IMG/VR virus record: IMGVR_UViG_3300024503_000441
Location: 62,001-126,000 of that record
DNA from: a virus
Length of the DNA stretch: 64,000 nucleotides
Strand: one strand, 5' to 3'
Under the pieces are notes generated by a model. That model was not told where the DNA came from. It made no database searches and worked only from the letters and a program-made list of their open reading frames with translations. Below are positions 1 to 64,000 of the stretch, piece after piece. Positions within the stretch are counted from its first letter, which is position 1. Each line of letters opens with the position of its first letter. The position numbers were made by a program, and so were the translations under genes.

Positions 1-3000
1 TAACTATCGCAGGCAACCCCGCAGAAGCTCTTGGTATCCACGGCACCAATGTATTGTTTAACATAACTATCAATGCTATAAACATAGGCCTTAGCAGTTT
101 ACCAACAGTTGTTGCTCCAAATCCACAGAATGGTGGATTGGCTCCTAACACCGTTAAGTTATTAGATGATAATAAGAGATTCATCCAAGAAGAAGTCATC
201 GCTTATATCGCCTATAACGTTGCCAATAATATAGCACCGTTTGCTTATTATACCTACAATGCAGCCAAGTGTCGCAGAGACATCAGCTATATGGTTGATG
301 CCTATATACACGATATAGCCAGCGGTGGTAATAATAAAACTGTAAACTATGCTTCAAAGTATTTTGAAAACGGCATCCCACAGGTAGATGGTGATCGTCA
401 ACCAGAAGTCTATGCTCATACATTCTTAAGAGATCTTGTAGAAAACTATATCCTTTCGAATGTTGCTTTTGCTGCTAGACAGACAGCAGTACCGCAGGTT
501 ATAGAACCATCAGTGCCCGCAGAAGTATTTGGTGCTACGTTGGTGTCAACATTGGCTAACGGGCTGATTGACGTGCTAGTCAACGGTCTCACTGCTTTAC
601 CTACAAAGATTTCAAATCGTGGTTATGTCAAGTTTCCAGGATTCTACAAACAAAAAGATATTTTATTGATCACTAACACATCACGAAATGTTATCATGTA
701 TAACTTTAGTGATCCTGACACTGCTGCTGAAGTTACCTATGACGGATTTTACGATTCAGATTTTCCAGCAGCACTCTACGGCAATGAAAAAATAACCACC
801 GTAACCTTTGACATTGACACATCTGGAATGATGGTCACCGATCAAATACAGATTTTTGTCGAAGGAAAAGAACAGATAGTCCATATGAATAACTCGTCTT
901 CGGACGCTATGGAACGTGTTAAAGTTGGTATACCGCAGTCAATGCTTGACGCTGACTTTGAGTACGGACTTCAGCCAACTAAGTGGCAGACTATCTCTAT
1001 GATGCGTAACTATCCAAGTGTGTACGAAATACCTGGTAGCGATCTTCCAGTCAGTAGCGTGGTTACAGATGCATCAGCAGGCACAGGAAATATTGGCAGC
1101 AGCTTGATCACAGTAACTACCGTGGCTAATCACGGTTTCGCAGTTAACGATGTCTTTACCATCAAGGCTCTTGCAGCGTCAGTTAAAGGTTTCAGCCGTG
1201 CAGAAGGAACTTTCTTAGTAGCTTCTGTTCCTAGCTCAACTACATTTACCTATTATGCCAAATCAAGAGTAGGAACATCTAACCCAACGACACTGAGCCA
1301 AACATATACTCAGCTACGCAAGGCAGGATTCTATACTGGTGCCTCAGTAGGAACACCAAGTTTCAATGTATATTCAAACGGTCAAAGTGGGACCGTAACC
1401 ACTAGTCTTATCACAGCAAGTGGAGCCAGTATCATTGGTTTCACAGGCAGTGCTCCTCCTGCTGGTGCACCTATTACAGGAACCGGTATTCCTACAGGAT
1501 CACAGATTAGTTCTGTTGTAGGCAACGGTGGAACTGTTACAGCTACTACTTTGATCACGACAGCAGAGATTGGTGATAACACTATACAGGTCACTAACAC
1601 ATCTGGCATTACTCCTGGTCTTGTTATAGATCGAGGCGATGGTACTTCGGTAGCTGTTACTGATATTACATCTAATACTATTTTGTTAAGTGGACTGCTA
1701 ACTTCGCAGATTAAAGGCACCAACGAAACATATGCAAACATTGTACAGTCAGCTACTAGCGGCAGTGGTAGTGGCGCAACATTTACTGTTTCAAGATTAG
1801 GTGCTACATATCAAGCAGTTATAGGTAATAACACAGGAAACAGTTATGTTGCTAATGATACGATAACACTTCCGGGAACCAGCCTAGGAGGCACTTCACC
1901 AACTAACAATGCTACCGTAACAGTTGTTACTGCTAATGATCTAAATATTCCGCAGGTATTAGGTGCTGTAACACCAGGTAGTGGGGGATATGTTGATGAT
2001 GTAAATGTTGCCACAGCCGGAGGCACAGGAACTGGTCTAACTGTCGATATCACTACAGACCTAGGCGGACTAGTATTGACCGCAGTTATTAATACTGCAG
2101 GTAAGGACTATACGGCAGGCGATATCGTTACTATAACCGGTGGCAACGGCGATGCTACAGTTCAGATTGACACAGTTTCCCCAGGAGGTGAAATCTTAAC
2201 ATTCACTATCGCAGGAACACCGATCACTGCACCAAATGTAACATTTATCAGTGCATTCACGATTAATGATTTTACCAGCACATCAATAGCTGATGCATCA
2301 ACATTAAACTATACATCAATCAGCACACTTGAAGTTACTTTCCAAACACCACACGGATTTATTCCAGGTGATTCACTCACTATACAGATAACTAGCTCGG
2401 GATCTAATGCTCAACTAGCAGCAGGCTCGTACTATGTTGAGCAGGTTCCAACCCCGACCACACTACGCTACACAGCGAGATCTCAAGGCACTATCGCTAA
2501 CACATTGACTGGTATTGTTTATGCTCGTCCAGACAGTTATTTCGTACATAGACCATACGACGGCGGAGTACAGTTAGGTACAGGCGGGCCGGCGCATGGT
2601 TCTACAGCCATACGTATGAGTAAAAAATATATCCGTTATCAATCTGGTAAGGGAGTTATGTACAATACTGGTGCTTTATTTGCTCCTAGCTATGACCTAA
2701 GAAGTCTGACAGCTACTAGCACCGCAGTAGGTGCTACAATCACGATGGCCACTGACGATACTGATCACGGTTGTCAAGTAGGTGCGCAGATCGTTATCAC
2801 AGGAGTACAGACTTCAGGATATAATGGAGTATACACTGTCACTAGTATCATCGATGAGCGTACACTACAGTTCATAGGATCACAAACTCTAGGAGCAACC
2901 ACAGCTGTTCTAGGAAGCCCATGTCAAATGGCTATCTACAAATGGCATGGTTCTACAGTACGTTCGGGAACATTTGACGATCAAAACGGTATGTTCTGGC

Positions 3001-5933
3001 AATATGATGGTCAAAGGATGGCTGTCGGTAAGCGCAGTTCGACATTCCAGTTGGCAGGAACTATCAACCTTGCTGCCAACTCTAATGCAGTAACAGGAAC
3101 TAACACAAGATTTACACAACAGCTAGCAGTTGGAGATCGTATCGTTATCAAAGGTATGAGCCATGTAGTTTCTGGTATAACCAGCGACACCGCACTAACT
3201 GTTACACCAGACTATCGTGGGGTTACTAACGTAGTCGGCGGTCGAGCATGTAAGACCATAGACTTGATCATTCCACAAGAATCATGGAACCTAGACCCAC
3301 TTGACGGTTCTGGACCATCTGGTTATAATATCGACGTCACTAAGATGCAGATGATTGGTATGCAATGGACCTGGTATGGTGCTGGCTTTGTAGACTTTAT
3401 GCTGCGTGGTCCAACTGGTGACTATACATGGGCACATAGATTCCGTAACAGCAACGTAAACGCTGAAGCATACATGCGTACTGGTAACCAACCAGTTCGT
3501 TATGAAGTCATTAATGAAGGTGCTAAAGGAAGACTTTCTGCAGCGATGACTATCAGTCAAACTACAGTACCGATGAGCTCCGATGATTGTTATTGGTTTC
3601 CAACCTCAGGTATTGTTAGCATCGACGGAGAATTGATTAGATTTACTGGCAACAGCGGAACAGCTCTAACTGGTTGTACTCGTGCTGCAACAATGACTCA
3701 GTTTGTGGCTGGATCTAACAGGACATTCTCAGGTGGCGCAGCAGCCACACATAACTCAGGAGCAGGTGTTGTGCTGGTTTCAAGCACAGTTACCCCTATT
3801 ATTAGCCACTGGGGCTCGGCATTCATGATCGACGGTCAGTTTGACAGTGACCGTGGTTATCTGTTTAACTATGTGGCTTCCGGTATCACAGTTTCTACAG
3901 CTAAGACCACGGCATTCCTGATACGTCTAGCACCTAGTGTTTCAAACGCACAGACAGGTGACCTTGGTGAAAGAGAACTATTAAACCGTGCGCAGTTGTT
4001 ACTACAGAATATTTCTATTACATCTGATTCAGGAACCACTGGCGGTCTAGTTATTGAAGGAGTTCTAAATCCACAGAACTATCCAACAGATCCTACAAAG
4101 ATTACATGGAACGGTCTAGCATCGAGTGCCGCTGGTGGCCAACCTAGCTTTGCACAAGTAGCTTCAGGCGGTTCTGTAACATGGGGCGGTAACTTCAGCC
4201 AGACAACTTCTACAGTACAAGGTGCGTTTACCACAACGCTTACAGCCAAGAGCTTTGCGGCATCTACACAGACGTTAACAGCTACTGGTTTTGCTGCGGT
4301 TACTAGAACAGCACAGGCACAGTCATTTGGTACACTAGGACAAAGCGTAACAGCACTTGGTTTTGCCAACGGTCAGCCATATGGTAACAACACTTACGTC
4401 AGTGCTATCAGTACAGCACGTAACGATTTCTTGATTACCAACACTCAGTACGATGCATTAACATTGGTGCCACAACCAGGTGATGCTGTCACTGGTGCCA
4501 ACATCGCTGCTAACTCAGTTATTAGTAGTGTGACCAGAGCCTACAACGGTGGTTTATATACTCGTATCGTAATGGATCGAAACGGTTCGGGAACATCAAC
4601 CGCTGGTTCAGGAAATAACGTTCCGGTGACTATCACTACAGCATATTCTTCAACGTATCGTAGCGCATTGAGTACAGCACGTAACGATTTCTTGATTAGC
4701 AATACCGATTATGATACGATACTGGCCAGCACACCGTTGGCTATCGGTGATCCAACCAGTGCTACTACTTATATCACTGGTGGACAAACGGTCACTGGAT
4801 TTACAAGAAGTTATATCACTATCAACTCGGTAGCATACACCAGAGTAACTCTAAGTGGTGTGGCTACAGCAACATCACCTGTAGCAGCGACCAACGGTGC
4901 TCAAAACGTCACAGTAACATTTACTAGCTCTGTGGCGGCTCTGTATAATAATGCTATCAGCAGCACTAGAGCAGACTTCTTGATTCCGCAGAGTCAATAC
5001 AACGGTTTTGGTGGAAACTTAAAAGTCACTGACGTTCTAAGTGCTACAACCTATGTCACGGGTGGACAGACTGTTTCCAGTATAACTCAAAACTATACTA
5101 CTATCAATACTACAGTCTATGCACGTATCGTCATGACAGCCAACGGTAATGGTAACAGTCCTGCAGGTGCAAACCCAGTTACTGTTACATCAACATCGGC
5201 GTTGACAGCAGCCTATGGTTCGGCATTGACAACTGGTCGAAGTGATTTCTTGGTAACAGATACAGAATGGAACGCCTCCGGAATCTTAGCAGGCGATACT
5301 CTTTCGGCTACTACATTTATCACGGGCGGTCAAACCGTTTTATCAGTGACTACCGGCTATGCTGTAATCAGTACAGTTTCATACACTCGAGTCGTAATGA
5401 GTGCTAACGCTAATGCTAACTCAACCAGCGGTAGCGGTAATGATGTGACTGTGACTGTTACGGCAGCAGGCTCGAGAGCTAGCTACACCAATACTAACTA
5501 TCTGTTCTTTGACAGCACTTCTTGGGCGTCAGGAGGAGCTACTATTGGTACATTCTTAGCGACAACAGTGACTAGCTTCCCAGCTGGTACAGCGGTCGGC
5601 GCTATCAGTACACGTACCTTTGGAGCGACTACGGTGTATCGTGTGTCGTTTACACAGTCATCAAACGCTACCATCAATGCTGCGGCAACGATTACATGGC
5701 AGTTTGGTGCCGCTTATGCGCTACCAGGTGAACAGGTATTCTCATTCATTAGCTTACCAGGCGGATCAGACAGCTTAGATCTATCAGGGTTGAAAGAACT
5801 CACATCAACAAGTATTGGTGGTCGTGGTACCTTTCCGAATGGTCCAGACGTGCTAGCGATCAACGTCTATAAGACATCTGGATCAAATACTACTTCTAAC
5901 GTGATTATCCGTTGGGGTGAGGCACAGGCTTAA
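1..5933 (+). CDS. Giant tail-fibre/baseplate-type structural protein (5' partial)
   Basis: The reading frame is open from base 3 with no stop, so the gene begins before the window; an internal TTG at 54 is not a convincing start. At least 1,976 residues are visible. An N-terminal helical module (LLDDNKRFI, AAKCRRDISYMVDA, IASGGN) is of a kind seen in large cyanophage-like structural proteins. Beta-rich Gly/Ser/Thr repeats follow, including a GGTSPTN module and a C-terminal set of four roughly 90-residue repeats. There is no enzymatic motif. Low charge and Thr/Ser/Gly richness fit an extended fibre or baseplate wedge protein. The stop overlaps the convergent gene at 5930 by 4 bp. The exact virion role is unknown. 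Confidence 0.8.
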   Translation, partial: TIAGNPAEALGIHGTNVLFNITINAINIGLSSLPTVVAPNPQNGGLAPNTVKLLDDNKRFIQEEVIAYIAYNVANNIAPFAYYTYNAAKCRRDISYMVDAYIHDIASGGNNKTVNYASKYFENGIPQVDGDRQPEVYAHTFLRDLVENYILSNVAFAARQTAVPQVIEPSVPAEVFGATLVSTLANGLIDVLVNGLTALPTKISNRGYVKFPGFYKQKDILLITNTSRNVIMYNFSDPDTAAEVTYDGFYDSDFPAALYGNEKITTVTFDIDTSGMMVTDQIQIFVEGKEQIVHMNNSSSDAMERVKVGIPQSMLDADFEYGLQPTKWQTISMMRNYPSVYEIPGSDLPVSSVVTDASAGTGNIGSSLITVTTVANHGFAVNDVFTIKALAASVKGFSRAEGTFLVASVPSSTTFTYYAKSRVGTSNPTTLSQTYTQLRKAGFYTGASVGTPSFNVYSNGQSGTVTTSLITASGASIIGFTGSAPPAGAPITGTGIPTGSQISSVVGNGGTVTATTLITTAEIGDNTIQVTNTSGITPGLVIDRGDGTSVAVTDITSNTILLSGLLTSQIKGTNETYANIVQSATSGSGSGATFTVSRLGATYQAVIGNNTGNSYVANDTITLPGTSLGGTSPTNNATVTVVTANDLNIPQVLGAVTPGSGGYVDDVNVATAGGTGTGLTVDITTDLGGLVLTAVINTAGKDYTAGDIVTITGGNGDATVQIDTVSPGGEILTFTIAGTPITAPNVTFISAFTINDFTSTSIADASTLNYTSISTLEVTFQTPHGFIPGDSLTIQITSSGSNAQLAAGSYYVEQVPTPTTLRYTARSQGTIANTLTGIVYARPDSYFVHRPYDGGVQLGTGGPAHGSTAIRMSKKYIRYQSGKGVMYNTGALFAPSYDLRSLTATSTAVGATITMATDDTDHGCQVGAQIVITGVQTSGYNGVYTVTSIIDERTLQFIGSQTLGATTAVLGSPCQMAIYKWHGSTVRSGTFDDQNGMFWQYDGQRMAVGKRSSTFQLAGTINLAANSNAVTGTNTRFTQQLAVGDRIVIKGMSHVVSGITSDTALTVTPDYRGVTNVVGGRACKTIDLIIPQESWNLDPLDGSGPSGYNIDVTKMQMIGMQWTWYGAGFVDFMLRGPTGDYTWAHRFRNSNVNAEAYMRTGNQPVRYEVINEGAKGRLSAAMTISQTTVPMSSDDCYWFPTSGIVSIDGELIRFTGNSGTALTGCTRAATMTQFVAGSNRTFSGGAAATHNSGAGVVLVSSTVTPIISHWGSAFMIDGQFDSDRGYLFNYVASGITVSTAKTTAFLIRLAPSVSNAQTGDLGERELLNRAQLLLQNISITSDSGTTGGLVIEGVLNPQNYPTDPTKITWNGLASSAAGGQPSFAQVASGGSVTWGGNFSQTTSTVQGAFTTTLTAKSFAASTQTLTATGFAAVTRTAQAQSFGTLGQSVTALGFANGQPYGNNTYVSAISTARNDFLITNTQYDALTLVPQPGDAVTGANIAANSVISSVTRAYNGGLYTRIVMDRNGSGTSTAGSGNNVPVTITTAYSSTYRSALSTARNDFLISNTDYDTILASTPLAIGDPTSATTYITGGQTVTGFTRSYITINSVAYTRVTLSGVATATSPVAATNGAQNVTVTFTSSVAALYNNAISSTRADFLIPQSQYNGFGGNLKVTDVLSATTYVTGGQTVSSITQNYTTINTTVYARIVMTANGNGNSPAGANPVTVTSTSALTAAYGSALTTGRSDFLVTDTEWNASGILAGDTLSATTFITGGQTVLSVTTGYAVISTVSYTRVVMSANANANSTSGSGNDVTVTVTAAGSRASYTNTNYLFFDSTSWASGGATIGTFLATTVTSFPAGTAVGAISTRTFGATTVYRVSFTQSSNATINAAATITWQFGAAYALPGEQVFSFISLPGGSDSLDLSGLKELTSTSIGGRGTFPNGPDVLAINVYKTSGSNTTSNVIIRWGEAQA
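4396..5467 (+). repeat. Four tandem protein repeats in the giant fibre gene
   Basis: Four units of about 270-290 bp each begin with a variant of STARNDFLITN-(T/S)-x-YD (units near 4396, 4656, 4946 and 5216) and continue with TYITGGQTV and a YTRIVM-like strand. The first two share an identical 28-bp stretch (4410-4437 and 4671-4698), which suggests recent duplication or conversion. A more diverged fifth unit may run to about 5700. Confidence 0.8.
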
Positions 5934-6199
5934 CTTTCACGCCAGACGCTTAGTTTTGTATCTATGCTCTGGCGTAAAGTTTTAATCTTTTCTCTAAGCT
6001 CTGTGATGAGTTCGTGATTGTTGTTGCCAAACATTAGCTGTTCGTGGGCTTCGTCAATGGCCTGCACCGAAGTCCTTAGAGAAATTAATTCTTGATCTAG
6101 CTGAGCCCGAATCTGGTAATCATTGACTTTTGCTATTTCATTCTTGAATGTTTCGTACTCGTTAAGGAATCTTTCAGATTTAAGCAGAGGTGTAAACAT
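5930..6199 (-). CDS. Hypothetical coiled-coil protein, 89 aa
   Basis: The family is not recognised. The protein is charged and helical throughout, with heptad-like Leu/Ile spacing and no Gly or Pro breaks in its second half, so a coiled coil is likely. It is the last gene of the minus-strand block behind gp14, gp15 and the Nudix-like gene. It overlaps the upstream Nudix-like gene by 20 bp, which implies translational coupling. Its stop overlaps the stop of the giant fibre gene. A small structural or chaperone role is possible but unproven. Confidence 0.6.
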   Translation of the reverse strand: MFTPLLKSERFLNEYETFKNEIAKVNDYQIRAQLDQELISLRTSVQAIDEAHEQLMFGNNNHELITELREKIKTLRQSIDTKLSVWRES

Positions 6200-6569
6200 C
6201 GGCCATCTCCATAATAGTTTCTATTTTTGTTCTAATAAGTTGATTATTTAATGTGGACCTGAGTCCAGGATGCAACTGCTTGGGCAATAGATCAAAATCG
6301 CACCAAGCAATAGTTTTAGCTGCCAGTGTCAGGAACTCTTGATCTACAAGACATATGTATGTTCCGTATTCAAACCCTCGATCTTCGCTGAGATAAAGTT
6401 CGATAGGAACGATCTTTCCCTTACTGTAAGTGCTTAACAGATTTTCAGCATCACCTAACAGGCTGTTTTGCCGCGGGAAAGTCGGTACTGTCCATTTTTC
6501 ATCTTCCAGTACCATCAATATACGTTTGGTATTTTTGGCTAAAAATAGTAGTCCGGCTCGTTGTTGCAT
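6180..6569 (-). CDS. Nudix-fold protein lacking the catalytic Nudix box
   Basis: About 129 residues. The start follows a family pattern of phage Nudix proteins (QQRAGLLFL, then WTVP), and the C-terminal half ends with the typical ICLVDQEF, WCDFDLLPKQLHPGLR segment. Where the GX5EX7REUXEEXGU box should be, the sequence reads RQNSLLGDAENLLSTYSKG and lacks the REXXEE core. It is therefore probably catalytically dead, perhaps a binding or structural paralogue. A TTG codon directly precedes the ATG and lies exactly 5 bases after a TAAATA motif (6578-6583), so the true first codon is ambiguous. Confidence 0.6.
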   Translation of the reverse strand: MQQRAGLLFLAKNTKRILMVLEDEKWTVPTFPRQNSLLGDAENLLSTYSKGKIVPIELYLSEDRGFEYGTYICLVDQEFLTLAAKTIAWCDFDLLPKQLHPGLRSTLNNQLIRTKIETIMEMADVYTSA

Positions 6570-6576
6570 CAACTAC

Positions 6577-8097
6577 TTATTTAGGATCTAGGTAGAATCC
6601 CCAGAAGTTTGGTTGATATTCGCCTTCAAAGGCCTTGAGCCATTCTGTTCCAGTCCAGCGATATTTGATACCGGTTCTTAGATTCTGTATGATGATTGGA
6701 GGAGTAAAATCGTTAGGATCAAATACTTTAACCCAACGAGATCCATCCCATCTTATAACAGTATTTGCTTTAATCACTGGGTCACTGTCATTGGCATTTT
6801 TCCAACCATCCGGACCATCATATGAATCGAGACTAGAATCTGTATGTATAGTGCCTCTATTGGGATCAATAAACCCACCTACATTTGCACTATTATTGAC
6901 ATCATCAAGCATGAGATATCTAAGTGTTGTAGGAATATTTTCAGGAGCCCCGTATACTTCTCTAGGATTAAACTTGTAGGGATCAATAATAGCATCTACT
7001 GTTCCTCTACCAGTTGGATCGATAACTCCGTCGTCGGTGATCAATGTGTTTGCAGGAATCGTATCTGGATCAAATGTGACTACTATGACACTAGGATCTA
7101 CAGGATTGATAGCAAATGGACCTACCATTGTATAACCGGTTGGTTGATCAAAATACATCAGACTACCAGGAGTATATCCTCCCTGCATTTCTAAGATACT
7201 GTTCCAATCGATAGGTGCTCCAGTCTTTAGCATACGTTGATCTAAGCCCATGCTCAGTATGGCTTGTGTCGGATCAGCGATAGTGACATCATAGTCATAA
7301 GGCTGTCCGTTCTGTGATTTAAACAATAATACTCTATAGTTATTAGTAGTAGTTTGGAACTTGCCCTTGGCTCTATTATAGACCAGACCTTCTAGATTTA
7401 CAACATCGCCGTTTTCGGTAAAGGCATTGTTTATGATTGCCTTGACGATGCCCAATCTCTTAACCTTTGCAGGAGGTGTTAGGTATATGGGCATATCAAA
7501 ATCTAGACTACAGATGTCTATTTCTGTGTCTGCACCTTGTGGAATACTCCTAGAACTAAAAGATATGGCTCCTAGATTCATGACCGTGATGCTGGTCCAA
7601 TCGACATAGTTGTCTGTGGTTTGTATTTCGAGACTAGGATTAAACAACACTAATATTTGTTCTAGTAGTTGTAGTTTTTGATCAGTATTGCTGGTCCATA
7701 TGTCAGCTTTCATAGTCAACTTATATGGAGTTGGCATCAACCTTTCGATGGTATAGTTGCCGCCTTGTATATTTTTATATTCAACTAGACCTGTTTCTGT
7801 GTCTTTGGTATAGGCTCGCTCACGTATGTTTACCTTGCTAACAAAAGTAGGGTCAGCTAATCGTTCCTTGTCTATTTCAAGCCCTGTGATGTAACAAGCG
7901 ATTTTTGGAACTGTAGGCATTTTATTTTCGCTGTTTTCGCGGATTATGGAAGCTACCATGCGAGTAGGATCTCCATATGCCACTGGTACATATCGTTCTT
8001 CTGGAGTATCACCGCCAGCCTTATATTTGAAGCCCATGAATACTCTCATGAACTGTGTGATATAACGCCTTATCTGTCCGTCGTAGAAATAATCCAT
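6577..8097 (-). CDS. 15: gp15-like tail terminator / sheath stabiliser, extended
   Basis: The N-terminal 230 residues match the T4 gp15 layout: MDYFYDGQIRRYITQFMRVF, then a VPVAYGDPTRMVA strand, PTPYKLTMKADIWTSN, LEQILVLFNPSL and FDMPIYLTPP. gp15 caps the tail tube and sheath and provides the head-binding face. T4 gp15 is about 270 residues; this protein has 506. The extra C-terminal 270 residues include two similar segments, IRWDGSRWVKVFDP and YRWTGTEWLKAF. The start codon overlaps the stop of gp14 as TAATG, consistent with coupled translation. Confidence 0.8.
   Translation of the reverse strand: MDYFYDGQIRRYITQFMRVFMGFKYKAGGDTPEERYVPVAYGDPTRMVASIIRENSENKMPTVPKIACYITGLEIDKERLADPTFVSKVNIRERAYTKDTETGLVEYKNIQGGNYTIERLMPTPYKLTMKADIWTSNTDQKLQLLEQILVLFNPSLEIQTTDNYVDWTSITVMNLGAISFSSRSIPQGADTEIDICSLDFDMPIYLTPPAKVKRLGIVKAIINNAFTENGDVVNLEGLVYNRAKGKFQTTTNNYRVLLFKSQNGQPYDYDVTIADPTQAILSMGLDQRMLKTGAPIDWNSILEMQGGYTPGSLMYFDQPTGYTMVGPFAINPVDPSVIVVTFDPDTIPANTLITDDGVIDPTGRGTVDAIIDPYKFNPREVYGAPENIPTTLRYLMLDDVNNSANVGGFIDPNRGTIHTDSSLDSYDGPDGWKNANDSDPVIKANTVIRWDGSRWVKVFDPNDFTPPIIIQNLRTGIKYRWTGTEWLKAFEGEYQPNFWGFYLDPK
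6578..6583 (-). promoter_or_regulatory. Late TAAATA motif
   Basis: TAAATA on the minus strand, 5 bases before the TTG-ATG start of the Nudix-like gene. The spacing is the same as at other late genes in this window. Confidence 0.5.
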
Positions 8098-9362
8098 TAC
8101 TCGTCCGCCTGTGGTCTAAGAGCTTTTGACAAGCTCTGTTTTTCTTTAGTAACATGACCGTTGATCGTATCAGTTTTTGTGTTGTTAATGAAGCTGGTTT
8201 TCTGTGTCTGACGATTGTCTTTGCCTTCGTATCTATCGCCAGTTCCTACATCAGTAGCACCAAGATTGTCCATGGTCATTCTTACATTATCTTCAATCTT
8301 GATCCAACGTGCTCCGTTGAATCTAAACAATCTATTAGGTAGATAATCTGTACGTAGAGCAAACTGCCCTTCTGTAGGATTTATAGGAAACGCTATGCCA
8401 GCAGAGAATGGAGCACCATTCGCCGGAATACCGTCTTCAAGTAGATATCCTGAATAATCACTATGATCAGCACTCTTGAATATAGTATCGGCAGTCACAC
8501 TCATGTATACTGGCTCACCTGTTTCATCGTAGATGGTATTGCCATTAGTATCGGTAGATGGTATTAACAGCTCACTGGTGCTGTCAACTGTAACTAACGC
8601 TGCCTTCTTAGTATCCGGATCGATCTGTATGGTATAGAACTTACTGGTGTCAAATCCACTCTTAGGTACATCAGCATCTGCCTGATCCATGACAGCTTTA
8701 GTGATCTGCATTTCTTTTTCATAGGTGCTGACAATGTCTCGAAGTGTAGTATTTGTAGGGTTACCAAAAGAATCTGTTTGGATCTGATCCAAGATATCTT
8801 TGTATTCTTGGCTATCAACTAGAGGTTTACATTTAGCACGATATAAATGTGGATACCAAGTAGGACTAAATCCTTCTGCTGCTCGGTTTACATCTTCTAC
8901 AACATAGAATCGTTTTAATGCAAACTGTAGATCGTTTAGAGCATATTCATCTTTAAGATGAGGCAGCTCAATAACATCACCTGAGATAATCTTACGGCCA
9001 AGTTTTTCTACAGTATCATTGATATGGAATGTTATAAAAATAGTATCGTTTTGTAAGAAGAGTCCGAACTGACTTAGATTAAAGTCAATGTCTTGTAGAT
9101 TATAAACTCCTCGTAGGACATAAACGTCTGGATCATATTTTCTATCTCTATTTTCCAACAACAGCATGTCCTGTATATTCGTAGGACTTAGGGAGTCATA
9201 CGTAGGTGCTGCAGGACTGGCTCCAGCGCCGCTGGTTCCAGAACCTAGATATTTGTGTACGAGTACGTCAGTTCCGCCCACCTGGAACATTTCCCAGATA
9301 GTTTTGTCAAAAAACTTATAATCGTTGCCCTTTTCTGGGCGGTAAAGTGAAAGTCTTGGCAT
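8097..9362 (-). CDS. 14: gp14-like neck protein
   Basis: 421 residues from the ATG at 9362. A longer frame up to 9422 exists but would overlap the divergent gp13 gene and its promoter. The hallmark central region reads LQNDTIFITFHINDTVEKLG, GDVIELPHLKDEY and RFYVVEDVNRAAEGFSPTWY, which corresponds to the T4 gp14 segment around its EGDLIYFP and YQLG motifs. gp14 with gp13 forms the neck that joins the head to the tail. It is larger than T4 gp14 (256 aa) because of C-terminal additions. It is divergently transcribed from gp13. Confidence 0.75.
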   Translation of the reverse strand: MPRLSLYRPEKGNDYKFFDKTIWEMFQVGGTDVLVHKYLGSGTSGAGASPAAPTYDSLSPTNIQDMLLLENRDRKYDPDVYVLRGVYNLQDIDFNLSQFGLFLQNDTIFITFHINDTVEKLGRKIISGDVIELPHLKDEYALNDLQFALKRFYVVEDVNRAAEGFSPTWYPHLYRAKCKPLVDSQEYKDILDQIQTDSFGNPTNTTLRDIVSTYEKEMQITKAVMDQADADVPKSGFDTSKFYTIQIDPDTKKAALVTVDSTSELLIPSTDTNGNTIYDETGEPVYMSVTADTIFKSADHSDYSGYLLEDGIPANGAPFSAGIAFPINPTEGQFALRTDYLPNRLFRFNGARWIKIEDNVRMTMDNLGATDVGTGDRYEGKDNRQTQKTSFINNTKTDTINGHVTKEKQSLSKALRPQADE

Positions 9363-9369
9363 AGTACTA

Positions 9370-9390
9370 TATTTACCGCTACGATAAATA
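9370..9390. promoter_or_regulatory. 14/13: Divergent late-promoter pair between gp14 and gp13
   Basis: TAAATA occurs on the minus strand at 9370-9375 (7 bases before the gp14 ATG) and on the plus strand at 9385-9390 (5 bases before the gp13 ATG). The 33-bp divergent gap holds little else and no convincing Shine-Dalgarno on the gp13 side. Confidence 0.65.
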
Positions 9391-9395
9391 ACAGT

Positions 9396-10154
9396 ATGAG
9401 CCAAATCGATACCGCAAGACAATCAGTCTACAACTACTGCAAAACCATGCTAGGCGATGGTATGATAGATGTAGAACTAGATCCTAAACATTATGAAACT
9501 GCCCTTGATAGGGCTATCGCTGTTTTTAGACAAAGGAGCGATAACGCCGTAGAAGAAAGTTATATTTTCTTAGATCTGCTGCCGGATACCAACGAGTACA
9601 TCTTACCAAAAGAGGTACAACAGGTTCGCCAAGTGTTTCGTAGAAGCATCGGAAGCAGGACTGGCTCGGGCGTAGGTGGTACTGTTTTTGAGCCCTTTAA
9701 CCTAGCCTATACAAATACCTATTTGTTAAGCTCGACTAATATGGGCGGTTTGCTAACCTACGAGTTATTTGCGCAATATCAAGAACTCGTAGGTAAAATG
9801 TTTGGAGCATTTATCAACTTTACATGGCATCCTCAAAGTCGAAAGTTAGTAATCCAACAGCGTCCTAGGGCTGAGGAGCAGGTGTTATTATGGTGCTACA
9901 ACACAAGACCAGACTGGGCAATCATTGACGATGTCTATGCTAGCCAATGGATCAAAGATTATAGCCTAGCTAACTGCAAGCTCATGCTAGGACAAGCACG
10001 TGAAAAGTTTGGGCAGATCGCTGGACCACAAGGCGGAACTCAGCTAAACGGTGCTGCTCTTAAAACAGAAGCTCAAGCTGAAATCGATAAACTCACTGAC
10101 GATTTGATGAAATTGGTGCCCGGCGGTTCTGGTTATACCTGGATTATCGGTTGA
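9396..10154 (+). CDS. 13: gp13-like neck protein
   Basis: 252 residues. The N-terminus has the family pattern of a helix-rich segment, VYNYCKTMLGDGMIDVEL, then HYETALDRAIAVFRQRS and the beta strand SYIFLDLLPDTNEYILP, all matching T4 gp13 in order. gp13 and gp14 complete the head and form the tail attachment site. It follows the divergent late promoter, and the ATG is 5 bases from TAAATA. Its stop overlaps the -35 box of the sigma70 promoter for the kinase gene. Confidence 0.75.
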   Translation: MSQIDTARQSVYNYCKTMLGDGMIDVELDPKHYETALDRAIAVFRQRSDNAVEESYIFLDLLPDTNEYILPKEVQQVRQVFRRSIGSRTGSGVGGTVFEPFNLAYTNTYLLSSTNMGGLLTYELFAQYQELVGKMFGAFINFTWHPQSRKLVIQQRPRAEEQVLLWCYNTRPDWAIIDDVYASQWIKDYSLANCKLMLGQAREKFGQIAGPQGGTQLNGAALKTEAQAEIDKLTDDLMKLVPGGSGYTWIIG

Positions 10155-10179
10155 CCTTAGGCTAATACTTGTTTATAAT
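10151..10179 (+). promoter_or_regulatory. sigma70-type promoter for dNMP kinase
   Basis: TTGACC at 10151-10156, 17-base spacer, TATAAT at 10174-10179. A GGAG ribosome site follows at 10190-10193, ahead of the ATG at 10200. Confidence 0.8.
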
Positions 10180-10199
10180 ATTCTTTATTGGAGAATATT

Positions 10200-10889
10200 A
10201 TGATCATTGGTATTTGCGGTTTTATCGGTAGCGGCAAAGACACAGTCGCTGACTATCTGGTTAACTTTCACGAGTTCCGTAGAGAAAGTTTTGCTAACAC
10301 ACTAAAAGATGCTTGTGCAGCCGTTTTTGGATGGGATCGCACACTCTTAGAAGGGCGCACTAAAGAAGCCCGTGAATGGCGAGAACAGGTAGATCCTTGG
10401 TGGGCTGAACGCCTAGATATGCCTACACTTACTCCCCGTTGGGTCCTGCAATACTGGGGAACAGAAGTATGCCGCAAAGGATTCCATGATGATATCTGGA
10501 TCGCTAGTCTAGAAAACAAAATCCGTAACTCAAAAGATCACGTAGTTATTTCCGATTGTCGATTTCCTAATGAAATACAAAGCATACGCAACGCAGGTGG
10601 CAAGATTATCTGGGTACAGCGTGGAGCTCTTCCTGACTGGTATGAAACTGCCGTAGAAGCCAATAAAGGTAGTAATATCGCTATCAATGATCTAAAAATG
10701 CGTAAGATACATGCGTCAGAAACTGCTTGGGTTGGCACTGATTTTGATAGTATCATTGATAACAACGGATCGCTAGACGATCTTTACACACAGGTTAGAA
10801 CTCTAGTAATCAGCGACGAGATCCCCTTGACGCCAAGTAATACCGTCCTTACTGAGTACCTGCGCACAGTTGGCACAGATTGTTTTTAA
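10200..10889 (+). CDS. 1: Deoxynucleoside monophosphate kinase (T4 gp1-like)
   Basis: 229 residues from the ATG at 10200, chosen because GGAG lies 6 bases upstream; the in-frame TTG at 10188 has no ribosome site. The P-loop is GFIGSGKDT (residues 5-13). DFRRESFAN-type and WGTEVCRKGFHDDIW segments and the VVISDCRFPNE strand match the T4 gp1 family, which phosphorylates dGMP, dTMP and 5-modified dCMP for phage DNA synthesis. The last 29 residues are encoded antisense to the 3' end of the HNH gene, so the C-terminus may be an altered tail. It has its own sigma70 promoter within a late region. Confidence 0.85.
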   Translation: MIIGICGFIGSGKDTVADYLVNFHEFRRESFANTLKDACAAVFGWDRTLLEGRTKEAREWREQVDPWWAERLDMPTLTPRWVLQYWGTEVCRKGFHDDIWIASLENKIRNSKDHVVISDCRFPNEIQSIRNAGGKIIWVQRGALPDWYETAVEANKGSNIAINDLKMRKIHASETAWVGTDFDSIIDNNGSLDDLYTQVRTLVISDEIPLTPSNTVLTEYLRTVGTDCF

Positions 10890-11138
10890 GTTGCTAGGGC
10901 GACAGTTATTCAGGTCTCCGTCTATATGGAAAACTGAAAAGACCTCTTTGTGTGGACTACGGAATCCGCATTTATCGCACTGTGATTTTTTACGATAACC
11001 AGCCCTATACCATCTAGGGATTCCGTGGTTGAGCCCGTTAGCCATGCAAACTTCGCATAGGCTTCTATAATATGTACGGCCGTCTCTATGATAGTTGACG
11101 GCTCGAGGTCGTTGTCCGCATTTACAAAGAGGTCTCAC
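10803..11138 (-). CDS. Small HNH-family / zinc-finger putative endonuclease
   Basis: 111 residues with a GTG start. It carries two Cys-pair zinc sites (CKCG with CEVC, CDKCG with CANC) and the HNH-type core FHIDGDLNNCRPSNLKTIC. This compact family is common in T4-like phages of aquatic bacteria and is usually annotated as HNH endonuclease or hypothetical. The gene sits alone on the minus strand between the kinase and sheath genes and overlaps the kinase C-terminus by 87 bp. That placement is typical of a mobile homing-type insertion. Cleavage activity is inferred only. Confidence 0.75.
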   Translation of the reverse strand: MRPLCKCGQRPRAVNYHRDGRTYYRSLCEVCMANGLNHGIPRWYRAGYRKKSQCDKCGFRSPHKEVFSVFHIDGDLNNCRPSNLKTICANCAQVLSKDGITWRQGDLVADY

Positions 11139-11142
11139 CCAA

Positions 11143-11148
11143 TATTTA
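11143..11148 (-). promoter_or_regulatory. Late TAAATA motif for the HNH gene
   Basis: TAAATA on the minus strand, 4 bases from the GTG start. No Shine-Dalgarno fits in the gap. Confidence 0.5.
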
Positions 11149-11199
11149 GCCCTTTATGACCCCTTTTTCTTTGGTTGTAACCTAGTGTTTTTCCAATAT

Positions 11200-11231
11200 C
11201 CTGGTAAATACATTGAGCAACTATTACCAGG
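11200..11231 (+). promoter_or_regulatory. 18: Hairpin overlapping the sheath-gene ribosome site
   Basis: Inverted repeat CCTGGTAA (11200-11207) and TTACCAGG (11224-11231) with a 16-base loop. The right arm contains the AGG of the AGGAG ribosome site (11229-11233) before the gp18 ATG at 11242. A TAAATA motif lies at 11205-11210, inside the left arm and loop, so a transcript from it would start downstream and lack the left arm. Confidence 0.55.
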
Positions 11232-11241
11232 AGAATAGGGA

Positions 11242-14200
11242 ATGGCATCACTTACATCACCAGGCGTAGCCGTAACGGTAATCGACGAGAGTTTTTATAC
11301 ACCAGCTGAACCTGGTACGACTCCTTTGATTGTTGTGGCAACAGCCCAGAACAAGTTGAATGCTGCAGGAACAGCAACCGCAGCAGGAACATTACAAGCA
11401 AATGCAGGTAAAGCATTTAAGATCACTAGCCAGAAGGATTTGATTGATACCTTCGGCGTACCTTTCTTTGAAAAGACAGCTACAAATAATCCAATCCACG
11501 GTGGCGAACGCAACGAGTACGGTTTACTAGCAGCATACAGCTTGTTAGGCGTTACGAACTCAGTTTTTATCGTTCGTGCTAACATCGATCTAGACCAACT
11601 AGAACCCCAAACAACCGCCCCGGGAGCAGAAGCCAATAACGGTCAATGGTGGATGGACACCAAGGCAACAGCATGGGGTATCCAAGAATGGAACGGCATG
11701 GCAGCTTCAACAAAAGGCGGCCAAACATTTACAGCACAAGTTCCTTTAGTACTAACTGACGATGACGCCAGCAAGATCGATTCCGGAACAGGAGCACCTA
11801 AGGCATCTGTAGGAGTCGACGGCAACTATGCTGTAGTATTCCAGTCAGGCAGCGCCAGTGTTGAAATGGCAACTATCTGGTACAAGCGTCCAGTAAGCCA
11901 CCCAGCAGGAAGTGCATGGGTATTGGTAGGCAGCGAAGATTGGACTGCTTCACATCCAACAGTATACTCAGGCGCCAAGATTGACACCAGCATTGCAGCA
12001 GGTCAGACATTTAAGATCAACGGCAATACTATCACTTTATCAGGTGCTAATAGAACAGCACTGCTAACAAACCTAGCAAATACTATCAATACTTTTAGTT
12101 CACAAGGCATTTCAGGTGCAGTAGTGAATGAAAAACTTTATCTTTACTTCTCCGGTAAGAATGAAGGCGACTCAAGTGTTAATGATGCTCTAAGCCTAGA
12201 AGACGGTACTGGTTCGTGGACAACTATCATGAAGATCAGCACAGGAGTACACTATGCTCCTAAGTTGGTACAAAGCCCACATACACAAGTTCCAGCATTT
12301 AAAGAAGATGATACAGCACCACGTCCAAGTGGTAGCGTATGGCTAAAGACCACAGAACCAAACAATGGTTCACGTTGGAGAATGAAGCGTTGGAGTACTG
12401 TAACTAAAGTATGGTCAGCTGTTGAAGCTTATCTATACGGCAGCACACACGAAGCTGACTATCAGCTCGATCGTGCAGGCGGTGGTAAGAATCTAACTGT
12501 CGATACACTATTCGTCCAGACAAACGCAGACGAGCTAACAGGTGCTAATCAAGCTCCAGGTACAGCAACTTTCCGTATCTGGCGCAGAGCTGTTAAGGGT
12601 GCTACTTCAGTAACATCGCCAGCTAAGACATCAGCATTTTCAGCAGGTGCAAAATCGATCACTATCAGCGAATCAGTGGTCGGTGCAATCGGTCTAAACT
12701 CTATGACTGTTACAACCGCAGCCCTAACAGGCAGCGTTGGTTCAATCAGCGCAGACCTAGAAAAGATTGCAAAGGCCATCAACGACGCTGCTTATAACGA
12801 ACTTACAGACGTTGGTCTTAAGAATGTTAGTGCTACTGTTAACGAAGATAATAGTCTAACTATTACACACGCCGCAGGCGGCGAAATCCGTATTACAGAT
12901 ACTGACGGTGTAGTTGGTTCACTATTTGGATCTACATACAATCCTTATACCAAATCAGGACTGGCAAACTTCTATGCATCACCAGAAGGTGTAGCAGTTA
13001 ACGGTTATGATTATCTAATCTCGAACTGGAGACCATTAGCTAGCGAAGGATTTATTCCAAGCAGCTCAGCTCCAACTAACGAGCCATCCGATGGTCAACT
13101 ATGGTACAACCCAACTGTTAGCGAAGTTGATATCCTAATACACAACGGTGTTACATGGAAAGGATACAGGAACGTATATTCAGGCACTTGGTCAGGTGGC
13201 CCTATTGTAAGTGCATCTAAGCCTACAGAGAATCCAGATGGCGGCGCACTAGCTAACAACGATCTATGGATTGATACTTCAGATGTTGAAATGTATCCAA
13301 GAATATATCGTTACAAGAATGCAGGTCTATCATCAGCAACATGGGTGTTGATTGACAGTGCAGATCAAACAACAGAAGAAGGCATTCTATTTGCTGATGC
13401 ACGTTACGGTGTATCAGGTGCAACTGGCAATATTGCAGGGGCTATTAAAGATCTTCTATCTTCAGACTATATCGACTTCGACGCTCCAGATCCAGCACTA
13501 TATCCAAAGGGTATGTTGCTATGGAACACACGTAGAAGCGGTGGCAATGTTAAGCAGTATCATAACAGTTATGTTGACAAAGATGCAGATAACACACGTT
13601 ATCTAGGTCAGGCACAGTCATTGTATGCAACCGGCAGCAATGATGCTAAAGTATTTGATCGTTGGGTAACAGCAAGTCCAAATAACGAAGACGGTTCAGG
13701 TTCATTCCTACGTCATGCTCAACGCAAAGTGGTTGTCAGCGCACTCAAGAGTGTTGTAGACACAAGTGCTGAGATCCGTGACGAAGAACGTCGTAACTTC
13801 AACATCATTGCTGCTCCAGGGTATCCTGAACTAATGAGCAACTTGGTTAACTTGAATATCGACCGAGGATTGACAGCATTCGTTATCGGTGATACTCCAT
13901 TACGCTTGCCAGCAGATGCTACAAGTCTAACAACATGGGGTACTAACGCTAATCTAGTTACAGACAACGGCGATGATGGTATCGTTACCTATGACAACTA
14001 TCTATCAGTGTTCTATCCAAATGGATTTACCACAGACCTAGGTGGTTACAACGCAGTTGTTCCAGCATCACATATGATGCTAAAAACAATAACATTGAGC
14101 GACAATGTAAGCTATCCTTGGTTTGCACCAGCAGGCACACGCCGTGGTGGTATTACTAACGCAACAGCAGTTGGTTATATCGATGCAGACACAGGTGAGT

Positions 14201-14643
14201 TCCAAACCGTTGCTCTTAACAACGGACAGCGTGATACACTTTATGATCTAAAGATCAATCCAATCGCATTCTTTAATGGTGTTGGACTTGTTAACTATGG
14301 TCAAAAGACACGCGATCCTAACGCAAGCGCATTAGATCGTATTAACGTAGCTCGTCTAGTTGTTTACCTACGTAGCCAACTAAACAAACTTGCTCGTCCA
14401 TACATTTTTGAACCTAATGACAAAATCACACGTGATGAGATTAAGCAGGCATGTGAAAGCCTATTGCTGGAGTTGGTAGGACTAAGGGCACTATACGACT
14501 TCGCAGTTGTTTGTGATGAATCTAACAACACACCAAGCAGAATTGATCGTAATGAGCTATGGGTAGACATTGCTATTAGTCCTGTCAAGGCAGTAGAGTT
14601 CATTTACATCCCACTACGTGTTAAGAACACAGGAGAGATTTAA
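11242..14643 (+). CDS. 18: gp18-like contractile tail sheath protein
   Basis: 1,133 residues. The N-terminus SLTSPGVAVTVIDES and the following PLIVVATAQNK match phage sheath proteins. The C-terminal domain has the family features (RINVARLVVYLRSQLNKLAR, AISPVKAVEFIYIPLRV). The sheath contracts to drive the tube through the host envelope. T4 gp18 is 659 residues; about 450 extra residues are inserted centrally and include repeated FWVKTTEPNNGS-type and LWYNPTVSEVDI-type loops that resemble surface-exposed decoration domains. A strong AGGAG ribosome site precedes it, and gp19 starts 2 bases after the stop. Confidence 0.93.
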   Translation: MASLTSPGVAVTVIDESFYTPAEPGTTPLIVVATAQNKLNAAGTATAAGTLQANAGKAFKITSQKDLIDTFGVPFFEKTATNNPIHGGERNEYGLLAAYSLLGVTNSVFIVRANIDLDQLEPQTTAPGAEANNGQWWMDTKATAWGIQEWNGMAASTKGGQTFTAQVPLVLTDDDASKIDSGTGAPKASVGVDGNYAVVFQSGSASVEMATIWYKRPVSHPAGSAWVLVGSEDWTASHPTVYSGAKIDTSIAAGQTFKINGNTITLSGANRTALLTNLANTINTFSSQGISGAVVNEKLYLYFSGKNEGDSSVNDALSLEDGTGSWTTIMKISTGVHYAPKLVQSPHTQVPAFKEDDTAPRPSGSVWLKTTEPNNGSRWRMKRWSTVTKVWSAVEAYLYGSTHEADYQLDRAGGGKNLTVDTLFVQTNADELTGANQAPGTATFRIWRRAVKGATSVTSPAKTSAFSAGAKSITISESVVGAIGLNSMTVTTAALTGSVGSISADLEKIAKAINDAAYNELTDVGLKNVSATVNEDNSLTITHAAGGEIRITDTDGVVGSLFGSTYNPYTKSGLANFYASPEGVAVNGYDYLISNWRPLASEGFIPSSSAPTNEPSDGQLWYNPTVSEVDILIHNGVTWKGYRNVYSGTWSGGPIVSASKPTENPDGGALANNDLWIDTSDVEMYPRIYRYKNAGLSSATWVLIDSADQTTEEGILFADARYGVSGATGNIAGAIKDLLSSDYIDFDAPDPALYPKGMLLWNTRRSGGNVKQYHNSYVDKDADNTRYLGQAQSLYATGSNDAKVFDRWVTASPNNEDGSGSFLRHAQRKVVVSALKSVVDTSAEIRDEERRNFNIIAAPGYPELMSNLVNLNIDRGLTAFVIGDTPLRLPADATSLTTWGTNANLVTDNGDDGIVTYDNYLSVFYPNGFTTDLGGYNAVVPASHMMLKTITLSDNVSYPWFAPAGTRRGGITNATAVGYIDADTGEFQTVALNNGQRDTLYDLKINPIAFFNGVGLVNYGQKTRDPNASALDRINVARLVVYLRSQLNKLARPYIFEPNDKITRDEIKQACESLLLELVGLRALYDFAVVCDESNNTPSRIDRNELWVDIAISPVKAVEFIYIPLRVKNTGEI

Positions 14644-14645
14644 AA

Positions 14646-15296
14646 ATGCCTATCACATCATTAAACAACTTAACAGTTCCAACTAATGGCTCAGTCAGCA
14701 CTCAAGTGCTGCTGATGCCTAAACTAAAGTATCGCTTTAGAGTGACACTATTAGGATTTGGCGTTGCAGCAGCTACTGAACTAACAAAGCAGGTAGCAGA
14801 CGTAACTCGTCCTAAAGTAGCATTCGAAGAGATTCCGTTGGATGTCTACAACAGCAAGGTATACCTAGCTGGTAAGTACACATTTGAAACTATCACGCTC
14901 ACACTACGTGACGATGCTAGCGGTCAAGTGCAGGCACTAGTAGGACAACAGATACAGAAGCAATACGATTTCATGGAACAAGCTTCAGCACGTTCTGGTA
15001 TCGATTACAAGTTTACTACACGTATCGAAGTACTAGACGGCGGAAACGGTGCTCTAACACCAAACGTTCTAGAAACTATCAACCTATATGGTTGCTTTGT
15101 ACAGAACGCAGACTATGGTGATCTAAACTATGGTACCAACGAAGCAGCAACAGTAGCATTAACCATCCGCTTTGATAACATGGAGCAATGGGCAGCTGGT
15201 CAAACTGCAACAAGTATCGTTGGTGGTATTGGTGCAGCAGTTGGCCGTCAGATCGCTACAGAAGCAACAACTGGAGCATTGGGCGCACAAGGTTAA
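14646..15296 (+). CDS. 19: gp19-like tail tube protein
   Basis: 216 residues, close to the usual tube size (T4 163) with short extensions. LKYRFRVTLLGFG, AFEEIPLDVYNSKVYLAG and FETITLTLRDDASG match the T4-type tube beta-barrel. Hexameric rings of this protein line the sheath and conduct the DNA. It lies directly after the sheath gene and ends in an intrinsic terminator, so gp18-gp19 form one late operon. Confidence 0.9.
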   Translation: MPITSLNNLTVPTNGSVSTQVLLMPKLKYRFRVTLLGFGVAAATELTKQVADVTRPKVAFEEIPLDVYNSKVYLAGKYTFETITLTLRDDASGQVQALVGQQIQKQYDFMEQASARSGIDYKFTTRIEVLDGGNGALTPNVLETINLYGCFVQNADYGDLNYGTNEAATVALTIRFDNMEQWAAGQTATSIVGGIGAAVGRQIATEATTGALGAQG

Positions 15297-15316
15297 TAGT
15301 TATATTAACTCAGAAG

Positions 15317-15342
15317 AACCCGAGTTTATCTCGGGTTTTTTT
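15317..15342 (+). terminator. Intrinsic terminator after gp19
   Basis: Stem AACCCGAG / CTCGGGTT (8 bp) with a 5-base loop, followed by a run of seven T (15336-15342). Confidence 0.92.
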
Positions 15343-15348
15343 GTGGCA

Positions 15349-15354
15349 TAAATA
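15349..15354 (+). promoter_or_regulatory. Late TAAATA motif
   Basis: TAAATA ends 5 bases before the ATG at 15360, directly behind the gp19 terminator. Confidence 0.65.
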
Positions 15355-15359
15355 TTAGT

Positions 15360-16448
15360 ATGGCAAACTTCTTCACTCGATTTCTTAATGGCGTAGGTGC
15401 AGGACTTTTAACACCTAAAGGTATTAACAGTAACTGGCAGCATGCCACACGACTATTCATAGATGATACATTTAGACTCAGTCCAAGAACTAAGTTCTTA
15501 TTCTATGCTAGATTTGAAGTTGATAAAACAGCTCTAAGAAGCCCTGCATTTACCAATCGACATGCTGACGAGTTTGGTTTATTAATCAAAGGTGCAGACC
15601 TTCCTAAGTTTAGTTTTGACTCGATGGTCAAAAATCAATACAATAGAAAGAAGATAGTTTACAAAGCAATAAACTACGAGCCCGTTAATATAACTATGCA
15701 CGATGACAATGCCGGTATCGTTAATGCTTTATGGGCCTTGTACTACGGATACTATATCGCTGATCGTACACAGCCAAATGCAGCGTGGACTGCAACGCAT
15801 CTAAGACCAACAAAGACACCTAAAGATAATTTCCGTTATGGTCTTGATAATGAAATCAGCACTCCTTTCTTTAAAAGTATTACTATCTATACTATGAGCC
15901 GTAGGAGATTCCAGAGTTACACATTAGTAAACCCACGTATTAAAACTTGGAATCACGGCAACGTTGATTACAGTGAAGGTGGCACACTAGAAAGCCAAAT
16001 GACTGTAGAATATGAAGCAGTGCAATACGGTGGCGGCACCGTAAGATCTAACAGTCCCAAAGGTTTTGCTACATTACATTATGATCTGTTACCAAGTCCT
16101 TTGAGTGTAGCCGGTGGCGGAGTTGCTACTCTTACAGGAGAAGGCGGCGTACTCGATGGCCTAGAACAAGTATTCGGTGACTTATCTAACGGCACAACTT
16201 TTGATAGTTTTGGAGGATTCCTTGGTACAGCTATCAAAGGAATCAACACCTATAAAAATCTAAGAGGATTGACCAAAGAAGGACTGGCCGGTGAGGCTGT
16301 CAACATCTTAAGCAATCCAGGAAACATTGCTACAGCGGTATCTACAGTCGGAGGAGTCATAGGTGCTGTGTTTCCAAAGAATACATCGACCACTACTAAC
16401 ACACAAGCAACGCAGCGATCTATCATCGCACCTCCAGATCAAGGATAA
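15360..16448 (+). CDS. Tail-tube-like / baseplate tube-initiator candidate
   Basis: 362 residues. The N-terminal two thirds is a tube-fold-like domain (TKFLFYARFEVDKTALR, EFGLLIKGADLPKFSFD, YEPVNITMHDDNAG, FFKSITIYTMSRRRF, SQMTVEYEAVQYG). This resembles gp19-type tube proteins with an additional C-terminal region, the organisation expected of baseplate tube initiator proteins such as gp54 or gp48. The C-terminal 120 residues are Gly-rich and low in complexity. It follows gp19 behind its own late promoter. The specific T4 equivalent is not certain. Confidence 0.6.
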   Translation: MANFFTRFLNGVGAGLLTPKGINSNWQHATRLFIDDTFRLSPRTKFLFYARFEVDKTALRSPAFTNRHADEFGLLIKGADLPKFSFDSMVKNQYNRKKIVYKAINYEPVNITMHDDNAGIVNALWALYYGYYIADRTQPNAAWTATHLRPTKTPKDNFRYGLDNEISTPFFKSITIYTMSRRRFQSYTLVNPRIKTWNHGNVDYSEGGTLESQMTVEYEAVQYGGGTVRSNSPKGFATLHYDLLPSPLSVAGGGVATLTGEGGVLDGLEQVFGDLSNGTTFDSFGGFLGTAIKGINTYKNLRGLTKEGLAGEAVNILSNPGNIATAVSTVGGVIGAVFPKNTSTTTNTQATQRSIIAPPDQG

Positions 16449-16451
16449 TAA

Positions 16452-16820
16452 ATGGCAACTAACTTACCTATCAGTACCCCTTCTGACAGTTCAGCAGGCA
16501 CACGCCTATTCTTTGATACATATGGTCAAGAACCTTTGCAGTTTAACGCTTCAGAAGTTGATGCCACAGTTTCTTTTTTTAAAGGCAAAGGATTTGATGA
16601 CGACGCCGCAGCAGTAGTGTCATCGACATTGCTAAAGCAGGCAAAACTAGACGGGACACCTATCTTTAGTATCTTGGATACATTAAAAGGGTTTAATGAA
16701 CTAGACCTAAGTTCTCTTGTCGGAGAAGTCTTAAACAATAATAGAACCTCTACGTCAACTCTAGGATTCAGGACTACACCTGTAGTAAACACAACCCATA
16801 CTAGGAATATCTTACCGTAA
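16452..16820 (+). CDS. Hypothetical protein, 122 aa, next to gp4
   Basis: The family is not recognised. An N-terminal beta-like stretch (FFDTYGQEPLQFNASEVDATVSFF) is followed by a helical segment (AAAVVSSTLLKQAK) and a Leu-rich stretch (FSILDTLKGFNELDLSSLVGEVL). It sits 3 bases after the tube-like gene and its stop overlaps the gp4 start by 1 base, so it is co-translated with virion genes. A minor structural or assembly role is likely from context only. Confidence 0.6.
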   Translation: MATNLPISTPSDSSAGTRLFFDTYGQEPLQFNASEVDATVSFFKGKGFDDDAAAVVSSTLLKQAKLDGTPIFSILDTLKGFNELDLSSLVGEVLNNNRTSTSTLGFRTTPVVNTTHTRNILP

Positions 16821-17260
16821 TGCCCAAGTTTGCCCAAGGTTTTTTTGAAATGAAAAATCCTAGCAAATATGTAGGATTAAAGAAGCCATTAGCTAGAAGT
16901 AGTTGGGAGTTTGTATTCATGCGTATGCTTGACGAACACCCAGGAGTCGAAAACTGGGCTAGCGAGAGCGTACAGATACCTTATAGAGATCCCCTGACAG
17001 GACGCCAAACAATATATGTTCCGGATTTCTTTATTGTGTATATAGATAAAAACAAAAAGAAACATGCCGAACTAGTTGAAGTAAAGCCAGCAAGTCAGAC
17101 GTTAAGAGAAAAAGTAGGAAAGAGTGCTTATAATCAACAGCAGTATATTAAAAATCTAGCCAAATGGGAAGCTGCAAGTAAGTGGTGCAAGCAGCAGAAT
17201 ATAAGGTTTAGGGTCGTAAATGAGAATGAGATTTTCCATCAGGGCGGCAATCGTAGATAA
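16820..17260 (+). CDS. 4: gp4-like head completion protein
   Basis: 146 residues, close to T4 gp4 (150). LARSSWEFVFMRMLDEHPGVENWASE, IPYRDPLTGR and YVPDFFIVYIDKNKKKHAELVEVKPAS follow the gp4 order. The D (PDFF) and E-x-K (VEVKP) residues form a TnsA / PD-(D/E)XK nuclease-like core, as noted for this family. gp4 acts late in head maturation after DNA packaging. It is translationally coupled to its neighbours within the late operon. Confidence 0.85.
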   Translation: MPKFAQGFFEMKNPSKYVGLKKPLARSSWEFVFMRMLDEHPGVENWASESVQIPYRDPLTGRQTIYVPDFFIVYIDKNKKKHAELVEVKPASQTLREKVGKSAYNQQQYIKNLAKWEAASKWCKQQNIRFRVVNENEIFHQGGNRR

Positions 17261-17267
17261 GTAAAGT

Positions 17268-17741
17268 ATGACCAAAAAACTTGAAGAATTATTCAACTTA
17301 GACCAGGCAAAAGAAGAAGAGCCAGCACCCGCGCCTCCTACACATCAGCAGGTACAAAGCCTTGATGACAGTTATAAAGCAGTAGCTGAGTTAACTAGAG
17401 GATTGCCGCAGATTGCCGAGTTAGATAACATTGATGATAAAGAGCTAGATGCTCTAGCTAGCAAAGCAGAAAAAGCCTATGATGATCTAATGGATTTGGG
17501 CATGAATGTAGAAGTGCGTTACAGTGGGCGCATCTTTGAAGTAGCTGGTACTATGATGAAAAATGCCATAGACGCCAAAACAGCTAAAATAGACAAAAAG
17601 TTAAAAGCAGTAGATCTACAGCTAAAGAAGCTTAAAATCGATCAAGATACTAAATCTCCAGAAGGAGAAGTATTAAATGGTCAGGGTTACATAATCACTG
17701 ACCGCAACGAGCTATTGAAAAAATTGAGCCAAAAGGGCTAA
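17268..17741 (+). CDS. 16: gp16-like small terminase subunit
   Basis: 157 residues versus 164 in T4. After an acidic, Pro-rich N-terminus, the central helical pair (DSYKAVAELTRGL, YSGRIFEVAGTMMKNAIDAK, DKKLKAVDLQLKKLK) has the gp16 coiled-coil hairpin arrangement. The C-terminal GYIITDRNELLKKL corresponds to the T4 segment ATVFMGSPTELMDEI. The small subunit forms rings that start packaging and stimulate gp17. It lies in the same operon as gp4 and upstream of gp17. The call rests on architecture and context. Confidence 0.7.
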   Translation: MTKKLEELFNLDQAKEEEPAPAPPTHQQVQSLDDSYKAVAELTRGLPQIAELDNIDDKELDALASKAEKAYDDLMDLGMNVEVRYSGRIFEVAGTMMKNAIDAKTAKIDKKLKAVDLQLKKLKIDQDTKSPEGEVLNGQGYIITDRNELLKKLSQKG

Positions 17742-17744
17742 ATA
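17739..17744 (+). promoter_or_regulatory. Late TAAATA motif
   Basis: TAAATA overlaps the gp16 stop and ends 5 bases before the ATG at 17750. Confidence 0.6.
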
Positions 17745-17749
17745 TTAAT

Positions 17750-18358
17750 ATGAAAACATTTAAAGAATATCTGACAGAAAGCAAAAAAGTCTATAGCTTC
17801 AAGATCAAGGTAGCGGGCGAAGTTCCTGAAAAGTTTGAGGAAAACCTAAAATCCAGACTTGGACGCTGTAACGTTTTGACCCTGGAAAAACTAAACACCA
17901 CACCTATCCAGCAGCTTCCTATCGATTTTCCAGATCTTAAGAACTGCGAAGTTTCTATATATGAGATGGTTACAGAATATCCAACCATCACTACCGAGAT
18001 TAAGAATGAGCTAATGGCAATGGAAATGTGCCCAACTCACTTCCGTGTCAAGAACTCAGCAGATCCTACAGAAGAATACAATCAGCAAGGTACAGATCTA
18101 CAATCTAAAGATGCCCTACTTACTGATGACAAGTACAAAGAAGCAGGCAAAGTAAAACAAAAAGATTACTTTGGTCCTGATTATAACAAAGGTTTTCTAC
18201 AAGACTTAGCAAAAGCATCTAAGGCTCGTAAAAAAGAACTAGGACAAAAAGATATCAAATCAGAAGCATCAGCTTCGGGCCCAGACTATGGCAGCGATGG
18301 GGCTAAGAGTCCAGTTGGTTCACACCAGAACAAGATTCCAGACCCATACAAAGGATAA
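17750..18358 (+). CDS. Unknown protein with capsid-targeting-like N-terminus
   Basis: 202 residues, not assigned to a family. The first residues MKTFKEYLTES resemble the short targeting peptides of T4 internal head proteins, which end in a gp21 protease site (L/I-x-E). A mixed alpha/beta domain (residues 14-110) is followed by a Lys/Asp-rich, poorly structured tail. It is located between the terminase subunits behind a late promoter. It could be an internal head protein; no enzymatic motif is seen. Confidence 0.6.
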   Translation: MKTFKEYLTESKKVYSFKIKVAGEVPEKFEENLKSRLGRCNVLTLEKLNTTPIQQLPIDFPDLKNCEVSIYEMVTEYPTITTEIKNELMAMEMCPTHFRVKNSADPTEEYNQQGTDLQSKDALLTDDKYKEAGKVKQKDYFGPDYNKGFLQDLAKASKARKKELGQKDIKSEASASGPDYGSDGAKSPVGSHQNKIPDPYKG

Positions 18359-18361
18359 GAA

Positions 18362-18982
18362 ATGAATATACATGATCTATACAAAAAGATTGTCGCCTTA
18401 GATCAGCCAGTTGCTGAAGCTAAGATTGACGAGTGCGGAGAACCAATGGGCATGGGACAAGGTCCTATGTCTAGTCCTCCTCCTGCGCCACCAAGCCTAA
18501 GTGTTAATCTAAATGCACAAGGCATGGACAACATTGAACAACTAATGCAACTGATCACAAAAGTGAACCCAGATGCAGCACCCAAGGCATTGTCCCCAAT
18601 GGGTGGTAATGAGCCATCAATCGAAATCGAACCAATGGACAAGCCAGCAGGCGGTCTTCCTCCACTAAAGATGTTACCATTGGATCTAGACAAAGAAGAA
18701 CCAGAACACGATCAAGATGGCGGCGACATTGATCCTGAAGGTGAAGATGAACCAGAGGATGAAGCATTTGCTAACACTCCAGACGGTGTAGAAGGCGAGC
18801 CATTTACTAAAGATACAGAATACATGACCAAGACTCTAGCAGGTGGTATGAACCGTGAAAAGGGTCAATATAAGCACAGCTACAAAGCAGGCGATAACCC
18901 AATGGCAATGCCAGAAAGCGATCTACGTGCTATGATCAAAGCTGAACTAGCACAACGTCTAGCAGAAGCCAAAGCTAGATAA
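18362..18982 (+). CDS. Acidic, Pro-rich late protein of unknown function
   Basis: 206 residues, not recognised. The N-terminal 25 residues (MNIHDLYKKIVALDQ) are helical, followed by a Met/Gly/Pro-rich linker, a very acidic block around residues 115-140, and a C-terminal helix SDLRAMIKAELAQRLAEAK. The final helix and acidic body resemble scaffold or internal-head accessory proteins, but nothing proves this. It starts 3 bases after the previous stop and ends at an intrinsic terminator. Confidence 0.6.
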   Translation: MNIHDLYKKIVALDQPVAEAKIDECGEPMGMGQGPMSSPPPAPPSLSVNLNAQGMDNIEQLMQLITKVNPDAAPKALSPMGGNEPSIEIEPMDKPAGGLPPLKMLPLDLDKEEPEHDQDGGDIDPEGEDEPEDEAFANTPDGVEGEPFTKDTEYMTKTLAGGMNREKGQYKHSYKAGDNPMAMPESDLRAMIKAELAQRLAEAKAR

Positions 18983-19000
18983 GCATAACAGCAAAGTCAG

Positions 19001-19026
19001 ATAGGCTCTTCGGAGCCTATTTTTTT
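19001..19026 (+). terminator. Intrinsic terminator before gp17
   Basis: Perfect stem ATAGGCTC / GAGCCTAT closed by a TTCG tetraloop, then a T run (19021-19026). Confidence 0.93.
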
Positions 19027-19029
19027 CTG

Positions 19030-19035
19030 TAAATA
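19030..19035 (+). promoter_or_regulatory. 17: Late TAAATA motif for gp17
   Basis: TAAATA ends 5 bases before the gp17 ATG and starts 4 bases after the terminator T run. No ribosome site fits between them. Confidence 0.65.
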
Positions 19036-19040
19036 AATGT

Positions 19041-20630
19041 ATGGCAAAATCACTTGACGGCGTCTTAATCAAAAAAGCGCACAAACAAGATAGGTATACA
19101 TTAGAAGAAGTACAGCACCTTGAGAAGTGTATGGATCCCGTTACAGGTCCATTATACTTCATGCGTAACTTTCTTAAGATCCAACATCCTGTACGTGGTG
19201 CTATTGATTTTGAACCCTACGATTATCAGGTAAGACTTATAGAAGCATATCACAATCACAAAGATGTGATCGCTATGTTACCGCGACAGATGGGTAAAAC
19301 AACCTGCGCCTGCGGATATCTTCTATGGTTTACTATGTTTGTTCCTGAAGCACAGGTTCTTATCGCTGCTCACAAATATGAGGGTGCGCAGGATATCATG
19401 AACCGCTATCGTTACGGATATGAAAACTTGCCCGACTTCATCCGAGCAGGTGTTATCAGCTACAACAGAAATACTATTGAATACGATAACGGTGCTCGTA
19501 TACAAGCAACGACAACTACAGAAAATACTGGTCGTGGTAAATCTCTTTCTTTGATTTACTGTGACGAGTTTGCATTTGTGCAACCGCCTGAAAAAGCTAG
19601 AGAGTTCTGGACTGCTCTAAGTCCTACACTATCAACAGGTGGTCGTGCTATCATTACCTCAACACCAAACTCAGACGAAGATCAGTTTGCGCAGATCTGG
19701 ACTGAAGCTAATAAAAAGTTTGACGAGTTTGGCAATGAGCAAGAGCTGGGTGTAAACGGATTCTTCCCATATTTTGCTACCTGGGACGAGCATCCGGATC
19801 GTGATGATAAATGGGCTGCTACAGAACGTGCTAAGATCGGTGAGGAACGTTTCCGTCGTGAGTTTGACTGTGAGTTCTTGATCTTTGATGAAACACTGAT
19901 CAACTCAGTTAGACTCTCTGAACTCGAAGGTGCAGATCCTAAGATGACCATGGGTCAATGCCGCTGGTACAAAGACATCAACCCCAAGGCTACTTACCTA
20001 GTAAGTCTAGATCCTAGTTTAGGTACAGGTGGCGACTATGGTGCTATACAGGTATTTGAAATGCCTGATATGATACAGGTAGCAGAGTGGCATCACAACA
20101 CCACTCCGGTACAGCAACAAGTTAAAACTATGCGTGAGATACTGAAATACATCCACGATAGAGGTATGGAAAAGGGTGGTTCTGCTCCACAGATATATTA
20201 TAGTGTAGAAAACAATAATATAGGTGAGGCAGCACTTATAGTTATAAACGATATAGGTGAAGAAAACTTCTACGGACTTTTCTTGAGCGAACCTATACGC
20301 AAAGGGCATGTGAGAAAGTTCCGTAAAGGATTTAACACTACACATAGAACTAAAATATCTACTTGTTCTATACTCAAGAACATGATAGAAACCAAGAAAA
20401 TGACCATACACAGCAAACCGCTGATTTCTGAGCTGAAATCGTTTGTAGCTAGCGGGCTAGGATTTAGTGCTAAAACCGGAGAGCACGACGACTTAGTGAC
20501 GTCTACACTGCTGATTTTACGTATGGCCAGCGTACTAGCTGACTGGGATCCTAAGATCTACGACAAAATGACGGAAAAAGTCTCAGAAGAGAACATGCCG
20601 TTGCCTATCTTTATTAGCACAGGGTTTTGA
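19041..20630 (+). CDS. 17: gp17-like large terminase (packaging ATPase-nuclease)
   Basis: 529 residues. The ATPase domain has Walker A PRQMGKTT (residues 81-88) and Walker B LIYCDEF (171-177). The C-terminal RNase H-fold nuclease has VSLDPSLGTGGDYG (metal-binding Asp about 324), a central Glu in YYSVENNNIGE, and GEHDDLVTS near the end. It drives DNA into the prohead and cuts the concatemer. Length is a little shorter than T4 gp17 (610). It has its own late promoter and terminator-insulated start, and its stop overlaps the next TAAATA region. Confidence 0.96.
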   Translation: MAKSLDGVLIKKAHKQDRYTLEEVQHLEKCMDPVTGPLYFMRNFLKIQHPVRGAIDFEPYDYQVRLIEAYHNHKDVIAMLPRQMGKTTCACGYLLWFTMFVPEAQVLIAAHKYEGAQDIMNRYRYGYENLPDFIRAGVISYNRNTIEYDNGARIQATTTTENTGRGKSLSLIYCDEFAFVQPPEKAREFWTALSPTLSTGGRAIITSTPNSDEDQFAQIWTEANKKFDEFGNEQELGVNGFFPYFATWDEHPDRDDKWAATERAKIGEERFRREFDCEFLIFDETLINSVRLSELEGADPKMTMGQCRWYKDINPKATYLVSLDPSLGTGGDYGAIQVFEMPDMIQVAEWHHNTTPVQQQVKTMREILKYIHDRGMEKGGSAPQIYYSVENNNIGEAALIVINDIGEENFYGLFLSEPIRKGHVRKFRKGFNTTHRTKISTCSILKNMIETKKMTIHSKPLISELKSFVASGLGFSAKTGEHDDLVTSTLLILRMASVLADWDPKIYDKMTEKVSEENMPLPIFISTGF

Positions 20631-20636
20631 TAAATA
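20631..20636 (+). promoter_or_regulatory. Late TAAATA motif
   Basis: TAAATA directly follows the gp17 stop and ends 5 bases before the ATG at 20642. Confidence 0.65.
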
Positions 20637-20641
20637 TTACT

Positions 20642-22516
20642 ATGGATGCAAGAAACAATATAGCCACTGATTTATTCTATAAAATTAGAAGCCGTTTTAC
20701 TGGGCTAAAATTAGGTTCTGAAACAGGCCAAATAACCATTAATCCTGAAGAGGCACGCTTCTTTGATTTTGATTACATGGAGGGTGAAAAGCCCATAGGG
20801 CATGTGAGCATTAGTTTGGCAGAGCCAAACAGCATGAAGGTTTACTTTAGCCATGGGATTACTGAATCCATGGATGACGGACAGAAAAACAACTGGTACG
20901 GGTTTTTGAAAGAACTTAGAATGTTCGCAAAAAGACGTTTATTGAGTTTTGACACACGAGATATCGCTAAGGACAACTTGGATCGAAGAGATTATGAATT
21001 CTTGAGTCAATACAATAAGCCCAAGCCAACTACTAACGATACAGTGACCCAACCGGTCGGAGAAAGTGTTATGAACGAAAGCAGCTTATACGGTTCTCGA
21101 ACTATGAGCTATCAAAAGCTCGAAGATACGAGACTCATCATTAAACATAGTCGAGCTATTACTGACGACTTTGCACCCGGTGCAAGATCAAGAAATATTT
21201 CAGCATTGTTTGTTGAAAATGCCGACGGTGAAAGATTCAAATATCCTTTCATCCATCTAGCAGGTGCTCGAGCTATGCAACGCCACGTCGCTAATGGCGG
21301 TTTACCATATGATGAAATCGGTAAGTCTATTGTTAGCATGAGTGAAGAAATAGCCCAACTCAAGAGTTTCCAAAACTATGTGGTCCGTAACGATCTAATG
21401 AATAGCGAGACTAACTCAGTAGTAGAAAGAAGCACACAGGCTTTAGAAAGACTACGTGAACAAATCAAAAATCTAGGCAAGCAGAGCCACTATGAAGCAT
21501 ATAGAGAATCATTCCAAGCACAGCAACCCTTAGAAGTACCACAAGAGGTAGTAGAAGACTTTACAGAAATGTTTACTGTAAGGAATTTTAAAGAAGATAT
21601 CGCAAGCGTATTTCCTGTATTATATAGGCTAATGAAAGAAAATGGAGTAGGCTACAGCGACATAGTCGGTATGACAACAAACGAAATAGAAGAAAACGAA
21701 GACTTAGATATTATAGCCAACGAAGATCCATTTGAAAAGTTTGAATCTTGGGTAATGGCATTGGGCGAAGAGTCAGCTATTACTAGTCAAGATCCTGAAG
21801 AACAACAGGCAGCAGTGCAACAACTTCAAGAACTAGTCGGTGAACATTTCCCAGCAGGTGTTGATGGTAGTAATGCTATCGAAAGCCTAAAAGGCATAAT
21901 CGAAGATCCAGAACTATTCAAGAGAATCAAAGAACTTGCGGCCAATGACCCAGATGCATGTTGCAGAGGTTTAGTGAAAGATTGGTTAGAACTAAATGCT
22001 CCAGAAGTATTAGAGCAACTAGACTTCGGTGACTACACTGAAGAACCAGCAGCAGGTGAAGAACCAGCAGCAGCTGAGCCAGCAGCAGCTGAGCCAGCGG
22101 CGGCAGCACCAGAAGAAGTACCTGCCGAAGGAAGTGATCCTAATCATCCAGAATATGATAAGAAAGATGACTATGATCTTCCACCTTCAGCACGTGGCAA
22201 AGGCACAGGCGACTACAAGCTACCAGATTATAAGAAACACGATGACCGTCATGCTAGAGATTTCCGTAAGCGCAGCGGCAATGAATCTATTGATGTAAAA
22301 GAAATAGCAGAGTTCGTACACAGCTTTTATGATCGAAATACAGGCACATTCCCTAAAGGGCCAGAAGGTGTAGCAGTTATGGTAGGCAAGAAGTTCGGTG
22401 AACAGGCAGAACAGGTAGCTCGTAAATTTGTAGAAAGAATGGCTCCAAACCAAACAACAGAGCAGAATCCAGAACTACAAGAACTAGCAAGAATCAGAGA
22501 ACTAGCAGGCATGTAA
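20642..22516 (+). CDS. Large late protein of unknown function (624 aa)
   Basis: The ATG at 20642 was chosen over an upstream TTG because it has the late spacing. The N-terminal 100 residues form a small alpha/beta domain (IGHVSISLAEPNSMKVYFSHG). A second domain around residues 155-230 (TRLIIKHSR, RSRNISALFVENADGERFKYPFIHLAGARAM) is a pattern conserved in T4-like phages of aquatic hosts but without known function. A low-complexity Glu-Pro-Ala run lies near residues 465-490, followed by a charged tail ending in a helical segment. It is probably a virion or internal head protein. Confidence 0.65.
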   Translation: MDARNNIATDLFYKIRSRFTGLKLGSETGQITINPEEARFFDFDYMEGEKPIGHVSISLAEPNSMKVYFSHGITESMDDGQKNNWYGFLKELRMFAKRRLLSFDTRDIAKDNLDRRDYEFLSQYNKPKPTTNDTVTQPVGESVMNESSLYGSRTMSYQKLEDTRLIIKHSRAITDDFAPGARSRNISALFVENADGERFKYPFIHLAGARAMQRHVANGGLPYDEIGKSIVSMSEEIAQLKSFQNYVVRNDLMNSETNSVVERSTQALERLREQIKNLGKQSHYEAYRESFQAQQPLEVPQEVVEDFTEMFTVRNFKEDIASVFPVLYRLMKENGVGYSDIVGMTTNEIEENEDLDIIANEDPFEKFESWVMALGEESAITSQDPEEQQAAVQQLQELVGEHFPAGVDGSNAIESLKGIIEDPELFKRIKELAANDPDACCRGLVKDWLELNAPEVLEQLDFGDYTEEPAAGEEPAAAEPAAAEPAAAAPEEVPAEGSDPNHPEYDKKDDYDLPPSARGKGTGDYKLPDYKKHDDRHARDFRKRSGNESIDVKEIAEFVHSFYDRNTGTFPKGPEGVAVMVGKKFGEQAEQVARKFVERMAPNQTTEQNPELQELARIRELAGM

Positions 22517-22539
22517 AGATTGTTCGTAGCAGTTAGATC

Positions 22540-22565
22540 GGGCACTTCGGTGCCCTTTCTTTTTG
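22540..22565 (+). terminator. Intrinsic terminator
   Basis: Stem GGGCAC / GTGCCC closed by TTCG, then TTTCTTTTT (22556 onward). Confidence 0.9.
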
Positions 22566-22586
22566 GCTATCTTTATCTAAACTATC

Positions 22587-22624
22587 TTGTCAACTTAGAG
22601 TCATACTAGTGCGTTAAATTAATA
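22587..22624 (+). promoter_or_regulatory. Repeated upstream element, copy 1
   Basis: This 38-bp stretch aligns with 22894-22931 without gaps (26 of 38 identical). It begins TTGTC-x-ACT and ends GCGTTAAATTAATA. It precedes the first small exported-protein gene. A 6-bp inverted repeat (CACAGA/TCTGTG, 22625-22641) follows at once. The 21-base gap between TTGTCA and TTAAAT is long for sigma70, so the factor that reads it is unclear. Confidence 0.5.
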
Positions 22625-22664
22625 CACAGAGGAAATCTGTGATAACCTTAAAAAGGAAAATACT

Positions 22665-22838
22665 ATGAAACTAGTTGCAACTTTAATCGCATCTCTATTT
22701 GCTGTATCAGCATTTGCCGCAGATGCACCGAAGAAAGATGAAAAGAAAGCAGCCGCAGAAGCTCCAAAGGCCGCAGCATCAGCTGCTAAAGATGCTAAGG
22801 CTGCTCCAGCACCTGCCAAGCCAGCTGAAAAGAAGTAA
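22665..22838 (+). CDS. Small exported Ala/Lys-rich protein, 57 aa
   Basis: It starts with a clear signal peptide (MKLVATLIASLFAVSAFAA, likely cleavage after AFA). The mature part is nearly all Ala, Lys, Pro and Glu and is probably unstructured. An AAGGA ribosome site lies 8 bases before the ATG. Cationic Ala/Lys-rich periplasmic peptides could bind peptidoglycan or outer-membrane polyanions, but no function is known. It is the first of three consecutive signal-peptide genes behind gp17, bounded by terminators. Confidence 0.75.
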   Translation: MKLVATLIASLFAVSAFAADAPKKDEKKAAAEAPKAAASAAKDAKAAPAPAKPAEKK

Positions 22839-22855
22839 TCGGCTAAATACCGAAC

Positions 22856-22885
22856 AAAGGGCTCACCTGAGCCCTTTCTTTTTGG
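22856..22885 (+). terminator. Intrinsic terminator
   Basis: Stem AAAGGGCTCA / TGAGCCCTTT with a 2-base top, followed by CTTTTT. It insulates the 57-residue exported-protein gene from the next. Confidence 0.88.
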
Positions 22886-22893
22886 TAAACTTT

Positions 22894-22931
22894 TTGTCTA
22901 CTAAAATCACGCCTAAGGCGTTATATTAATA
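22894..22931 (+). promoter_or_regulatory. Repeated upstream element, copy 2
   Basis: Second copy of the element at 22587-22624. It begins TTGTCTACT and ends GCGTTATATTAATA, 15 bases before the ATG of the 99-residue exported protein. Confidence 0.5.
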
Positions 22932-22946
22932 TGAAGGAGAACAAAG

Positions 22947-23246
22947 ATGAAAAAGTTCTTATTCGCTACATTGATAACATTAACTGCTTTTAGCTCACAG
23001 GCACAAGCAGACGGTTGGAGACATCGAGGTGGTCATCACCACGGTGGCGGCTATGGATGGGTAGCACCATTAGTTATTGGTGGTGCTGTAGGTTATGCAC
23101 TTTCGCAGCCAAGATATGTAAGCCCGCCTCCGAGCGTGGTATACGTAACTCCTCCGCCTACATATAATCCACCGTATGGTTATCATTGGGAGAGTGTTCT
23201 AGACGGCAACTGTAACTGTTACAGAAACGTTCTAGTTCCAAACTAA
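22947..23246 (+). CDS. Exported His/Gly/Tyr-rich protein, 99 aa
   Basis: Signal peptide MKKFLFATLITLTAFSSQAQA with probable cleavage before DGW. The mature region has a His/Gly cluster (HRGGHHHGGGYG), a short Gly-zipper-like hydrophobic segment (APLVIGGAVGYAL), a Pro/Tyr-rich linker and a two-Cys tail (NCNCYRNVLV). This layout is common in bacterial periplasmic or envelope proteins and unusual in a phage. AAGGAG precedes the ATG. It could bind metal or insert in the envelope during lysis; this is speculative. Confidence 0.75.
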   Translation: MKKFLFATLITLTAFSSQAQADGWRHRGGHHHGGGYGWVAPLVIGGAVGYALSQPRYVSPPPSVVYVTPPPTYNPPYGYHWESVLDGNCNCYRNVLVPN

Positions 23247-23266
23247 TATGTTAATGAGGACACGGA

Positions 23267-23677
23267 ATGAAAGGATTGACAATCGCTCTTGCGATGATGA
23301 TAGGTATTGGGACAAGCCAGGCAAGTACGACACTTACTGGGAACGTGAATCCGAATCCCGTATCTACGTCATCACTAGCAAAGATTGCGACCAAAAAAGA
23401 TCCGGTCCTTGCAAAATCGACCAGGATACCTAAACCTAAGCTGTTTAGGTCAAATCCTCACAGAGCGACCCACTTTAGTGTCGCAGAAGATCCCGATGAT
23501 GATATTTTTGTGCAAGACGAAGATATATTTGTCGGTTATCGTCGAGAAGATATTAGCAAACCAAAGGCACCATCTACCCCCGATGATCCGGAAGGTATCA
23601 TCACTGAAGACATCCGTTGGCGGCTGTTCTTGGCTCGTACAGCAGCCATGATCCGCTATCACCAAATACACGGATAG
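23267..23677 (+). CDS. Exported protein of unknown function, 136 aa
   Basis: Signal peptide MKGLTIALAMMIGIGTSQA, then a Thr/Ser/Pro-rich linker, an acidic patch (EDPDDDIFVQDED) and a C-terminal helix (WRLFLARTAAMIRYHQ). It is not recognised. It starts 20 bases after the previous exported-protein gene with a GAGG ribosome site, so the two are probably co-transcribed. Three exported proteins in a row suggest a shared envelope job, for example lysis or exclusion. Confidence 0.65.
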   Translation: MKGLTIALAMMIGIGTSQASTTLTGNVNPNPVSTSSLAKIATKKDPVLAKSTRIPKPKLFRSNPHRATHFSVAEDPDDDIFVQDEDIFVGYRREDISKPKAPSTPDDPEGIITEDIRWRLFLARTAAMIRYHQIHG

Positions 23678-23703
23678 TTTGGTGAAAAAATCTAAAAAAA
23701 CTA

Positions 23704-23732
23704 TTGACCTTGCTAAATAAAGTACGCATAAT
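23704..23732 (+). promoter_or_regulatory. sigma70-type promoter of the gp32-UvsX-UvsY operon
   Basis: TTGACC at 23704-23709, 17-base spacer, CATAAT at 23727-23732. The -10 box lies inside an inverted repeat. Confidence 0.7.
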
Positions 23733-23745
23733 ACAAATATGCGTA
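23723..23745 (+). promoter_or_regulatory. Operator-like palindrome over the gp32 promoter
   Basis: TACGCATA (23723-23730) and TATGCGTA (23738-23745), perfect 8-bp arms, 7-base centre. It covers the -10 box and the expected start site, so it suits a repressor or a 5'-end hairpin. Confidence 0.55.
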
Positions 23746-23785
23746 AGGCATACATTTTAAGGCAAAACATAGGAGGCATATTAAA

Positions 23786-24760
23786 ATGGCTACACTAGCA
23801 GAAATCCGTGCGAAACTTCAAGAAGCACAATCAAAGTCCACAGGACAATCATCAGGCGGCGACAACGCCATTTACCCACACTGGAACATGCAAGAAGGAA
23901 AGGAAGCAGTAATCCGTTTCCTACCAGATGGCAATCCCAACAACACGTTTTTCTGGGTAGAACGTGCAATGATCAAACTACCTTTCGCTGGCGTTAAAGG
24001 CGAAACAGATTCCAAACAAGTACAGGTGCAGGTACCCTGCGTTGAAATGTACAATGACGGTTCTGTTTGCCCGATTCTCAGCGAAGTGCGTGGTTGGTTC
24101 AAAGACAAGAGCCTAGAGGAAATGGGTCGTAAGTATTGGAAGAAGCGTTCATACATCTTCCAAGGGTTTATTGTCGAAGATCCTCTTAAAGAAGAAAAGA
24201 CACCAGAAAATCCAATCCGTAGATTTATCATTGGTCCTCAAATCTATCAAATCATCCGTAGTGCTTTGATGGATCCAGAGTTGGATGAGTTGCCAACTGA
24301 TTATCTCAAGGGTCTAGATTTCCGTATCGCCAAGACATCAAAAGGTGGGTTCGCAGACTACTCTACATCAAAGTGGAGCCGTCGTGAGCGTTCACTGACT
24401 GAAGTTGAAGCGGCAGCGATCGAAGCACATGGATTGTTCAATCTTTCCGACTTCCTACCTAAGAAGCCAACCGATGTTGAGCTCAAGGTAATGAAGGAAA
24501 TGTTTGAAGCATCTGTCGATGGTGAGCCATATGATATGGACCGTTGGGGTCAATACTTCAAACCAGCAGGTATGGGAGCAGCCACTGGCGATCCTAACAA
24601 GCCTGCAGCCAGCGCACCTGTAGATGATGCAGATGATGAACCAGCACCAGTAGCAAAGGCAGCTCCTGCTCCAAAGGCAGAAGCACCAGCATCAAATGGT
24701 GATGGTAATAGTCGTGCCCAAGATATCTTGGCCATGATTCGCAATCGTCAAAAGCAGTAA
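23786..24760 (+). CDS. 32: gp32-like single-strand DNA-binding protein
   Basis: 324 residues. The basic N-terminal self-association segment (ATLAEIRAKLQEAQ) is followed by the OB-fold core with IRFLPDGNPNNTFFWVER, VPCVEMYNDGSVCPILSEV and KRSYIFQGFIVEDPL. The C-terminal Ala/Pro/Asp-rich tail ends in a helix; such acidic tails recruit replication partners. Only two Cys lie where T4 gp32 has a three-Cys/one-His zinc site, so zinc binding may be lost or altered. It heads the recombination operon behind a sigma70 promoter and carries a GGAGG ribosome site. Confidence 0.93.
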   Translation: MATLAEIRAKLQEAQSKSTGQSSGGDNAIYPHWNMQEGKEAVIRFLPDGNPNNTFFWVERAMIKLPFAGVKGETDSKQVQVQVPCVEMYNDGSVCPILSEVRGWFKDKSLEEMGRKYWKKRSYIFQGFIVEDPLKEEKTPENPIRRFIIGPQIYQIIRSALMDPELDELPTDYLKGLDFRIAKTSKGGFADYSTSKWSRRERSLTEVEAAAIEAHGLFNLSDFLPKKPTDVELKVMKEMFEASVDGEPYDMDRWGQYFKPAGMGAATGDPNKPAASAPVDDADDEPAPVAKAAPAPKAEAPASNGDGNSRAQDILAMIRNRQKQ

Positions 24761-24770
24761 GACTTATATA

Positions 24771-24795
24771 GAGTGTGAGGTACCTCCTCACACTC
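24771..24795 (+). terminator. Strong hairpin after gp32, weak T tract
   Basis: GAGTGTGAGG / CCTCACACTC, perfect 10-bp stem with a 5-base loop. The following TCTTCATTA is a poor T run, so it may be an attenuator or mRNA-stabilising hairpin that lets some transcription pass to UvsX. Confidence 0.65.
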
Positions 24796-24816
24796 TCTTC
24801 ATTACAGGGAAATAAA

Positions 24817-25008
24817 ATGGCAAAACTAGATAAACTATCAAAAGTAAATGAATCAATCACGCTCAATCGTTATGACAACGGTTGGATGGTCGAAATCGGC
24901 GGTCGCGATAAGAAAGAAGATTGGAAGACCACTAAGACTATGTGTAACACTGAAGATGAACTAATCTCAGTCATTAAAGAGTGGAACACTAAAGATTTGG
25001 ATAACTGA
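24817..25008 (+). CDS. Small conserved phage protein, 63 aa
   Basis: The ATG at 24817 was chosen because AGGGA precedes it; an upstream start would run through the hairpin. MAKLDKLSKVNESITLNRYD, GWMVEIGGRDKKEDW and NTEDELISVIKEW form a small beta-sheet plus helix domain seen between gp32 and uvsX in T4-like phages of aquatic bacteria. The function is unknown. It ends 2 bases before uvsX. Confidence 0.75.
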   Translation: MAKLDKLSKVNESITLNRYDNGWMVEIGGRDKKEDWKTTKTMCNTEDELISVIKEWNTKDLDN

Positions 25009-25010
25009 TT

Positions 25011-26090
25011 ATGGCAACTAAACCGTTCGATATAAGCAAGTTTAGAAAATCTATTACAAAGAATATTGAAGGTCTTAGTATAGGTTTTAACGATCCTACA
25101 GATTGGGTTGGCACAGGTAACTATGCATTAAACTATCTAATCAGTGGCGATTTCCACAAAGGAGTTCCGCTAGGCAAAGTTACAGTATTTGCAGGCGAGT
25201 CTGGAGCAGGTAAATCATATATCTGTTCAGGTAACTTGATCAAAGCGGCACAAGCACAAGGCATTTATGTTATCTTGGTTGATACAGAAAATGCTCTAGA
25301 CGAAGATTGGCTAAAGGCACTAGGTGTCGACACTAGCGATGAAAAGTTGTTGAAACTTAATATGGCTATGATCGACGATGTAGCAAAGACTATCACAGAG
25401 TTTGTTGCAGAATATAAAGCTATGCCTGAAGACAGTCGTCCTAAGGTACTTTTTGTGCTTGACTCATTAGGTATGTTGTTGACTCCAACGGATGTTAACC
25501 AGTTCGAAGCAGGTGATTTGAAAGGTGATATGGGTCGTAAGCCCAAGGCATTGACAGCACTTGTGCGAAACTGTGTTAATATGTTTGGTAGTCTAAACAT
25601 TGGCCTAGTAGCTACAAACCATACCTATGCAAGCCAAGATATGTTTGATCCAGACGATAAGATTAGTGGTGGCCAAGGTTTTATCTATGCATCAAGTATC
25701 GTTGTTGCTATGAAAAAACTCAAACTAAAAGAAGATGACGATGGCAATAAGATCTCAGAAGTACGTGGTATCCGTGCTGCCTGCAAGATCATGAAAACTC
25801 GTTATGCAAAGCCTTTTGAAAGTGTACAAGTAAAGATTCCTTATGAGACAGGTATGAATCCATATAGTGGACTGGTCGACTTGTTTGAAGCTAAAGGGAT
25901 GCTTAAGAAAGAAGGAAATAGTCTTGTATATGTAACTGCTGATGGTGAGATCATCAAACAGTTTCGTAAGGCATGGGAACGCAACGAAAACAATGGACTA
26001 GATAGGATGATGGAAGACATTTCAAAACATGGCGAAAAATCCGATTCAGAGATAACTACTACAGTTGAACCTGAAACGGAGGCCAGTTAA
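25011..26090 (+). CDS. uvsX: UvsX-like RecA-family recombinase
   Basis: 359 residues (T4 UvsX 391). Walker A is GESGAGKS (residues 62-69), Walker B VLFVLDSLG, and there is an ATNH motif and a GGQGFIYASS DNA-binding loop 2. It forms filaments on gp32-coated single strands, loaded by UvsY, and drives recombination-dependent replication and repair. The C-terminal acidic/Thr tail is short. Its stop overlaps the next start by 1 base within the gp32 operon. Confidence 0.95.
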   Translation: MATKPFDISKFRKSITKNIEGLSIGFNDPTDWVGTGNYALNYLISGDFHKGVPLGKVTVFAGESGAGKSYICSGNLIKAAQAQGIYVILVDTENALDEDWLKALGVDTSDEKLLKLNMAMIDDVAKTITEFVAEYKAMPEDSRPKVLFVLDSLGMLLTPTDVNQFEAGDLKGDMGRKPKALTALVRNCVNMFGSLNIGLVATNHTYASQDMFDPDDKISGGQGFIYASSIVVAMKKLKLKEDDDGNKISEVRGIRAACKIMKTRYAKPFESVQVKIPYETGMNPYSGLVDLFEAKGMLKKEGNSLVYVTADGEIIKQFRKAWERNENNGLDRMMEDISKHGEKSDSEITTTVEPETEAS

Positions 26091-26329
26091 TGAAGGAAGA
26101 CCTAATCGCCGATCTGTGGAGCGTCATTGTTGACCACATTCCCGATAAGCAGAAAAAAACCGTAGCTGAAGACTTTGTTAGTACACTAGTCGATCATGGC
26201 ATTAAAGAAAGCGTTCTAGATCGGTTGATGGGTATTGACCCATACCTCGACGATGCTATCGAATATGCCACTGACGGTGAACAATATCACGAAGAAGACG
26301 ACTACGATAGATACGAAGACGAGGATTAA
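26090..26329 (+). CDS. Hypothetical acidic protein, 79 aa
   Basis: Not recognised. Helical N-terminus (LIADLWSVIVDHIPDKQKK, FVSTLVDHGIKESVLDRLMG) and a strongly acidic tail rich in Glu, Asp and Tyr. It is coupled by 1-base overlaps to both uvsX and uvsY, so it probably serves the same recombination machinery. Confidence 0.65.
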   Translation: MKEDLIADLWSVIVDHIPDKQKKTVAEDFVSTLVDHGIKESVLDRLMGIDPYLDDAIEYATDGEQYHEEDDYDRYEDED

Positions 26330-26784
26330 TGAACTGGTACGATCGAGTTTCAAAAGATATTTCTAATATTCCAGACGCCGTGGCATATTATGAAGCCGAG
26401 TTATTGGCAGCAAAGACTGACGCTCGCATAGCGGGAAACCTTGAACGAGCTGCTGCTAATATGCCTGGTATTGTGGAAAATCGTTTCAATCAACTACAAG
26501 AGATCGAAGCGATTTTAGAATATCTAAACATTGAACTACGTCGTTTACGCAGTCAGCATTTCCGTAAATATCTTGAAAACTATCAACGCAGCCTATCCTC
26601 TAGAGACTGTGAAAAGTTTGTAGAGGGTGAGTCTGATGTCGTTGACTTTGAAAAAATCATCAATGATTTCGCCTTGCTAAGAAACAAATGGCTGGGCGTT
26701 ATCAAAGCCTTAGATATCAAGCAGTGGCAGATATCTAACATCGTGAAGCTACGTACTGCTGGACTTGAAGATGCAACACTATGA
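26329..26784 (+). CDS. uvsY: UvsY-like recombination mediator
   Basis: 151 residues (T4 UvsY 137). It is helical and Arg/Lys-rich with the C-terminal signature of a helical bundle (LRSQHFRKYLENY, FEKIINDFALLRNKWLGVIKALDIKQWQISNIVKLR), which corresponds to the T4 region LQYWGILLDFCSGALDAIKSRGFAIKHIQDMR. UvsY displaces gp32 and loads UvsX. The position directly after uvsX supports the call. Confidence 0.8.
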   Translation: MNWYDRVSKDISNIPDAVAYYEAELLAAKTDARIAGNLERAAANMPGIVENRFNQLQEIEAILEYLNIELRRLRSQHFRKYLENYQRSLSSRDCEKFVEGESDVVDFEKIINDFALLRNKWLGVIKALDIKQWQISNIVKLRTAGLEDATL

Positions 26785-27464
26785 AAATAGTATTAACTGG
26801 GCATCTTGGCTTTGTTGGCGGTAATCTTAAGCCCTATTTAGAACAAAAAGGACATACTGTCATTGGCCTCGATATCAAAGAAGGCCAAGACATCCTTACT
26901 TGTGATCTTCCTGAGTGTGACGCAGTTATTCATCTAGCTGCAAAAACAGGCGTTCGGGCTAGTCTAGACTCGCCACACGAGTACTGGAAAGTAAATGTAG
27001 ACGGTACTAGACGAGTTTTACTGCACTACAGCAATAAGAGGGTCTTAGTTGCAAGCTCTAGCAGCCAATATGAACCTCATTTGAATCCCTATGCTGCTAC
27101 TAAGCATGTCATGGAAAAGATTCCACACGATAATGTTTGCTGGATGAGATTCCATACCGTCTACGGTGCAGACACTGGGCGAGATATGTTTTTTGATAGA
27201 CTTAGAAATGGAACACTAGAGTATGTCACGGATCATGAACGTGACTTTGTACACGTTGACGATGTCTGTGAAGCTGTCAATATTTTATTAAACAATGATT
27301 TTACAGGACCAGTTGATATAGGTACTGGCATTTCCATAAAGATCTCTGATATATGTACTACACTACCAGTTAGAACATATAATCCACACGAAAGAAAACG
27401 TACCTGTGCAGATATGCACATTATGAATAGTTTTGGTTTTAGACCGAGATTTTTTCTTTTGTGA
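26781..27464 (+). CDS. Short NAD-dependent sugar epimerase/dehydratase (extended SDR)
   Basis: 227 residues; family members usually have about 310. The N-terminal Rossmann motif is TGHLGFVGG (residues 6-14), with D at the end of strand 2 (GLDIKEG), VIHLAAKTG and the catalytic YAATK. The C-terminal substrate domain is shortened but keeps RDFVHVDDVCEA. It probably changes a nucleotide-sugar. It overlaps uvsY by 4 bases and is the first gene of the sugar cassette. The 3' end overlaps the convergent glycosyltransferase gene by 26 bp. Confidence 0.8.
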   Translation: MKIVLTGHLGFVGGNLKPYLEQKGHTVIGLDIKEGQDILTCDLPECDAVIHLAAKTGVRASLDSPHEYWKVNVDGTRRVLLHYSNKRVLVASSSSQYEPHLNPYAATKHVMEKIPHDNVCWMRFHTVYGADTGRDMFFDRLRNGTLEYVTDHERDFVHVDDVCEAVNILLNNDFTGPVDIGTGISIKISDICTTLPVRTYNPHERKRTCADMHIMNSFGFRPRFFLL

Positions 27465-28113
27465 CACCCACATGGTGCAGTAAGTATGGCTCTACCTCTG
27501 TATCGTAAAAATCTACATGAGCCTTTCCTTTAATAACTTTTCCTAAGAATAAGTTTCTGTACTGATACTTTTTGTTTAGTATCTCTAGTATATGAGCATC
27601 ACCGGGATGTTTCGATTCTAGTATCATGTCATTATACCAAGCATCTGAATATTCTCGAACAAACTGTTTGTAATCTGCATGTTTGGTATTAAAGCAAACG
27701 AATCCAGAATCAAGTCCTTCTGGTTTATAAATCGTCGATAGTAGTTCTGTTCTAGGTAAGAACTTTTCTATATCCATAGGTTGCAAGACTTCTACATCAG
27801 CGTCTAACCAAATGAGGTAGTCAGCAGTTACATTTTCCAACATGTAAGAAGTGACTCTGGACTTTAGATACCATTTGATAGGTTTTCTTTTAGTTCCATA
27901 TACTTCAAAATATTTTTCTGGCTGTTTAGTATTTTTTAAACAAACATCTGTAGGATGTGTTTCAAAATCAGATAAAAAGTTTTCTATAGGTTCATCTAAG
28001 AAACAAAGTTTTTTGCCAGGAAGGTTTTTCCATGTTGGGAGATATTCGTGTGCGTATTGTTTATAGATTTTTTGGTTTATAGATGTAACCCAAATGATAT
28101 TATTCTGGTGCAT
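27439..28113 (-). CDS. GT-A type glycosyltransferase (family a)
   Basis: 224 residues from the ATG at 28113. The N-terminus NIIWVTSINQKIYKQYAHEYLPTW and the metal-binding DxD in YLIWLDADVEV identify a GT-A fold. YKPEGLDSGFVCFN resembles acceptor-site segments of related enzymes. It is a paralogue of the genes at 31901 and 32710. It overlaps the upstream FkbM gene by 14 bp, so the two minus-strand genes are coupled. The sugar donor and acceptor are unknown. Confidence 0.75.
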   Translation of the reverse strand: MHQNNIIWVTSINQKIYKQYAHEYLPTWKNLPGKKLCFLDEPIENFLSDFETHPTDVCLKNTKQPEKYFEVYGTKRKPIKWYLKSRVTSYMLENVTADYLIWLDADVEVLQPMDIEKFLPRTELLSTIYKPEGLDSGFVCFNTKHADYKQFVREYSDAWYNDMILESKHPGDAHILEILNKKYQYRNLFLGKVIKGKAHVDFYDTEVEPYLLHHVGVTKEKISV

Positions 28114-28750
28114 AAACAGTATCGTGTTCCCACTTATCAATAATTTTATATTTCAGTTCGCTGACTATCCATTGTTCCATTTCAACAACTGTATACCCGT
28201 GCATTTCACAATAGTCGTTGGTTTCTAACACAATCAACGGTCTATACTTGTTGATTAAGTTTACAGCACCTTTAAGAGCAAACCATTCGAATCCTTCTAG
28301 ATCTAAATGTAATAAATCACAACCCTCTATATCTAAACTATCTAAAGAAATAAGTTTTATATTACCCTTTCCAGAAACAGTGTAGCCGCCGGTATTGTTT
28401 TTCTTTTTAGTAAGAGGTTCACCCAGGCTTATCATTGACTCTTTTTCGCCTAGAGCAAGATTATTTTTAACAACGTTATCTTGTTGTATGTTTTGATCTA
28501 AACAATAAAAGTTTTCAGGGTGAGGTTCGAATGTATAGACTTTTTTAAACAAACTAGCATATTTGTTTGGATATAGTCCACAGTGCCCTCCGGCCTGTAC
28601 AACTATATTGCGATTTTTTACTAGATTAGAAACATTTATAGGAAGATTATAATGATCTTCTCTAGTTAGATACCTCCATGCAACGATATCTCTTTCGGGC
28701 CAAACCCAATCTTTGTTGTCAAAGTTTCTTATGGAAGTTTTATAGTTCAT
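28100..28750 (-). CDS. FkbM-family SAM-dependent methyltransferase
   Basis: 216 residues from the ATG at 28750, chosen because a minus-strand TAAATA lies 4 bases upstream. The SAM-binding motif is IVVQAGGHCGLYPNKYA, followed by VYTFEPHPENFYCL, and LLHLDLEGFEWFALKGA is the late FkbM motif. This family O-methylates sugars and small molecules. Its location among glycosyltransferases suggests that it caps a glycan with a methyl group. It is divergent from the nucleotidyltransferase-cupin gene. Confidence 0.85.
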   Translation of the reverse strand: MNYKTSIRNFDNKDWVWPERDIVAWRYLTREDHYNLPINVSNLVKNRNIVVQAGGHCGLYPNKYASLFKKVYTFEPHPENFYCLDQNIQQDNVVKNNLALGEKESMISLGEPLTKKKNNTGGYTVSGKGNIKLISLDSLDIEGCDLLHLDLEGFEWFALKGAVNLINKYRPLIVLETNDYCEMHGYTVVEMEQWIVSELKYKIIDKWEHDTVYAPE

Positions 28751-28754
28751 ATGA

Positions 28755-28784
28755 TATTTAGCACATAATCTACGCACATAAATA
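28755..28784. promoter_or_regulatory. Divergent late-promoter pair in the sugar cassette
   Basis: Minus-strand TAAATA at 28755-28760 (4 bases from the FkbM ATG) and plus-strand TAAATA at 28779-28784 (5 bases from the fusion gene ATG). This places the cassette in the late regulon. Confidence 0.65.
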
Positions 28785-28789
28785 TCTGT

Positions 28790-29551
28790 ATGAAAAAGAT
28801 TGTACTTATTACTGGTGGCTTCGATCCGCTCCACTCTGGCCACCTTTCATATATTAAAGAAGCCAAGAAGCTTGGAGATATTCTAGTCGTCGGTGTTAAC
28901 AGCGATGACTGGTTAACACGCAAAAAGGGCCGAGCTTTTATGCCTTACATGGAACGAGCCAACGTCGTACGAAATATTGTTGGAGTAGATTTCGTCATTG
29001 ATTTTGACGACAGTGATAACACAGCCAAACATGCAATACATATGGTTAGACAAAGTTATCCTAGTGATCAAATCATTTTTGCCAATGGCGGAGATAGAAC
29101 TGATAAGAATATTCCAGAAATGGATTTCGCTGATGATAATCTATCATTTGTGTTTGGCACTGGCGGTTTTAACAAATCAAACTCAAGTAGCTGGATCTTA
29201 GAAGAATGGAAAGCACCTAAGACCAAACGTCCGTGGGGGTACTATAGAGTTCTTCACGATGTGCCAGGAATGAAAGTCAAAGAGTTGACTGTTGAGCCGG
29301 GGCATAGCCTTAGTATGCAAAGACATAAGCATAGATCAGAATACTGGATCGTTAGCCAAGGTGCGTGTGTAGTAAACTCAAAAATGGCAGGCGGTTATGC
29401 TCTTCCTCCTACTTTGTTAAAAGAACATCTAGAATATAAAGTACCAGCAGGTGAATGGCATCAACTAACCAATCCTTACGAAGTTCCTTGTAAAATAGTA
29501 GAAATACAATACGGCGAAAAATGCCAAGAAGAGGACATTGAAAGACAATGA
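28790..29551 (+). CDS. Nucleotidyltransferase-cupin fusion (sugar-nucleotide enzyme)
   Basis: 253 residues, two domains. Residues 1-135 form a cytidylyltransferase-like domain with GGFDPLHSGHLSYIKEAK (HxGH-type motif at 15-18), close to the HldE/RfaE C-terminal domain. Residues 147-245 form a cupin of the mannose-6-phosphate isomerase type II kind (RPWGYYRVL, VEPGHSLSMQRHKHRSEYW with metal ligands near His179, His181, Glu184, and EWHQLTN). Fusing sugar activation to a cupin in so short a protein is unusual. Likely role: making an activated sugar for the cassette. Confidence 0.85.
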   Translation: MKKIVLITGGFDPLHSGHLSYIKEAKKLGDILVVGVNSDDWLTRKKGRAFMPYMERANVVRNIVGVDFVIDFDDSDNTAKHAIHMVRQSYPSDQIIFANGGDRTDKNIPEMDFADDNLSFVFGTGGFNKSNSSSWILEEWKAPKTKRPWGYYRVLHDVPGMKVKELTVEPGHSLSMQRHKHRSEYWIVSQGACVVNSKMAGGYALPPTLLKEHLEYKVPAGEWHQLTNPYEVPCKIVEIQYGEKCQEEDIERQ

Positions 29552-30240
29552 CTGATATCATCCCGGTCTTTATAGGTTATGATCCTAGAGAGGCTATTGC
29601 ATATCATACCTGTGTAAACAGTATTATTAGAAACTCTAGTAAACCAGTTTCTATTATTCCTGTAGCGTTGAATCTATTCAAAGATTATACAGAAACACAC
29701 ACTGATGGTAGCAATACATTCATATACTCGAGATTTTTAGTACCTTATCTAATGCGTTGGCAAGGATGGGCTATTTTTATTGACGGTGATATGATCGTAA
29801 GGGCTGATATTAACGAGTTGTGGGAACTGCGACAAATGGATAAAGATGTCATGGTTGTAAAACATGACTATAAGACTAAATCTGATAAAAAATATCTAGG
29901 AAGCAAGAATGAAGACTATCCAAGAAAAAACTGGTCTAGTGTCATCCTATGGAACTGTTCTACTTTCCCTAATAGAAAACTTACTCCAGAGTTTGTACAG
30001 AATTCGCCAGGATCTGTCCTTCATAGATTTTCGTGGATAAATGATGAGAGGATCGGAGAGCTACCTAAAGAGTGGAACTGGTTACCGGACGAGTATGGTC
30101 CTAACCCAAACGCTAAACTCTTACACTATACATTAGGTACTCCTAGTTTTTATCAATATGCCGATACTCCGATGGGCAGCGATTGGCACCGAGAACGTAT
30201 ACTCACAGAATATTGTCAGCAATATGATCTTCCTAAGTAA
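29548..30240 (+). CDS. GT8-like glycosyltransferase
   Basis: 230 residues. IIPVFIGYDPREAIAYHTCVNSI at the N-terminus, FIYSRFLVPYLM and the DxD motif AIFIDGDMIV match GT8/glycogenin-like enzymes, and KLLHYTLGTPSF near the C-terminus is the late His motif. It overlaps the cupin fusion gene by 4 bases (ATGA) and the next gene by 17 bp. This is a family distinct from the three GT-A paralogues (a) and three GT-B-like paralogues (b) nearby. Confidence 0.8.
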   Translation: MTDIIPVFIGYDPREAIAYHTCVNSIIRNSSKPVSIIPVALNLFKDYTETHTDGSNTFIYSRFLVPYLMRWQGWAIFIDGDMIVRADINELWELRQMDKDVMVVKHDYKTKSDKKYLGSKNEDYPRKNWSSVILWNCSTFPNRKLTPEFVQNSPGSVLHRFSWINDERIGELPKEWNWLPDEYGPNPNAKLLHYTLGTPSFYQYADTPMGSDWHRERILTEYCQQYDLPK

Positions 30241-30991
30241 AGACGGCCAAGACGAATATGTCAATATGCTTGCACATGGATCCGGTAGTACTCCTACTGA
30301 TACCGCCTCTTTTGCTTACAGTGATAGCACTGATCCTATTGTTATACGTGGAATTCTCAAGTATAAAATAATGCGTCGTTGTTGGGAAGATGGCAGAGAT
30401 TTTTACTATGTTGACACAGGTTATTTCGGAAACCGTAGATGGAAAGAATGGCATAGGATAGTCAAGAACGATCTACAACACAATGATCTTATACCAAGAC
30501 CCGACGATAGATTTAAAATATTCAATAAAGAAATTTCACCGTGGAAGAAGACAGGTCGAAAAATATTAGTGGCTTTGCCTGATGAAAAACCCTGTAGGTT
30601 TTACGACACAGATTTAGATACATGGACTAAAGAGACAATCGAACAAATAAAAAAATATACAGACAGACCGATAGAGATAAGAAAAAGAGCTCCAAGGAGA
30701 GAAGACAGAGTATTATCTAATACATTGCAACAGGCATTAGATGATGATGTGTTTGCACTAGTAACATTTAACAGTAATGCTGCTACTGAAGCTGTCTTTT
30801 ATGGAATACCTAGTTTCGTACTTGCGCCTACGCATGCCGCTAGTCCTGTCTGTTTAAAAGATCTTTCGATGATAGAAACTCCGTTGTATGCAGAAAATAG
30901 ATATGAATGGGCTTGTCATTTAGCTTATGGTCAGTTTCATATCAGAGAAATGAAAGACGGAACAGCCATGAGGATGGTGACTAATGAGTAA
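30224..30991 (+). CDS. GT-B-like glycan protein (family b, copy 1)
   Basis: 255 residues from the ATG at 30224, chosen because the longer frame lies deep in the previous gene. The C-terminal half has the family-b pattern: ILVALPDEKPCRF, WTKETIEQIKKYTDRPIEIRKRAPR, then ALVTFNSNAATEAVFYGIPSFVLAP. The last motif resembles the donor-binding loop of GT-B or capsule-type transferases (S-x-x-A-x-E-A-x-x-x-G-I-P). Arg codons are mostly AGA, unlike the CGT-rich sheath gene. It overlaps the next gene by 8 bp. Confidence 0.65.
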   Translation: MIFLSKDGQDEYVNMLAHGSGSTPTDTASFAYSDSTDPIVIRGILKYKIMRRCWEDGRDFYYVDTGYFGNRRWKEWHRIVKNDLQHNDLIPRPDDRFKIFNKEISPWKKTGRKILVALPDEKPCRFYDTDLDTWTKETIEQIKKYTDRPIEIRKRAPRREDRVLSNTLQQALDDDVFALVTFNSNAATEAVFYGIPSFVLAPTHAASPVCLKDLSMIETPLYAENRYEWACHLAYGQFHIREMKDGTAMRMVTNE

Positions 30992-31904
30992 AACTGTAGC
31001 TGTATATTACGCAGGTATTCCTAGAAATAATACCAAATCAGAAAAAACAGAAGTATTACGTTTATTTGCTGAAGGTGTAAGAAAAAGTAAAGATGCTGTT
31101 ATAGAAGTATGGGAACCTAAACACCTAGTCACTGACCTTGGAGTCATACAAGGATGGGTGCATGAAGGAAGTCAAGGTACACCGCATCTAGCATTTAGAA
31201 AACATGTTATAGAAAAACAACAACAGCATGGTAAACATACTTTAGCTGTAGATAGTAATCTTTTTCTTTATAGAGATATTGAAAATGCTAATCAATATTT
31301 GAGATTCAGTCTCGATGGTGTTTTTCCAACTACTGGATGTTATTTTAATAAACATGTTACAGATATACAATGGAATAAGATCAAGAGAGATTTGAAGATC
31401 GATCTAAGACCGTGGAGACAACAAGGTCAACATATATTAATATGTCTACAGAGAGACGGTGGGTGGTCAATGCGTGGGCTAAATGTCATGCAATGGTTAC
31501 ATCAAACTATTGATGAAATACAAAAACGCAGCAAACGTCTTATTATCGTGAGAGCGCATCCTGGAGATAGAAGAAGTAAAGATTATTTGAAGCTAAATCG
31601 CCCAGGAGTCATGATTAGCAGAAATAGTTTATTTCTAGATGACCTTCATAATGCTTGGGCGGTGATCACATACAATAGCAGTCCTGGTGTTGCTGCCGTT
31701 ATCGAAGGAGTTCCTGTATTTGTCACGGATCCCACTCCAGAAAATAGTCAAGCATTTGAAGTTGCCAACACAACATTAGAAAATATCGAAGATCCTTGGA
31801 TGCCAGATAGAGAACATTGGATAAGAAAAACCAGTATGAGCCATTTCAGCTTCCGAGATCTCGAATCTGGTGAAGCTTGGCAAGTAATAAGAGAGTACCT
31901 ATGA
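30984..31904 (+). CDS. GT-B-like glycan protein (family b, copy 2)
   Basis: 306 residues. The N-terminal domain VAVYYAGIPRNN is followed by ILICLQRDGGWSM, WLHQTIDEIQKRSKRLIIVRAHP and AWAVITYNSSPGVAAVIEGVPVFVTDP. The same order occurs in the genes at 30224 and 33464. It probably binds a nucleotide-sugar. The start overlaps the previous gene by 8 bp and the stop overlaps the next ATG as ATGA. Confidence 0.7.
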   Translation: MSKTVAVYYAGIPRNNTKSEKTEVLRLFAEGVRKSKDAVIEVWEPKHLVTDLGVIQGWVHEGSQGTPHLAFRKHVIEKQQQHGKHTLAVDSNLFLYRDIENANQYLRFSLDGVFPTTGCYFNKHVTDIQWNKIKRDLKIDLRPWRQQGQHILICLQRDGGWSMRGLNVMQWLHQTIDEIQKRSKRLIIVRAHPGDRRSKDYLKLNRPGVMISRNSLFLDDLHNAWAVITYNSSPGVAAVIEGVPVFVTDPTPENSQAFEVANTTLENIEDPWMPDREHWIRKTSMSHFSFRDLESGEAWQVIREYL

Positions 31905-32713
31905 CAAAATATGCGGTAGTTACAACATTTAATGATGCTGGCCGAGCAAAGTATGGCCAACGTATGATAGACAGCTTTGACAAAACTTGGCCAAAAGAAG
32001 TTAAGCTTCATTTATATCCAGAACTTTGTAACTGTATTGTTCATGACCATCAACAAACAACATTGAAACGTCTAGAAGAAATACCAGAGCTAATGGCATT
32101 CAAGGAAAAATGGAAAAATGTTCCAAAAGCCAACGGAGATGTCAGCAATGACCCAGTTCGTAGCAAGAGAAAAGATGCCGGCAAGGGGTTTAAATGGGAT
32201 GCTGTGCGATTTGCACACAAAGTTTATGCGATTTTTCATTGTGCCAGGGAAACTGATGCAGATATCTTAATTTGGATGGATGCTGACACATATTGTCACA
32301 GTAAAATCACCATGGAAACAATACAGCGTCTTATACCTGCCGATAAAGACCTTTGTTTTCTTGGAAGACAGAGAAAATTCAGCGAATGTGGACTGTACTC
32401 TTTGAATCTAAGGTCCCCGGCGATCAAAGTTTTTCTAGAAAAGTTTCAATGGATGTACGATTGCGCAGAATTAGGTATTTTTACCTTAGAAGAATGGCAT
32501 GATAGTTTTGTTTTTGATGCTGTTCGAAGAAACGTAGTATTAAATGAGTTAGATTGGTCTAGCAATATCGTAACTGGAGAGGGACATCCACTTATTAACA
32601 CAGAATGGGGAGCATATCTTGATCATTTGAAAGGTGCAAGGAAAGATCTTGGAAGATCTCATTCAAAAGATCTATTAGTAAACAGAACAGAACCATATTG
32701 GATGAATATATGA
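31901..32713 (+). CDS. GT-A type glycosyltransferase (family a)
   Basis: 270 residues from the ATG at 31901 (ATGA overlap). KYAVVTTFNDAGRAKYGQRMIDSFDKTWP begins the GT-A domain, and ILIWMDADTY carries the DxD metal site. SFVFDAVRR and a C-terminal DHLKGARKDLGRS complete the pattern, with HLKGARK-type basic residues seen in similar phage and bacterial enzymes. It is a paralogue of the genes at 27439 and 32710. Confidence 0.78.
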   Translation: MTKYAVVTTFNDAGRAKYGQRMIDSFDKTWPKEVKLHLYPELCNCIVHDHQQTTLKRLEEIPELMAFKEKWKNVPKANGDVSNDPVRSKRKDAGKGFKWDAVRFAHKVYAIFHCARETDADILIWMDADTYCHSKITMETIQRLIPADKDLCFLGRQRKFSECGLYSLNLRSPAIKVFLEKFQWMYDCAELGIFTLEEWHDSFVFDAVRRNVVLNELDWSSNIVTGEGHPLINTEWGAYLDHLKGARKDLGRSHSKDLLVNRTEPYWMNI

Positions 32714-33474
32714 CACATTATGCCGTTATCACTTCACTAAATCAAGAATATTTTGACCATTGTGGTCGAGCTTGCCTAGAAACATTTTCTAGATTCTGGC
32801 CCGACGACATCACACTACATGTTTTCAATGAAGACATGGTTAAGCCTCAAAAATATAAGAAAGTAAACTATATAAACTGGAAAGTTTTAGGTGCAGAATA
32901 CACAGATTTTGTCTCAAGGACAGAAAACTCCAAGGTCATACAGTTTAGCAAAAAGGCTTTTCCGATCATATGGGCATTTGACAACATCCCTTGCGATCGA
33001 TTGATATGGTTAGACGCTGATGTAGCAACAAAAAGAGACATGAGTGTACAACTACTAGATTTACTCAGTAATCCAGAAACACTTAGTACACATTACGGAG
33101 TAAAACACCCATGGCCCAGCGAAGAAAATCCTGACAGGGTTAGCTTCAGCTGTGAAACAGGATTTTTTATCTTAAACAAAACACATAGAATGTTTCCAGA
33201 GTTTGCTAAAATCTATAAAAAATACTATACCAAGGATTTGGGATATAATCTTAGGAGATTTTATGATGGCGAGGTCTATGGAGCCGTTGTGGCCGAACTA
33301 GAAGAGAAGGGAGCAGCGATGTTTGAGTTGAACCCTGGTCAAAAACATAAGACCCCTATACCAAGAAGTGTCATGGCTCCTTACATACAACACTACAAAG
33401 CAGGAGCCAAGGACGGTATTAATAACGAAACCATACTCAATAGCATAGAAGAGGAAGAATCTTATGAAGATTAA
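32710..33474 (+). CDS. GT-A type glycosyltransferase (family a)
   Basis: 254 residues from the ATG at 32710 (ATGA overlap with the previous stop). HYAVITSLNQEYFDHCGRACLETFSRFWPDD parallels its upstream neighbour. DRLIWLDADVAT holds the DxD site, and CETGFFILNKTHRMFPEFA and YDGEVYGAVVAEL follow. Tandem placement with the 31901 gene points to duplication followed by strong divergence. It overlaps the family-b gene at 33464 by 11 bp. Confidence 0.78.
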   Translation: MTHYAVITSLNQEYFDHCGRACLETFSRFWPDDITLHVFNEDMVKPQKYKKVNYINWKVLGAEYTDFVSRTENSKVIQFSKKAFPIIWAFDNIPCDRLIWLDADVATKRDMSVQLLDLLSNPETLSTHYGVKHPWPSEENPDRVSFSCETGFFILNKTHRMFPEFAKIYKKYYTKDLGYNLRRFYDGEVYGAVVAELEEKGAAMFELNPGQKHKTPIPRSVMAPYIQHYKAGAKDGINNETILNSIEEEESYED

Positions 33475-34300
33475 GTTGTACCGCGAACACGGTGCTCTTA
33501 ACAGCAAGGATATTTTTGATGCTTTTGAAGAAGGTGTTAAAAAAATCGGTCATGAAGTGGTTGATCATAACGAGGATGTTTCTGTTATATGGTCTGTGCT
33601 TTGGAATGGACGTATGCAGGCCAATAAAACAGTCTATGAGGAGTGTCGTAGGATACAAAGACCGGTAATCATTATCGAAGTAGGTTCGTTGATACGCAAC
33701 AAAACATGGAAGATCGGTCTGAATCACATCAACGCCTATGGCATCTTCGGTCATACTGAAGACCTAGATCAGGATAGACCAAAAAAACTGGGTATCGACC
33801 TTAAACCCCTTCAAAATTTCAGAAGAAACGAGATTTTAATAGCCTGTCAACATGACCGCAGCCTCCAATGGGAAACCAATCCTCCGATGAACGTGTGGGT
33901 CAATGAAACTGTAAATGAAATAAAAAGATACACTGATCGTCATGTAGTAGTAAGACCACATCCCAGGTCACAGTCTATAACACCAAACCAGAATTTTACC
34001 CTGATTCCACCAAAAAAACTGGTCGGCACATATGATGATTTTGATTTTGATTTCAACTATCATTGCATCGTCAACTTCTGTAGCGGACCCTCCATACAGG
34101 CAGTCATCAATGGTGTCCCGGTAATCTGTGACCGATCAAGTCTGGCTGCAGACATGAGTGGAAATTTCGAAAAAATTGAGGAAATTTCACTGCCTGACCG
34201 GTCAACATGGTTTACGAAGATTTGCCATACAGAGTATCTAGTCGAAGAACTCAGAGAAGGTCTTCCATTAAAAAGGTTAGAAAAATATATTAGGTCTTGA
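33464..34300 (+). CDS. GT-B-like glycan protein (family b, copy 3)
   Basis: 278 residues. IKLYREHGALNSKDIFDAFEEGVKK, ILIACQHDRSLQW, WVNETVNEIKRYTDRHVVVRPHPRSQ and IVNFCSGPSIQAVINGVPVICD repeat the family-b order. It is the last gene of the sugar cassette. The stop overlaps the -35 box of the next sigma70 promoter. Confidence 0.7.
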   Translation: MKIKLYREHGALNSKDIFDAFEEGVKKIGHEVVDHNEDVSVIWSVLWNGRMQANKTVYEECRRIQRPVIIIEVGSLIRNKTWKIGLNHINAYGIFGHTEDLDQDRPKKLGIDLKPLQNFRRNEILIACQHDRSLQWETNPPMNVWVNETVNEIKRYTDRHVVVRPHPRSQSITPNQNFTLIPPKKLVGTYDDFDFDFNYHCIVNFCSGPSIQAVINGVPVICDRSSLAADMSGNFEKIEEISLPDRSTWFTKICHTEYLVEELREGLPLKRLEKYIRS

Positions 34301-34325
34301 CTTTCAGATTTTATTACGCTATACT
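34297..34325 (+). promoter_or_regulatory. sigma70-type promoter of the UvsW operon
   Basis: TTGACT at 34297-34302, 17-base spacer, TATACT at 34320-34325. Six bases separate TATACT from the ATG at 34332, so the mRNA would start at or beside the AUG. Confidence 0.82.
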
Positions 34326-34331
34326 TAAAAA

Positions 34332-35534
34332 ATGCTAAAATCTGATTTCATCGAAGACGTTTTCTTAGAATTTTTCGATACCTTTTCTAGGAAGAGTGTT
34401 GCCATCGCGTCTCAGGACCAGTCGGCCTGCCACAGTTTTTATAATGCTATCTATGGCGGTAAAGGACTGACTCAGGCCCAAGCCAACTACATCATAAAAA
34501 TCCTAGAAAAACACAAAAATTTGTCGGCCAACGTGGGTTTTGATTATCGACCGATATTGACACAACCCCACAAATGGAAAAATGCATTCCGAGTCATCGA
34601 CTACTCTAAAAGAGTCTATGTTGAAAAAAATGATCAAGGTCGCATCGATGTATGCCTGAAGTTTCCGTACCAACTCAAGAAGGAATTTGAGGAAGAATTT
34701 GAAGGAAAAAATGCCGAAACTACTAGTAGCCAATGGGACCATGATGCCAAGGTAAGACGTGTTCCTTTATACGACACAAACCTTATACACATTTTTGATT
34801 TTGTTTCAAAGCATGGTTTTGAAATAGATGAAACTTTCATGATAGCCATGGGAGAAGTCGAAGAAATATGGCAAAATCAAGACGATGTTGTTCCTTACTG
34901 TTATTGGGATGGTGGACATATTAGATTGAAAAATGTCTCTGATGACGCATCCAATCATTTTGTCAATCTTCGAACAGATAGATTACCTTCTGATTTAATG
35001 CTGGCGAAATCTATGGGTATTCCTTATAAACCTGGCAATCGTATTGCTTCAGATAATCTTTTATACAAGATCGCCAGCTCAGAAGAAAATCATTTTTGGA
35101 TTAAAAATGTGCAGGAGTTTATAGATCTCTGCTATCATATCGACGATCGTGTCGCTATTCTTTTGGATCCTAATAGTAATGAAATAGAATGGGTCAAAGA
35201 TTTTGTTAAAACGGTCAATGACATGGGGCATGACATCACCAAGGTACGTGTTTGTTTTAGGCAAGATAAAACTATCGATGACGGATTCAATCAATGGATC
35301 AAAGATGCCAATGTAGGCGGACCCGTTGAAGGTGGAAACATTTTAATCTTCAAAGGAAAGCCGGCAAAGTGGTTGTTTAAAGAAACAAAACATGTTACAC
35401 TATTAGCTAGTAATGGTTTGTATCCTTCACCTGGACCCATCACACGAGACTGGATTGATTCTCATCCTTGTGTGATTTATGTGGGCGATATAAAACCTAC
35501 TAGATCGAGGAATAAGAAAATTGTCGAACTGTAA
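34332..35534 (+). CDS. Conserved phage protein of unknown function before UvsW, 400 aa
   Basis: Not assigned to a family. A helical N-terminal 70 residues (FLEFFDTFSRKSVAIASQDQ, LTQAQANYIIKILEKH) precede mixed alpha/beta regions. The C-terminal half contains Rossmann-like alternating strands and helices (VAILLDPNSNEIEWVKDFVKTV, KVRVCFRQDK, HVTLLASNGLYPSPGP) without a P-loop. It overlaps uvsW by 14 bp, so it is coupled to it. A partner of the helicase or a degenerate helicase-like domain is possible. Confidence 0.65.
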   Translation: MLKSDFIEDVFLEFFDTFSRKSVAIASQDQSACHSFYNAIYGGKGLTQAQANYIIKILEKHKNLSANVGFDYRPILTQPHKWKNAFRVIDYSKRVYVEKNDQGRIDVCLKFPYQLKKEFEEEFEGKNAETTSSQWDHDAKVRRVPLYDTNLIHIFDFVSKHGFEIDETFMIAMGEVEEIWQNQDDVVPYCYWDGGHIRLKNVSDDASNHFVNLRTDRLPSDLMLAKSMGIPYKPGNRIASDNLLYKIASSEENHFWIKNVQEFIDLCYHIDDRVAILLDPNSNEIEWVKDFVKTVNDMGHDITKVRVCFRQDKTIDDGFNQWIKDANVGGPVEGGNILIFKGKPAKWLFKETKHVTLLASNGLYPSPGPITRDWIDSHPCVIYVGDIKPTRSRNKKIVEL

Positions 35535-36975
35535 ACTAATAATAAAAGACGAAGTTAATATTAAGTTTGAAGGTCTGGCTGTTGAGACACGGCGAAAGAT
35601 TGTAAACAAGTTAAAGTTCGACCTACCATACGCTCGACACATGCCCGCCTATAAGTTAGGTCGCTGGGATGGAACAAAAACATTTTTTGGTATCGGTGGA
35701 AACGGATATCTAGCGCATCTTGATGTAATACTTCCTATAATCGAGGATTCGGGTTACGATATAGAAGTAGAAGACCAACGTGTATCACACGATTTTAAGT
35801 TTGATCTTATCGGTGATGATTATTGGTCAAAGCAAGGCAAAACATGGCCAGAAGGTCATCAGTTTGCCGGAGAACCTATTGTACTTCGTGATTATCAATA
35901 TGACGTAGTCAATAAGTTTTTAGAGAACCCGCAATCACTACAGGAGGTAGCTACAGGTGCAGGCAAAACGATTACTACTGCGACGTTATCGCATCTTTGT
36001 GAGGTATATGGTCGTACGATGGTTATTGTTCCGAACAAATCGCTTGTTGAACAAACTGAAGCGGACTACAAAAATCTCGGCTTAGATGTCGGTGTTTATT
36101 TCGGCGATAGGAAAGAACTCAATAGGACACACACAGTATGCACATGGCAAAGTCTCAATGTGCTAGATAAGAAAAGCTATGACGAAGAAAGCCTAACACT
36201 AGCAGAGTTCTGCGAAGGAGTCGTGGCTGTCATAGTCGACGAGGTACATCAGGCTAAGGCAGATGTGCTGACAAAACTGTTAACTCAGAACTTCCGTAAC
36301 TGCGGAATACGTTGGGGGTTAACAGGAACCATTCCTAAAGAAAAGTGGGAGTTTCAAAGTGTTTTGGCCAGTATAGGTCCAGTAATCAATCAAGTCACAG
36401 CACACGATCTCCAGCAAAAAGATGTTCTAGCAAAACTAGATATACAAATATTACAGACATCTGATGTGCAGGTATTTAGGAACTATCAAGAAGAATATAC
36501 TTGGTTAGTAACTGACAGCAAAAGATTAGACTGGATCGCCGACAAAATAAAAAGTTTTAGGTCTACTGGAAATACTCTTGTATTAGTGAATCGCATTGAT
36601 ACAGGAGAAAAACTCATTGATAGGATTCCTGATGCTGTCTTTATCAGCGGTGCTGTTAAACTAGACGAACGCAAGGAAGAATATGATGAAGTTAAAACAA
36701 GTGATGACAAGGTTATTGTGGCGACTTACGGTGTGGCCGCTGTTGGCATTAATATTCCAAGGATTTTTAATCTGGTTCTTATTGAGCCCGGAAAGAGCTT
36801 TGTCCGCGTTATACAAAGCATTGGGCGAGGCATTAGAAAAGCAGAAGACAAAGACTTCGTACAGATCTGGGACATCACCAGCACCTGTAAGTATGCCAAG
36901 CGACATCTCACCGAACGCAAAAAATATTATAAGGAAGCAAAGTATCCGTTCACGGTTACAAAGGTAAACACATGA
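35521..36975 (+). CDS. uvsW: UvsW-like superfamily 2 helicase
   Basis: 484 residues with a TTG start inside the previous gene. The N-terminal domain (KFDLPYARHMPAYKLGRWDG) is typical of UvsW. Motif I is ATGAGKT (144-150), motif II DEVH (240-243), motif III LTGT and motif VI QSIGRGIRK. It unwinds R-loops and branched DNA, ends origin-dependent replication and aids recombination. It is followed by a 4-base overlap with the next gene. Confidence 0.93.
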   Translation: MSNCKLIIKDEVNIKFEGLAVETRRKIVNKLKFDLPYARHMPAYKLGRWDGTKTFFGIGGNGYLAHLDVILPIIEDSGYDIEVEDQRVSHDFKFDLIGDDYWSKQGKTWPEGHQFAGEPIVLRDYQYDVVNKFLENPQSLQEVATGAGKTITTATLSHLCEVYGRTMVIVPNKSLVEQTEADYKNLGLDVGVYFGDRKELNRTHTVCTWQSLNVLDKKSYDEESLTLAEFCEGVVAVIVDEVHQAKADVLTKLLTQNFRNCGIRWGLTGTIPKEKWEFQSVLASIGPVINQVTAHDLQQKDVLAKLDIQILQTSDVQVFRNYQEEYTWLVTDSKRLDWIADKIKSFRSTGNTLVLVNRIDTGEKLIDRIPDAVFISGAVKLDERKEEYDEVKTSDDKVIVATYGVAAVGINIPRIFNLVLIEPGKSFVRVIQSIGRGIRKAEDKDFVQIWDITSTCKYAKRHLTERKKYYKEAKYPFTVTKVNT

Positions 36976-37478
36976 GAATATTAACATTAAACAACACATC
37001 ATTCGATTTGAATGAACTACCAGACGAAGTAGATGAAGATACTAGATTCAGTGTGCTAGATAACAGTAATCCCAACGAACCGGATTTCTTTTTTATGCCG
37101 CTGATTTTTCTTGAATCTTTTAATAGTCCTGCTATATTACTAAACATAGGCGGATATGAAGTACAGATGCCTTTAGATTGGTGCATGGTAGTTGGTGACA
37201 AGGAATGCGGCTTAGATCCAGAAGTCCTTCCACTAACTAGCATCAACGAAAGAGGGTTTGATGCATTGATCTTCAATCCTATAAAAGGTTTTAAGGCAGA
37301 GTTTTATCCGATTGAGATAGTAAATATTTTTCAAGATGTTAAATGGTATTTTCCAAAGATGAAAAACGGACAACTGCTAACAGTACCATTGCATGATGGA
37401 GAAAATCCTCCATGTGCATATTTTGTCAAAGAAGTTAGCAGACAGAGTGAAGTATTGCAGTTGGAAAAAATACTATGA
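36972..37478 (+). CDS. Conserved phage protein of unknown function, 168 aa
   Basis: Not assigned. A beta-rich, acidic protein with LLNIGGYEVQMPLDWCMVVGDKE and DALIFNPIKGFKAEFYPIEIVNIFQDVKWYFPKMKNGQLLTVPL, a pattern conserved in T4-like phages of aquatic bacteria next to replication genes. ATGA overlaps with uvsW upstream and with the 37475 gene downstream indicate tight co-translation. Confidence 0.7.
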   Translation: MRILTLNNTSFDLNELPDEVDEDTRFSVLDNSNPNEPDFFFMPLIFLESFNSPAILLNIGGYEVQMPLDWCMVVGDKECGLDPEVLPLTSINERGFDALIFNPIKGFKAEFYPIEIVNIFQDVKWYFPKMKNGQLLTVPLHDGENPPCAYFVKEVSRQSEVLQLEKIL

Positions 37479-37735
37479 TACCAGGCACAGATACAAGTAG
37501 GAGATATTGGGGTGAAAACTACGATGGGTTCGAACGTACTGCTGCATGGAAAAAAGAGTTTTGTTGGCTTCCAAAGAAATGTCATATCACGAAAAAAATT
37601 CTATGGTTCGTGCCTGCATACCATGGCGTGGCCCTATACCCAGGACCGACTGAAGCGGTAGTAGAGTTTCGTTGCTATTCCAAGGAAACTTTTATGACCA
37701 AAGCTCTTAAAGGAGAACTGAGATGGGATCGTTAA
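37475..37735 (+). CDS. Hypothetical protein, 86 aa
   Basis: Not recognised. A basic, aromatic-rich protein (RRYWGENYDGFERTAAWKKEF, ILWFVPAYHGVALYPGP). It is coupled by overlaps on both sides within the uvsW-gp62 operon, so it is a real gene with an unknown replication-linked role. Confidence 0.6.
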   Translation: MIPGTDTSRRYWGENYDGFERTAAWKKEFCWLPKKCHITKKILWFVPAYHGVALYPGPTEAVVEFRCYSKETFMTKALKGELRWDR

Positions 37736-38007
37736 AACCGGGCGCAACTTATATCTACGAAAGACAAGGTGGTACGGTCTATGCCAGAGAGATGGGGTCT
37801 GATCCTAGCAGTCGCATCGTGATAGGTTATGACTGGCAACTTGAAGATAATCCTGCAAGAGTTCGAGGTACCGCGAGAGAAACTGTATTAGAAAATCAAC
37901 TGTGGCACGAGATACGATTGGCGGCAAAAACCAACAAAAACTTGCAAGACGCATTAGATCGTGCTAAAATAATATATGAGCTGAGTAAGAAAGATGGGCA
38001 AGAATAA
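37723..38007 (+). CDS. Conserved small phage protein, 94 aa
   Basis: MGSLKPGATYIYERQGGTVYARE and a C-terminal helix (LWHEIRLAAKTNKNLQDALDRAKIIYELS) are conserved in T4-like phages directly upstream of gp62 or near it. The function is unknown. It overlaps its neighbours by 13-14 bp. Confidence 0.75.
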   Translation: MGSLKPGATYIYERQGGTVYAREMGSDPSSRIVIGYDWQLEDNPARVRGTARETVLENQLWHEIRLAAKTNKNLQDALDRAKIIYELSKKDGQE

Positions 38008-38473
38008 ACACGTAGACCTATTCAAAGATATGATACCTGCTGTTGATATGGGTATCAAAGAGCTTTGGGATGCCGCCACTGATGAAGGTCGCAAAGAAAT
38101 CAAAGGCGACCTCTTCAATCTTAATAGATATATCAGCAGTGTTAAAACCAGCAACTCTGAACTACAAGAGCATTATCTCCTAACAGTTAATGAATACTAC
38201 AACAAGAACTGGAATGAGATCAGCGCACACCCAAAGCTACAATGGCTTACTCTAGTGGCATGTAGTCATGAATCTAAGAAAGCACATTTTCACGAATGGA
38301 TTCCTTTAAAGAAAGTTAAGAATCGCAAAGAAGAAGTTTTATCGGAACTGTTTCCCAATATGAAACTTGATGATATTTCTGCATTGGCCGCTATCACTAC
38401 AGATAAAGAGATAAAGGAATACTGTGAGACACTTGGTTGGGATAAAAAAGAAATCAATGGACTTAAACTATAA
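37994..38473 (+). CDS. 62: gp62-like clamp-loader small subunit
   Basis: 159 residues. VDLFKDMIPAVDMGIKELWD, FNLNRYISSVKTSN, HYLLTVNEYYNKNW and SHESKKAHFHEWIPLKK match the order of gp62 proteins of cyanophage-type T4 relatives. gp62 pairs with gp44 to load the gp45 clamp; gp44 and gp45 are not in the window. The C-terminal helix overlaps the zinc-finger gene by 17 bp. Confidence 0.75.
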   Translation: MGKNKHVDLFKDMIPAVDMGIKELWDAATDEGRKEIKGDLFNLNRYISSVKTSNSELQEHYLLTVNEYYNKNWNEISAHPKLQWLTLVACSHESKKAHFHEWIPLKKVKNRKEEVLSELFPNMKLDDISALAAITTDKEIKEYCETLGWDKKEINGLKL

Positions 38474-39140
38474 GTGTGAACACTGCGGTAAGTTATTCGC
38501 TAAAGAAAAAACTTTAGTAGTTCACCTTTGTGAGCAGAAGCGTAGATACATCAGCCGTAATGAACGGCATGTACAAGCAGGTCTTCTCACGTTTCAAAAG
38601 TTCTATGAAGTCGCACAAAAGAATAAAACTCCTAAGACATTTGATGAGTTTGAAGCCAGTCCTTATTACACGGCATTCGTTAAGTTTGGCAGCTTTCTGA
38701 TCAATACCTCGCCTATATATCCTGAACAGTTTATTGATTTTGTTGTAAAGAGTGGAGTGAAACTAGATCACTGGTGTCGAGACGAACTCTATGAACAATA
38801 CCTTAGCGAACTAGTAAAAAAAGAGCCTGCAGACGGTGCTATACAGCGATCTATTAAAACTATGATGGATTGGGGTGATGCTAACAATGCACCGTGGGAG
38901 CATTATTTTCAATACGTCAATCTAAACAGAGCCACACACGATATCCGAGAAGGATTGGTAAGTCCTTGGTTAGTGTTAAATACCAAATCGGGGAAAGAGA
39001 TGTTGTCTAGGATGAACGATGAGCAGTTAGAAATAATAGGCCCGATTATAGATCCACAGTTCTGGATTCGAAGGTTTAAAGCACTGCCTGCTGATATCGA
39101 ACTCATCAAAGACGTTGTTAAAGAAGCGAAAATTTTATAA
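38457..39140 (+). CDS. C2H2 zinc-finger phage protein, 227 aa
   Basis: The ATG at 38457 lets the protein start with MDLNYKCEHCGKLFAKEKTLVVHLC, a C-x2-C-x12-x-H-type finger. The remaining 200 residues are helical (FGSFLINTSPIYPEQFIDFVVKSG, HWCRDELYEQYLSELV, AIQRSIKTMMDWGD) and conserved in aquatic T4-like phages beside gp62. It probably binds DNA or a replication protein, but the role is unknown. Confidence 0.7.
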   Translation: MDLNYKCEHCGKLFAKEKTLVVHLCEQKRRYISRNERHVQAGLLTFQKFYEVAQKNKTPKTFDEFEASPYYTAFVKFGSFLINTSPIYPEQFIDFVVKSGVKLDHWCRDELYEQYLSELVKKEPADGAIQRSIKTMMDWGDANNAPWEHYFQYVNLNRATHDIREGLVSPWLVLNTKSGKEMLSRMNDEQLEIIGPIIDPQFWIRRFKALPADIELIKDVVKEAKIL

Positions 39141-39364
39141 TGCCTAAAAGACCTAAAGAAGAAGTAGTAGAAGAAGAACTGGCTGATAACGAAGAGTTTA
39201 TTTCCAGAGACGATCTAGACATCGAAGTAGTCGTTGGCAATGAATCACCTGATGTATATGTTAAGTTTAGTGGCTTCGAAGACGAAGAAGATGCTGAAGA
39301 GTATGCACAGTTTTTAGCTGACACGTTACCTCTACTATTATTCGAAACGACGAGATTGCAGTAA
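39140..39364 (+). CDS. Small acidic conserved phage protein, 74 aa
   Basis: An acidic N-terminal third, then VVGNESPDVYVKFSGFEDEEDAEEYAQFLADTLPLLLFE, a short beta-hairpin plus helix. It is coupled by 1-base overlaps to both neighbours. The function is unknown. Confidence 0.65.
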   Translation: MPKRPKEEVVEEELADNEEFISRDDLDIEVVVGNESPDVYVKFSGFEDEEDAEEYAQFLADTLPLLLFETTRLQ

Positions 39365-39555
39365 TGAAAACCAGAAAGTTACAAGATGGTTCTGAAGTTC
39401 AAGAACTTGAGGAACCAAAAATCCTTACCGTTAAAACGAAATGTCCAGAAAAATGGTTATTGGTTGACTTAGAGACTGGAGAGCGTTATACTGGATACAT
39501 TACTGATGGAAATCAAAGTTGGAAAAAAGTTAATACATGCCGGACATTGACATAG
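39364..39555 (+). CDS. Small conserved phage protein, 63 aa
   Basis: A beta-rich mini-protein (CPEKWLLVDLETGERYTGYITDGNQSWKKV) that overlaps the DnaE-like gene by 19 bp. Similar short proteins occur beside this DnaE-like gene in related phages. Its function is unknown, but strict coupling suggests that it works with the DnaE-like protein. Confidence 0.65.
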   Translation: MKTRKLQDGSEVQELEEPKILTVKTKCPEKWLLVDLETGERYTGYITDGNQSWKKVNTCRTLT

Positions 39556-40115
39556 ATTTCGTTGATAGAGACCAAGCACTAAAGTTGTTCAAACATATAC
39601 GTGCTAGTCGAATCGAAGATGGTTCTCTTGTAAAACATAATACAGGAGTATACTTTCACGAAGTACCTATGAATGCAGAAAACGGTATGTGTGCAGTACC
39701 GTATGAAGAAGCAGAGGAACGTGGTTATTTTAAAATAGATTTTTTAAATGTAAGTATCTACAAAGGCATCCGAGATGAAGAGCATCTCAAGAAACTGATG
39801 GAGACTGAACCACTATGGGATCTACTGGAACAAGAAGAATTCACGGACTTACTGTTTCACGTAAATGGGCACAGTTCATTGATGAAACAGATGAAACCCC
39901 GAAGTATCGAAGAGTTGGCAATGTGCTTGTCTTTGATACGCCCGGGCAAACGGCACCTACAAGGGAAGACCTGGAGCGAGATTGGTGCGGAGATATGGAA
40001 GAAGCCGACGAACGGTGACTACTATTTCAAGAAGAGCCACGCTGTAGCGTATGCCACTGCTGTAGCAGTACAGATGAATCTAATCTGCGAGCAGATCAGT
40101 TATGGATATAGTTAA
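39537..40115 (+). CDS. Miniature DnaE-like (C-family DNA polymerase) protein, 192 aa
   Basis: This small protein keeps the palm landmarks of bacterial DNA polymerase III alpha in order: PDIDIDF (residues 2-8, equivalent to the E. coli PDFDVDF with Asp401/Asp403), KHNTGVYF (HAGGVVI-like), FKIDFLNVS (Asp68, equivalent to Asp555), LSLIRPGKRHLQG (LFRPGP-like) and FKKSHAVAYA (FNKSHSAAYA-like). All three catalytic Asp are present, although DnaE is over 1,100 residues and the spacing is collapsed. Related phages carry it too, usually annotated as DNA polymerase. Whether it polymerises alone is unknown. Confidence 0.85.
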   Translation: MPDIDIDFVDRDQALKLFKHIRASRIEDGSLVKHNTGVYFHEVPMNAENGMCAVPYEEAEERGYFKIDFLNVSIYKGIRDEEHLKKLMETEPLWDLLEQEEFTDLLFHVNGHSSLMKQMKPRSIEELAMCLSLIRPGKRHLQGKTWSEIGAEIWKKPTNGDYYFKKSHAVAYATAVAVQMNLICEQISYGYS

Positions 40116-40483
40116 GGTGCTTTTCGCACCAAAGTAATCGATTTACGTTTAATACGTTTAACGATTATATCATTAAGGCTAGTACATGGCCCTAGTACTA
40201 CCTTTACATCTTTGGTAGCAAAGTTCCTAATAACGTACCTAAACTGTATTATTTCTTTGTTTAGGAAAATATTGATAGGTATTTGTCTATTAGACTCCCA
40301 CCACCAAGCTTCTCCTAGCTCTAAGAACTTGGCTTTTTCAGCTTCTGTGCGAATAGATGAATAATCGTAGATGCTGGTAACTTGAGCATCCTGATTGATT
40401 ATTATCCCCACGTATTCCTGATTTACGTGGGTTAGGATACTTATGAATGGAAAGTTTTCTTGTAAGTTTTCTGTTATTCTCAT
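40112..40483 (-). CDS. Conserved phage protein of unknown function, 123 aa
   Basis: ILTHVNQEYVGIIINQDAQVTSIYD, LELGEAWWWESNRQIPINIFL, FRYVIRNFATKDVKVVLGPCTSLND and a basic tail form a pattern conserved in T4-like phages of aquatic hosts, where it is also usually alone on its strand. The function is unknown. The stop overlaps the DnaE-like stop by 4 bp, convergent. It lies divergent to the structural gene at 40513. Confidence 0.75.
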   Translation of the reverse strand: MRITENLQENFPFISILTHVNQEYVGIIINQDAQVTSIYDYSSIRTEAEKAKFLELGEAWWWESNRQIPINIFLNKEIIQFRYVIRNFATKDVKVVLGPCTSLNDIIVKRIKRKSITLVRKAP

Positions 40484-40486
40484 CGA

Positions 40487-40492
40487 TAAATA
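40487..40492 (+). promoter_or_regulatory. Late TAAATA motif
   Basis: TAAATA 20 bases before the ATG at 40513, with AAAGG in between. This leaves a short conventional leader, unlike the N5 class. Confidence 0.5.
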
Positions 40493-40512
40493 CTATAAAG
40501 GTCCGCTAATGT

Positions 40513-41622
40513 ATGCAACTTAACCCAGTTTATTTATATCCAAATAAAATAGATGTTTTTACCAATGCGTTAGCTTCCTGGAAAACAGAGAGGTATCGTA
40601 GAGTGTACAACCGCAACCTAAAAGTATATCGAGGTGTCGACAATCGCATCGATCTGCAGGTCCGTAACAGCGACGAAAAAGCCGCCGATATTACTGGATC
40701 TGTTTTGGTATTTAACATCGTAGGAAGAGAGACCAGAGATTTAGTGGTCCAGAAAGACTGCATGACTGTAGCAAACAGTTCAGGCAAGGTATATGTCACC
40801 TTAGGTGAAAGCGATCTAGCCACACTAGACCCAGGAATGTACAACTACAGTGTCATTCAAGAAATAAGACAAGTAGAAGGCGACGGCTACAGAGTTAGCA
40901 GTAGAACACCATTGTACACTGATGCACAGTATGGTGCCAGCGGAACTTTAGAAATATCAAATGATGTTGCTGGTGAAATACATGACAGTCTCGAGATAAC
41001 AAAGTTTAACTATATCAATCCATGGGTCACTGGATATGATAATCCTGCATATAGTGTCAGCAGTATAATCGACACACGACATTATCTAGAGACTCCGCAG
41101 AGTCTACATACCCTAGCAATCTACTCAACAAACTACAGCGGTAAAGTATTGATACAAGGAAGCCTAGACGAGAGTGCAGTTCCGGGAGAATCATCATGGG
41201 TTAATATTCCAGATAGTTCTATTAGCCCTGGCGGCAATAACTTTGAAATACTAAACACACCACTAGTTTATAAAAATGTTACAGGAAAGTGGGTTTGGTT
41301 AAGATTATATTTTGGATCAAACAAAGGTTTCTATGCATCATTTACCGTGCAACAAACAACTCTTGGAAACTATATCGTAGACATCGATAACGGAGGCCAA
41401 GGTTATTCTACTGGAGATCAAATCGTTATTAACGGTCGTTCTTTAGGCGGCACATCTCCTACCAATGATCTTTTCTTAACGGTAACATCGACCACCGGTA
41501 TTGGCGGAATCGCTCAAGTAAATTGGACTGGCGTTTCTCCGATTGGATATCGAACTTACTTTGTAACACCAGCAATGTTACCAACTACAGGCGGACGTAT
41601 TGACAAACTATTATACAGATAA
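40513..41622 (+). CDS. Structural (baseplate/fibre) protein, 369 aa
   Basis: The N-terminal domain YRRVYNRNLKVYRGVDNRIDLQVRNSDEK is typical of phage structural proteins that begin with an immunoglobulin-like domain; LEITKFNYINP and a jelly-roll-like central region follow. The C-terminus carries the module YSTGDQIVINGRSLGGTSPTND, also found in the giant fibre protein. It lies away from the virion block, inside the replication genes, but behind a late TAAATA motif. Confidence 0.75.
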   Translation: MQLNPVYLYPNKIDVFTNALASWKTERYRRVYNRNLKVYRGVDNRIDLQVRNSDEKAADITGSVLVFNIVGRETRDLVVQKDCMTVANSSGKVYVTLGESDLATLDPGMYNYSVIQEIRQVEGDGYRVSSRTPLYTDAQYGASGTLEISNDVAGEIHDSLEITKFNYINPWVTGYDNPAYSVSSIIDTRHYLETPQSLHTLAIYSTNYSGKVLIQGSLDESAVPGESSWVNIPDSSISPGGNNFEILNTPLVYKNVTGKWVWLRLYFGSNKGFYASFTVQQTTLGNYIVDIDNGGQGYSTGDQIVINGRSLGGTSPTNDLFLTVTSTTGIGGIAQVNWTGVSPIGYRTYFVTPAMLPTTGGRIDKLLYR

Positions 41623-41628
41623 TACAAT
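41600..41628 (+). promoter_or_regulatory. 61: sigma70-type promoter for primase
   Basis: TTGACA at 41600-41605, 17-base spacer, TACAAT at 41623-41628. Five bases separate TACAAT from the ATG at 41634. The promoter lies inside the 3' end of the structural gene. Confidence 0.75.
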
Positions 41629-41633
41629 AAAGT

Positions 41634-42638
41634 ATGACTCTGGTAATAGATACATTCCGTAAACTACTCCCACCCCGTGCTAAGGCAACTCCCTCTGGGT
41701 GGACTAGTTTCAATGCCCCATGTTGCGGTCATCGTGGCCATAGTCCAGATACTCGAAAACGTGGTGGAGTAAGGTTTGACCAAGGAATAGTATTCAACTG
41801 TTTCAACTGCAAGTTTAGTGCAAGTTGGCAACCGGGTCGCCCAATATCAGAAAAACTAAAAGCTCTATGTCGTTGGCTCGGTGCCACTGAAGATGATATC
41901 AAGACGTTAGTCTTTGAAGCATTAAAAACAGAAGCGCCAGACTATGTACACGAAGTCAAAGAAGCAGTTAGCTTCACTCCTAAAAAACTACCCGAAGGAA
42001 GTGCTCCACTAACAGAGTGGGCTGAACATCCTTGTTTGCCTGAAGAGTACGGCATTAAGATAGCAGAAGTTGTAGAATATCTAACTAATAGAGGACTAGA
42101 TCCAACTGATCCTTTGTATCATTGGAGTCCTGAAGCAGGGTATGAGAATCGTGTGATCATTCCATTCTTTTATAATGGTGTCGTTGTTGGTAACACAGCA
42201 CGTAAGGTCACTGAAGGAAAACCAAAGTATCTTTCTGATCAACATCCACATTTTGTCTTTAATATCGATTCTCAAGAAGAGGATCAAAAATATCTCTTTG
42301 TATGTGAAGGCCCGTTTGATGCTATATCAGTAGGAGGTGTAGCTTTGCTAACCAATGATATAGCAGATCAGCAGGCACGTATCATAAACAGCCTGGGTGC
42401 AGAAGTTATCGTTATTCCGGATCAAGATGAAGCAGGGCTAAATCTAATAAAGAAAGCCATAGATTATGATTGGTCTGTGGCGTTTCCTAACTGGGATATT
42501 GATGTCAAAGATCCTGCAGATGCTGTGCTTAAATATGGAAAACTATTTGTCATAGTTGACGCTATCAAAACAGCTCAAAAAGGCAAGATAAAAATAACGA
42601 TGGCTATGAATAAATTTAAAAACAATCTAGAGAAATAA
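41634..42638 (+). CDS. 61: gp61-like DNA primase
   Basis: 334 residues (T4 342). The N-terminal zinc-ribbon uses APCCGHRGH (residues 28-36) and CFNCK (56-60). The TOPRIM catalytic core has FVCEGPFDAIS (the conserved Glu) and VIVIPDQDEAG (the DxD-type acid pair). It makes RNA primers with the gp41 helicase, whose gene lies three genes downstream. Its stop abuts the ATG of the small basic gene. Confidence 0.92.
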   Translation: MTLVIDTFRKLLPPRAKATPSGWTSFNAPCCGHRGHSPDTRKRGGVRFDQGIVFNCFNCKFSASWQPGRPISEKLKALCRWLGATEDDIKTLVFEALKTEAPDYVHEVKEAVSFTPKKLPEGSAPLTEWAEHPCLPEEYGIKIAEVVEYLTNRGLDPTDPLYHWSPEAGYENRVIIPFFYNGVVVGNTARKVTEGKPKYLSDQHPHFVFNIDSQEEDQKYLFVCEGPFDAISVGGVALLTNDIADQQARIINSLGAEVIVIPDQDEAGLNLIKKAIDYDWSVAFPNWDIDVKDPADAVLKYGKLFVIVDAIKTAQKGKIKITMAMNKFKNNLEK

Positions 42639-42743
42639 ATGATTAAAAAATGGTTAAAGTGGTTTCGTGAATGGAGAGAACTGAGAGCTTTTAGAAAGAA
42701 AGTAGCCAGACTAAAAGATAAGGATCCGTTCATTTACAAATGA
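42639..42743 (+). CDS. Tiny basic protein, 34 aa
   Basis: The ORF starts at the base after the primase stop (TAAATG) and its TGA overlaps the carbamoyltransferase ATG (ATGA). The protein is one amphipathic, Lys/Arg/Trp-rich helix (KKWLKWFREWRELRAFRKK) ending in KDKDPFIYK. The DPFIY ending recurs in tiny proteins of related phages. It could bind nucleic acid or membrane; no function is known. Perfect coupling argues that it is translated. Confidence 0.7.
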   Translation: MIKKWLKWFREWRELRAFRKKVARLKDKDPFIYK

Positions 42744-44203
42744 TTACTTGGGGTATTTCAGCAAACAGTCATGATGCTGCTCTAGCAGTATTCTGTGACG
42801 AGAAACTAGCATTCGCTAGCCAAAGCGAAAGATTTAGTGGTGTCAAGAATGATCCGCATCTGGATTATTCTATGATCGCATACGCAGAACAACGATGGGG
42901 TAAACCAGGACGCATCTATTGGTATGAGAACCCGCTAAAGAAAAGTATACGACAGCTATTTGCAGGACAGATTGAAAATATAAAAGAAAATAATATCAAG
43001 AGGTACCTTAGTACATATAATATCAATGCACCTATTCGTTACACTGATCATCATCGTAGTCACGCCGCTGCTGGTTATTTTACTAGTCCATTTGATCGCG
43101 CTTGTGTTCTCGTGATTGATGCTATCGGTGAGTTTGAAACACTAACGATATGGAAAGCTGACGGATTAGAACTTAAGAAGGTATACAGCCAAAGATATCC
43201 TAACTCTATAGGCCTATGGTACAGTGCTATGACGCAACGTGTGGGACTAAAGCCCAATGAAGAAGAATATATCCTAATGGGCATGTCAGCGTATGGCGAT
43301 GATAGCCTGACTAACAAAGTATACGATGACTTTATTAGGAATGCTGATCGTTTTGAGTTTAAAGATAATCTGCATAGAGGCTGTAAGACTTGGGCTCCTG
43401 AACTCTTAGAAGACGCTAACTTTGATATAGCTTCTGCCACGCAGAAAGTATATGAAACATTATTCATGACTGCGCTAAAGAAAGCAAGAGAGTTAGTAGA
43501 TTGTGAAAATCTCGTTCTCATGGGCGGCTGTGCCTTAAACTGTGTGGCCAATAGATTAGTATATCGATATTTTGATAAACTATGGATCTATCCTAGTCCT
43601 GGCGACAGTGGATCAGCTATCGGCGCAGTATTGGCACATCATCCTGTTTGGCGGTTTGGTACCTATTGGGATGAACCATTCTTGGGCTACGATATGGGAT
43701 ATCACACTACTGAAGAACATATCGTCGATTATCTTATAGAACATAAGATTTGTGGACTAGCTAGGGGTCGTGCAGAGTTTGGACCTAGAGCACTAGGCAA
43801 TAGAAGTCTTATTGCAGATCCCAGAGGTAATGATATAAAGGAAAGAGTAAATGATATTAAACGAAGACAAAAATTTAGACCCTTTGCCCCTGCAGTTTTG
43901 GCTGAGTTATCTAATGATTATTTTGATATCCCTGGTGGCCGCAGTCCTTATATGCAAATGGTCGCTAAGTGCAGGAATCCTGAGCTTTATCCTGCTATCG
44001 TTCACGTTGACGGGACTTCTCGTGTACAGACAGTTGAAAAAGACGGATCTCCATTTAGACGACTCTTAGAGATATGGTATGCACGTACAGGCTGTCCAAT
44101 GCTGTTAAACACCAGTCTTAATATCAAGGGAGAGCCTATGGTAAACGACATAGAAGATTCTGAGCGTTGGAGTCAAAAATATGGTTTACCTGTGTTTAAC
44201 TAG
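42740..44203 (+). CDS. NodU/CmcH-type O-carbamoyltransferase
   Basis: 487 residues. The N-terminal Kae1-like domain has SANSHDAALAVF, TDHHRSHAAAGYF, VIDAIGEFET and MGGCALNCVANR; the C-terminal domain has RAEFGPRALGNRSLIADPR, FRPFAPAVL and MLLNTSLNIKGEP. These are the ATP/metal and carbamoyl-phosphate motifs of the family, which transfers a carbamoyl group to hydroxyls of sugars or other small molecules. It lies between primase and helicase, not with the sugar genes, so a DNA-base or nucleotide substrate is possible too. Confidence 0.93.
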   Translation: MITWGISANSHDAALAVFCDEKLAFASQSERFSGVKNDPHLDYSMIAYAEQRWGKPGRIYWYENPLKKSIRQLFAGQIENIKENNIKRYLSTYNINAPIRYTDHHRSHAAAGYFTSPFDRACVLVIDAIGEFETLTIWKADGLELKKVYSQRYPNSIGLWYSAMTQRVGLKPNEEEYILMGMSAYGDDSLTNKVYDDFIRNADRFEFKDNLHRGCKTWAPELLEDANFDIASATQKVYETLFMTALKKARELVDCENLVLMGGCALNCVANRLVYRYFDKLWIYPSPGDSGSAIGAVLAHHPVWRFGTYWDEPFLGYDMGYHTTEEHIVDYLIEHKICGLARGRAEFGPRALGNRSLIADPRGNDIKERVNDIKRRQKFRPFAPAVLAELSNDYFDIPGGRSPYMQMVAKCRNPELYPAIVHVDGTSRVQTVEKDGSPFRRLLEIWYARTGCPMLLNTSLNIKGEPMVNDIEDSERWSQKYGLPVFN

Positions 44204-44213
44204 AGTATATAAT
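44185..44213 (+). promoter_or_regulatory. 41: Probable promoter for helicase gp41
   Basis: TTTACC at 44185-44190, 17-base spacer, perfect TATAAT at 44208-44213, 7 bases before the ATG at 44221. The weak -35 box lowers confidence. Confidence 0.55.
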
Positions 44214-44220
44214 AATAACT

Positions 44221-45636
44221 ATGATTAAAGATTACGGATACGAAGTACAAAAACTATACCTAGAACTGATGCTAGCAGATGCAGAGGTTTTCGTCAGATG
44301 CCAAGGCATCTTTGACCACACATTGTTTGATCGGAAACTACAAGATGCCGCAGAGTTTGTCAACGAATATGCCAAGCAATATAGTGTGTTGCCAGACTAT
44401 GCAATGGTCAATGCTACCTGCAATGTTTCATTAGAAAAACCCGAAGACGTCAAAGATGGCCACATGGATTGGCTCATGGATGAGTTCGAGCAGTTCACTA
44501 GGCACAAGGCACTTGAACGTGCGATCATTAACTCTGCAGACCTATTAGAAAAACATGACTATGGTCAGGTAGAAGTCATGATCAAAGAGGCAGTACAGAT
44601 AGGTCTAGCCAAGGACATGGGCACAGACTATTTTGCTGATCCTAGAAGTCGACTCATGCGTATCAAGGATAAGAATGGTCAGATATCTACAGGTTGGCCG
44701 ACGTTAGATAAGAGATTGTTTGGTGGTATGAACCGTGGAGAGTTGAATATCTTTGCGGGTGGATCTGGTGCAGGTAAGAGCTTATTCTTAGCGAACCTAG
44801 GTGTGAACTGGGCACTACAGGGTTTAAATGTAGTGTACCTGACACTAGAACTTTCAGAAGAACTTGTTAGTATGCGTATCGATGCCATGCTCACAGGCAT
44901 ACCAACTAAAGAGATTTTCCGTGATCTAGATGACGTAGAAATGAAAGTCAAGATCATCGGCAAGAAGTCTGGCGCTATGCAGATCAAGTATATGCCCAGT
45001 GGAAAGACTGCTAATGATCTAAGAGCATATCTCAAAGAGTTTGAAATCAAAACAGGACGTAAAGTAGATGTACTGCTAGTAGACTATCTAGACTTATTGA
45101 TGCCTGTTAGCAAGAAGATTAGCCCAGCAGACCTGTTTATCAAAGACAAGTACGTTTCAGAAGAACTTAGAAATTTGGCTGTAGAAAAGAACTGCATACT
45201 AGTAACTGCCGCACAGTTAAATCGTGGTGCTGTAGAAGAAGTAGAGTTTGATCATAGTCATATTTCGGGCGGTCTGTCAAAGATCCAGACAGCAGATAAT
45301 GTGTTTGGTATCTTTACAAGTCGTGCTATGCGTGAGCGTGGACGCTATCAGATACAGTTGATGAAAACACGTAGCAGTAGTGGTGTAGGTATGAAAGTAG
45401 ATCTAGAGTTTAATCTAGAGAGCTTGAAGATTTCAGATCTGCCAGAAGAAGAACAAGAACACTCAGGCGCCACAAGCAGAGGCGCAAGCAGCATCATTGA
45501 TTCCATTAAACGTAAGACGGAAGTACAACCTAGAGAAGAACCCGATCAGGGTTCTAGTCTAGGCAAAGTTCGTGCCAATGTAGAATCCACGAAGCTGCGT
45601 GAGATTCTAAGTAGCATGAACTCAGATGAAGAATAA
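44221..45636 (+). CDS. 41: gp41-like replicative DNA helicase (DnaB family)
   Basis: 471 residues (T4 475). The N-terminal helical domain precedes the RecA-fold motor with TGWPTLDKRLFGGMNRGELN, Walker A GGSGAGKS (180-187), Walker B VDVLLVDYLDLL and QLNRGAVEE. A flexible acidic C-terminus follows. It is the hexameric helicase that partners gp61 at the fork. Its stop overlaps the 45626 gene. Confidence 0.94.
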   Translation: MIKDYGYEVQKLYLELMLADAEVFVRCQGIFDHTLFDRKLQDAAEFVNEYAKQYSVLPDYAMVNATCNVSLEKPEDVKDGHMDWLMDEFEQFTRHKALERAIINSADLLEKHDYGQVEVMIKEAVQIGLAKDMGTDYFADPRSRLMRIKDKNGQISTGWPTLDKRLFGGMNRGELNIFAGGSGAGKSLFLANLGVNWALQGLNVVYLTLELSEELVSMRIDAMLTGIPTKEIFRDLDDVEMKVKIIGKKSGAMQIKYMPSGKTANDLRAYLKEFEIKTGRKVDVLLVDYLDLLMPVSKKISPADLFIKDKYVSEELRNLAVEKNCILVTAAQLNRGAVEEVEFDHSHISGGLSKIQTADNVFGIFTSRAMRERGRYQIQLMKTRSSSGVGMKVDLEFNLESLKISDLPEEEQEHSGATSRGASSIIDSIKRKTEVQPREEPDQGSSLGKVRANVESTKLREILSSMNSDEE

Positions 45637-45862
45637 GAGAATCAATCTTTATAACTGGGAAAACAGGGTAACAGATCTAATAGACATACCCTGGCCTAAA
45701 GTACACGCAGAAATAGGCACTGATCAGGTAAACTGGCTTCTAAAACAGCCCCCAGAACGCTGCCAGCTAGTAGTAGATAAACTCAACGAAAGACTCACGC
45801 TAGTAGCTGAGTTTTATCGTGATGATGCCCTTACAGACTATTATTTGCGATGGGCTAAATAG
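45626..45862 (+). CDS. Hypothetical protein, 78 aa
   Basis: Not recognised. Mostly helical (DIPWPKVHAEIGTDQVNWLLKQPPERCQLVVDKLNERLTLV) with aromatic residues at both ends. It overlaps gp41 by 11 bp and carries the next late motif within its last codons. A helicase-linked role is suggested by coupling only. Confidence 0.6.
   Translation: MKNKRINLYNWENRVTDLIDIPWPKVHAEIGTDQVNWLLKQPPERCQLVVDKLNERLTLVAEFYRDDALTDYYLRWAK
45856..45861 (+). promoter_or_regulatory. Late TAAATA motif
   Basis: TAAATA overlaps the stop of the 45626 gene and ends 5 bases before the ATG at 45867. Confidence 0.6.
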
Positions 45863-45866
45863 TAAT

Positions 45867-46253
45867 ATGAGAATCAAAGACGTTATCAGCGAAGGAAAAG
45901 TCACGGGCGATGTACCCAAAGATCTCGTTGACAAAGGACACGGCGGCGTTCAGCTAACTCGTGACGTGGGTGGGTATGACCGTGTTTATCACTTAAATCG
46001 TATGATGATGGCTATGGCTATGGCTGACGGTAAAAGTAAAAAACCTGTTGACATGGATGCAGCTAGCTGGTACGAAAAATACAATATCGCATTCCCATAC
46101 AGCGACTTAGAAGCGATGATGGTTAACCAAGCGATCGCTACGATTCCAACAGATCATAAAGGTCTTATTGCTCGCGGCAAAAGCGAAGAGAACAAAGGCA
46201 CTAATAAGACCAGTCCTGTGGCCAAGCCAAAACGTAACAAATACGGAGTTTAA
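45867..46253 (+). CDS. Late protein with capsid-targeting-like N-terminus, 128 aa
   Basis: The ATG at 45867 was chosen for its late-promoter spacing. It begins MRIKDVISEGK, similar to T4 internal-protein leaders with a gp21-type cut after I-S-E. The body (HLNRMMMAMAMADGKSKKP, DMDAASWYEKYNIAFPYSDLEAMMVNQAIATIP) is a conserved phage domain of unknown function, followed by a basic tail (KPKRNKYG). It may be packaged in the head. Its stop abuts the 46254 ATG. Confidence 0.65.
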   Translation: MRIKDVISEGKVTGDVPKDLVDKGHGGVQLTRDVGGYDRVYHLNRMMMAMAMADGKSKKPVDMDAASWYEKYNIAFPYSDLEAMMVNQAIATIPTDHKGLIARGKSEENKGTNKTSPVAKPKRNKYGV

Positions 46254-46958
46254 ATGAGGCTTTCTGAGTTCAAGGCTGGACATTTTGTAACTGTCAACTC
46301 TAAACTAAATCCCAAGATTTGGTCGGGCAGTGATCTACTTCCTGAAGTATCACACAAGTTGATCAAGATAGCAGAAAAGTTCGAAGAGTTTATCGGTGTA
46401 GATCTACCCGTAGTTGACTATACTGTAACTGGATCAAACGCTAACTATTCGTGGACCAAGTTTAGCGATCTAGATCTACACTTGATCGTCCGCGGTGATG
46501 TCAGTGAAGCTATGCGTGAGTTATTTTCTGCAAAGAAGGCACTGTGGGGAGAACATCACAATATCAGCATACGTGGTATTCCCGTAGAATGTTATGTGCA
46601 GGGCGAAAATGAAGCACATCACAGCACCGGAGTCTATAGCGTAGCACATGGTCAGTGGATCAAAGAACCCAGCAAGACACAGCCACCAACTGATGACAGT
46701 GCTGTAGAGCGTAAACTAGAATCTATAGTACATGATGTAGATGCTGCTATAAGTTCTGGCAGTTTGGACAAGATCGAGTCCATGAAAGAACGTATAACCA
46801 ATATGCGCAAGGCAGGATTGGAACGTGCCGGTGAATGGAGCACAGAAAATCTAGTGTTCAAGAAACTGCGCAATCTGGGAGTCATCGACAAGCTCACAGA
46901 CAAGATACGTGAGTTGGAAGACCAAGAACTGAGCCTAGAAAGCAAAAATTTGACATAG
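46254..46958 (+). CDS. Nucleotidyltransferase-fold protein (pol-beta superfamily)
   Basis: 234 residues. TGSNANYSWTKFSDLDLHLIV is a classic GS...DxD minimal nucleotidyltransferase motif, and IRGIPVECYVQGEN supplies the third acid-bearing strand. A helical C-terminus follows (ERITNMRKAGLERAGEWSTENLVFKKLR). These proteins add nucleotides to RNA, proteins or small molecules; the target is unknown. Related phages carry it as a possible tRNA or protein modifier. It is co-transcribed with the preceding late gene. Confidence 0.75.
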   Translation: MRLSEFKAGHFVTVNSKLNPKIWSGSDLLPEVSHKLIKIAEKFEEFIGVDLPVVDYTVTGSNANYSWTKFSDLDLHLIVRGDVSEAMRELFSAKKALWGEHHNISIRGIPVECYVQGENEAHHSTGVYSVAHGQWIKEPSKTQPPTDDSAVERKLESIVHDVDAAISSGSLDKIESMKERITNMRKAGLERAGEWSTENLVFKKLRNLGVIDKLTDKIRELEDQELSLESKNLT

Positions 46959-46978
46959 TCAATAAATACCTATATAAT
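46950..46978 (+). promoter_or_regulatory. Perfect sigma70 promoter
   Basis: TTGACA at 46950-46955, 17-base spacer, TATAAT at 46973-46978: both boxes match the consensus exactly. It drives the GNAT-like gene at 47000. Confidence 0.92.
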
Positions 46979-46999
46979 AATTATATATGGGGCACGACT

Positions 47000-47434
47000 A
47001 TGTTACACATCATCACTGATCTACAAGACAATCTATTAAGTTTAATCAAAGACGATCCGGTAAGACCGGAGATTCCTGCTGAGCAGCGAGTCAACGAAAA
47101 CAGCCGTATCTTTGTATTAAAAGATGATGATGGTCACCCGCTAGCAGTGACCTGTGTCAAGTTCTTAGCTGATATTCCTGCGACTGTAGAAGATCTAGCT
47201 GACAAAGTGGTCAATACCAATACCGCAGTGTTCTATACTATTTGGTCATATGCTGCAGGTGCTGGACGCCAGTTGATCGAAGAAGCGCAGGCTAAAATCA
47301 AGCAAGAACAGCCCGAAGTAAAAACCTACGTGACACTAAGTCCTAAGACTGAAATGGCACGTAAGTTTCATCACAAGAACGGCGCTAAGACCTATCGCGA
47401 AAACACCGATACGGTCAACTATCTCTACGAGTAA
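47000..47434 (+). CDS. GNAT-like acetyltransferase, 144 aa
   Basis: A central beta-sheet (HPLAVTCVKFLADIP), a hydrophobic strand TAVFYTIWSYA, the acetyl-CoA loop GAGRQLIEEAQAKI and TYVTLSPKTEMARKFHHKNGAKTYRE at the C-terminus follow the GNAT pattern seen in T4-like phages. The substrate is unknown. Its promoter is a perfect sigma70 site, so it is expressed early. It converges on the DUF2061 gene with a 20-bp overlap. Confidence 0.7.
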   Translation: MLHIITDLQDNLLSLIKDDPVRPEIPAEQRVNENSRIFVLKDDDGHPLAVTCVKFLADIPATVEDLADKVVNTNTAVFYTIWSYAAGAGRQLIEEAQAKIKQEQPEVKTYVTLSPKTEMARKFHHKNGAKTYRENTDTVNYLYE

Positions 47435-47633
47435 GACCCCAGCGTATCTTTAACCAGATACGCTCGTGTATGTAGTAGTCTATGCTGAGCAGGATGTGCA
47501 GTGCTGTGGCAAATCCTGTGGCTGAGCCAATATCTCCAGTAAACAACCAAGTCCAAAAGATCGTAAATAACCAAGCGGTTATCCTATAAGTAACCATCCT
47601 TGTGATGGTACGTTGGCGTGTTTCTTCTATCAT
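47415..47633 (-). CDS. DUF2061 membrane protein (copy 1)
   Basis: 72 residues. RTITRMVTYRITAWLFTIFWTWLFTGD, a second segment GFATALHILLSIDYYIHERIWLKI and the HERxW signature identify DUF2061, a two-helix inner-membrane family of unknown role. A second copy lies at 49668 on the other strand. It follows the membrane protein at 47635 after a 1-base gap. Confidence 0.82.
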   Translation of the reverse strand: MIEETRQRTITRMVTYRITAWLFTIFWTWLFTGDIGSATGFATALHILLSIDYYIHERIWLKIRWGLTRRDS

Positions 47634-47634
47634 G

Positions 47635-47991
47635 TTATTTTACCAAATGTTGTGCTAGTACCATGCAGCTGAGCCAGGCCCACATGGTGTTAAAACTAAC
47701 CAACGTGGGCAACAGTTTCTTGTTTGAAGCCCAGATCAATGTTAGGCTAGTAAACAGAGTAAGGAAATACAACCACCAAATCTGTATGCCGAAAATCAAA
47801 CCTGGAATGATGATTATGGCCTTGCAGAACCAACTGGCAAACTCTACTTTGTTGTAGAGAGGTTGCCAATATTCACGAGTTAAAAACATGCTAAAGCAGT
47901 CACGGATTTCTCGGAAGCCAGTGAGCCTATATGTGATCACAGTTAATGCTAGCCAAACGGTCGTGGCCCAAACTATCTGTTCTAGAGTCAT
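47635..47991 (-). CDS. Multi-pass membrane protein, 118 aa
   Basis: Three to four hydrophobic segments (IVWATTVWLALTVITY, ASWFCKAIIIIPGLIFGIQIWWLYFLTLFTSLTLIW, SFNTMWAWLSCMVLAQ). Not recognised. AGGGA lies 7 bases before the ATG. Together with DUF2061 it forms a two-gene membrane operon, perhaps involved in superinfection exclusion or membrane remodelling. Confidence 0.65.
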   Translation of the reverse strand: MTLEQIVWATTVWLALTVITYRLTGFREIRDCFSMFLTREYWQPLYNKVEFASWFCKAIIIIPGLIFGIQIWWLYFLTLFTSLTLIWASNKKLLPTLVSFNTMWAWLSCMVLAQHLVK

Positions 47992-48047
47992 AATATTCCC
48001 TTGTTAAAGTTGTATATAGATACTTAGCTTAATCTGATCAGTTAATG

Positions 48048-48065
48048 GCTCAGAGCTGGCTGAGC
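48048..48065. repeat. Inverted repeat in the divergent 47991/48091 gap
   Basis: GCTCAG / CTGAGC arms with a 6-base loop, directly abutting a TAAATA motif (48066-48071). It could be an operator or the left edge of a promoter. The rest of the roughly 100-bp gap shows only AT-rich sequence. Confidence 0.45.
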
Positions 48066-48071
48066 TAAATA
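48066..48071 (+). promoter_or_regulatory. Late TAAATA motif with leader
   Basis: TAAATA 19 bases before the ATG at 48091, with GGAG between, so a conventional leader is expected. Confidence 0.5.
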
Positions 48072-48090
48072 CTAGACAACGGAGCAGAAC

Positions 48091-48294
48091 ATGGAATATG
48101 CGATCTTGGCCTACAGCCTCAAAGAAAACCAACTACAGCGAGAACTCAATCTGGAAAAAAATCCTCCAGTCACAGATCCTGCATATGCACAAAAGATCGC
48201 TGATGCTTTCGCATATCGTCTAAATCTCAACAAGTTCCTAAACACACAGGACTGGGTGGGACGCATCGAGCTGATCAACAACCCCGTGGTATAA
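48091..48294 (+). CDS. Hypothetical protein, 67 aa
   Basis: A helical protein (MEYAILAYSLKENQLQRELN, AYAQKIADAFAYRLNLNKFLN) without recognised family. GGAG precedes the ATG. The IscA-like gene starts 2 bases after its stop with GTG, so the two are coupled. Confidence 0.6.
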   Translation: MEYAILAYSLKENQLQRELNLEKNPPVTDPAYAQKIADAFAYRLNLNKFLNTQDWVGRIELINNPVV

Positions 48295-48296
48295 AC

Positions 48297-48623
48297 GTGA
48301 TTAGGTTCACAGAACGAGCCCGAACTAAAATACAAGAACTACTCAAACAGCGTGGCCGTGGTGTGGGCATACGCATAGGCACCAACACACGTGGCTGCTC
48401 AGGACTGAGCTATGTGTTAGAATACGTAGACACCTACACAGCAGAAGAGGGAGTGACCAACTTCGCACAGCCCGAGTTCGTGGTCTTGGTGTCATTCCGA
48501 GATCAGGTTTATCTCTCAGGGCTAGAAGTAGATTGGGTCAAGAAGGGTCTAAACGAAGGCTTCGAATTTACCAACCCAAACGAAACCGCACGTTGTGGCT
48601 GCGGTGAAAGCTTCAAGGTCTGA
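48297..48623 (+). CDS. A-type iron-sulfur carrier (IscA/HesB-like)
   Basis: 108 residues with a GTG start. VGIRIGTNTRGCSGLSYVLEYVD contains the first conserved Cys, and ARCGCGESF has the paired C-terminal CGCG Cys: the three cluster ligands of A-type proteins. Length matches the family (about 107). It would deliver Fe-S clusters to host or phage enzymes. Phages of aquatic bacteria carry such genes. It converges with the 48613 gene (11-bp overlap). Confidence 0.9.
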   Translation: MIRFTERARTKIQELLKQRGRGVGIRIGTNTRGCSGLSYVLEYVDTYTAEEGVTNFAQPEFVVLVSFRDQVYLSGLEVDWVKKGLNEGFEFTNPNETARCGCGESFKV

Positions 48624-48918
48624 GATAGTCCGCTAGCCAAAAGGCCGCAAACATTAGTCCAATAGTCAAGGCAGTGATCACACTGATCCAACGCACATCC
48701 TGTTCATCGGGCAGCTTGTACCAAAACTCATAGGCCGCATCATAGACCCAGCCTTCAGGCGGATCTAGGGGATCATATAAGTGTGGGTGGCTAGCGGGCG
48801 TGGGCTGGACACTGTATCTCCGACGATAGGCTTCACGATGCTCTTCAGCGGTCATAGGGGGTAGCAGTTCCTGTGCGAGGTCTGCGTTTAACTTATCAAG
48901 TGCTGTTTTCGGGTCCAT
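48613..48918 (-). CDS. C-terminally anchored small membrane protein, 101 aa
   Basis: A soluble, Pro-rich N-terminus (LLPPMTAEEHREAYRRRYSVQP, LYDPLDPPEGWVYDAAYEFWYKLPDE) is followed by one transmembrane segment (WISVITALTIGLMFAAFWLADYL) at the end. The W-Y-x-x-P-D motif before the helix also occurs in the 49251 gene. Its function is unknown. It overlaps the upstream 48896 gene by 23 bp. Confidence 0.6.
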   Translation of the reverse strand: MDPKTALDKLNADLAQELLPPMTAEEHREAYRRRYSVQPTPASHPHLYDPLDPPEGWVYDAAYEFWYKLPDEQDVRWISVITALTIGLMFAAFWLADYLRP

Positions 48919-49141
48919 GTCGTCCTCCTGCCCATCTCATAGCTAGTAGTAGCTGATCTGATCTAGAGCCGCCACGCACTTCTATGGGTTCTGTGCCCCA
49001 GACATGTGTGTTACGGCTGATCCAAAAGTTTCCAGGATGCGATTGGCACCACTGTATAAACTCATGCCGTTCTAGACTGTTAGCAGGCCAACAGTAGCAG
49101 AGCCAACGATGCTCACCCAGATCCTTTACTCGTATTTTCAT
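48896..49141 (-). CDS. Hypothetical protein, 81 aa
   Basis: The start was set at the ATG at 49141 because a strong sigma70 promoter ends just before it. MKIRVKDLGEHRWLCYCWPANSLERHEFIQWC suggests a small alpha/beta domain; the C-terminus is Arg/Gly-rich (RGGSRSDQLLLAMRWAGGRHG). It has no recognised family. Confidence 0.65.
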   Translation of the reverse strand: MKIRVKDLGEHRWLCYCWPANSLERHEFIQWCQSHPGNFWISRNTHVWGTEPIEVRGGSRSDQLLLAMRWAGGRHGPENST

Positions 49142-49147
49142 AGTCTT

Positions 49148-49176
49148 AGTATACACGATGCTGACTTGTTTGTCAA
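49148..49176 (-). promoter_or_regulatory. sigma70 promoter, near-consensus
   Basis: TTGACA (49171-49176) and TATACT (49148-49153), spacer 17, read on the minus strand. Six bases (AAGACT) separate it from the ATG at 49141, predicting a leaderless mRNA. Confidence 0.88.
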
Positions 49177-49213
49177 GGCGCAGCCGCGCGATTTTTTTTT
49201 CGGCGAAGCAGCG

Positions 49214-49235
49214 CAAAAATTTAGCGCGAAGCGCA
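49214..49235 (-). terminator. Possible terminator, GC stem with T tract
   Basis: GCGC / GCGC around a 3-base loop (49224-49234), with TAAATTTTT on the minus strand. It sits at the 3' end of the 49251 gene. The surrounding 49177-49250 stretch is low-complexity GCG/GAAGC sequence with a 9-T run at 49192-49200 and no gene. Confidence 0.45.
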
Positions 49236-49250
49236 CAGCGGTAAGATTTT

Positions 49251-49433
49251 TTAGCTTCTAGTAAGACCAAAGTATTCCATAGCTAGCCAGCATACAACAC
49301 AGACCGCCCCAATCTTGGCCATGAACATGGCGAATGCATTTAGATCGTTGTCCAGCTTATCGGGCATGGGATACCAAGTATCTTCCTCCCTACTGTAGTA
49401 GTACTTACGACCTCTTATTTCCTCTATATCCAT
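49251..49433 (-). CDS. C-terminally anchored small membrane protein, 60 aa
   Basis: MDIEEIRGRKYYYSREEDTWYPMPDK is followed by one hydrophobic helix (FAMFMAKIGAVCVVCWLAMEYF). The layout matches the 48613 protein: aromatic acidic domain, W-Y-x-x-P-D, then a C-terminal anchor. An ATG 6 codons upstream (49451) is an alternative start. It overlaps the 49405 gene by 29 bp. Confidence 0.6.
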   Translation of the reverse strand: MDIEEIRGRKYYYSREEDTWYPMPDKLDNDLNAFAMFMAKIGAVCVVCWLAMEYFGLTRS

Positions 49434-49629
49434 AATATTCTTCTCGTTCAATGACGGCTACTGCTCCCTCGCACTCTAGCAAAAACTGTGTTTCTAAGGT
49501 GTTGCGCGGCACTAGTATGCGTGTCCTATTTAGATGCACTTCGTAGTGTAGACCATACCTCTCTGCGAAGCGTAGAGCACGCTCTAGACTGGGATCCGAA
49601 GTGTAGACAGCATATTCTCTATAGGGCAT
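49405..49629 (-). CDS. Hypothetical protein, 74 aa
   Basis: The ATG at 49629 was chosen; a longer frame has a poor N-terminus. MPYREYAVYTSDPSLERALRFAERYGLHYE and ILVPRNTLETQFLLECEGAVAVIE give an alternating alpha/beta pattern, perhaps a ferredoxin-like mini-domain. It has no recognised family and is coupled to the downstream membrane protein. Confidence 0.55.
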   Translation of the reverse strand: MPYREYAVYTSDPSLERALRFAERYGLHYEVHLNRTRILVPRNTLETQFLLECEGAVAVIEREEYYGYRGNKRS

Positions 49630-49667
49630 GATTGTATATAGCTTAAATAACCTAATGGAGGCAAAAA

Positions 49668-49847
49668 ATGACAGAAACACACAAGAGAACCATAGCTAGA
49701 GCTGTGATATGGAGAGTGATAGCTACCTGTGTAACAGCCATATGGGCAGGATGGTCAGGAGCGATCTGGGCCAACATAGTGCTGACAGCGTTACATTATG
49801 TGCATGAAAGACTATGGCTAAGAGTCAGCTGGGGAAGGCAGATCTAG
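49668..49847 (+). CDS. DUF2061 membrane protein (copy 2), 59 aa
   Basis: Begins MTETHKRTIARAVIWRVIATC, has two hydrophobic segments and ends with the DUF2061 signature VHERLWLRVSWG. GGAGG lies 7 bases before the ATG, and a TAAATA is at 49644-49649. It is a paralogue of the 47415 gene on the opposite strand. Confidence 0.82.
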   Translation: MTETHKRTIARAVIWRVIATCVTAIWAGWSGAIWANIVLTALHYVHERLWLRVSWGRQI

Positions 49848-49850
49848 AGA

Positions 49851-49937
49851 TCACTGCAGGATCATGACCGCGATGATGACTAGGAACACTAGCAGCCACA
49901 GTGTATAAGATATTAGGAAATGGATGTCTATGCGCAT
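49851..49937 (-). CDS. Possible 28-residue membrane peptide
   Basis: A short minus-strand ORF encodes MRIDIHFLISYTLWLLVFLVIIAVMILQ-like sequence: one transmembrane helix with almost nothing else. There is no clear ribosome site or own promoter. It fills the gap between DUF2061 and endonuclease VII. Similar one-helix peptides are common in T4-like genomes, but translation is unproven. Confidence 0.35.
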   Translation of the reverse strand: MRIDIHFLISYTLWLLVFLVIIAVMILQ

Positions 49938-49952
49938 CTGTTACTTATCGAG

Positions 49953-49982
49953 TTGACAACCTAGACCATAAGATAGTATCAT
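49953..49982 (+). promoter_or_regulatory. sigma70-type promoter for endonuclease VII
   Basis: TTGACA at 49953-49958, 18-base spacer, TATCAT at 49977-49982. Six bases (ATAACT) separate it from the ATG at 49989, again predicting a leaderless mRNA. Confidence 0.65.
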
Positions 49983-49988
49983 ATAACT

Positions 49989-50375
49989 ATGCGACAACAA
50001 ACTAAAACTTGTGCGATGTGTCTAGTGGAAAAGCCAGAATCGGCTTTTGGCAGAGACGGCGGTCGACATGGGTATCTACGCTATGAATGCAGAGAATGCG
50101 CTAGACAGCAGAGTCGAACTCTAAGAGCTATTAAAAGGTCAGCAAAGCCGCCCGAGAAAGATCATCGCTGTGCTATCTGTCTAAGAAACTATGATGAAAT
50201 GCAGGGTCACAGTCTGCGTAGAAAAAACTGGGTCTGCGATCATGATCACGAAACAGGCCTATTTAGAGGTTGGCTATGCCATAAATGCAACATGGGCTTG
50301 GGAAATCTAGCAGACGATGTAGAACGGTTACAGCGAGCTATCAAGTATATAGAACAGAGTAGAAAAGGGTCCTAG
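49989..50375 (+). CDS. 49: Recombination endonuclease VII-like protein
   Basis: 128 residues (T4 gp49 157). An N-terminal CAMC / CREC zinc pair precedes the core: CAICLRN, WVCDHDHETGLFRGWLCHKCN, which has the four zinc Cys and the DHDH-type catalytic His of the endonuclease VII (treble-clef HNH) fold. A helical segment (LADDVERLQRAIKYIEQ) follows. It cuts Holliday junctions and branched DNA, although short members may be homing-type nucleases. The N-terminal zinc pair makes it differ from T4 gp49. Confidence 0.82.
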   Translation: MRQQTKTCAMCLVEKPESAFGRDGGRHGYLRYECRECARQQSRTLRAIKRSAKPPEKDHRCAICLRNYDEMQGHSLRRKNWVCDHDHETGLFRGWLCHKCNMGLGNLADDVERLQRAIKYIEQSRKGS

Positions 50376-50521
50376 CGGGATAAAATTTTGGCCGCGCAAA
50401 AAATTTGGGTGGAGTACTTTTCTTTTCAGGGTGGTGATTTGCTACCCCTGTTGCAAAAATACAACACTGTACGCACTATAGCCCCCCACCCCCATCGGCC
50501 GAACCTTCACCGACCGAGACC
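50376..50521. other. Gene-free stretch with hairpins and C-rich tract
   Basis: No convincing gene. It holds a CAGGGT...ACCCCTG hairpin, the CTGTTGCAAAAATACAAC hairpin also found on the opposite strand at 59743 and in variant form at 52083, and a C-rich tract near 50480. A 75-codon frame here has a TTG start and unlikely composition. Confidence 0.5.
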
Positions 50522-50734
50522 TCAACACCGATCCGTCATGCCGGGTCTCTTCTGGTCGTCTCTGAGGTGCCCTGAACAGATCCTTTCTGCTGCGCCCGAC
50601 CAAGCAGGGATCTGATCCGTCAACTGATAAGGCGGTCTCGGGTCCCAGGGCGCATCTCTACGATCCCTAACAGCGCAGCCCGCAGCACAGCTAGCGGCTA
50701 GCGTTACGGATAGCAGTCTTAGCAGCATCTGCAT
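50522..50734 (-). CDS. Small outer-membrane-type lipoprotein, 70 aa
   Basis: A signal sequence MQMLLRLLSVTLAASCAAGC ends in a lipobox (A-A-G-C), so the mature Cys20 would be lipidated. The mature part (RRDAPWDPRPPYQLTDQIPAWSGAAERICSGHL, SGHL/GMTDRC) is a Pro/Trp/Cys pattern found in small lipoproteins of related phages. Rz1-like spanin function is possible because of size and Pro content, but no partner i-spanin is recognised. It overlaps the 50691 gene by 44 bp. Confidence 0.7.
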   Translation of the reverse strand: MQMLLRLLSVTLAASCAAGCAVRDRRDAPWDPRPPYQLTDQIPAWSGAAERICSGHLRDDQKRPGMTDRC

Positions 50735-50921
50735 ATGTGTCTAGCCCCTGTTCTTGTTCTGTGCATTCCCACGCAGCGATCTGCAGCAGGCTACGGCCAT
50801 CGCAGCCGTCCTTATAGGGCAGTGCTGCCAGCACAGCTTCAGCTTGTCCTAGGCTTTGGCAGTTCCATAGTATGTCTATGATCTCGCGCTGCCTATGTGT
50901 GAGTCCTGTGATCTGTATCAT
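50691..50921 (-). CDS. Hypothetical protein, 76 aa
   Basis: The ATG at 50921 lies 6 bases after a sigma70 -10 box and also overlaps the stop of the upstream gene (ATGA). MIQITGLTHRQREIIDILWNCQSLGQAEAVLAAL looks like a short helix-turn-helix-like N-terminal region (LTHRQREIIDIL resembles regulators). The rest has two Cys and no known fold. A DNA-binding role is a guess. Confidence 0.6.
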   Translation of the reverse strand: MIQITGLTHRQREIIDILWNCQSLGQAEAVLAALPYKDGCDGRSLLQIAAWECTEQEQGLDTYADAAKTAIRNASR

Positions 50922-51220
50922 AGTCTTAGTATAGCTCCAATAGCATAGATAGTCAATAGTCCCGCGTTCACAGCTACCAAGTTCCAATCGCGTACGGTTA
51001 GACTCCAGTATAGGTACAGGACGCTGCCTAGGTTCAGCAGCAGGATGTTCAAGGGATCCTGTCCCAGTGCAGTTGCCGCAGCACCCGCTAGGGTACATAT
51101 GAGCGCCAAGTGTTTGGCCGCAGCAGCGATCATAGCAAGAGTGTGGCTGCGAATACCACGGGGGGCGCAAAGATCATCGCAACGGCTAAGAGTGTCTGCA
51201 TGAGTAGTCCTTGTTGTCAT
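50918..51220 (-). CDS. Three-helix membrane protein, 100 aa
   Basis: The start was set at the ATG at 51220, 6 bases after a -10 box; an ATG two codons upstream is the alternative. Three hydrophobic segments: MIAAAAKHLALICTLAGAA, PLNILLLNLGSVLYLYWSL and WNLVAVNAGLLTIYAIGAIL. The last two resemble PQ-loop/SemiSWEET-like small carriers in layout (N-x-G-S-x-L-Y, then N-A-G-L). The function is unproven. Confidence 0.65.
   Translation of the reverse strand: MTTRTTHADTLSRCDDLCAPRGIRSHTLAMIAAAAKHLALICTLAGAAATALGQDPLNILLLNLGSVLYLYWSLTVRDWNLVAVNAGLLTIYAIGAILRL
50928..50956 (-). promoter_or_regulatory. sigma70 promoter inside the 50918 gene
   Basis: TTGACT (50951-50956), 17-base spacer, TATACT (50928-50933). 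The six-base gap AAGACT before the ATG is identical to that of the 48896 gene. Confidence 0.82.
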
Positions 51221-51226
51221 GTCCAT

Positions 51227-51255
51227 ATTATATGCTCGTAGACCCAAACTGTCAA
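51227..51255 (-). promoter_or_regulatory. Perfect sigma70 promoter
   Basis: TTGACA (51250-51255), spacer 17, TATAAT (51227-51232). Six bases separate it from the ATG at 51220. Confidence 0.9.
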
Positions 51256-51260
51256 CCACG

Positions 51261-51437
51261 TTATGCTGCCGCGAACAGAGCGCGGAACTGGCTCATCACG
51301 TTGTGGAAACTACGCAGCTCTGAGATGGTGAACTCTTCAGTGTTGTTCTCGATGTAGATCAGGGTTTCCAGCACGGGCAGCTGACCCAAGCGTTCCTGTA
51401 TGCCTGCTATGACTTTGAGATCTTGATTGATCATCAT
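51261..51437 (-). CDS. Small hypothetical protein, 58 aa
   Basis: AAGGAGCGA precedes tandem ATGs at 51437. The protein is helical and amphipathic (LKVIAGIQERLGQLPVLETLIYIE, FTISELRSFHNVMSQFRALFAAA). Not recognised; own promoter. Confidence 0.65.
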   Translation of the reverse strand: MMINQDLKVIAGIQERLGQLPVLETLIYIENNTEEFTISELRSFHNVMSQFRALFAAA

Positions 51438-51461
51438 TCGCTCCTTTGTTAATATGTGTGT

Positions 51462-51490
51462 AGTATACTACCGTTCGCCCAAACTGTCAA
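51462..51490 (-). promoter_or_regulatory. sigma70 promoter
   Basis: TTGACA (51485-51490), spacer 17, TATACT (51462-51467). Drives the 58-residue gene. Confidence 0.88.
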
Positions 51491-51744
51491 CCAGTCGGGC
51501 TGTTGCAGAATTGCCACATCTTGAACTGATCCCCGCGCAGCCCCATCAAGATTCCTTCGTAGTCCCTGTAAGAGCAGCAGGCCCAAATCTCGCGAGGTTC
51601 GTAGCGGTATGTGCCGTAGCCTTGACCCCAATCGTATTCACGTGGAGTGTTGTGCTGTGTGACTATCCTACGGGCCGTGCTGGCTCGCTTGTAGTACTTT
51701 TCCATACGGCCCGAGCGGACCTCGTAGACGATCCAACCTGACAT
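51487..51744 (-). CDS. Hypothetical protein, 85 aa
   Basis: MSGWIVYEVRSGRMEKYYKRASTARRIVTQHN suggests a small beta-hairpin plus basic helix, followed by a Tyr/Arg-rich region. Its ATG overlaps the preceding stop as TGATG, so it is the second gene of a two-gene operon. Not recognised. Confidence 0.65.
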   Translation of the reverse strand: MSGWIVYEVRSGRMEKYYKRASTARRIVTQHNTPREYDWGQGYGTYRYEPREIWACCSYRDYEGILMGLRGDQFKMWQFCNSPTG

Positions 51745-52016
51745 CAGTCCTCGACCCTAGACAGCATGTTTGCGGGAACCCTGTAGCGACCAAAGGCTGT
51801 GTTAACGATACAGTTCTTGATCGCGACCTTTTCCACGGTGCCCACCATCAAACGTCCGGTGCGGCTGCTGGTGAATGAGATCTTGTCCCCGGCCATGAGG
51901 TTGATGGTAGCCATCTTTGACAGCTTGGTGCGCCGCTGTTTGATCAGATCGATCATTTCAGAGGTATCCTCGAGTGTGGCGTCCCTGAGGATGAAATCAC
52001 GGATGTCTGTGCGCAT
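51744..52016 (-). CDS. Small conserved phage protein, 90 aa
   Basis: The ATG at 52016 follows AAAGGAGC. An N-terminal helix (RDATLEDTSEMIDLIKQRRTKLSK) is followed by an SH3-like beta segment (INLMAGDKISFTSSRTGRLMVGTVEKVAIKNCIV). Proteins with this KISF...GxVxKV pattern are common in aquatic T4-like phages; the function is unknown, although nucleic-acid binding would suit the fold. Confidence 0.7.
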   Translation of the reverse strand: MRTDIRDFILRDATLEDTSEMIDLIKQRRTKLSKMATINLMAGDKISFTSSRTGRLMVGTVEKVAIKNCIVNTAFGRYRVPANMLSRVED

Positions 52017-52044
52017 AGTTGCTCCTTTGTGTGTCAGTATGTGT

Positions 52045-52073
52045 ATTGTACTGCCAAACTGCGAAAAGGTCAA
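52045..52073 (-). promoter_or_regulatory. sigma70 promoter
   Basis: TTGACC (52068-52073), spacer 17, TACAAT (52045-52050). Drives the 51744 operon. Confidence 0.8.
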
Positions 52074-52078
52074 CCGAT

Positions 52079-52471
52079 TTAGGTGTTGTTTTTTTGCAAC
52101 AGTAGATCGCCACCCTCGGCCCGATCAACGATGAATTTAACCGTGTCCTTGAAGCGGCTGCGGATCTCTCGCTGTAGTCCCTCAGCTGTAGAGCTCTGTC
52201 CTACGAACTGCTCTGTGTCCTTGCGATAGGCATAGAGCTGGCCTTGATGCTGCTCGATACGGATCTGGATCAGCTCGGGTTCGGCACTCTCATCGCTGTC
52301 CTCGGTGATCTCCCGCTCTAATTTCTCGCGTAATTTACGAAGGTCTGCGGGCTTGATGCCTAGATCCTTGAGCACTTCGCCGAGGATCATACGGAAGAAC
52401 ACACGCTCTACGAAGCGGCCCAGAAGGAATCCCAGGATGAATACCGTGAATAGAATTAAGATCAGTTCCAT
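52079..52471 (-). CDS. N-terminally anchored membrane protein, 130 aa
   Basis: One transmembrane helix at the start (LILILFTVFILGFLLGRFV), then a charged helix (LGIKPADLRKLREKLEREITED) and a beta-rich domain (LIQIRIEQHQGQLYAYRKDTEQFVGQS). Not recognised. The 3' end includes a CTGTTGCAAAAA hairpin. There is no sigma70 promoter; a minus-strand TAAATA lies 4 bases before the ATG together with GGAG, so it may be a late gene inside the early block. Confidence 0.7.
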   Translation of the reverse strand: MELILILFTVFILGFLLGRFVERVFFRMILGEVLKDLGIKPADLRKLREKLEREITEDSDESAEPELIQIRIEQHQGQLYAYRKDTEQFVGQSSTAEGLQREIRSRFKDTVKFIVDRAEGGDLLLQKNNT

Positions 52472-52475
52472 GAAT

Positions 52476-52481
52476 TATTTA
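52476..52481 (-). promoter_or_regulatory. Late TAAATA motif in the early block
   Basis: TAAATA on the minus strand, 4 bases before the ATG at 52471, next to a GGAG site. Confidence 0.4.
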
Positions 52482-52494
52482 CTCCTAAGAGAGA

Positions 52495-52530
52495 TAAAAA
52501 AAGGGCGGATGCATCGAGTACACCCGCCCT
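52495..52530 (-). terminator. Intrinsic terminator after the 52557 gene
   Basis: On the minus strand AGGGCGGGTG pairs with CATCCGCCCT (10 bp with one G-T), followed by seven T. Confidence 0.92.
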
Positions 52531-52556
52531 GTGCCTATTACCGGGAGCGAATCGGA

Positions 52557-52862
52557 TTAGGCAGTAACAGCTTCACGTGTCTCGACCTTAGCTGCAGGCG
52601 CAGCAAGGGTGACGCCGTTCTTCTTGGCTACGTAAGCGATGGCAGCTTCCACTGCAGGCTTACCTGTGCCATAACCTGTAGAGTACAGGTGCTGAGCGAT
52701 CTCAGCCTTGGTCATCTCGTTAGGAAGGTTGATCAAGTCAACGTCCTTGTGACCATTCTTTGCGAGGATCTTGATTCGCATCGAGTCATTTGCGAAACGG
52801 ATCTTAGTCTTACCATTCAGCGTCGAAACGCCAGCTACGGAGAACTTCTTTTCAGTTGCCAT
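52557..52862 (-). CDS. Conserved early phage protein, 101 aa
   Basis: MATEKKFSVAGVSTLNGKTKIRFANDSMRIKILAKNGH is highly conserved in T4-like phages of aquatic bacteria, usually without a function. A helical region (MTKAEIAQHLYSTGYG, AAIAYVAKKNG) and an Ala-rich tail follow. A 5' hairpin, consensus promoter and strong terminator make this an isolated, probably highly expressed unit. AGGCACATT-type spacing before the ATG contains AAGG. Confidence 0.8.
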   Translation of the reverse strand: MATEKKFSVAGVSTLNGKTKIRFANDSMRIKILAKNGHKDVDLINLPNEMTKAEIAQHLYSTGYGTGKPAVEAAIAYVAKKNGVTLAAPAAKVETREAVTA

Positions 52863-52891
52863 TTTAATGTGCCTTTCTGTGTGTGTTTAAA

Positions 52892-52917
52892 AGTATACCA
52901 ACCCTATTTGGTATGCT
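52892..52917 (-). promoter_or_regulatory. 5' leader hairpin of the 52557 mRNA
   Basis: ATACCAA / TTGGTAT arms extended by AG/CT outside a mismatch. The structure begins within a few bases of the predicted mRNA start, as expected for a 5' stabilising hairpin. Confidence 0.5.
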
Positions 52918-52920
52918 ACT

Positions 52921-52949
52921 AATATAGCATAGCCAATCCATACTGTCAA
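52921..52949 (-). promoter_or_regulatory. sigma70 promoter
   Basis: TTGACA (52944-52949), spacer 17, TATATT (52921-52926). Drives the 52557 gene and overlaps the 3' end of the 52946 gene. Confidence 0.85.
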
Positions 52950-53146
52950 CCATTCGGTTTACCAAAATCTCCTAGTTTGGTGACCCGAATAGTCACAGCT
53001 TCCTTCTCATCTAGAGCAGCGATGAACTCGTCGTCATAGATAAGATCCTGCATGGCCAGATCGATCATCTGCTCGACCCTAGCCTCGTCCGCTGTGCCCT
53101 CTCCGGCACAAAGGACTTCAAACTTGAACTCAAAGGTTCGCTTCAT
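52946..53146 (-). CDS. Small conserved protein, 66 aa
   Basis: A beta strand (RTFEFKFEVLCAGEG), then an acidic helix (ADEARVEQMIDLAMQDLIYDDEFIAAL) and another strand (AVTIRVTKLGDF): a simple beta-alpha-beta domain. Last gene of a three-gene operon. The function is unknown. Confidence 0.68.
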   Translation of the reverse strand: MKRTFEFKFEVLCAGEGTADEARVEQMIDLAMQDLIYDDEFIAALDEKEAVTIRVTKLGDFGKPNG

Positions 53147-53435
53147 TTTCCCAAAACTCCTTGCGTAGCATGAACATCGTGTATGCTTCTTTGTTTAGGT
53201 ATATACTCGACTTTTCTGCATCCCAAGCCCAAACCGGCTGTGTGCCGTCGAAGTATTCTGGGCGAGCGCAGAACAGTTCTCCGCTGGCGCCAAACTGTTG
53301 CCAAAGCCAGTTGCGGGCGCGGACCCATTGCTTGACACGGATCACACGCCCTTGCCCTGTGTAGCCAGTGAACTCGACCCTGTGACTAAAGCGTTCATGC
53401 CCGTCATAGCGTCGGTCCAACTTGACCACATTCAT
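53130..53435 (-). CDS. Conserved early phage protein, 101 aa
   Basis: The ATG at 53435 overlaps the upstream TGA as TGATG. VEFTGYTGQGRVIRVKQWVRARNWLWQQFGASGELF and VWAWDAEKSSIYLNKEAYTMFMLRKEFW are rich in Trp and basic residues. Not recognised beyond similarity in pattern to small early proteins. Confidence 0.65.
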   Translation of the reverse strand: MNVVKLDRRYDGHERFSHRVEFTGYTGQGRVIRVKQWVRARNWLWQQFGASGELFCARPEYFDGTQPVWAWDAEKSSIYLNKEAYTMFMLRKEFWENEANL

Positions 53436-54058
53436 CACAGCGGCTGCTCCTTGGCTTCGGCACCCTCACGGATCCACTGTGTGAGCTCTTCCTCATTCTC
53501 ACGCTCATACTCTTCCATGCACTCGCTGATGCCAAAGCACTCATCCAAGTCCTCAGGAATCTCATCGCGGACCTGTTTGCTGGACATCTCGCTCAGGTCA
53601 TAGTTGTCTTCACAGCCATCTTCAAAGACGCCAGCGAAGCACATGCCGGGCTCATAATACATGGCTCGCACTTCATAGCCCTGCTCGGTCAGTTCTTGGT
53701 AAACGCCCACTGGAGGAGCCCAAGCACTGTCAAAGCCCACGCTCATGCTAGTGCCATCCTCGCTGACGTCTGCAGGGTTGCAGTCATCGCCACCCACATC
53801 CCACTTGGTGCCCCAACGGCTGGTCTGGAAACTATACCAATCAGCATGTCCATACTTCTCAAGGTTGGACTTCTGCTGTGCTTCGTGGGCCTCACGCTTG
53901 TCCTCGCCCATGAAGCCTGACACTGTGTCAGTGAGCTCTTTAGGAGTAGGAATCACATGCTGGCAAAACTCTCCACGATTGAATGCGTCTGCGAGAGCAC
54001 GGATTTTCTCAGGGTCCTTGTGGCTGATTTCCACATAGTTGTTGCACCAGTTTGGCAT
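53435..54058 (-). CDS. Api92-like ferredoxin-fold protein, 207 aa
   Basis: MPNWCNNYVEISHKDPEKIRALADAF is the start of the Api92-like/DUF1281 type; HADWYSFQTSRWGTKWDVGG and SMSVGFDSAWAPPVGVYQELTEQGYEVRAMYYEPGMCFAGVF complete it. Such proteins occur in phages and plasmids without a known biochemical function. First gene of a three-gene operon with its own consensus promoter. Confidence 0.82.
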   Translation of the reverse strand: MPNWCNNYVEISHKDPEKIRALADAFNRGEFCQHVIPTPKELTDTVSGFMGEDKREAHEAQQKSNLEKYGHADWYSFQTSRWGTKWDVGGDDCNPADVSEDGTSMSVGFDSAWAPPVGVYQELTEQGYEVRAMYYEPGMCFAGVFEDGCEDNYDLSEMSSKQVRDEIPEDLDECFGISECMEEYERENEEELTQWIREGAEAKEQPL

Positions 54059-54084
54059 AGGTTCGCTCCTTAAGTTAAGTTAGT

Positions 54085-54113
54085 ATTATACATCCAAAAT
54101 CAGTCAAAGTCAA
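54085..54113 (-). promoter_or_regulatory. sigma70 promoter
   Basis: TTGACT (54108-54113), spacer 17, TATAAT (54085-54090). Drives the three-gene operon 54058-52946. It overlaps the 3' end of the 54100 gene. Confidence 0.87.
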
Positions 54114-54285
54114 CTGAACTCACTTCAACACCGTCTTCGATCTCTGTGTATAGATCGTAGATCTTACTCTGGATGATCTTCTTCTGGCCGGCTCTGATCG
54201 GGAGGGCCATGGCCAGTTCCTCGATCTGATCCAAGAGTCCATCAATCGCTTGTAGATCATGACCAACTGCATTAAAATCTCTCAT
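54100..54285 (-). CDS. Hypothetical helical protein, 61 aa
   Basis: Amphipathic helices (FNAVGHDLQAIDGLLDQIEELAMALP, GQKKIIQSKIYDLYTEIED). Not recognised. AGGAGAGC lies before the ATG and it has its own promoter. Confidence 0.62.
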   Translation of the reverse strand: MRDFNAVGHDLQAIDGLLDQIEELAMALPIRAGQKKIIQSKIYDLYTEIEDGVEVSSVDFD

Positions 54286-54308
54286 ATCGCTCTCCTAAGT
54301 GTATGTGT

Positions 54309-54337
54309 ATTATACACTCAGCGTTTCAAAATGTCAA
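54309..54337 (-). promoter_or_regulatory. Perfect sigma70 promoter
   Basis: TTGACA (54332-54337), spacer 17, TATAAT (54309-54314). Drives the 54100 gene. Confidence 0.92.
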
Positions 54338-54524
54338 CCAAATGTTGATTGGCCAAGTTCTGGTCTACCCGATCCACGAACCTCTGCTCGATCTCACGTG
54401 AGGCTCGATCGGCGATCTGGCTCACGGTCCTTAGGATCTTAGCCTGGGCCATCGCGGTCGTTTCCGGGGCACTCAGGGCATCCAGAGCGCGGCGTAGATA
54501 GTCCAGTTCCTCGGGCTTGATCAC
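54318..54524 (-). CDS. Hypothetical helical protein, 68 aa
   Basis: All-helical (LDYLRRALDALSAPETTAMAQAKILRTVSQIADRASREIEQRFVDRV). Second gene after the 54521 membrane protein with a 4-base overlap. The function is unknown. Confidence 0.62.
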   Translation of the reverse strand: MIKPEELDYLRRALDALSAPETTAMAQAKILRTVSQIADRASREIEQRFVDRVDQNLANQHLVDILKR

Positions 54525-54718
54525 TTGTAGGCCTCTGCATTCTGGATCATCATCGCGCCACAGCCCATGATCATCAATCCCACGGTAGAAACCAAGGCAC
54601 CCAGCAAAAGACCGGAGTTGTCCAAGCTCTGCTCAATGCCGCCCACACCGAAGATCGTTACGAGCAGTCCTACGATAAAGCAGAACATTCCGGATTTTTC
54701 CATTGATGACTGTGTCAT
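54521..54718 (-). CDS. Two-helix membrane protein, 65 aa
   Basis: The ATG at 54718 follows AGGAGCGAATCA. Two hydrophobic segments (MFCFIVGLLVTIFGVGGI and LLLGALVSTVGLMIMGCGAMMI) joined by a short loop make a hairpin membrane protein. Not recognised. Confidence 0.68.
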   Translation of the reverse strand: MTQSSMEKSGMFCFIVGLLVTIFGVGGIEQSLDNSGLLLGALVSTVGLMIMGCGAMMIQNAEAYK

Positions 54719-54748
54719 TGATTCGCTCCTAAGTTGTTTAGTATGTGT

Positions 54749-54777
54749 ATTATACGACCAAAATACCAATCTGTCAA
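54749..54777 (-). promoter_or_regulatory. Perfect sigma70 promoter
   Basis: TTGACA (54772-54777), spacer 17, TATAAT (54749-54754). Drives the 54521-54318 pair. Confidence 0.93.
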
Positions 54778-54781
54778 CCGA

Positions 54782-55039
54782 TCAGCGCCAATCTTTTTTG
54801 TCGCCGTAGCGTTCGTTGTAGTCGTAGCCAGCCATGTATTCGGCCACGCTCTCAGGATCCGTAACCTCAACGCGGGGACCTGACTCGCCGCCAACTCCAC
54901 CGTAGTGCGGCCGACGAGCCCGGCCGTAGTAAGAGTCTGCTGAGCCACGATCGTAGAGGCAACCGTGTTCTGAGCGCAGGAACTGCCAGCCCTTGAGGGC
55001 ACGGACCACACGCTCTTGTTCTGAAATCTCTGGATACAT
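54782..55039 (-). CDS. Hypothetical protein, 85 aa
   Basis: EQERVVRALKGWQFLRSEHGCLYDRGSADSYYGR is a pattern seen in short phage proteins (a helix followed by GW-x-FLRSEHGCLYDRGSADSYYG). The C-terminus holds DPESVAEYMAGYDYNERYG. AGGAGCGAAGA precedes the ATG. The function is unknown. Confidence 0.68.
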   Translation of the reverse strand: MYPEISEQERVVRALKGWQFLRSEHGCLYDRGSADSYYGRARRPHYGGVGGESGPRVEVTDPESVAEYMAGYDYNERYGDKKDWR

Positions 55040-55069
55040 TCTTCGCTCCTTTTATCTAACTATGATGCT

Positions 55070-55098
55070 AGTATAGCACCAAACGTCCAAACTGTCAA
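55070..55098 (-). promoter_or_regulatory. sigma70 promoter
   Basis: TTGACA (55093-55098), spacer 17, TATACT (55070-55075). Confidence 0.9.
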
Positions 55099-55108
55099 CC
55101 AAAATCCT

Positions 55109-55327
55109 TTAGCAGTCAGGGTCAAAATCGTGCCACTCCTGCATCTCGTCGGGTTGACCGTCGTAATCCGCATCAGAATCGCTGCTTAGGATTCGTTGGA
55201 CTTCTTCTGGGGATACACCTAGCGTTTCGCTGATGGTTAGGATCGTGCCTTCGTCCTGGCCAAAATCATCACCCATATCGTGGGCCATGCTCATCACTTC
55301 CAGTTCCAGATTTGCAAAGTATCCCAT
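55109..55327 (-). CDS. Small HTH-like protein, 72 aa
   Basis: The core GTILTISETLGVSPEEVQRILSS reads like a helix-turn-helix, followed by a very acidic tail (DSDADYDGQPDEMQEW). The ISETLGV-x-x-x-x-V-x-x-x-L stretch also occurs in the 56101 protein, so the two are paralogues. It could regulate early transcription or mimic a host regulator; unproven. Confidence 0.65.
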   Translation of the reverse strand: MGYFANLELEVMSMAHDMGDDFGQDEGTILTISETLGVSPEEVQRILSSDSDADYDGQPDEMQEWHDFDPDC

Positions 55328-55352
55328 AACTCGCTCTCCTTAGTATGCCTAC

Positions 55353-55381
55353 AGTATAGCACCAAAAATCCAAACTGTCAA
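55353..55381 (-). promoter_or_regulatory. sigma70 promoter
   Basis: TTGACA (55376-55381), spacer 17, TATACT (55353-55358). Drives the 55109 gene. Confidence 0.9.
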
Positions 55382-55396
55382 CCAAAATCTGCAGAA

Positions 55397-55426
55397 AAGA
55401 AAAAGGTGTGGCTTTTATGCCACACC
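55397..55426 (-). terminator. Intrinsic terminator after the 55415 gene
   Basis: On the minus strand GGTGTGGC pairs with GCCACACC around ATAAAA, then TTTTTC. The stop codon of the gene lies in the loop. Confidence 0.92.
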
Positions 55427-55657
55427 CGCCAGTTCCATAGCGTAGCGTTCCCAGTAATCGTCGCTGTCCTCAAACTCTTCTACGAGATCGTCGTATTCAT
55501 CGATGATCTGCACGTATTCACCGCGCAGCTGGTAACGATACACATGATCGCCGTTTACGACCACGTCCCCTGATCTACGGCCCCCTACGAACTCGATCTG
55601 CTCACCATCGATGCTGTAGATCGTGCTGTTGTCGGTATACTTGAGATGGATATACAT
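55415..55657 (-). CDS. Hypothetical protein, 80 aa
   Basis: A beta-rich first half (MYIHLKYTDNSTIYSIDGEQIEFVGGRRSGDVVVNGDHVYRY) and an acidic helical end. Not recognised. It has its own promoter and terminator. Confidence 0.66.
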   Translation of the reverse strand: MYIHLKYTDNSTIYSIDGEQIEFVGGRRSGDVVVNGDHVYRYQLRGEYVQIIDEYDDLVEEFEDSDDYWERYAMELAGVA

Positions 55658-55683
55658 GGGCTTGCTCCTTTGTTTACCCGTGT

Positions 55684-55712
55684 AATGTAGCAGCTATAGC
55701 CCGAGCTGTCAA
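55684..55712 (-). promoter_or_regulatory. sigma70 promoter
   Basis: TTGACA (55707-55712), spacer 17, TACATT (55684-55689). Confidence 0.82.
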
Positions 55713-55755
55713 CCAATCTTTTTGCAGGGCTGGTATGCTGTACACGCATAGCTAG

Positions 55756-55789
55756 CCCCGGTCAATTCGCTGCAGAATTACCTTCGGGG
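55756..55789 (-). repeat. CCCCGGTCAATTCGC element, copy 1
   Basis: CCCCGGTCAATTCGC-x-GCA on the plus strand, closed by CGGGG, so it can fold into a hairpin (CCCCG/CGGGG outer stem, GAATT/AATTC inner). A second copy is at 63603-63636. It overlaps the last codons of the 55778 gene. No T run follows. Confidence 0.65.
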
Positions 55790-56101
55790 TTTAAGAAGAG
55801 CCTGGCTCTCCTTGCGCAGCCTGCCCGCTTCCTTGTACATACGGTCAGCATCCTCAGCTAGGGCCTTAGATCGTTCCTGTGATAGTTTGCTGCCCCCAAA
55901 CTCACGATCCACGTAGTACTGGATTAACCTATGCTTGATCATAGTAGGCAGGTCCATACCATAATCTTCCGGACAAACGAAACGGACAGGGCAACGGCCC
56001 CATCCGCCATATTCTAGGAACTCTGCGTAGTAGCGCCTATGATCTTTATTGTAAGCGTCGAAGGCCACTAAGGGCCTTGCGTAGAACTCTAGTTTACTCA
56101 T
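55778..56101 (-). CDS. Conserved early phage protein, 107 aa
   Basis: LEFYARPLVAFDAYNKDHRRYYAEFLEYGGWGRCPVRF is a conserved pattern in aquatic T4-like phages; a long basic helix (LSQERSKALAEDADRMYKEAGRLRKES) ends the protein. The function is unknown. Last gene of the 56429-55778 operon, coupled by a 1-base overlap. Confidence 0.72.
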   Translation of the reverse strand: MSKLEFYARPLVAFDAYNKDHRRYYAEFLEYGGWGRCPVRFVCPEDYGMDLPTMIKHRLIQYYVDREFGGSKLSQERSKALAEDADRMYKEAGRLRKESQALLKPRR

Positions 56102-56304
56102 TAACTGTTTACAGTTGAGTAAGGACTCAACTCATCCTCTATTAGGTCAGGACCACAGCCGTCCTCATCATCGAGGCTGTTGCTAGCGAGCCAGTCATGG
56201 ACCATGCTCACAGGCACTCCAAGGGTCTCACTGATCATCCTAGGGCTAAGGCCTTCGATAAACAGTTGCTCGATCTCGTAAGCGATCTGATCTAGTCTGC
56301 TCAT
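56101..56304 (-). CDS. Small HTH-like protein, 67 aa
   Basis: The core (IEQLFIEGLSPRMISETLGVPVSMVHDWLAS) is a good helix-turn-helix candidate: G-L-S-x-x-x-I-S-x-x-L-G-V-x-x-x-x-V-x-x-W-L. An acidic tail follows. Paralogue of the 55109 gene. Coupled to both neighbours by overlaps. Confidence 0.7.
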   Translation of the reverse strand: MSRLDQIAYEIEQLFIEGLSPRMISETLGVPVSMVHDWLASNSLDDEDGCGPDLIEDELSPYSTVNS

Positions 56305-56429
56305 CGTGCCATCTCCTGGGAAGTTGTCTTAACCTTATCAACACCATGATCTAGCATACGAGCTACGCCAGAGAATCCGACTTGCCCGAACACTATACCA
56401 GCTACAAAAACCACGACATATTTCAACAT
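56301..56429 (-). CDS. Small one-helix membrane protein, 42 aa
   Basis: AAGGAGCACCAAG precedes the ATG at 56429, and the stop overlaps the next ATG (ATGA). The protein has a hydrophobic start (MLKYVVVFVAGIVFGQVGF) and an amphipathic tail (VARMLDHGVDKVKTTSQEMA). This short type recurs in T4-like phages of aquatic bacteria. It heads the operon; the function is unknown. Confidence 0.75.
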   Translation of the reverse strand: MLKYVVVFVAGIVFGQVGFSGVARMLDHGVDKVKTTSQEMAR

Positions 56430-56461
56430 CTTGGTGCTCCTTTCTGTGTGTCAGTATCTAT

Positions 56462-56490
56462 ATTATACGATCAATCTATCAATCTGTCAA
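56462..56490 (-). promoter_or_regulatory. Perfect sigma70 promoter
   Basis: TTGACA (56485-56490), spacer 17, TATAAT (56462-56467). Drives the three-gene operon 56429-55778. Confidence 0.93.
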
Positions 56491-56531
56491 GACCACTTAC
56501 ACGCATACGTGTAGCAGCGGGGCCTAGGGTA

Positions 56532-56551
56532 CTGTGGCATTTTAGCCACAG
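56532..56551 (-). repeat. Hairpin behind the VWA gene, no T run
   Basis: CTGTGGC / GCCACAG with a 6-base loop, flanked by GGGGC...GCCCC. It sits 18 bases after the 56569 stop and may stabilise the mRNA end. Confidence 0.5.
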
Positions 56552-56568
56552 CCCCTGGCACTCCCAAA

Positions 56569-57771
56569 TCAGGCTACCTCTTTCTCGTAGATCACAGTCT
56601 GGCCAAAGGGTGACTCAGCCTGTGTGTTTCCTTTAACGATAAAGATAGTATCGCAGTAGTCTTCCTCACCCCAACTACCGCAGGGGTAACCGTCCGTAAA
56701 CATGATAAACTTCTTGGGCTGGATGTTCTGCTCACGCATGAACTCCCAGTTGGCTTCGAACATAGTTCCACCACCGCCCTGAGGCTCGTAGTCTACCAAG
56801 TCTTCGACGTTGTCGTGAGTGATAGTCTTGTGGTTATAGATCTCTGTGTCAAAGCACCACAGGTTGATGCTGAAGTCCTCATACTGATCCATGATACCCT
56901 TGATCTCGCTCAAGAATACAGTTGCATCCTCGTGCCCAATACTGCCTGACATATCCATAGAGATAGCGATGTCGATAGTAGTGGCTTCCTTCATGCCTGG
57001 AAGCACCGCACCTGAGTGCATACTCTTGCGGTTAGGGCGGGTGAAGGAGTAGTCGTTGCGGATGATGCTTTGGATCTCTTGACGCACCAACTCACGCCAG
57101 CTGATCTTAGGCTCAGTCATGTCCTTGATCATACGCATGATACCTGCAGGAGTCTTACCTGCACCAGCGGCCGCGGCACTCTGGATCATGGCCTCTTTGA
57201 TCTCGTCTTTGATGCGTTGTGCATCCTCTTTGGAGATGCTAGGGCGACCATCCTTTTGATCTTCCTTGCCGTCCTTGCCGCCGCCATCGCCTTCCTTGAT
57301 GTGCTCGTCGAGAAGGTCACCAAGTTGCTTCAAGAGCTGGTCCATAGGAATCTTCTCTGCCTTGGCATACAGATCATCGTAGATCTCTTCCCAGGCCATA
57401 CCACGATACTTTGGATCGTAGCAGATCTTAACCTCAGTGATCTTCTCGCCGATACGCTCGTCGATAAGGATCTGATTAACAGCGAAGTCCTGTGCGATGT
57501 TAGACAGTTGACGATCGCGGCTACCAACACGACCAAAGTGGTCAAAGATGCAGTGGCAGATCTCATGTGCAAACAGGAACTCTAGTTTCTTGATAGAAAG
57601 TTTCTCGATGAACTTCTTGTTATACATGAAGTCACGACCGTTAGTTGCCGCAGTCGGGCACCAGTCGCTGGCATCGAGCAGACGCATACGAGTAGCCATG
57701 TTGCCGAAGAACGGCTCCTTGAGTAGCAGTCCTACTCGGGCAGTTGTCAGTTTCTCTACGATCGGGTCCAT
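56569..57771 (-). CDS. DUF2201-type metallopeptidase-like and VWA protein
   Basis: 400 residues. The N-terminal domain has a zinc-protease HExxH site, FLFAHEICHCIFDH (69-73, with His78 close by). A Gly/Lys/Asp linker (160-180) follows. The C-terminal VWA-like domain has a MIDAS-like SMDMSGSIG (DxSxS at 273-277), a Thr in GGGGTMF and an Asp in FTDGYP. This pairing is the DUF2201 arrangement of bacterial MoxR-VWA operons. The MoxR partner is the adjacent upstream gene. It probably binds or refolds a target protein with the ATPase; proteolysis is not shown. Confidence 0.88.
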   Translation of the reverse strand: MDPIVEKLTTARVGLLLKEPFFGNMATRMRLLDASDWCPTAATNGRDFMYNKKFIEKLSIKKLEFLFAHEICHCIFDHFGRVGSRDRQLSNIAQDFAVNQILIDERIGEKITEVKICYDPKYRGMAWEEIYDDLYAKAEKIPMDQLLKQLGDLLDEHIKEGDGGGKDGKEDQKDGRPSISKEDAQRIKDEIKEAMIQSAAAAGAGKTPAGIMRMIKDMTEPKISWRELVRQEIQSIIRNDYSFTRPNRKSMHSGAVLPGMKEATTIDIAISMDMSGSIGHEDATVFLSEIKGIMDQYEDFSINLWCFDTEIYNHKTITHDNVEDLVDYEPQGGGGTMFEANWEFMREQNIQPKKFIMFTDGYPCGSWGEEDYCDTIFIVKGNTQAESPFGQTVIYEKEVA

Positions 57772-57797
57772 AACACGCTCCTTCTTAGTATGCTTCT

Positions 57798-57826
57798 ATT
57801 ATATGCTCTGTTTATTTATTTGTCAA
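57798..57826 (-). promoter_or_regulatory. Perfect sigma70 promoter
   Basis: TTGACA (57821-57826), spacer 17, TATAAT (57798-57803). Drives the VWA gene. Confidence 0.92.
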
Positions 57827-57830
57827 CCGA

Positions 57831-57866
57831 AAAAGGTGGGCGGGCGACCCTGAGAAGTCCCCGCCC
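57831..57866 (-). terminator. Intrinsic terminator after the MoxR gene
   Basis: On the minus strand GGGCGGG pairs with CCCGCCC, then ACCTTTTTC. It stands directly before the -35 box of the VWA gene, so the two partner genes are separately transcribed. Confidence 0.82.
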
Positions 57867-57883
57867 TTTGGCGCTGGAGAGGT

Positions 57884-58966
57884 CTAGTTCTCCATGGCGC
57901 TCAAAACATACTTGCCAAAACGCTTATGGAACTCATCGAAGCTCTTCATCTTCGAAGCATCCAAAGGCAAGTCATAGTTGGTGAGCGCGGTCTTAGCACC
58001 CATAACTACCAGCTCAGTAGGGAAGTTATCCATCATGTAGCGGAAGAAGTTATCGGCACCCTCGTCCCAGTTCTTGACCTTCTTGTCTGCACGATCCTTG
58101 AGCTCGTAGCAGAGGCTAACGGTCAAAGAATACATCGCTGACACTTCCTTGATCTGGAGGTCCTTGACCTTGCCGTCGAGGATGTCACCAGCCTTAGGCA
58201 TCTTGCCTGCGATCTTACGGTGAGCCATAAACTTCATGCTAAGGCCGTCACCAATAGCACCTGCGACCAGAGTGTGCAGGGTATCTTGATCAGTGTCATC
58301 GTCCTTGAGCAGATCGCTCACGAACACCCAAGAACGCGGAGTTGCGAAGCTCTTGCTAGGGCTCTTAGGATCGAAGTCGTAGAGGTCCTGCTTGGCAAAG
58401 CCCACATAACCTACCACATCAGGGTGGACTTTGTTGAGCGTAGCCCAGTCTTGGAAGTCATCGAAGTCTACCTTCATCTCCAAGTGGACGAAGCGGTTAG
58501 CCAACGGAGCAGGCATACGGTAGGTAACACCACGGTCACCTTCACGGTTACCAGCGGCGACTACGTCAACGCCTTTGGGCAGGACATAGGTGCCAACACG
58601 GCGATTAAGGATCAACTGATAGGCCGCGGCCTGAACAGCAGGAGGAGCGGAGTTAAGCTCGTCCAAGAAGATCACAGCAGTGGACTCAGGATCCACAGGC
58701 AGTTCTGCGGGCGGTGCCCACACCATCTTGCCTACATCTGCATTGTAATAGGGGATACCCTTGATGTCAGTGGGCTCCCAAAGAGCTAGGCGGACGTCGA
58801 TGACCTCACGGTTGAGCTCATCAGCGATCTGCTTAACGACATCGGACTTACCAATGCCTGGAGGGCCCCACAGGAACACAGGGCGACGCACAGTCAGCGA
58901 CTTGCGGATTGCCTTCTTGGCACCCTTAGGGCCAACTTGGCGAATAGAGATATCTTGCTTTGACAT
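57884..58966 (-). CDS. MoxR-family AAA+ ATPase
   Basis: 360 residues. Walker A WGPPGIGKS (33-41), Walker B VIFLDELNSA, sensor VVAAGNREGD and RLAPLANRFVH-type arginine-finger region (MPAPLANRFVH) match MoxR ATPases. The lid domain with SWVFVSDLL and SMKFMAH follows. MoxR proteins form hexamers that work with VWA proteins to mature or remodel targets. Separate promoters but adjacent genes suggest the same function in this phage. Confidence 0.93.
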   Translation of the reverse strand: MSKQDISIRQVGPKGAKKAIRKSLTVRRPVFLWGPPGIGKSDVVKQIADELNREVIDVRLALWEPTDIKGIPYYNADVGKMVWAPPAELPVDPESTAVIFLDELNSAPPAVQAAAYQLILNRRVGTYVLPKGVDVVAAGNREGDRGVTYRMPAPLANRFVHLEMKVDFDDFQDWATLNKVHPDVVGYVGFAKQDLYDFDPKSPSKSFATPRSWVFVSDLLKDDDTDQDTLHTLVAGAIGDGLSMKFMAHRKIAGKMPKAGDILDGKVKDLQIKEVSAMYSLTVSLCYELKDRADKKVKNWDEGADNFFRYMMDNFPTELVVMGAKTALTNYDLPLDASKMKSFDEFHKRFGKYVLSAMEN

Positions 58967-59013
58967 ACTAGACCTTTCTTTCTCAGGGTTAAAAACGCTC
59001 TCTCAGTATCATT

Positions 59014-59042
59014 ATTGTAGCACCAAGTGAGCTCTTTGTCAA
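59014..59042 (-). promoter_or_regulatory. sigma70 promoter
   Basis: TTGACA (59037-59042), spacer 17, TACAAT (59014-59019). Drives the MoxR gene. Confidence 0.88.
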
Positions 59043-59674
59043 CCAACTATTTTGACGTAGTTCAGTTGTGTTGTATTATCGCCACGGAGTGCCTTGACCT
59101 TGGCCTTGACCCGCACACTGCCCTCAAGGGCTTTGCCGAACCAGAAGTCCACGAAGCTCTCACCCATACGGGCGTTGACGCGATACTTGTCGAAGTTAGG
59201 GTTATACCTTGCGCTGACCACAGTGATCTCCCCGACGATGGTATCACCTACAGCAGCCTTGAGCTGCTCAGAGGCATAGATCTCTCGCTTGAGTTCCGTA
59301 CGGGCCTGATCGCGCACAGCCACGCTGGGTAGGCAGCTGATAACAGCGAACTCGTACATGTTTTTACCTGTGAACTCTTCCATAGCAGCGATCTTCATAG
59401 CCGTGGTTTGGAAATCGTTCATCTTACCTGTGAGCGCCAACAGTGTGTAGGATTTGAAGTGATCCCGGGCGCTGCGGCCAGCAGCATAATCGGCCTCAGT
59501 GATCTGGCTGAAATCGCCCTCGCGGAGCCATTGCTTGACCATAGCTTTGTTGGCTCGTTTATCAACTACGTAGCCTTCGTCAGTGTAACGGCCTTTGTCC
59601 TCTTTGAGGTACTCACCGTTGATGCGTTGGGCAGCGGCTGCGGCACCCCAAACTTGATCTGCTGTAAACTGCAT
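59039..59674 (-). CDS. Conserved early phage protein with OB-like C-terminus, 211 aa
   Basis: An N-terminal helical part (ADQVWGAAAAAQRINGEYLKED, ANKAMVKQWLREGD) leads to a C-terminal region VGDTIVGEITVVSARYNPNFDKYRVNAR, VDFWFGKALEGSVRVKAKVKALRG and QLNYVKIV, which has the alternating strands of an OB fold. Similar proteins occur in other T4-like phages with unknown function. Single-strand or nucleotide binding is a reasonable guess. Located between the two ATPase genes. Confidence 0.7.
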   Translation of the reverse strand: MQFTADQVWGAAAAAQRINGEYLKEDKGRYTDEGYVVDKRANKAMVKQWLREGDFSQITEADYAAGRSARDHFKSYTLLALTGKMNDFQTTAMKIAAMEEFTGKNMYEFAVISCLPSVAVRDQARTELKREIYASEQLKAAVGDTIVGEITVVSARYNPNFDKYRVNARMGESFVDFWFGKALEGSVRVKAKVKALRGDNTTQLNYVKIVG

Positions 59675-59704
59675 AGCTCGCTCCTATGTCCTAACTATGC
59701 CTCT

Positions 59705-59733
59705 ATTATACGGTATTTACTCAGGGCTGTCAA
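59705..59733 (-). promoter_or_regulatory. Perfect sigma70 promoter
   Basis: TTGACA (59728-59733), spacer 17, TATAAT (59705-59710). Drives the 59039 gene. Confidence 0.92.
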
Positions 59734-59735
59734 CC

Positions 59736-59762
59736 AAAAAAACTGTTGTATTTTTGCAACAG
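59736..59762 (-). terminator. Intrinsic terminator, second of tandem pair
   Basis: CTGTTG / CAACAG with an 8-base loop, then seven T on the minus strand. It ends 3 bases before the next -35 box. Confidence 0.82.
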
Positions 59763-59805
59763 GCGGGAGTGCCGGCGAGGTGTGGCTTTTATGCAACACA
59801 GGGCC

Positions 59806-59833
59806 AAAAAGAAAGGGCCCCTAAAGGACCCTT
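59806..59833 (-). terminator. Intrinsic terminator, first of tandem pair
   Basis: AAGGG / CCCTT with inner GG/CC pairing, then TTTCTTTTT on the minus strand, 53 bases behind the 59886 stop. Between the two, 59781-59799 holds a decayed copy of the GTGTGGC-type hairpin. Confidence 0.75.
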
Positions 59834-59885
59834 CCCAAAACCCGCCCCGGGAGCGAATCGGCTTGGATTTTGAACCGATAAGCTC

Positions 59886-60158
59886 TTAGAGCGTAATGCC
59901 TAGAGCCTTAGCCTTGTAGCCAAGAGCAACGATCTCACGGCTTGGCTTGCCCATGACGTATTCGGTAACAGTCACGCCATTACCAGCTGTACGGCTGTTA
60001 GCGTAAACAGCATAACCATGCTGACGAATACGGCTTGCTTCTGCAGCCAGGTTACCCACGCCAAAACGCTTCTCAGCTTGGCTTTGGGTTAGAGCAGCAC
60101 CATTGTAGAGTGCATTGAAAACCTTGTAGGTCTTCGTATCTTTGTTGATGAACTTCAT
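59886..60158 (-). CDS. Conserved winged-helix-like early protein, 90 aa
   Basis: YKVFNALYNGAALTQSQAEKRFGVGNLAAEASRIRQHGYAV has a helix-turn-helix layout with a wing (YANSRTAGNGVTVTEYVMGKP). The pattern is common in T4-like phages of aquatic bacteria. It may bind DNA, as an early regulator. Own promoter and tandem terminators suggest high, insulated expression. Confidence 0.78.
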   Translation of the reverse strand: MKFINKDTKTYKVFNALYNGAALTQSQAEKRFGVGNLAAEASRIRQHGYAVYANSRTAGNGVTVTEYVMGKPSREIVALGYKAKALGITL

Positions 60159-60211
60159 AGTTTGCCTTTTCCTTTAAAGTTAATATAGCTGTAGTTCAAC
60201 AGCGTACCTTT

Positions 60212-60241
60212 ATATTACAACAACCTTACCGCAAAGGTCAA
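60212..60241 (-). promoter_or_regulatory. sigma70-type promoter
   Basis: TTGACC (60236-60241), 18-base spacer, TAATAT (60212-60217). Drives the 59886 gene. Confidence 0.65.
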
Positions 60242-60245
60242 TGGC

Positions 60246-60440
60246 TTATTTTGCCGTTTTAACACGCACCTGGGGCACTGCCATCAAAATAGCAGCGGCC
60301 AACCACGTCCAAAAGGTGAACGGGATCTCATGCGTAGCACCAAACAGCGTGTTCCACGCCCAAATAACGGCCAGTGGACCAATCGCGATAAAGAATATAA
60401 TCAGAGCTAGAAGCCCTACGAGTTTAAACAGAGTGTTCAT
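60246..60440 (-). CDS. Two-helix membrane protein, 64 aa
   Basis: The ATG at 60440 was chosen because AAGGA lies upstream; 60449 is the alternative. FKLVGLLALIIFFIAIGPLAVIWAW and FWTWLAAAILMAVPQV form two membrane segments. Last gene of the operon headed by the AAA+ ATPase. Not recognised. Confidence 0.68.
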   Translation of the reverse strand: MNTLFKLVGLLALIIFFIAIGPLAVIWAWNTLFGATHEIPFTFWTWLAAAILMAVPQVRVKTAK

Positions 60441-60663
60441 GATCTTCATCCTTACACATTATTTTAGCCAGCTCAGCTTCGAGCTCCTTCTTGTTCTGGC
60501 GCTTGCGACGCAGAGCTGTACCACCCATGTAGACCCTTGAGTAGTGCTCTGCGCAGTAGCTCTTGCCTGGCATCACGGCACTCAGGCAAGTGAACAGATC
60601 TGTGTCACGGACTGGGTCCTTGTCGGGCCCAATCCATTGACATGTTTTGGGTGTCCATTCCAT
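60424..60663 (-). CDS. GcrA-like zinc-site protein, 79 aa
   Basis: CQWIGPDKDPVRDTDLFTCLSAVMPGKSYCAEHYSRVYMGGTALRRKRQ resembles the C-terminal CG...pGrSYCaeHhar zinc segment of GcrA regulators, but the N-terminal DNA-binding part is missing. GcrA is a cell-cycle transcription factor of alphaproteobacteria, and small phage versions exist. It could compete for host RNA polymerase sigma70; inferred. Starts 1 base after the ATPase stop. Confidence 0.65.
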   Translation of the reverse strand: MEWTPKTCQWIGPDKDPVRDTDLFTCLSAVMPGKSYCAEHYSRVYMGGTALRRKRQNKKELEAELAKIMCKDEDHEHSV

Positions 60664-60664
60664 G

Positions 60665-61735
60665 TTAACCTCGCTTCATGACAGTGACTTCAGCCATGCT
60701 CTGCCAGTTAGTAGGAAAGCTCTTGCGCAGGTCTGCGACTTTGAGCACCGTACGCAGGCTCAGCTCACGCATCTTGCCGCGATTCTCGATGATGTAGTCT
60801 ACGACTTCATCGCGTTGTACATCCTCGAACTCATAGGTATCCAACATGCCGTCAGTGACGATCTGCTTGATACGAAGCACCTTTTCACGATCTGTATCCA
60901 TTTGGAGATCGATGTAGTGACAGCGTGACTCCAAAGCCGCCAAGTGATCCTGCAGTTTCTTAGAACGCACATTCTCAAACTTGATGTTAGTGATAAAGAT
61001 AGCACCTGCCTTGAACTCAAACTTGTCCGGCACTCCCTCAGAGCGCAGGATACGGCTGTCAGTGTTCCACGAGATAGTACGCTTCTTAGAGCTATCCAGA
61101 GCAGCCTTCAAGATGTTAAGGCTAAGATCATCTAACAGCACAGAGTCGCAGTCATCGAACACGATAACGTTGCCTTTTTCGCTGTAGTGATAGAGCTTGC
61201 TGTACAGACCCACGGCACTCATAGCACCCTTGACGATCTCGTATTTGGGCTTGCGATTGCCCAGGGTATCAAAGAGATCGTCTCGCGACAGTACTTCTTC
61301 GACACCAAAGCTCTTGCCCACACCTGGAGGGCCAGTGACGATCATAGCTCGCACGGTGCCCTCTTTGACTGCTTTGGTCATGTCCTTGAGTACTTGGAAG
61401 CGGCCACGCAGTCGCTCTACGATCTGCTCATCAGTCTCGTGTGCGACTACTTCATCCGAAACCTTGATCTGCTCTAGGCTCTTGTCACCTGCGGGCGTAG
61501 CAGGCACTGCCCCAGAGACTACCACGTAGCTTTGTGCTGATGCACAACGGATGCGGATTGAACGATCTGGAATACCAGCATTCTTTGGGTATACTGAGCC
61601 ACCCGCAACAGTAACATAACCGCCATTGGCGCCTTCTTTGTATTGTTCCACGAGCTCGAAACGGTTACCCGCCATGGACACTTCAGCGCCACGGATCTTA
61701 TAGGTACCTTCGCGCATCTCGATGATTGCTGGCAT
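60665..61735 (-). CDS. AAA+ ATPase, early, 356 aa
   Basis: An N-terminal beta-rich domain of about 90 residues (TYKIRGAEVSMAGNRFELVEQYKEG) is followed by an AAA+ core with Walker A VTGPPGVGKS (133-142), Walker B VIVFDDCDSVLLDD, sensor AIFITNIKFE and an Arg-rich HLAALESRCHYI. It is not MoxR-like in the loops. Similar ATPases occur in T4-like phages without assigned function. It is the second AAA+ protein of the early region; a protein- or DNA-remodelling role is likely. Confidence 0.88.
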   Translation of the reverse strand: MPAIIEMREGTYKIRGAEVSMAGNRFELVEQYKEGANGGYVTVAGGSVYPKNAGIPDRSIRIRCASAQSYVVVSGAVPATPAGDKSLEQIKVSDEVVAHETDEQIVERLRGRFQVLKDMTKAVKEGTVRAMIVTGPPGVGKSFGVEEVLSRDDLFDTLGNRKPKYEIVKGAMSAVGLYSKLYHYSEKGNVIVFDDCDSVLLDDLSLNILKAALDSSKKRTISWNTDSRILRSEGVPDKFEFKAGAIFITNIKFENVRSKKLQDHLAALESRCHYIDLQMDTDREKVLRIKQIVTDGMLDTYEFEDVQRDEVVDYIIENRGKMRELSLRTVLKVADLRKSFPTNWQSMAEVTVMKRG

Positions 61736-61766
61736 AAGTCTTCGCTCCTATGTTGTTTAAAATCGT

Positions 61767-61795
61767 ATTATAACAGGGCCCGAAGGCCCTGTCAA
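61767..61795 (-). promoter_or_regulatory. Perfect sigma70 promoter with hairpin spacer
   Basis: TTGACA (61790-61795), spacer 17, TATAAT (61767-61772). ACAGGGCC-TTCG-GGCCCTGT (61773-61792, minus strand) fills the spacer: a terminator-type stem with a TTCG loop between the two boxes. Confidence 0.92.
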
Positions 61796-61803
61796 CCTAT
61801 TTG

Positions 61804-62157
61804 TTAAATACCCTGGAAAGCATCAAGGGCTTTCTGTGCGTCTGCGTCTAGCATAGCACGATCTTCGGCACTCTGACGCTCGCGCTCTACAGTCTTGCGG
61901 TAGTCTTCCAGCTCTGCCTTTTTGGCTTCCATAGCAGGCCACACTACATCGCTGGGGTTAAGGTAAGGACCCGTGTAGTCCACCTTGTCTTCTTTAAGGG
62001 TAATCTCTCCGGAACGGATGCCTTCAAAGACCATGCCCCACGTGGGTTGCTGAGGACGGCCTGTGGGCCCAAACAGTTCTACTGCTTTAGCCTGCACCTT
62101 TTCACGTGCGATCTCGTTGAGACGACGTACGAAATACTCGCGTTGCGTTGCTTCCAT
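61804..62157 (-). CDS. Hypothetical protein, 117 aa
   Basis: Helical ends (EYFVRRLNEIAREKVQAKAVELFG, WPAMEAKKAELEDYRKTVERERQSAEDRAM) with a central beta-like part (WGMVFEGIRSGEITLKEDKVDYTGPYLN). Not recognised. CAGGAGCGCAAA lies before the ATG. Confidence 0.68.
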   Translation of the reverse strand: MEATQREYFVRRLNEIAREKVQAKAVELFGPTGRPQQPTWGMVFEGIRSGEITLKEDKVDYTGPYLNPSDVVWPAMEAKKAELEDYRKTVERERQSAEDRAMLDADAQKALDAFQGI

Positions 62158-62189
62158 TTTGCGCTCCTGTGTGTGTTAAACAAGTCTGT

Positions 62190-62218
62190 ATTATACAGGG
62201 TTTTGGGTACCCTGTCAA
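62190..62218 (-). promoter_or_regulatory. Perfect sigma70 promoter with hairpin spacer
   Basis: TTGACA (62213-62218), spacer 17, TATAAT (62190-62195). ACAGGGT / ACCCTGT arms occupy the spacer. Confidence 0.92.
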
Positions 62219-62224
62219 CCCCAG

Positions 62225-62250
62225 AAAAAACCCTTAGAGTCCAAAGGGTT
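62225..62250 (-). terminator. Intrinsic terminator after the 62249 gene
   Basis: AACCCTT / AAGGGTT on the minus strand, then TTTTC. It begins in the stop codon and ends just before the next -35 box. Confidence 0.82.
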
Positions 62251-62686
62251 ATGCTGCTTGCCTATCCTCGCAGTACTCGTAGAAGCGACCAATGGGCCCA
62301 TCGAACAACGCAGCATTGGTCTCGCTCATGGTGAGCCCAAACATGTTGCAGCCACGATCGCGGACCTGTACGTGTATGATGTTATCGCGCTCGTAGACGT
62401 GATACTCATAGTCCTGGCCGCAGTCTGCAGCAGTCACGGGGTAGAGATAGAACTGCCCGGGGCCATCTTTGAAGTGTGCGACCAGTTGCGCAGCCAAACA
62501 GCCCATACCGTTGAACACCACACGATCTTCACCACGTAGGCCGTTGACTAGTGTACCCTGTGTGAGGAAACGTGCTAGCTCAGCACCGTGCCCGCTGGGG
62601 TAGCCGTCGTACTGGCGATAGAGATTGATGATGGCACCCTCAGTAATGTCGCCATCGTAGACAAAAGTAAGACAACGTGTACCCAT
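62249..62686 (-). CDS. Conserved early phage protein, 145 aa
   Basis: MGTRCLTFVYDGDITEGAIINLYRQYDGYPSGHGAELARFL is a conserved N-terminal pattern in many phages; RGCNMFGLTMSETNAALFD follows. It has no catalytic motif I can name. AGGAGCGAACT before the ATG and its own promoter and terminator show a self-contained early unit. Confidence 0.8.
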   Translation of the reverse strand: MGTRCLTFVYDGDITEGAIINLYRQYDGYPSGHGAELARFLTQGTLVNGLRGEDRVVFNGMGCLAAQLVAHFKDGPGQFYLYPVTAADCGQDYEYHVYERDNIIHVQVRDRGCNMFGLTMSETNAALFDGPIGRFYEYCEDRQAA

Positions 62687-62712
62687 AGTTCGCTCCTGTG
62701 TGTTAAGTGTGT

Positions 62713-62741
62713 ATTATAGCAGAGGAGCTGCACCTTGTCAA
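62713..62741 (-). promoter_or_regulatory. Perfect sigma70 promoter inside a hairpin
   Basis: TTGACA (62736-62741), spacer 17, TATAAT (62713-62718). AGCAGAGG / CCTCTGCT arms (62719-62726 and 62744-62751) enclose the -35 box, so read-through RNA from the upstream gene can fold over it. Confidence 0.92.
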
Positions 62742-62760
62742 CCCCTCTGCTGCTGTTAGC

Positions 62761-63063
62761 TTATTCCATGCTAGCAAGCTCGTCTTCTTGCATGCCTTGC
62801 TCTGTAAAACGCACTTCGTAGCCTAGTGCTGTGCTAATAGCATCTTCAAACGCTGTGTCTGTGTAAATGTCCCACGTGCTGTTGTGTGTAACATAAATGC
62901 TCTTATAGTCATCTTCTTCTGTTACACTAATCGCAGTCACACGCACTTGTCTGCCTGCTTCACAGCCCCACAAGCCGTCACCAGCTGTAGTAACTGTAAA
63001 GTCGCAGTCGTATTCACGTGTTAACATGCCGTCTTCGTTGTGCTGTGCTGTAAGTGTTAGCAT
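62761..63063 (-). CDS. Hypothetical protein, 100 aa
   Basis: The ATG at 63063 follows AAGGAGCGCGAT. A beta-rich protein (LTLTAQHNEDGMLTREYDCDFTVTTAG, RQVRVTAISVTEEDDYKSIYVTHNSTW). Not recognised. Thr/Asp/Glu-rich. Confidence 0.66.
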   Translation of the reverse strand: MLTLTAQHNEDGMLTREYDCDFTVTTAGDGLWGCEAGRQVRVTAISVTEEDDYKSIYVTHNSTWDIYTDTAFEDAISTALGYEVRFTEQGMQEDELASME

Positions 63064-63090
63064 ATCGCGCTCCTTGTTAAACATGTGTGT

Positions 63091-63118
63091 ATTATACACT
63101 CTCTAGCCAAAATGTCAA
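63091..63118 (-). promoter_or_regulatory. sigma70 promoter
   Basis: TTGACA (63113-63118), spacer 16, TATAAT (63091-63096). Confidence 0.9.
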
Positions 63119-63125
63119 CCGTTTT

Positions 63126-63446
63126 TTAGTCGCCGCGCACATCTGTGTTGAGCGTGGGCTTAATTTCGCGCCGGATGCGTACCTCTTCTTTATGTGCCGC
63201 AGCTTTGCCTCGGATCACAGCATGTACTATGATAGTGATGTCATCCTTGCTCGCGACATCTCGCAGAGCGCAGCACAGGGCCCAATCTTTGTTCTCTGAA
63301 TGGGCACGATAGAAGTGCTTGGCAGCGCGAGCACGTACACTCTTATTAATAGTAGTCTCAGTCTTAGCTGTAACGCCGATGTAGTTGCCCGCAGGTACCT
63401 GCAGCTCGTATACGATGTGATTCCGGTCTGTACGTTTGGCCCGCAT
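63126..63446 (-). CDS. GIY-YIG-like protein, 106 aa
   Basis: The ATG at 63446 follows AAGGAGCGAGCA. VYELQVPAGNYIGVTAKTETTINKSVRARAAKHFYRA and AAHKEEVRIRREIKPTLNTDVRG give the GIY-YIG order: a first Tyr-Glu strand, an YIG-type second motif, an Arg helix and a C-terminal E...I...PTLN(T/D). The first motif is YEL, not GIY, so nuclease activity is uncertain. It may be a homing or host-degrading nuclease. Confidence 0.72.
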   Translation of the reverse strand: MRAKRTDRNHIVYELQVPAGNYIGVTAKTETTINKSVRARAAKHFYRAHSENKDWALCCALRDVASKDDITIIVHAVIRGKAAAHKEEVRIRREIKPTLNTDVRGD

Positions 63447-63470
63447 TGCTCGCTCCTTCATTATGCATAT

Positions 63471-63499
63471 AGTATAGCACCCCTAGCCCAATCTGTCAA
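63471..63499 (-). promoter_or_regulatory. sigma70 promoter
   Basis: TTGACA (63494-63499), spacer 17, TATACT (63471-63476). Rightmost of the array. Confidence 0.9.
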
Positions 63500-63527
63500 C
63501 CAAAATCGCCAACTCGTTTAAAAAAAG

Positions 63528-63548
63528 TTATCCACAGGGTTATCCACA
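63528..63548 (+). other. Two tandem perfect DnaA boxes
   Basis: TTATCCACA at 63528-63536 and again at 63540-63548, same orientation, 12-bp repeat. TTATCCACA is the tightest-binding DnaA consensus. A run of A (63520-63526) lies next to them. The 63500-63636 stretch has no gene. Confidence 0.8.
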
Positions 63549-63602
63549 GTCTAGGAGATTCCCCGGAGCTAGCTCACGTGCTGCGCATACCTCGACCCAT
63601 GA

Positions 63603-63636
63603 CCCCGGTCAATTCGCAGCACATGCAGCCTCGGGG
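63603..63636 (-). repeat. CCCCGGTCAATTCGC element, copy 2
   Basis: CCCCGGTCAATTCGC-x-GCA closed by CGGGG, as at 55756. The inner part differs (ACATGCAGCCT), so only the left 19 bases and closing arm are shared. It lies between the DnaA boxes and a small membrane-protein gene. Confidence 0.65.
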
Positions 63637-63783
63637 TCAAGGTCCTCGCAGGGCCCAGGCAACTAGTACAGCGAGCGCAGCTAGAACTCCCACGATGACC
63701 GCACACTGCTGCACGGGCCACAACTCCGCGAACCAACGTTTGACATCGTCTAGGGGGTCCATGGGATTAGGAGATCTCTTCAT
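63637..63783 (-). CDS. Small C-terminal-anchor membrane protein, 48 aa
   Basis: MKRSPNPMDPLDDVKRWFAEL is followed by one hydrophobic helix (CAVIVGVLAALAVLVAWAL). The ATG at 63762 is an alternative start. There is no strong ribosome site and no own sigma70 promoter; it may be co-transcribed with the upstream tRNA. Not recognised. Confidence 0.5.
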   Translation of the reverse strand: MKRSPNPMDPLDDVKRWFAELWPVQQCAVIVGVLAALAVLVAWALRGP

Positions 63784-63786
63784 AGT

Positions 63787-63805
63787 TGCTGCTGTAGCTG
63801 CTGTT
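63787..63805. repeat. 19-bp direct repeat left of the tRNA
   Basis: TGCTGCTGTAGCTGCTGTT, identical to 63902-63920. It lies 7 bases from the 3' end of the tRNA gene. Confidence 0.85.
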
Positions 63806-63812
63806 GTTGTGA

Positions 63813-63889
63813 TGGTGGGCCCACTTGGATTCGAACCAAGGACCAATGGATTATGAGTCCACTGCTCTAACCGTCTGAGCTATAGGCCC
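63813..63889 (-). tRNA. tRNA with CAT anticodon (Ile2-like, or Met)
   Basis: 77 bases including encoded CCA. The acceptor pairs GGGCCTA with TGGGCCC, the D arm is AGCTCAG..., the anticodon loop CTCATAA (CAT), the variable loop TTGGTC region and the T arm CTTGG-TTCGAAT-CCAAG. The GACTCATAATC...TTGGTC stretch is closer to bacterial tRNA-Ile2 than to elongator Met; the Ile2 identity needs host lysidine modification. It would help translate AUA codons. Confidence 0.92.
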
Positions 63890-63901
63890 CCCGGAAAACT
63901 C

Positions 63902-63920
63902 TGCTGCTGTAGCTGCTGTT
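63902..63920. repeat. 19-bp direct repeat right of the tRNA
   Basis: Identical to 63787-63805. Its last base is the first base of the reversed stop codon of the next gene. Confidence 0.85.
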
Positions 63921-64000
63921 TATATAAGTCCCGTGTTCCGGGCTTCGCGTAGATCTTCTTCTACTTCTTCAGTCATGCGATCCCTCATGTCATGCTGCTT
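63920..64000 (-). CDS. 3' end of a minus-strand protein (5' partial)
   Basis: The open frame runs from the window edge to a TAA at 63920. The visible end includes MTEEVEEDLREARNTGLI, an acidic helical tail. Internal ATGs at 63985 and 63973 could be starts of a tiny gene, but an open frame to the edge makes a longer gene likely. Not identifiable. Confidence 0.45.
   Translation of the reverse strand, partial: KQHDMRDRMTEEVEEDLREARNTGLI

What the first reader, a model, noticed from the sequence alone, without database searches (positions are those of the whole stretch)
39537..40115. A 192-residue protein that keeps the complete catalytic signature of DnaE (C-family) polymerase
PDIDIDF, KIDFLNVS, a GV-x-F strand, IRPG and FKKSHAVAYA occur in the same order as in bacterial DNA polymerase III alpha, and the three catalytic Asp equivalents are present in one sixth of the length. 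T4-like phages replicate with the B-family gp43, so a second, miniature C-family palm is unexpected. It is co-translated with two tiny conserved proteins, which could be its partners. Relatives exist in other phages, but I know of no biochemistry.
Basis: partly seen in the sequence, partly recalled or inferred. Interest (0 to 1): 0.75.

Follow-up and report, generated by a model that had tools for sequence, protein, structure and literature searches.

The report
Half of a split phage polymerase
This small gene encodes one half of a stripped-down bacterial-type DNA polymerase that large T4-like phages carry beside their normal polymerase; the other half is a separate gene far away, a pair described from sequence in 2021 but, as far as I could find, never tested in the laboratory.

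Summary
The three metal Asp (D3, D5, D68) and the E. coli steric-gate His (H168) are invariant in 18 divergent relatives, and dN/dS is about 0.08. AlphaFold gives a confident fold (pLDDT 89.5) whose only good PDB matches are Pol III alpha. The reading "complete catalytic signature" is wrong. The protein lacks the dNTP-binding Gly-Ser (GRGS) motif, the thumb and the index finger. The missing segment (E. coli ~285-393, ending in GRGSS...EFL) is a separate 155-180 aa gene, found in 9/9 cultured relatives tested but not in this 147-kb fragment. This is the C-terminal subunit of the split minimal Pol III alpha that Iyer et al. (2021) described in group 2.2 jumbo phages with a B-family polymerase. 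The tiny upstream proteins are clade-specific, so they are poor partner candidates. New here: the exact break point, the residue inventory, and a precedent. Cellulophaga phage phiST and Tenacibaculum phage Larrie carry a full-domain DnaE split at the same junction as their only recognised polymerase, so a two-chain palm can probably work. Activity and complex formation remain untested.

The parts
39537..40115 (+). C-terminal (metal- and template-binding) subunit of the split minimal Pol III alpha, 192 aa
39537..39560 (+). MPDIDIDF: catalytic Asp D3 and D5 (E. coli D401, D403); the protein begins exactly here
39633..39656 (+). KHNTGVYF strand = E. coli KHAGGVVI (510-517); invariant H34 and G37
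39732..39746 (+). KIDFL: third catalytic Asp D68 (E. coli D555) and invariant K66 (K553)
39933..39947 (+). LIRPG finger motif (E. coli LFRPG 637-641); R135 and P136 invariant
40026..40055 (+). FKKSHAVAYA O-helix motif; H168 = E. coli steric gate H760
   Evidence: PMC8485763
38424..39140 (+). Conserved upstream neighbour with a C2H2-like zinc finger (phrog_11058); candidate accessory DNA-binding factor, function inferred only
   Evidence: 86/89 loci, still recognisable in most distant phages
40112..40483 (-). Conserved convergent neighbour of unknown function (phrog_11637), overlapping the stop of the C-half gene
   Evidence: 86/89 loci
39140..39364 (+). 74-aa protein, clade-specific neighbour; not an established partner
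   Evidence: 65/89 loci, none of nine distant phages
39364..39555 (+). 63-aa protein overlapping the start of the C-half gene, clade-specific
   Evidence: 28/89 loci; matches the last 54 residues of phrog_4098
35521..36975 (+). UvsW-like helicase, upstream member of the conserved replication and recombination block
41634..42638 (+). Toprim primase, downstream in the same block
44221..45636 (+). DnaB/gp41-like helicase, downstream in the same block

Best explanation
The protein is the C-terminal subunit of a phage-specific, two-chain minimal Pol III alpha. It supplies the three metal-binding Asp, the primer/template face and the steric-gate helix. A second chain, encoded tens of kilobases or more away, supplies the Gly-Ser (GRGS) element that holds the dNTP triphosphate. 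The chains are expected to join without covalent linkage, because no intein is present at either end, completing one pol-beta-type palm. With no thumb, index finger, PHP, HhH, OB or obvious clamp-binding part, the enzyme should be distributive and make short stretches of DNA (primer extension, gap filling or recombination-linked synthesis) beside the intact B-family replicase. Shown: sequence, fold, split point, conservation, co-occurrence. Inferred: heterodimer, polymerase activity, short-patch role.
For: Homology and fold: PHROG 11778; AF2 pLDDT 89.5; the top 13 PDB fold matches are all C-family alpha subunits and nothing else exceeds probability 0.05. Invariant residues over 18 divergent homologues include D3, D5, D68, K66, H34, R135 and H168, all identical in E. 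coli DnaE; 13 of 19 mapped invariant positions match E. coli against 24 of 81 other mapped positions, Fisher p = 0.002. Complementary half: the N-unit profile aligns to E. coli 285-393 and ends at FLN393, while the C-half starts at 399; AF2 pLDDT 90.5, best fold matches Pol III alpha. Co-occurrence: both halves in 9/9 cultured phages examined and nearly equal record counts by host genus. N- and C-half distances correlate, r = 0.78 over 14 genomes (shared ancestry not removed). Precedent: phiST and Larrie have a full DnaE split at the same junction and no detectable PolA or PolB.
Against: No complex was modelled and no activity is known. The index-finger block with E. coli LRRAMGKK (708-715) and the thumb are missing, so catalysis could be weak or absent. 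The partner is not found in this 147-kb fragment nor in one 280-kb relative. Genes of the two halves are never within 6 kb in the 80 + 80 viral loci and no fused form was found.
Confidence: 0.6

Rival explanations
1. A pair that keeps the NTase active site but is not a templated DNA polymerase: for example a terminal transferase or a nucleotidyltransferase acting on DNA ends, RNA or protein.
For: The thumb and index finger that grip primer-template and triphosphate in DnaE are absent, while metal Asp, GRGS and the sugar-contacting His are kept.
Against: The steric-gate His, the RPG finger segment and the KHxxG strand, which in DnaE serve dNTP and template handling, stay invariant; the gene sits in a UvsW-primase-helicase block.
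Confidence: 0.18
2. A catalytically dead structural or regulatory remnant, for example a scaffold in the phage replisome or a decoy of host Pol III.
For: Large loss of DnaE domains; relatives have an intact B-family polymerase with exonuclease and polymerase motifs.
Against: All three Asp invariant in 18 divergent sequences, strong purifying selection, and retention together with the GS-bearing half. A decoy would not need the metal ligands.
Confidence: 0.15
3. A stand-alone miniature polymerase, helped by the 74-aa and 63-aa upstream proteins.
For: Translational overlap with the 63-aa ORF and close spacing in the window clade.
Against: No GRGS motif in this chain; the small proteins are absent from the distant relatives; a dedicated complementary half exists.
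Confidence: 0.05

Closest known systems
Split minimal DNA polymerase III alpha of group 2.2 jumbo phages (Iyer et al. 2021, PMC7824862; phrog_11778 + phrog_11127)
   Same: Same protein family, same split into an N-terminal NTP-binding and a C-terminal metal/template-binding protein, T4-like phage context with B-family polymerase in relatives.
   Different: Nothing basic. Member from an uncultured lineage (32-55% identity to the nine cultured relatives aligned); the partner gene is not in the available fragment.
Bacterial DnaE / Pol III alpha (E. coli DnaE, 1160 aa)
   Same: Palm and finger active-site residues in the same order.
   Different: 192 aa; lacks the GRGS segment, PHP, thumb (~96 residues between the first two blocks reduced to 17), index finger (~110 residues reduced to about 22), HhH, OB and C-terminal parts.
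Two-gene DnaE of Cbastvirus (Cellulophaga phage phiST, Tenacibaculum phage Larrie)
   Same: Break at the same place, between FERFLN and PDIDTDF (PF07733 positions 98/100).
   Different: Genes adjacent, full set of domains, apparently the only polymerase of the phage; extra tails of unknown nature at the junction.
Cyanobacterial split-intein DnaE (from general knowledge, not examined here)
   Same: DnaE encoded as two separate genes.
   Different: That break lies near FNKSH and is healed by a trans-splicing intein; here the break is before PDIDIDF and no intein sequence is seen.

Membership tests
Split minimal Pol III alpha, C-subunit (phrog_11778) | Family-level sequence match over the full length | tested here: met
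   E = 4.3e-71, residues 3-186
Split minimal Pol III alpha, C-subunit (phrog_11778) | Starts at the PDxDxD strand, with metal Asp triad | tested here: met
   D3, D5, D68 invariant; N-terminus fixed by an in-frame stop
Split minimal Pol III alpha, C-subunit (phrog_11778) | N-terminal GRGS half encoded in the same genome | tested here: inconclusive
   Not found in the 147-kb fragment; found in 9/9 cultured relatives and 6 large metagenomic relatives
Split minimal Pol III alpha, C-subunit (phrog_11778) | B-family polymerase in the same genome | tested here: inconclusive
   Not in the fragment; in 10 of 17 records incl. all 6 cultured ones, catalytic motifs intact where checked
Split minimal Pol III alpha, C-subunit (phrog_11778) | The two halves form one active enzyme | not testable with these tools
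   Complex prediction and biochemistry not available
C-family DNA polymerase (DnaE/PolC) as a stand-alone enzyme | Metal-binding Asp triad and steric-gate His | tested here: met
   H760 role from PMC8485763
C-family DNA polymerase (DnaE/PolC) as a stand-alone enzyme | GS motif in the same palm chain | tested here: not met
   GRGS lies in the separate N-half
C-family DNA polymerase (DnaE/PolC) as a stand-alone enzyme | Thumb and index finger | tested here: not met
   Lengths between aligned blocks and absence of the LRRAMGKK region
C-family DNA polymerase (DnaE/PolC) as a stand-alone enzyme | PHP, HhH and OB domains | tested here: not met
   Pfam finds only a sub-threshold finger match
Split-intein DnaE | Intein fragments at the broken ends | tested here: not met
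   N-half ends 33-41 residues after GRGS starts; C-half begins MPDIDIDF; break site differs from FNKSH

The most novel reading that the evidence does not exclude
A working DNA polymerase whose single pol-beta-type palm is assembled from two separately encoded chains, the triphosphate-binding GS loop on one and all three metal Asp on the other. At about 350 residues in total it would be the smallest C-family polymerase, used as a dedicated second polymerase beside the B-family replicase.
Probability: 0.5. Interest if true: 0.7.

Novelty: new member of a known kind. Interest (0 to 1): 0.45.

Why it matters
If the pair is active it defines the smallest core that can still do C-family chemistry, shows that a polymerase palm can be split between two genes, and gives T4-like jumbo phages a second polymerase whose job is unknown. 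It would also give a small model of the bacterial replicase active site, an antibiotic target, and would test the claim by Iyer et al. that such minimal modules resemble ancestral Pol III. The exact junction and the invariant residues found here make the test straightforward.

Tried and rejected
Stand-alone miniature polymerase: rejected, GS motif missing and found in a second gene. The 74- and 63-aa upstream proteins as general partners: not supported, clade-restricted. DnaQ/epsilon as an obligatory partner: a DnaQ-like gene lies near the C-half in 121Q, the Vibrio phage and XacN1, but none is detected in G000, G002-G004 or Phosso. Natural fusion of the halves: not found in the 160 loci or by a junction DNA pattern; the two pattern hits are ordinary C-halves. 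Own-genome copy of the N-half, DNA_pol_B or DNA_pol_A: none in the 147-kb fragment. Cellular homologues: only 11 contigs, all in MAGs, probably phage contigs binned with bacteria. A viral scan with the Vibrio C-half gave nothing usable. Profile comparison of the C-half with the single E. coli sequence was weak (probability 4%); the case rests on motif order, PHROG/Pfam pieces and fold.

Full report
What is there. The ORF at 39537-40115 (+) encodes 192 residues beginning MPDIDIDF; an in-frame TAA two codons upstream fixes the start. It belongs to PHROG 11778 "DNA polymerase" (E 4e-71), is weakly recognised by the Pfam Pol III finger model, matches 93 phage records, almost all large myoviruses, and has at least 555 relatives in viral contigs. 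Pairs at 80-97% identity give median dN/dS 0.079, so it is a real gene under strong constraint. In the bacterial and archaeal genome collection only 11 contigs match, all in MAGs, so it is essentially a phage protein.

Residues. Across 18 divergent homologues (32-70% identity to the window protein) the invariant positions include D3, D5, D7, H34, G37, K66, D68, P121, R135, P136, H168 and Y172. By anchored alignment these equal E. coli D401, D403, D405, H511, G514, K553, D555, P625, R639, P640, H760 and Y764; 13 of 19 mapped invariant positions are identical in E. coli against 24 of 81 other mapped positions (Fisher p = 0.002). D401, D403 and D555 are the catalytic residues and H760 the steric gate of E. 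coli Pol III alpha (PMC8485763). What is missing is as telling: between PDIDIDF and KHNTGVYF about 96 E. coli residues (thumb region) shrink to 17, and between LIRPG and FKKSH about 110 residues (index finger with LRRAMGKK) shrink to about 22. No PHP, HhH or OB domain is present.

Fold. AlphaFold2 on an alignment of 55 sequences (the window protein and viral-contig relatives) gives mean pLDDT 89.5. Foldseek against the PDB returns Pol III alpha or PolC chains as its first 13 hits, E down to 8e-4, and nothing else above probability 0.05. High rmsd values reflect long gapped alignments over a multi-domain target. Coordinates are not returned, so Asp distances were not measured; that they meet in one site is inferred from the alignment.

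The other half. DnaE has its GRGS motif (E. coli 361-364) just before PDxDxD; this protein begins after it. A search with Pfam PF07733 found a second small gene in all six cultured phages first tested and in three large metagenomic relatives, and later in three further cultured phages and four further contigs. It encodes 155-180 residues ending ...VWGVGRGSSVASYVLYLIGVHKVDSVKYNLPIEEFFK and then stops, 33-41 residues after the start of GRGS in all viral loci where it was located. Its profile aligns to E. coli 285-393 and stops at FLN393, while the window protein starts at the equivalent of M399. Its AlphaFold model (pLDDT 90.5) also matches only Pol III alpha/PolC well. The two genes thus divide one palm between the GS loop and the DxD strand. 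They lie 11-44 kb apart in several cultured phages, more in others, never within 6 kb in the 160 viral-contig loci, and no fused version was found. Both halves are present in 9/9 cultured phages examined in detail; record counts by host genus are nearly equal (Escherichia 34/34, Pseudomonas 11/11, Salmonella 8/8, Erwinia 8/8, Klebsiella 11/10). The one C-half record I did not see among the listed N-half hits, PP728206, is a 109-kb record and may be incomplete. Distances between genomes for the two halves correlate (r = 0.78, 14 genomes), as expected from shared descent; this is not by itself evidence of contact.

This genome. The window lies in a 147,329-base viral fragment. Neither the N-half, nor a B-family, nor an A-family polymerase is in it. 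Large relatives with C-halves roughly 65-70% identical do carry a B-family polymerase, and its exonuclease I, A, B and C motifs are intact in those checked. So the "second polymerase" context is an inference for this phage, a finding for its relatives. One 280-kb relative (G001) has the C-half and B polymerase but no detectable N-half, unexplained unless that contig is incomplete.

Neighbours. The constant surroundings across distant phages are a UvsW-like helicase, a 168-aa protein (phrog_11279), a zinc-finger protein (phrog_11058), the convergent 123-aa gene (phrog_11637), a Toprim primase and a DnaB-like helicase. If an accessory protein exists besides the N-half, the zinc-finger protein (86/89) and the convergent gene product (86/89) are better candidates.

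A precedent for a split palm. While checking N-half hits I found that Cellulophaga phage phiST and Tenacibaculum phage Larrie encode a full-domain DnaE as two adjacent genes cut at the same junction: gene 1 has PHP and PF07733 positions up to 98 and continues past FERFLN with a 50-60 residue tail; gene 2 starts with a short leader and then PDIDTDF (PDIDSDF in Larrie), PF07733 from position 100, fingers, HhH and a weak OB match. No PolA or PolB was detected in either phage. Other phage DnaEs looked at are single chains. A palm broken at this loop therefore probably supports replication in these phages, which makes a working two-chain enzyme in jumbo phages more credible. I found no mention of this two-gene DnaE in the papers read.

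Prior art. Iyer et al. 2021 (PMC7824862; [quoted passage not shown] The N-half had been noted as a truncated alpha subunit in phage CBB (PMC5259590) and listed in Atu_ph07 (PMC6102473); PF07733 marks 51.9% of one marine jumbo-phage cluster (PMC9123017). Paper searches found no biochemistry, within an open-licence library only.

Verdict. The family is known, so this is a new member of a known kind. The additions here are the exact break point, the residue inventory (what is kept and what is lost), correction of the proposed partners, and the independent same-site split in Cbastvirus. Complex formation, activity and role remain inferred.

Noticed in passing
L241:2822-6422 (Cellulophaga phage phiST) and L240:3146-6726 (Tenacibaculum phage Larrie): Full-domain DnaE split into two adjacent genes between FERFLN and PDIDTDF, the same junction as the jumbo-phage split, with extra 50-60 residue and 17-residue tails at the break; no other polymerase detected. 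Whether the tails are a degenerate intein or linkers is open.
   Followed up: partly
phrog_13169 (463 aa), phrog_7513 (461 aa), phrog_12219 (823 aa): PHROG lengths and match positions suggest further phage DnaEs broken near the same junction; member sequences could not be read here.
   Followed up: no
L208:2533-3045 and 13884-14495 (Alishewanella phage Slickus01, 141,644 bp circular record): Both halves occur in a phage well below jumbo size, so the split enzyme is not limited to jumbo genomes.
   Followed up: partly
window:39364-39555: 63-aa ORF matches only the last 54 residues of a 559-aa phage family (phrog_4098); perhaps a detached C-terminal domain.
   Followed up: no
window:26781-35534: A block of sugar-nucleotide and glycosyltransferase-like genes sits between UvsY and UvsW, where 121Q has only a DnaQ-type exonuclease; includes a cytidylyltransferase fused to a mannose-6-phosphate isomerase-type cupin (28790-29551).
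   Followed up: partly
window:42740-44203: Carbamoyltransferase (PF02543 + PF16861) inserted between the primase and DnaB-helicase genes; matches in 66 of 89 loci at a median of about 44% identity.
   Followed up: partly
window:46254-46958: NTP_transf_2 nucleotidyltransferase domain protein just downstream of the DnaB-like helicase.
   Followed up: no
window:56569-58966 (-): MoxR-like AAA ATPase followed by a DUF2201 metallopeptidase/VWA protein, a chaperone-like pair on the minus strand; an IscA-type Fe-S protein lies at 48297-48623 (+).
   Followed up: partly
Agrobacterium phage Atu_ph07 (MF403008.1) at 212336-213688: The B-family polymerase of Atu_ph07 is itself found in two separate open frames (578 and 418 aa).
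   Followed up: no
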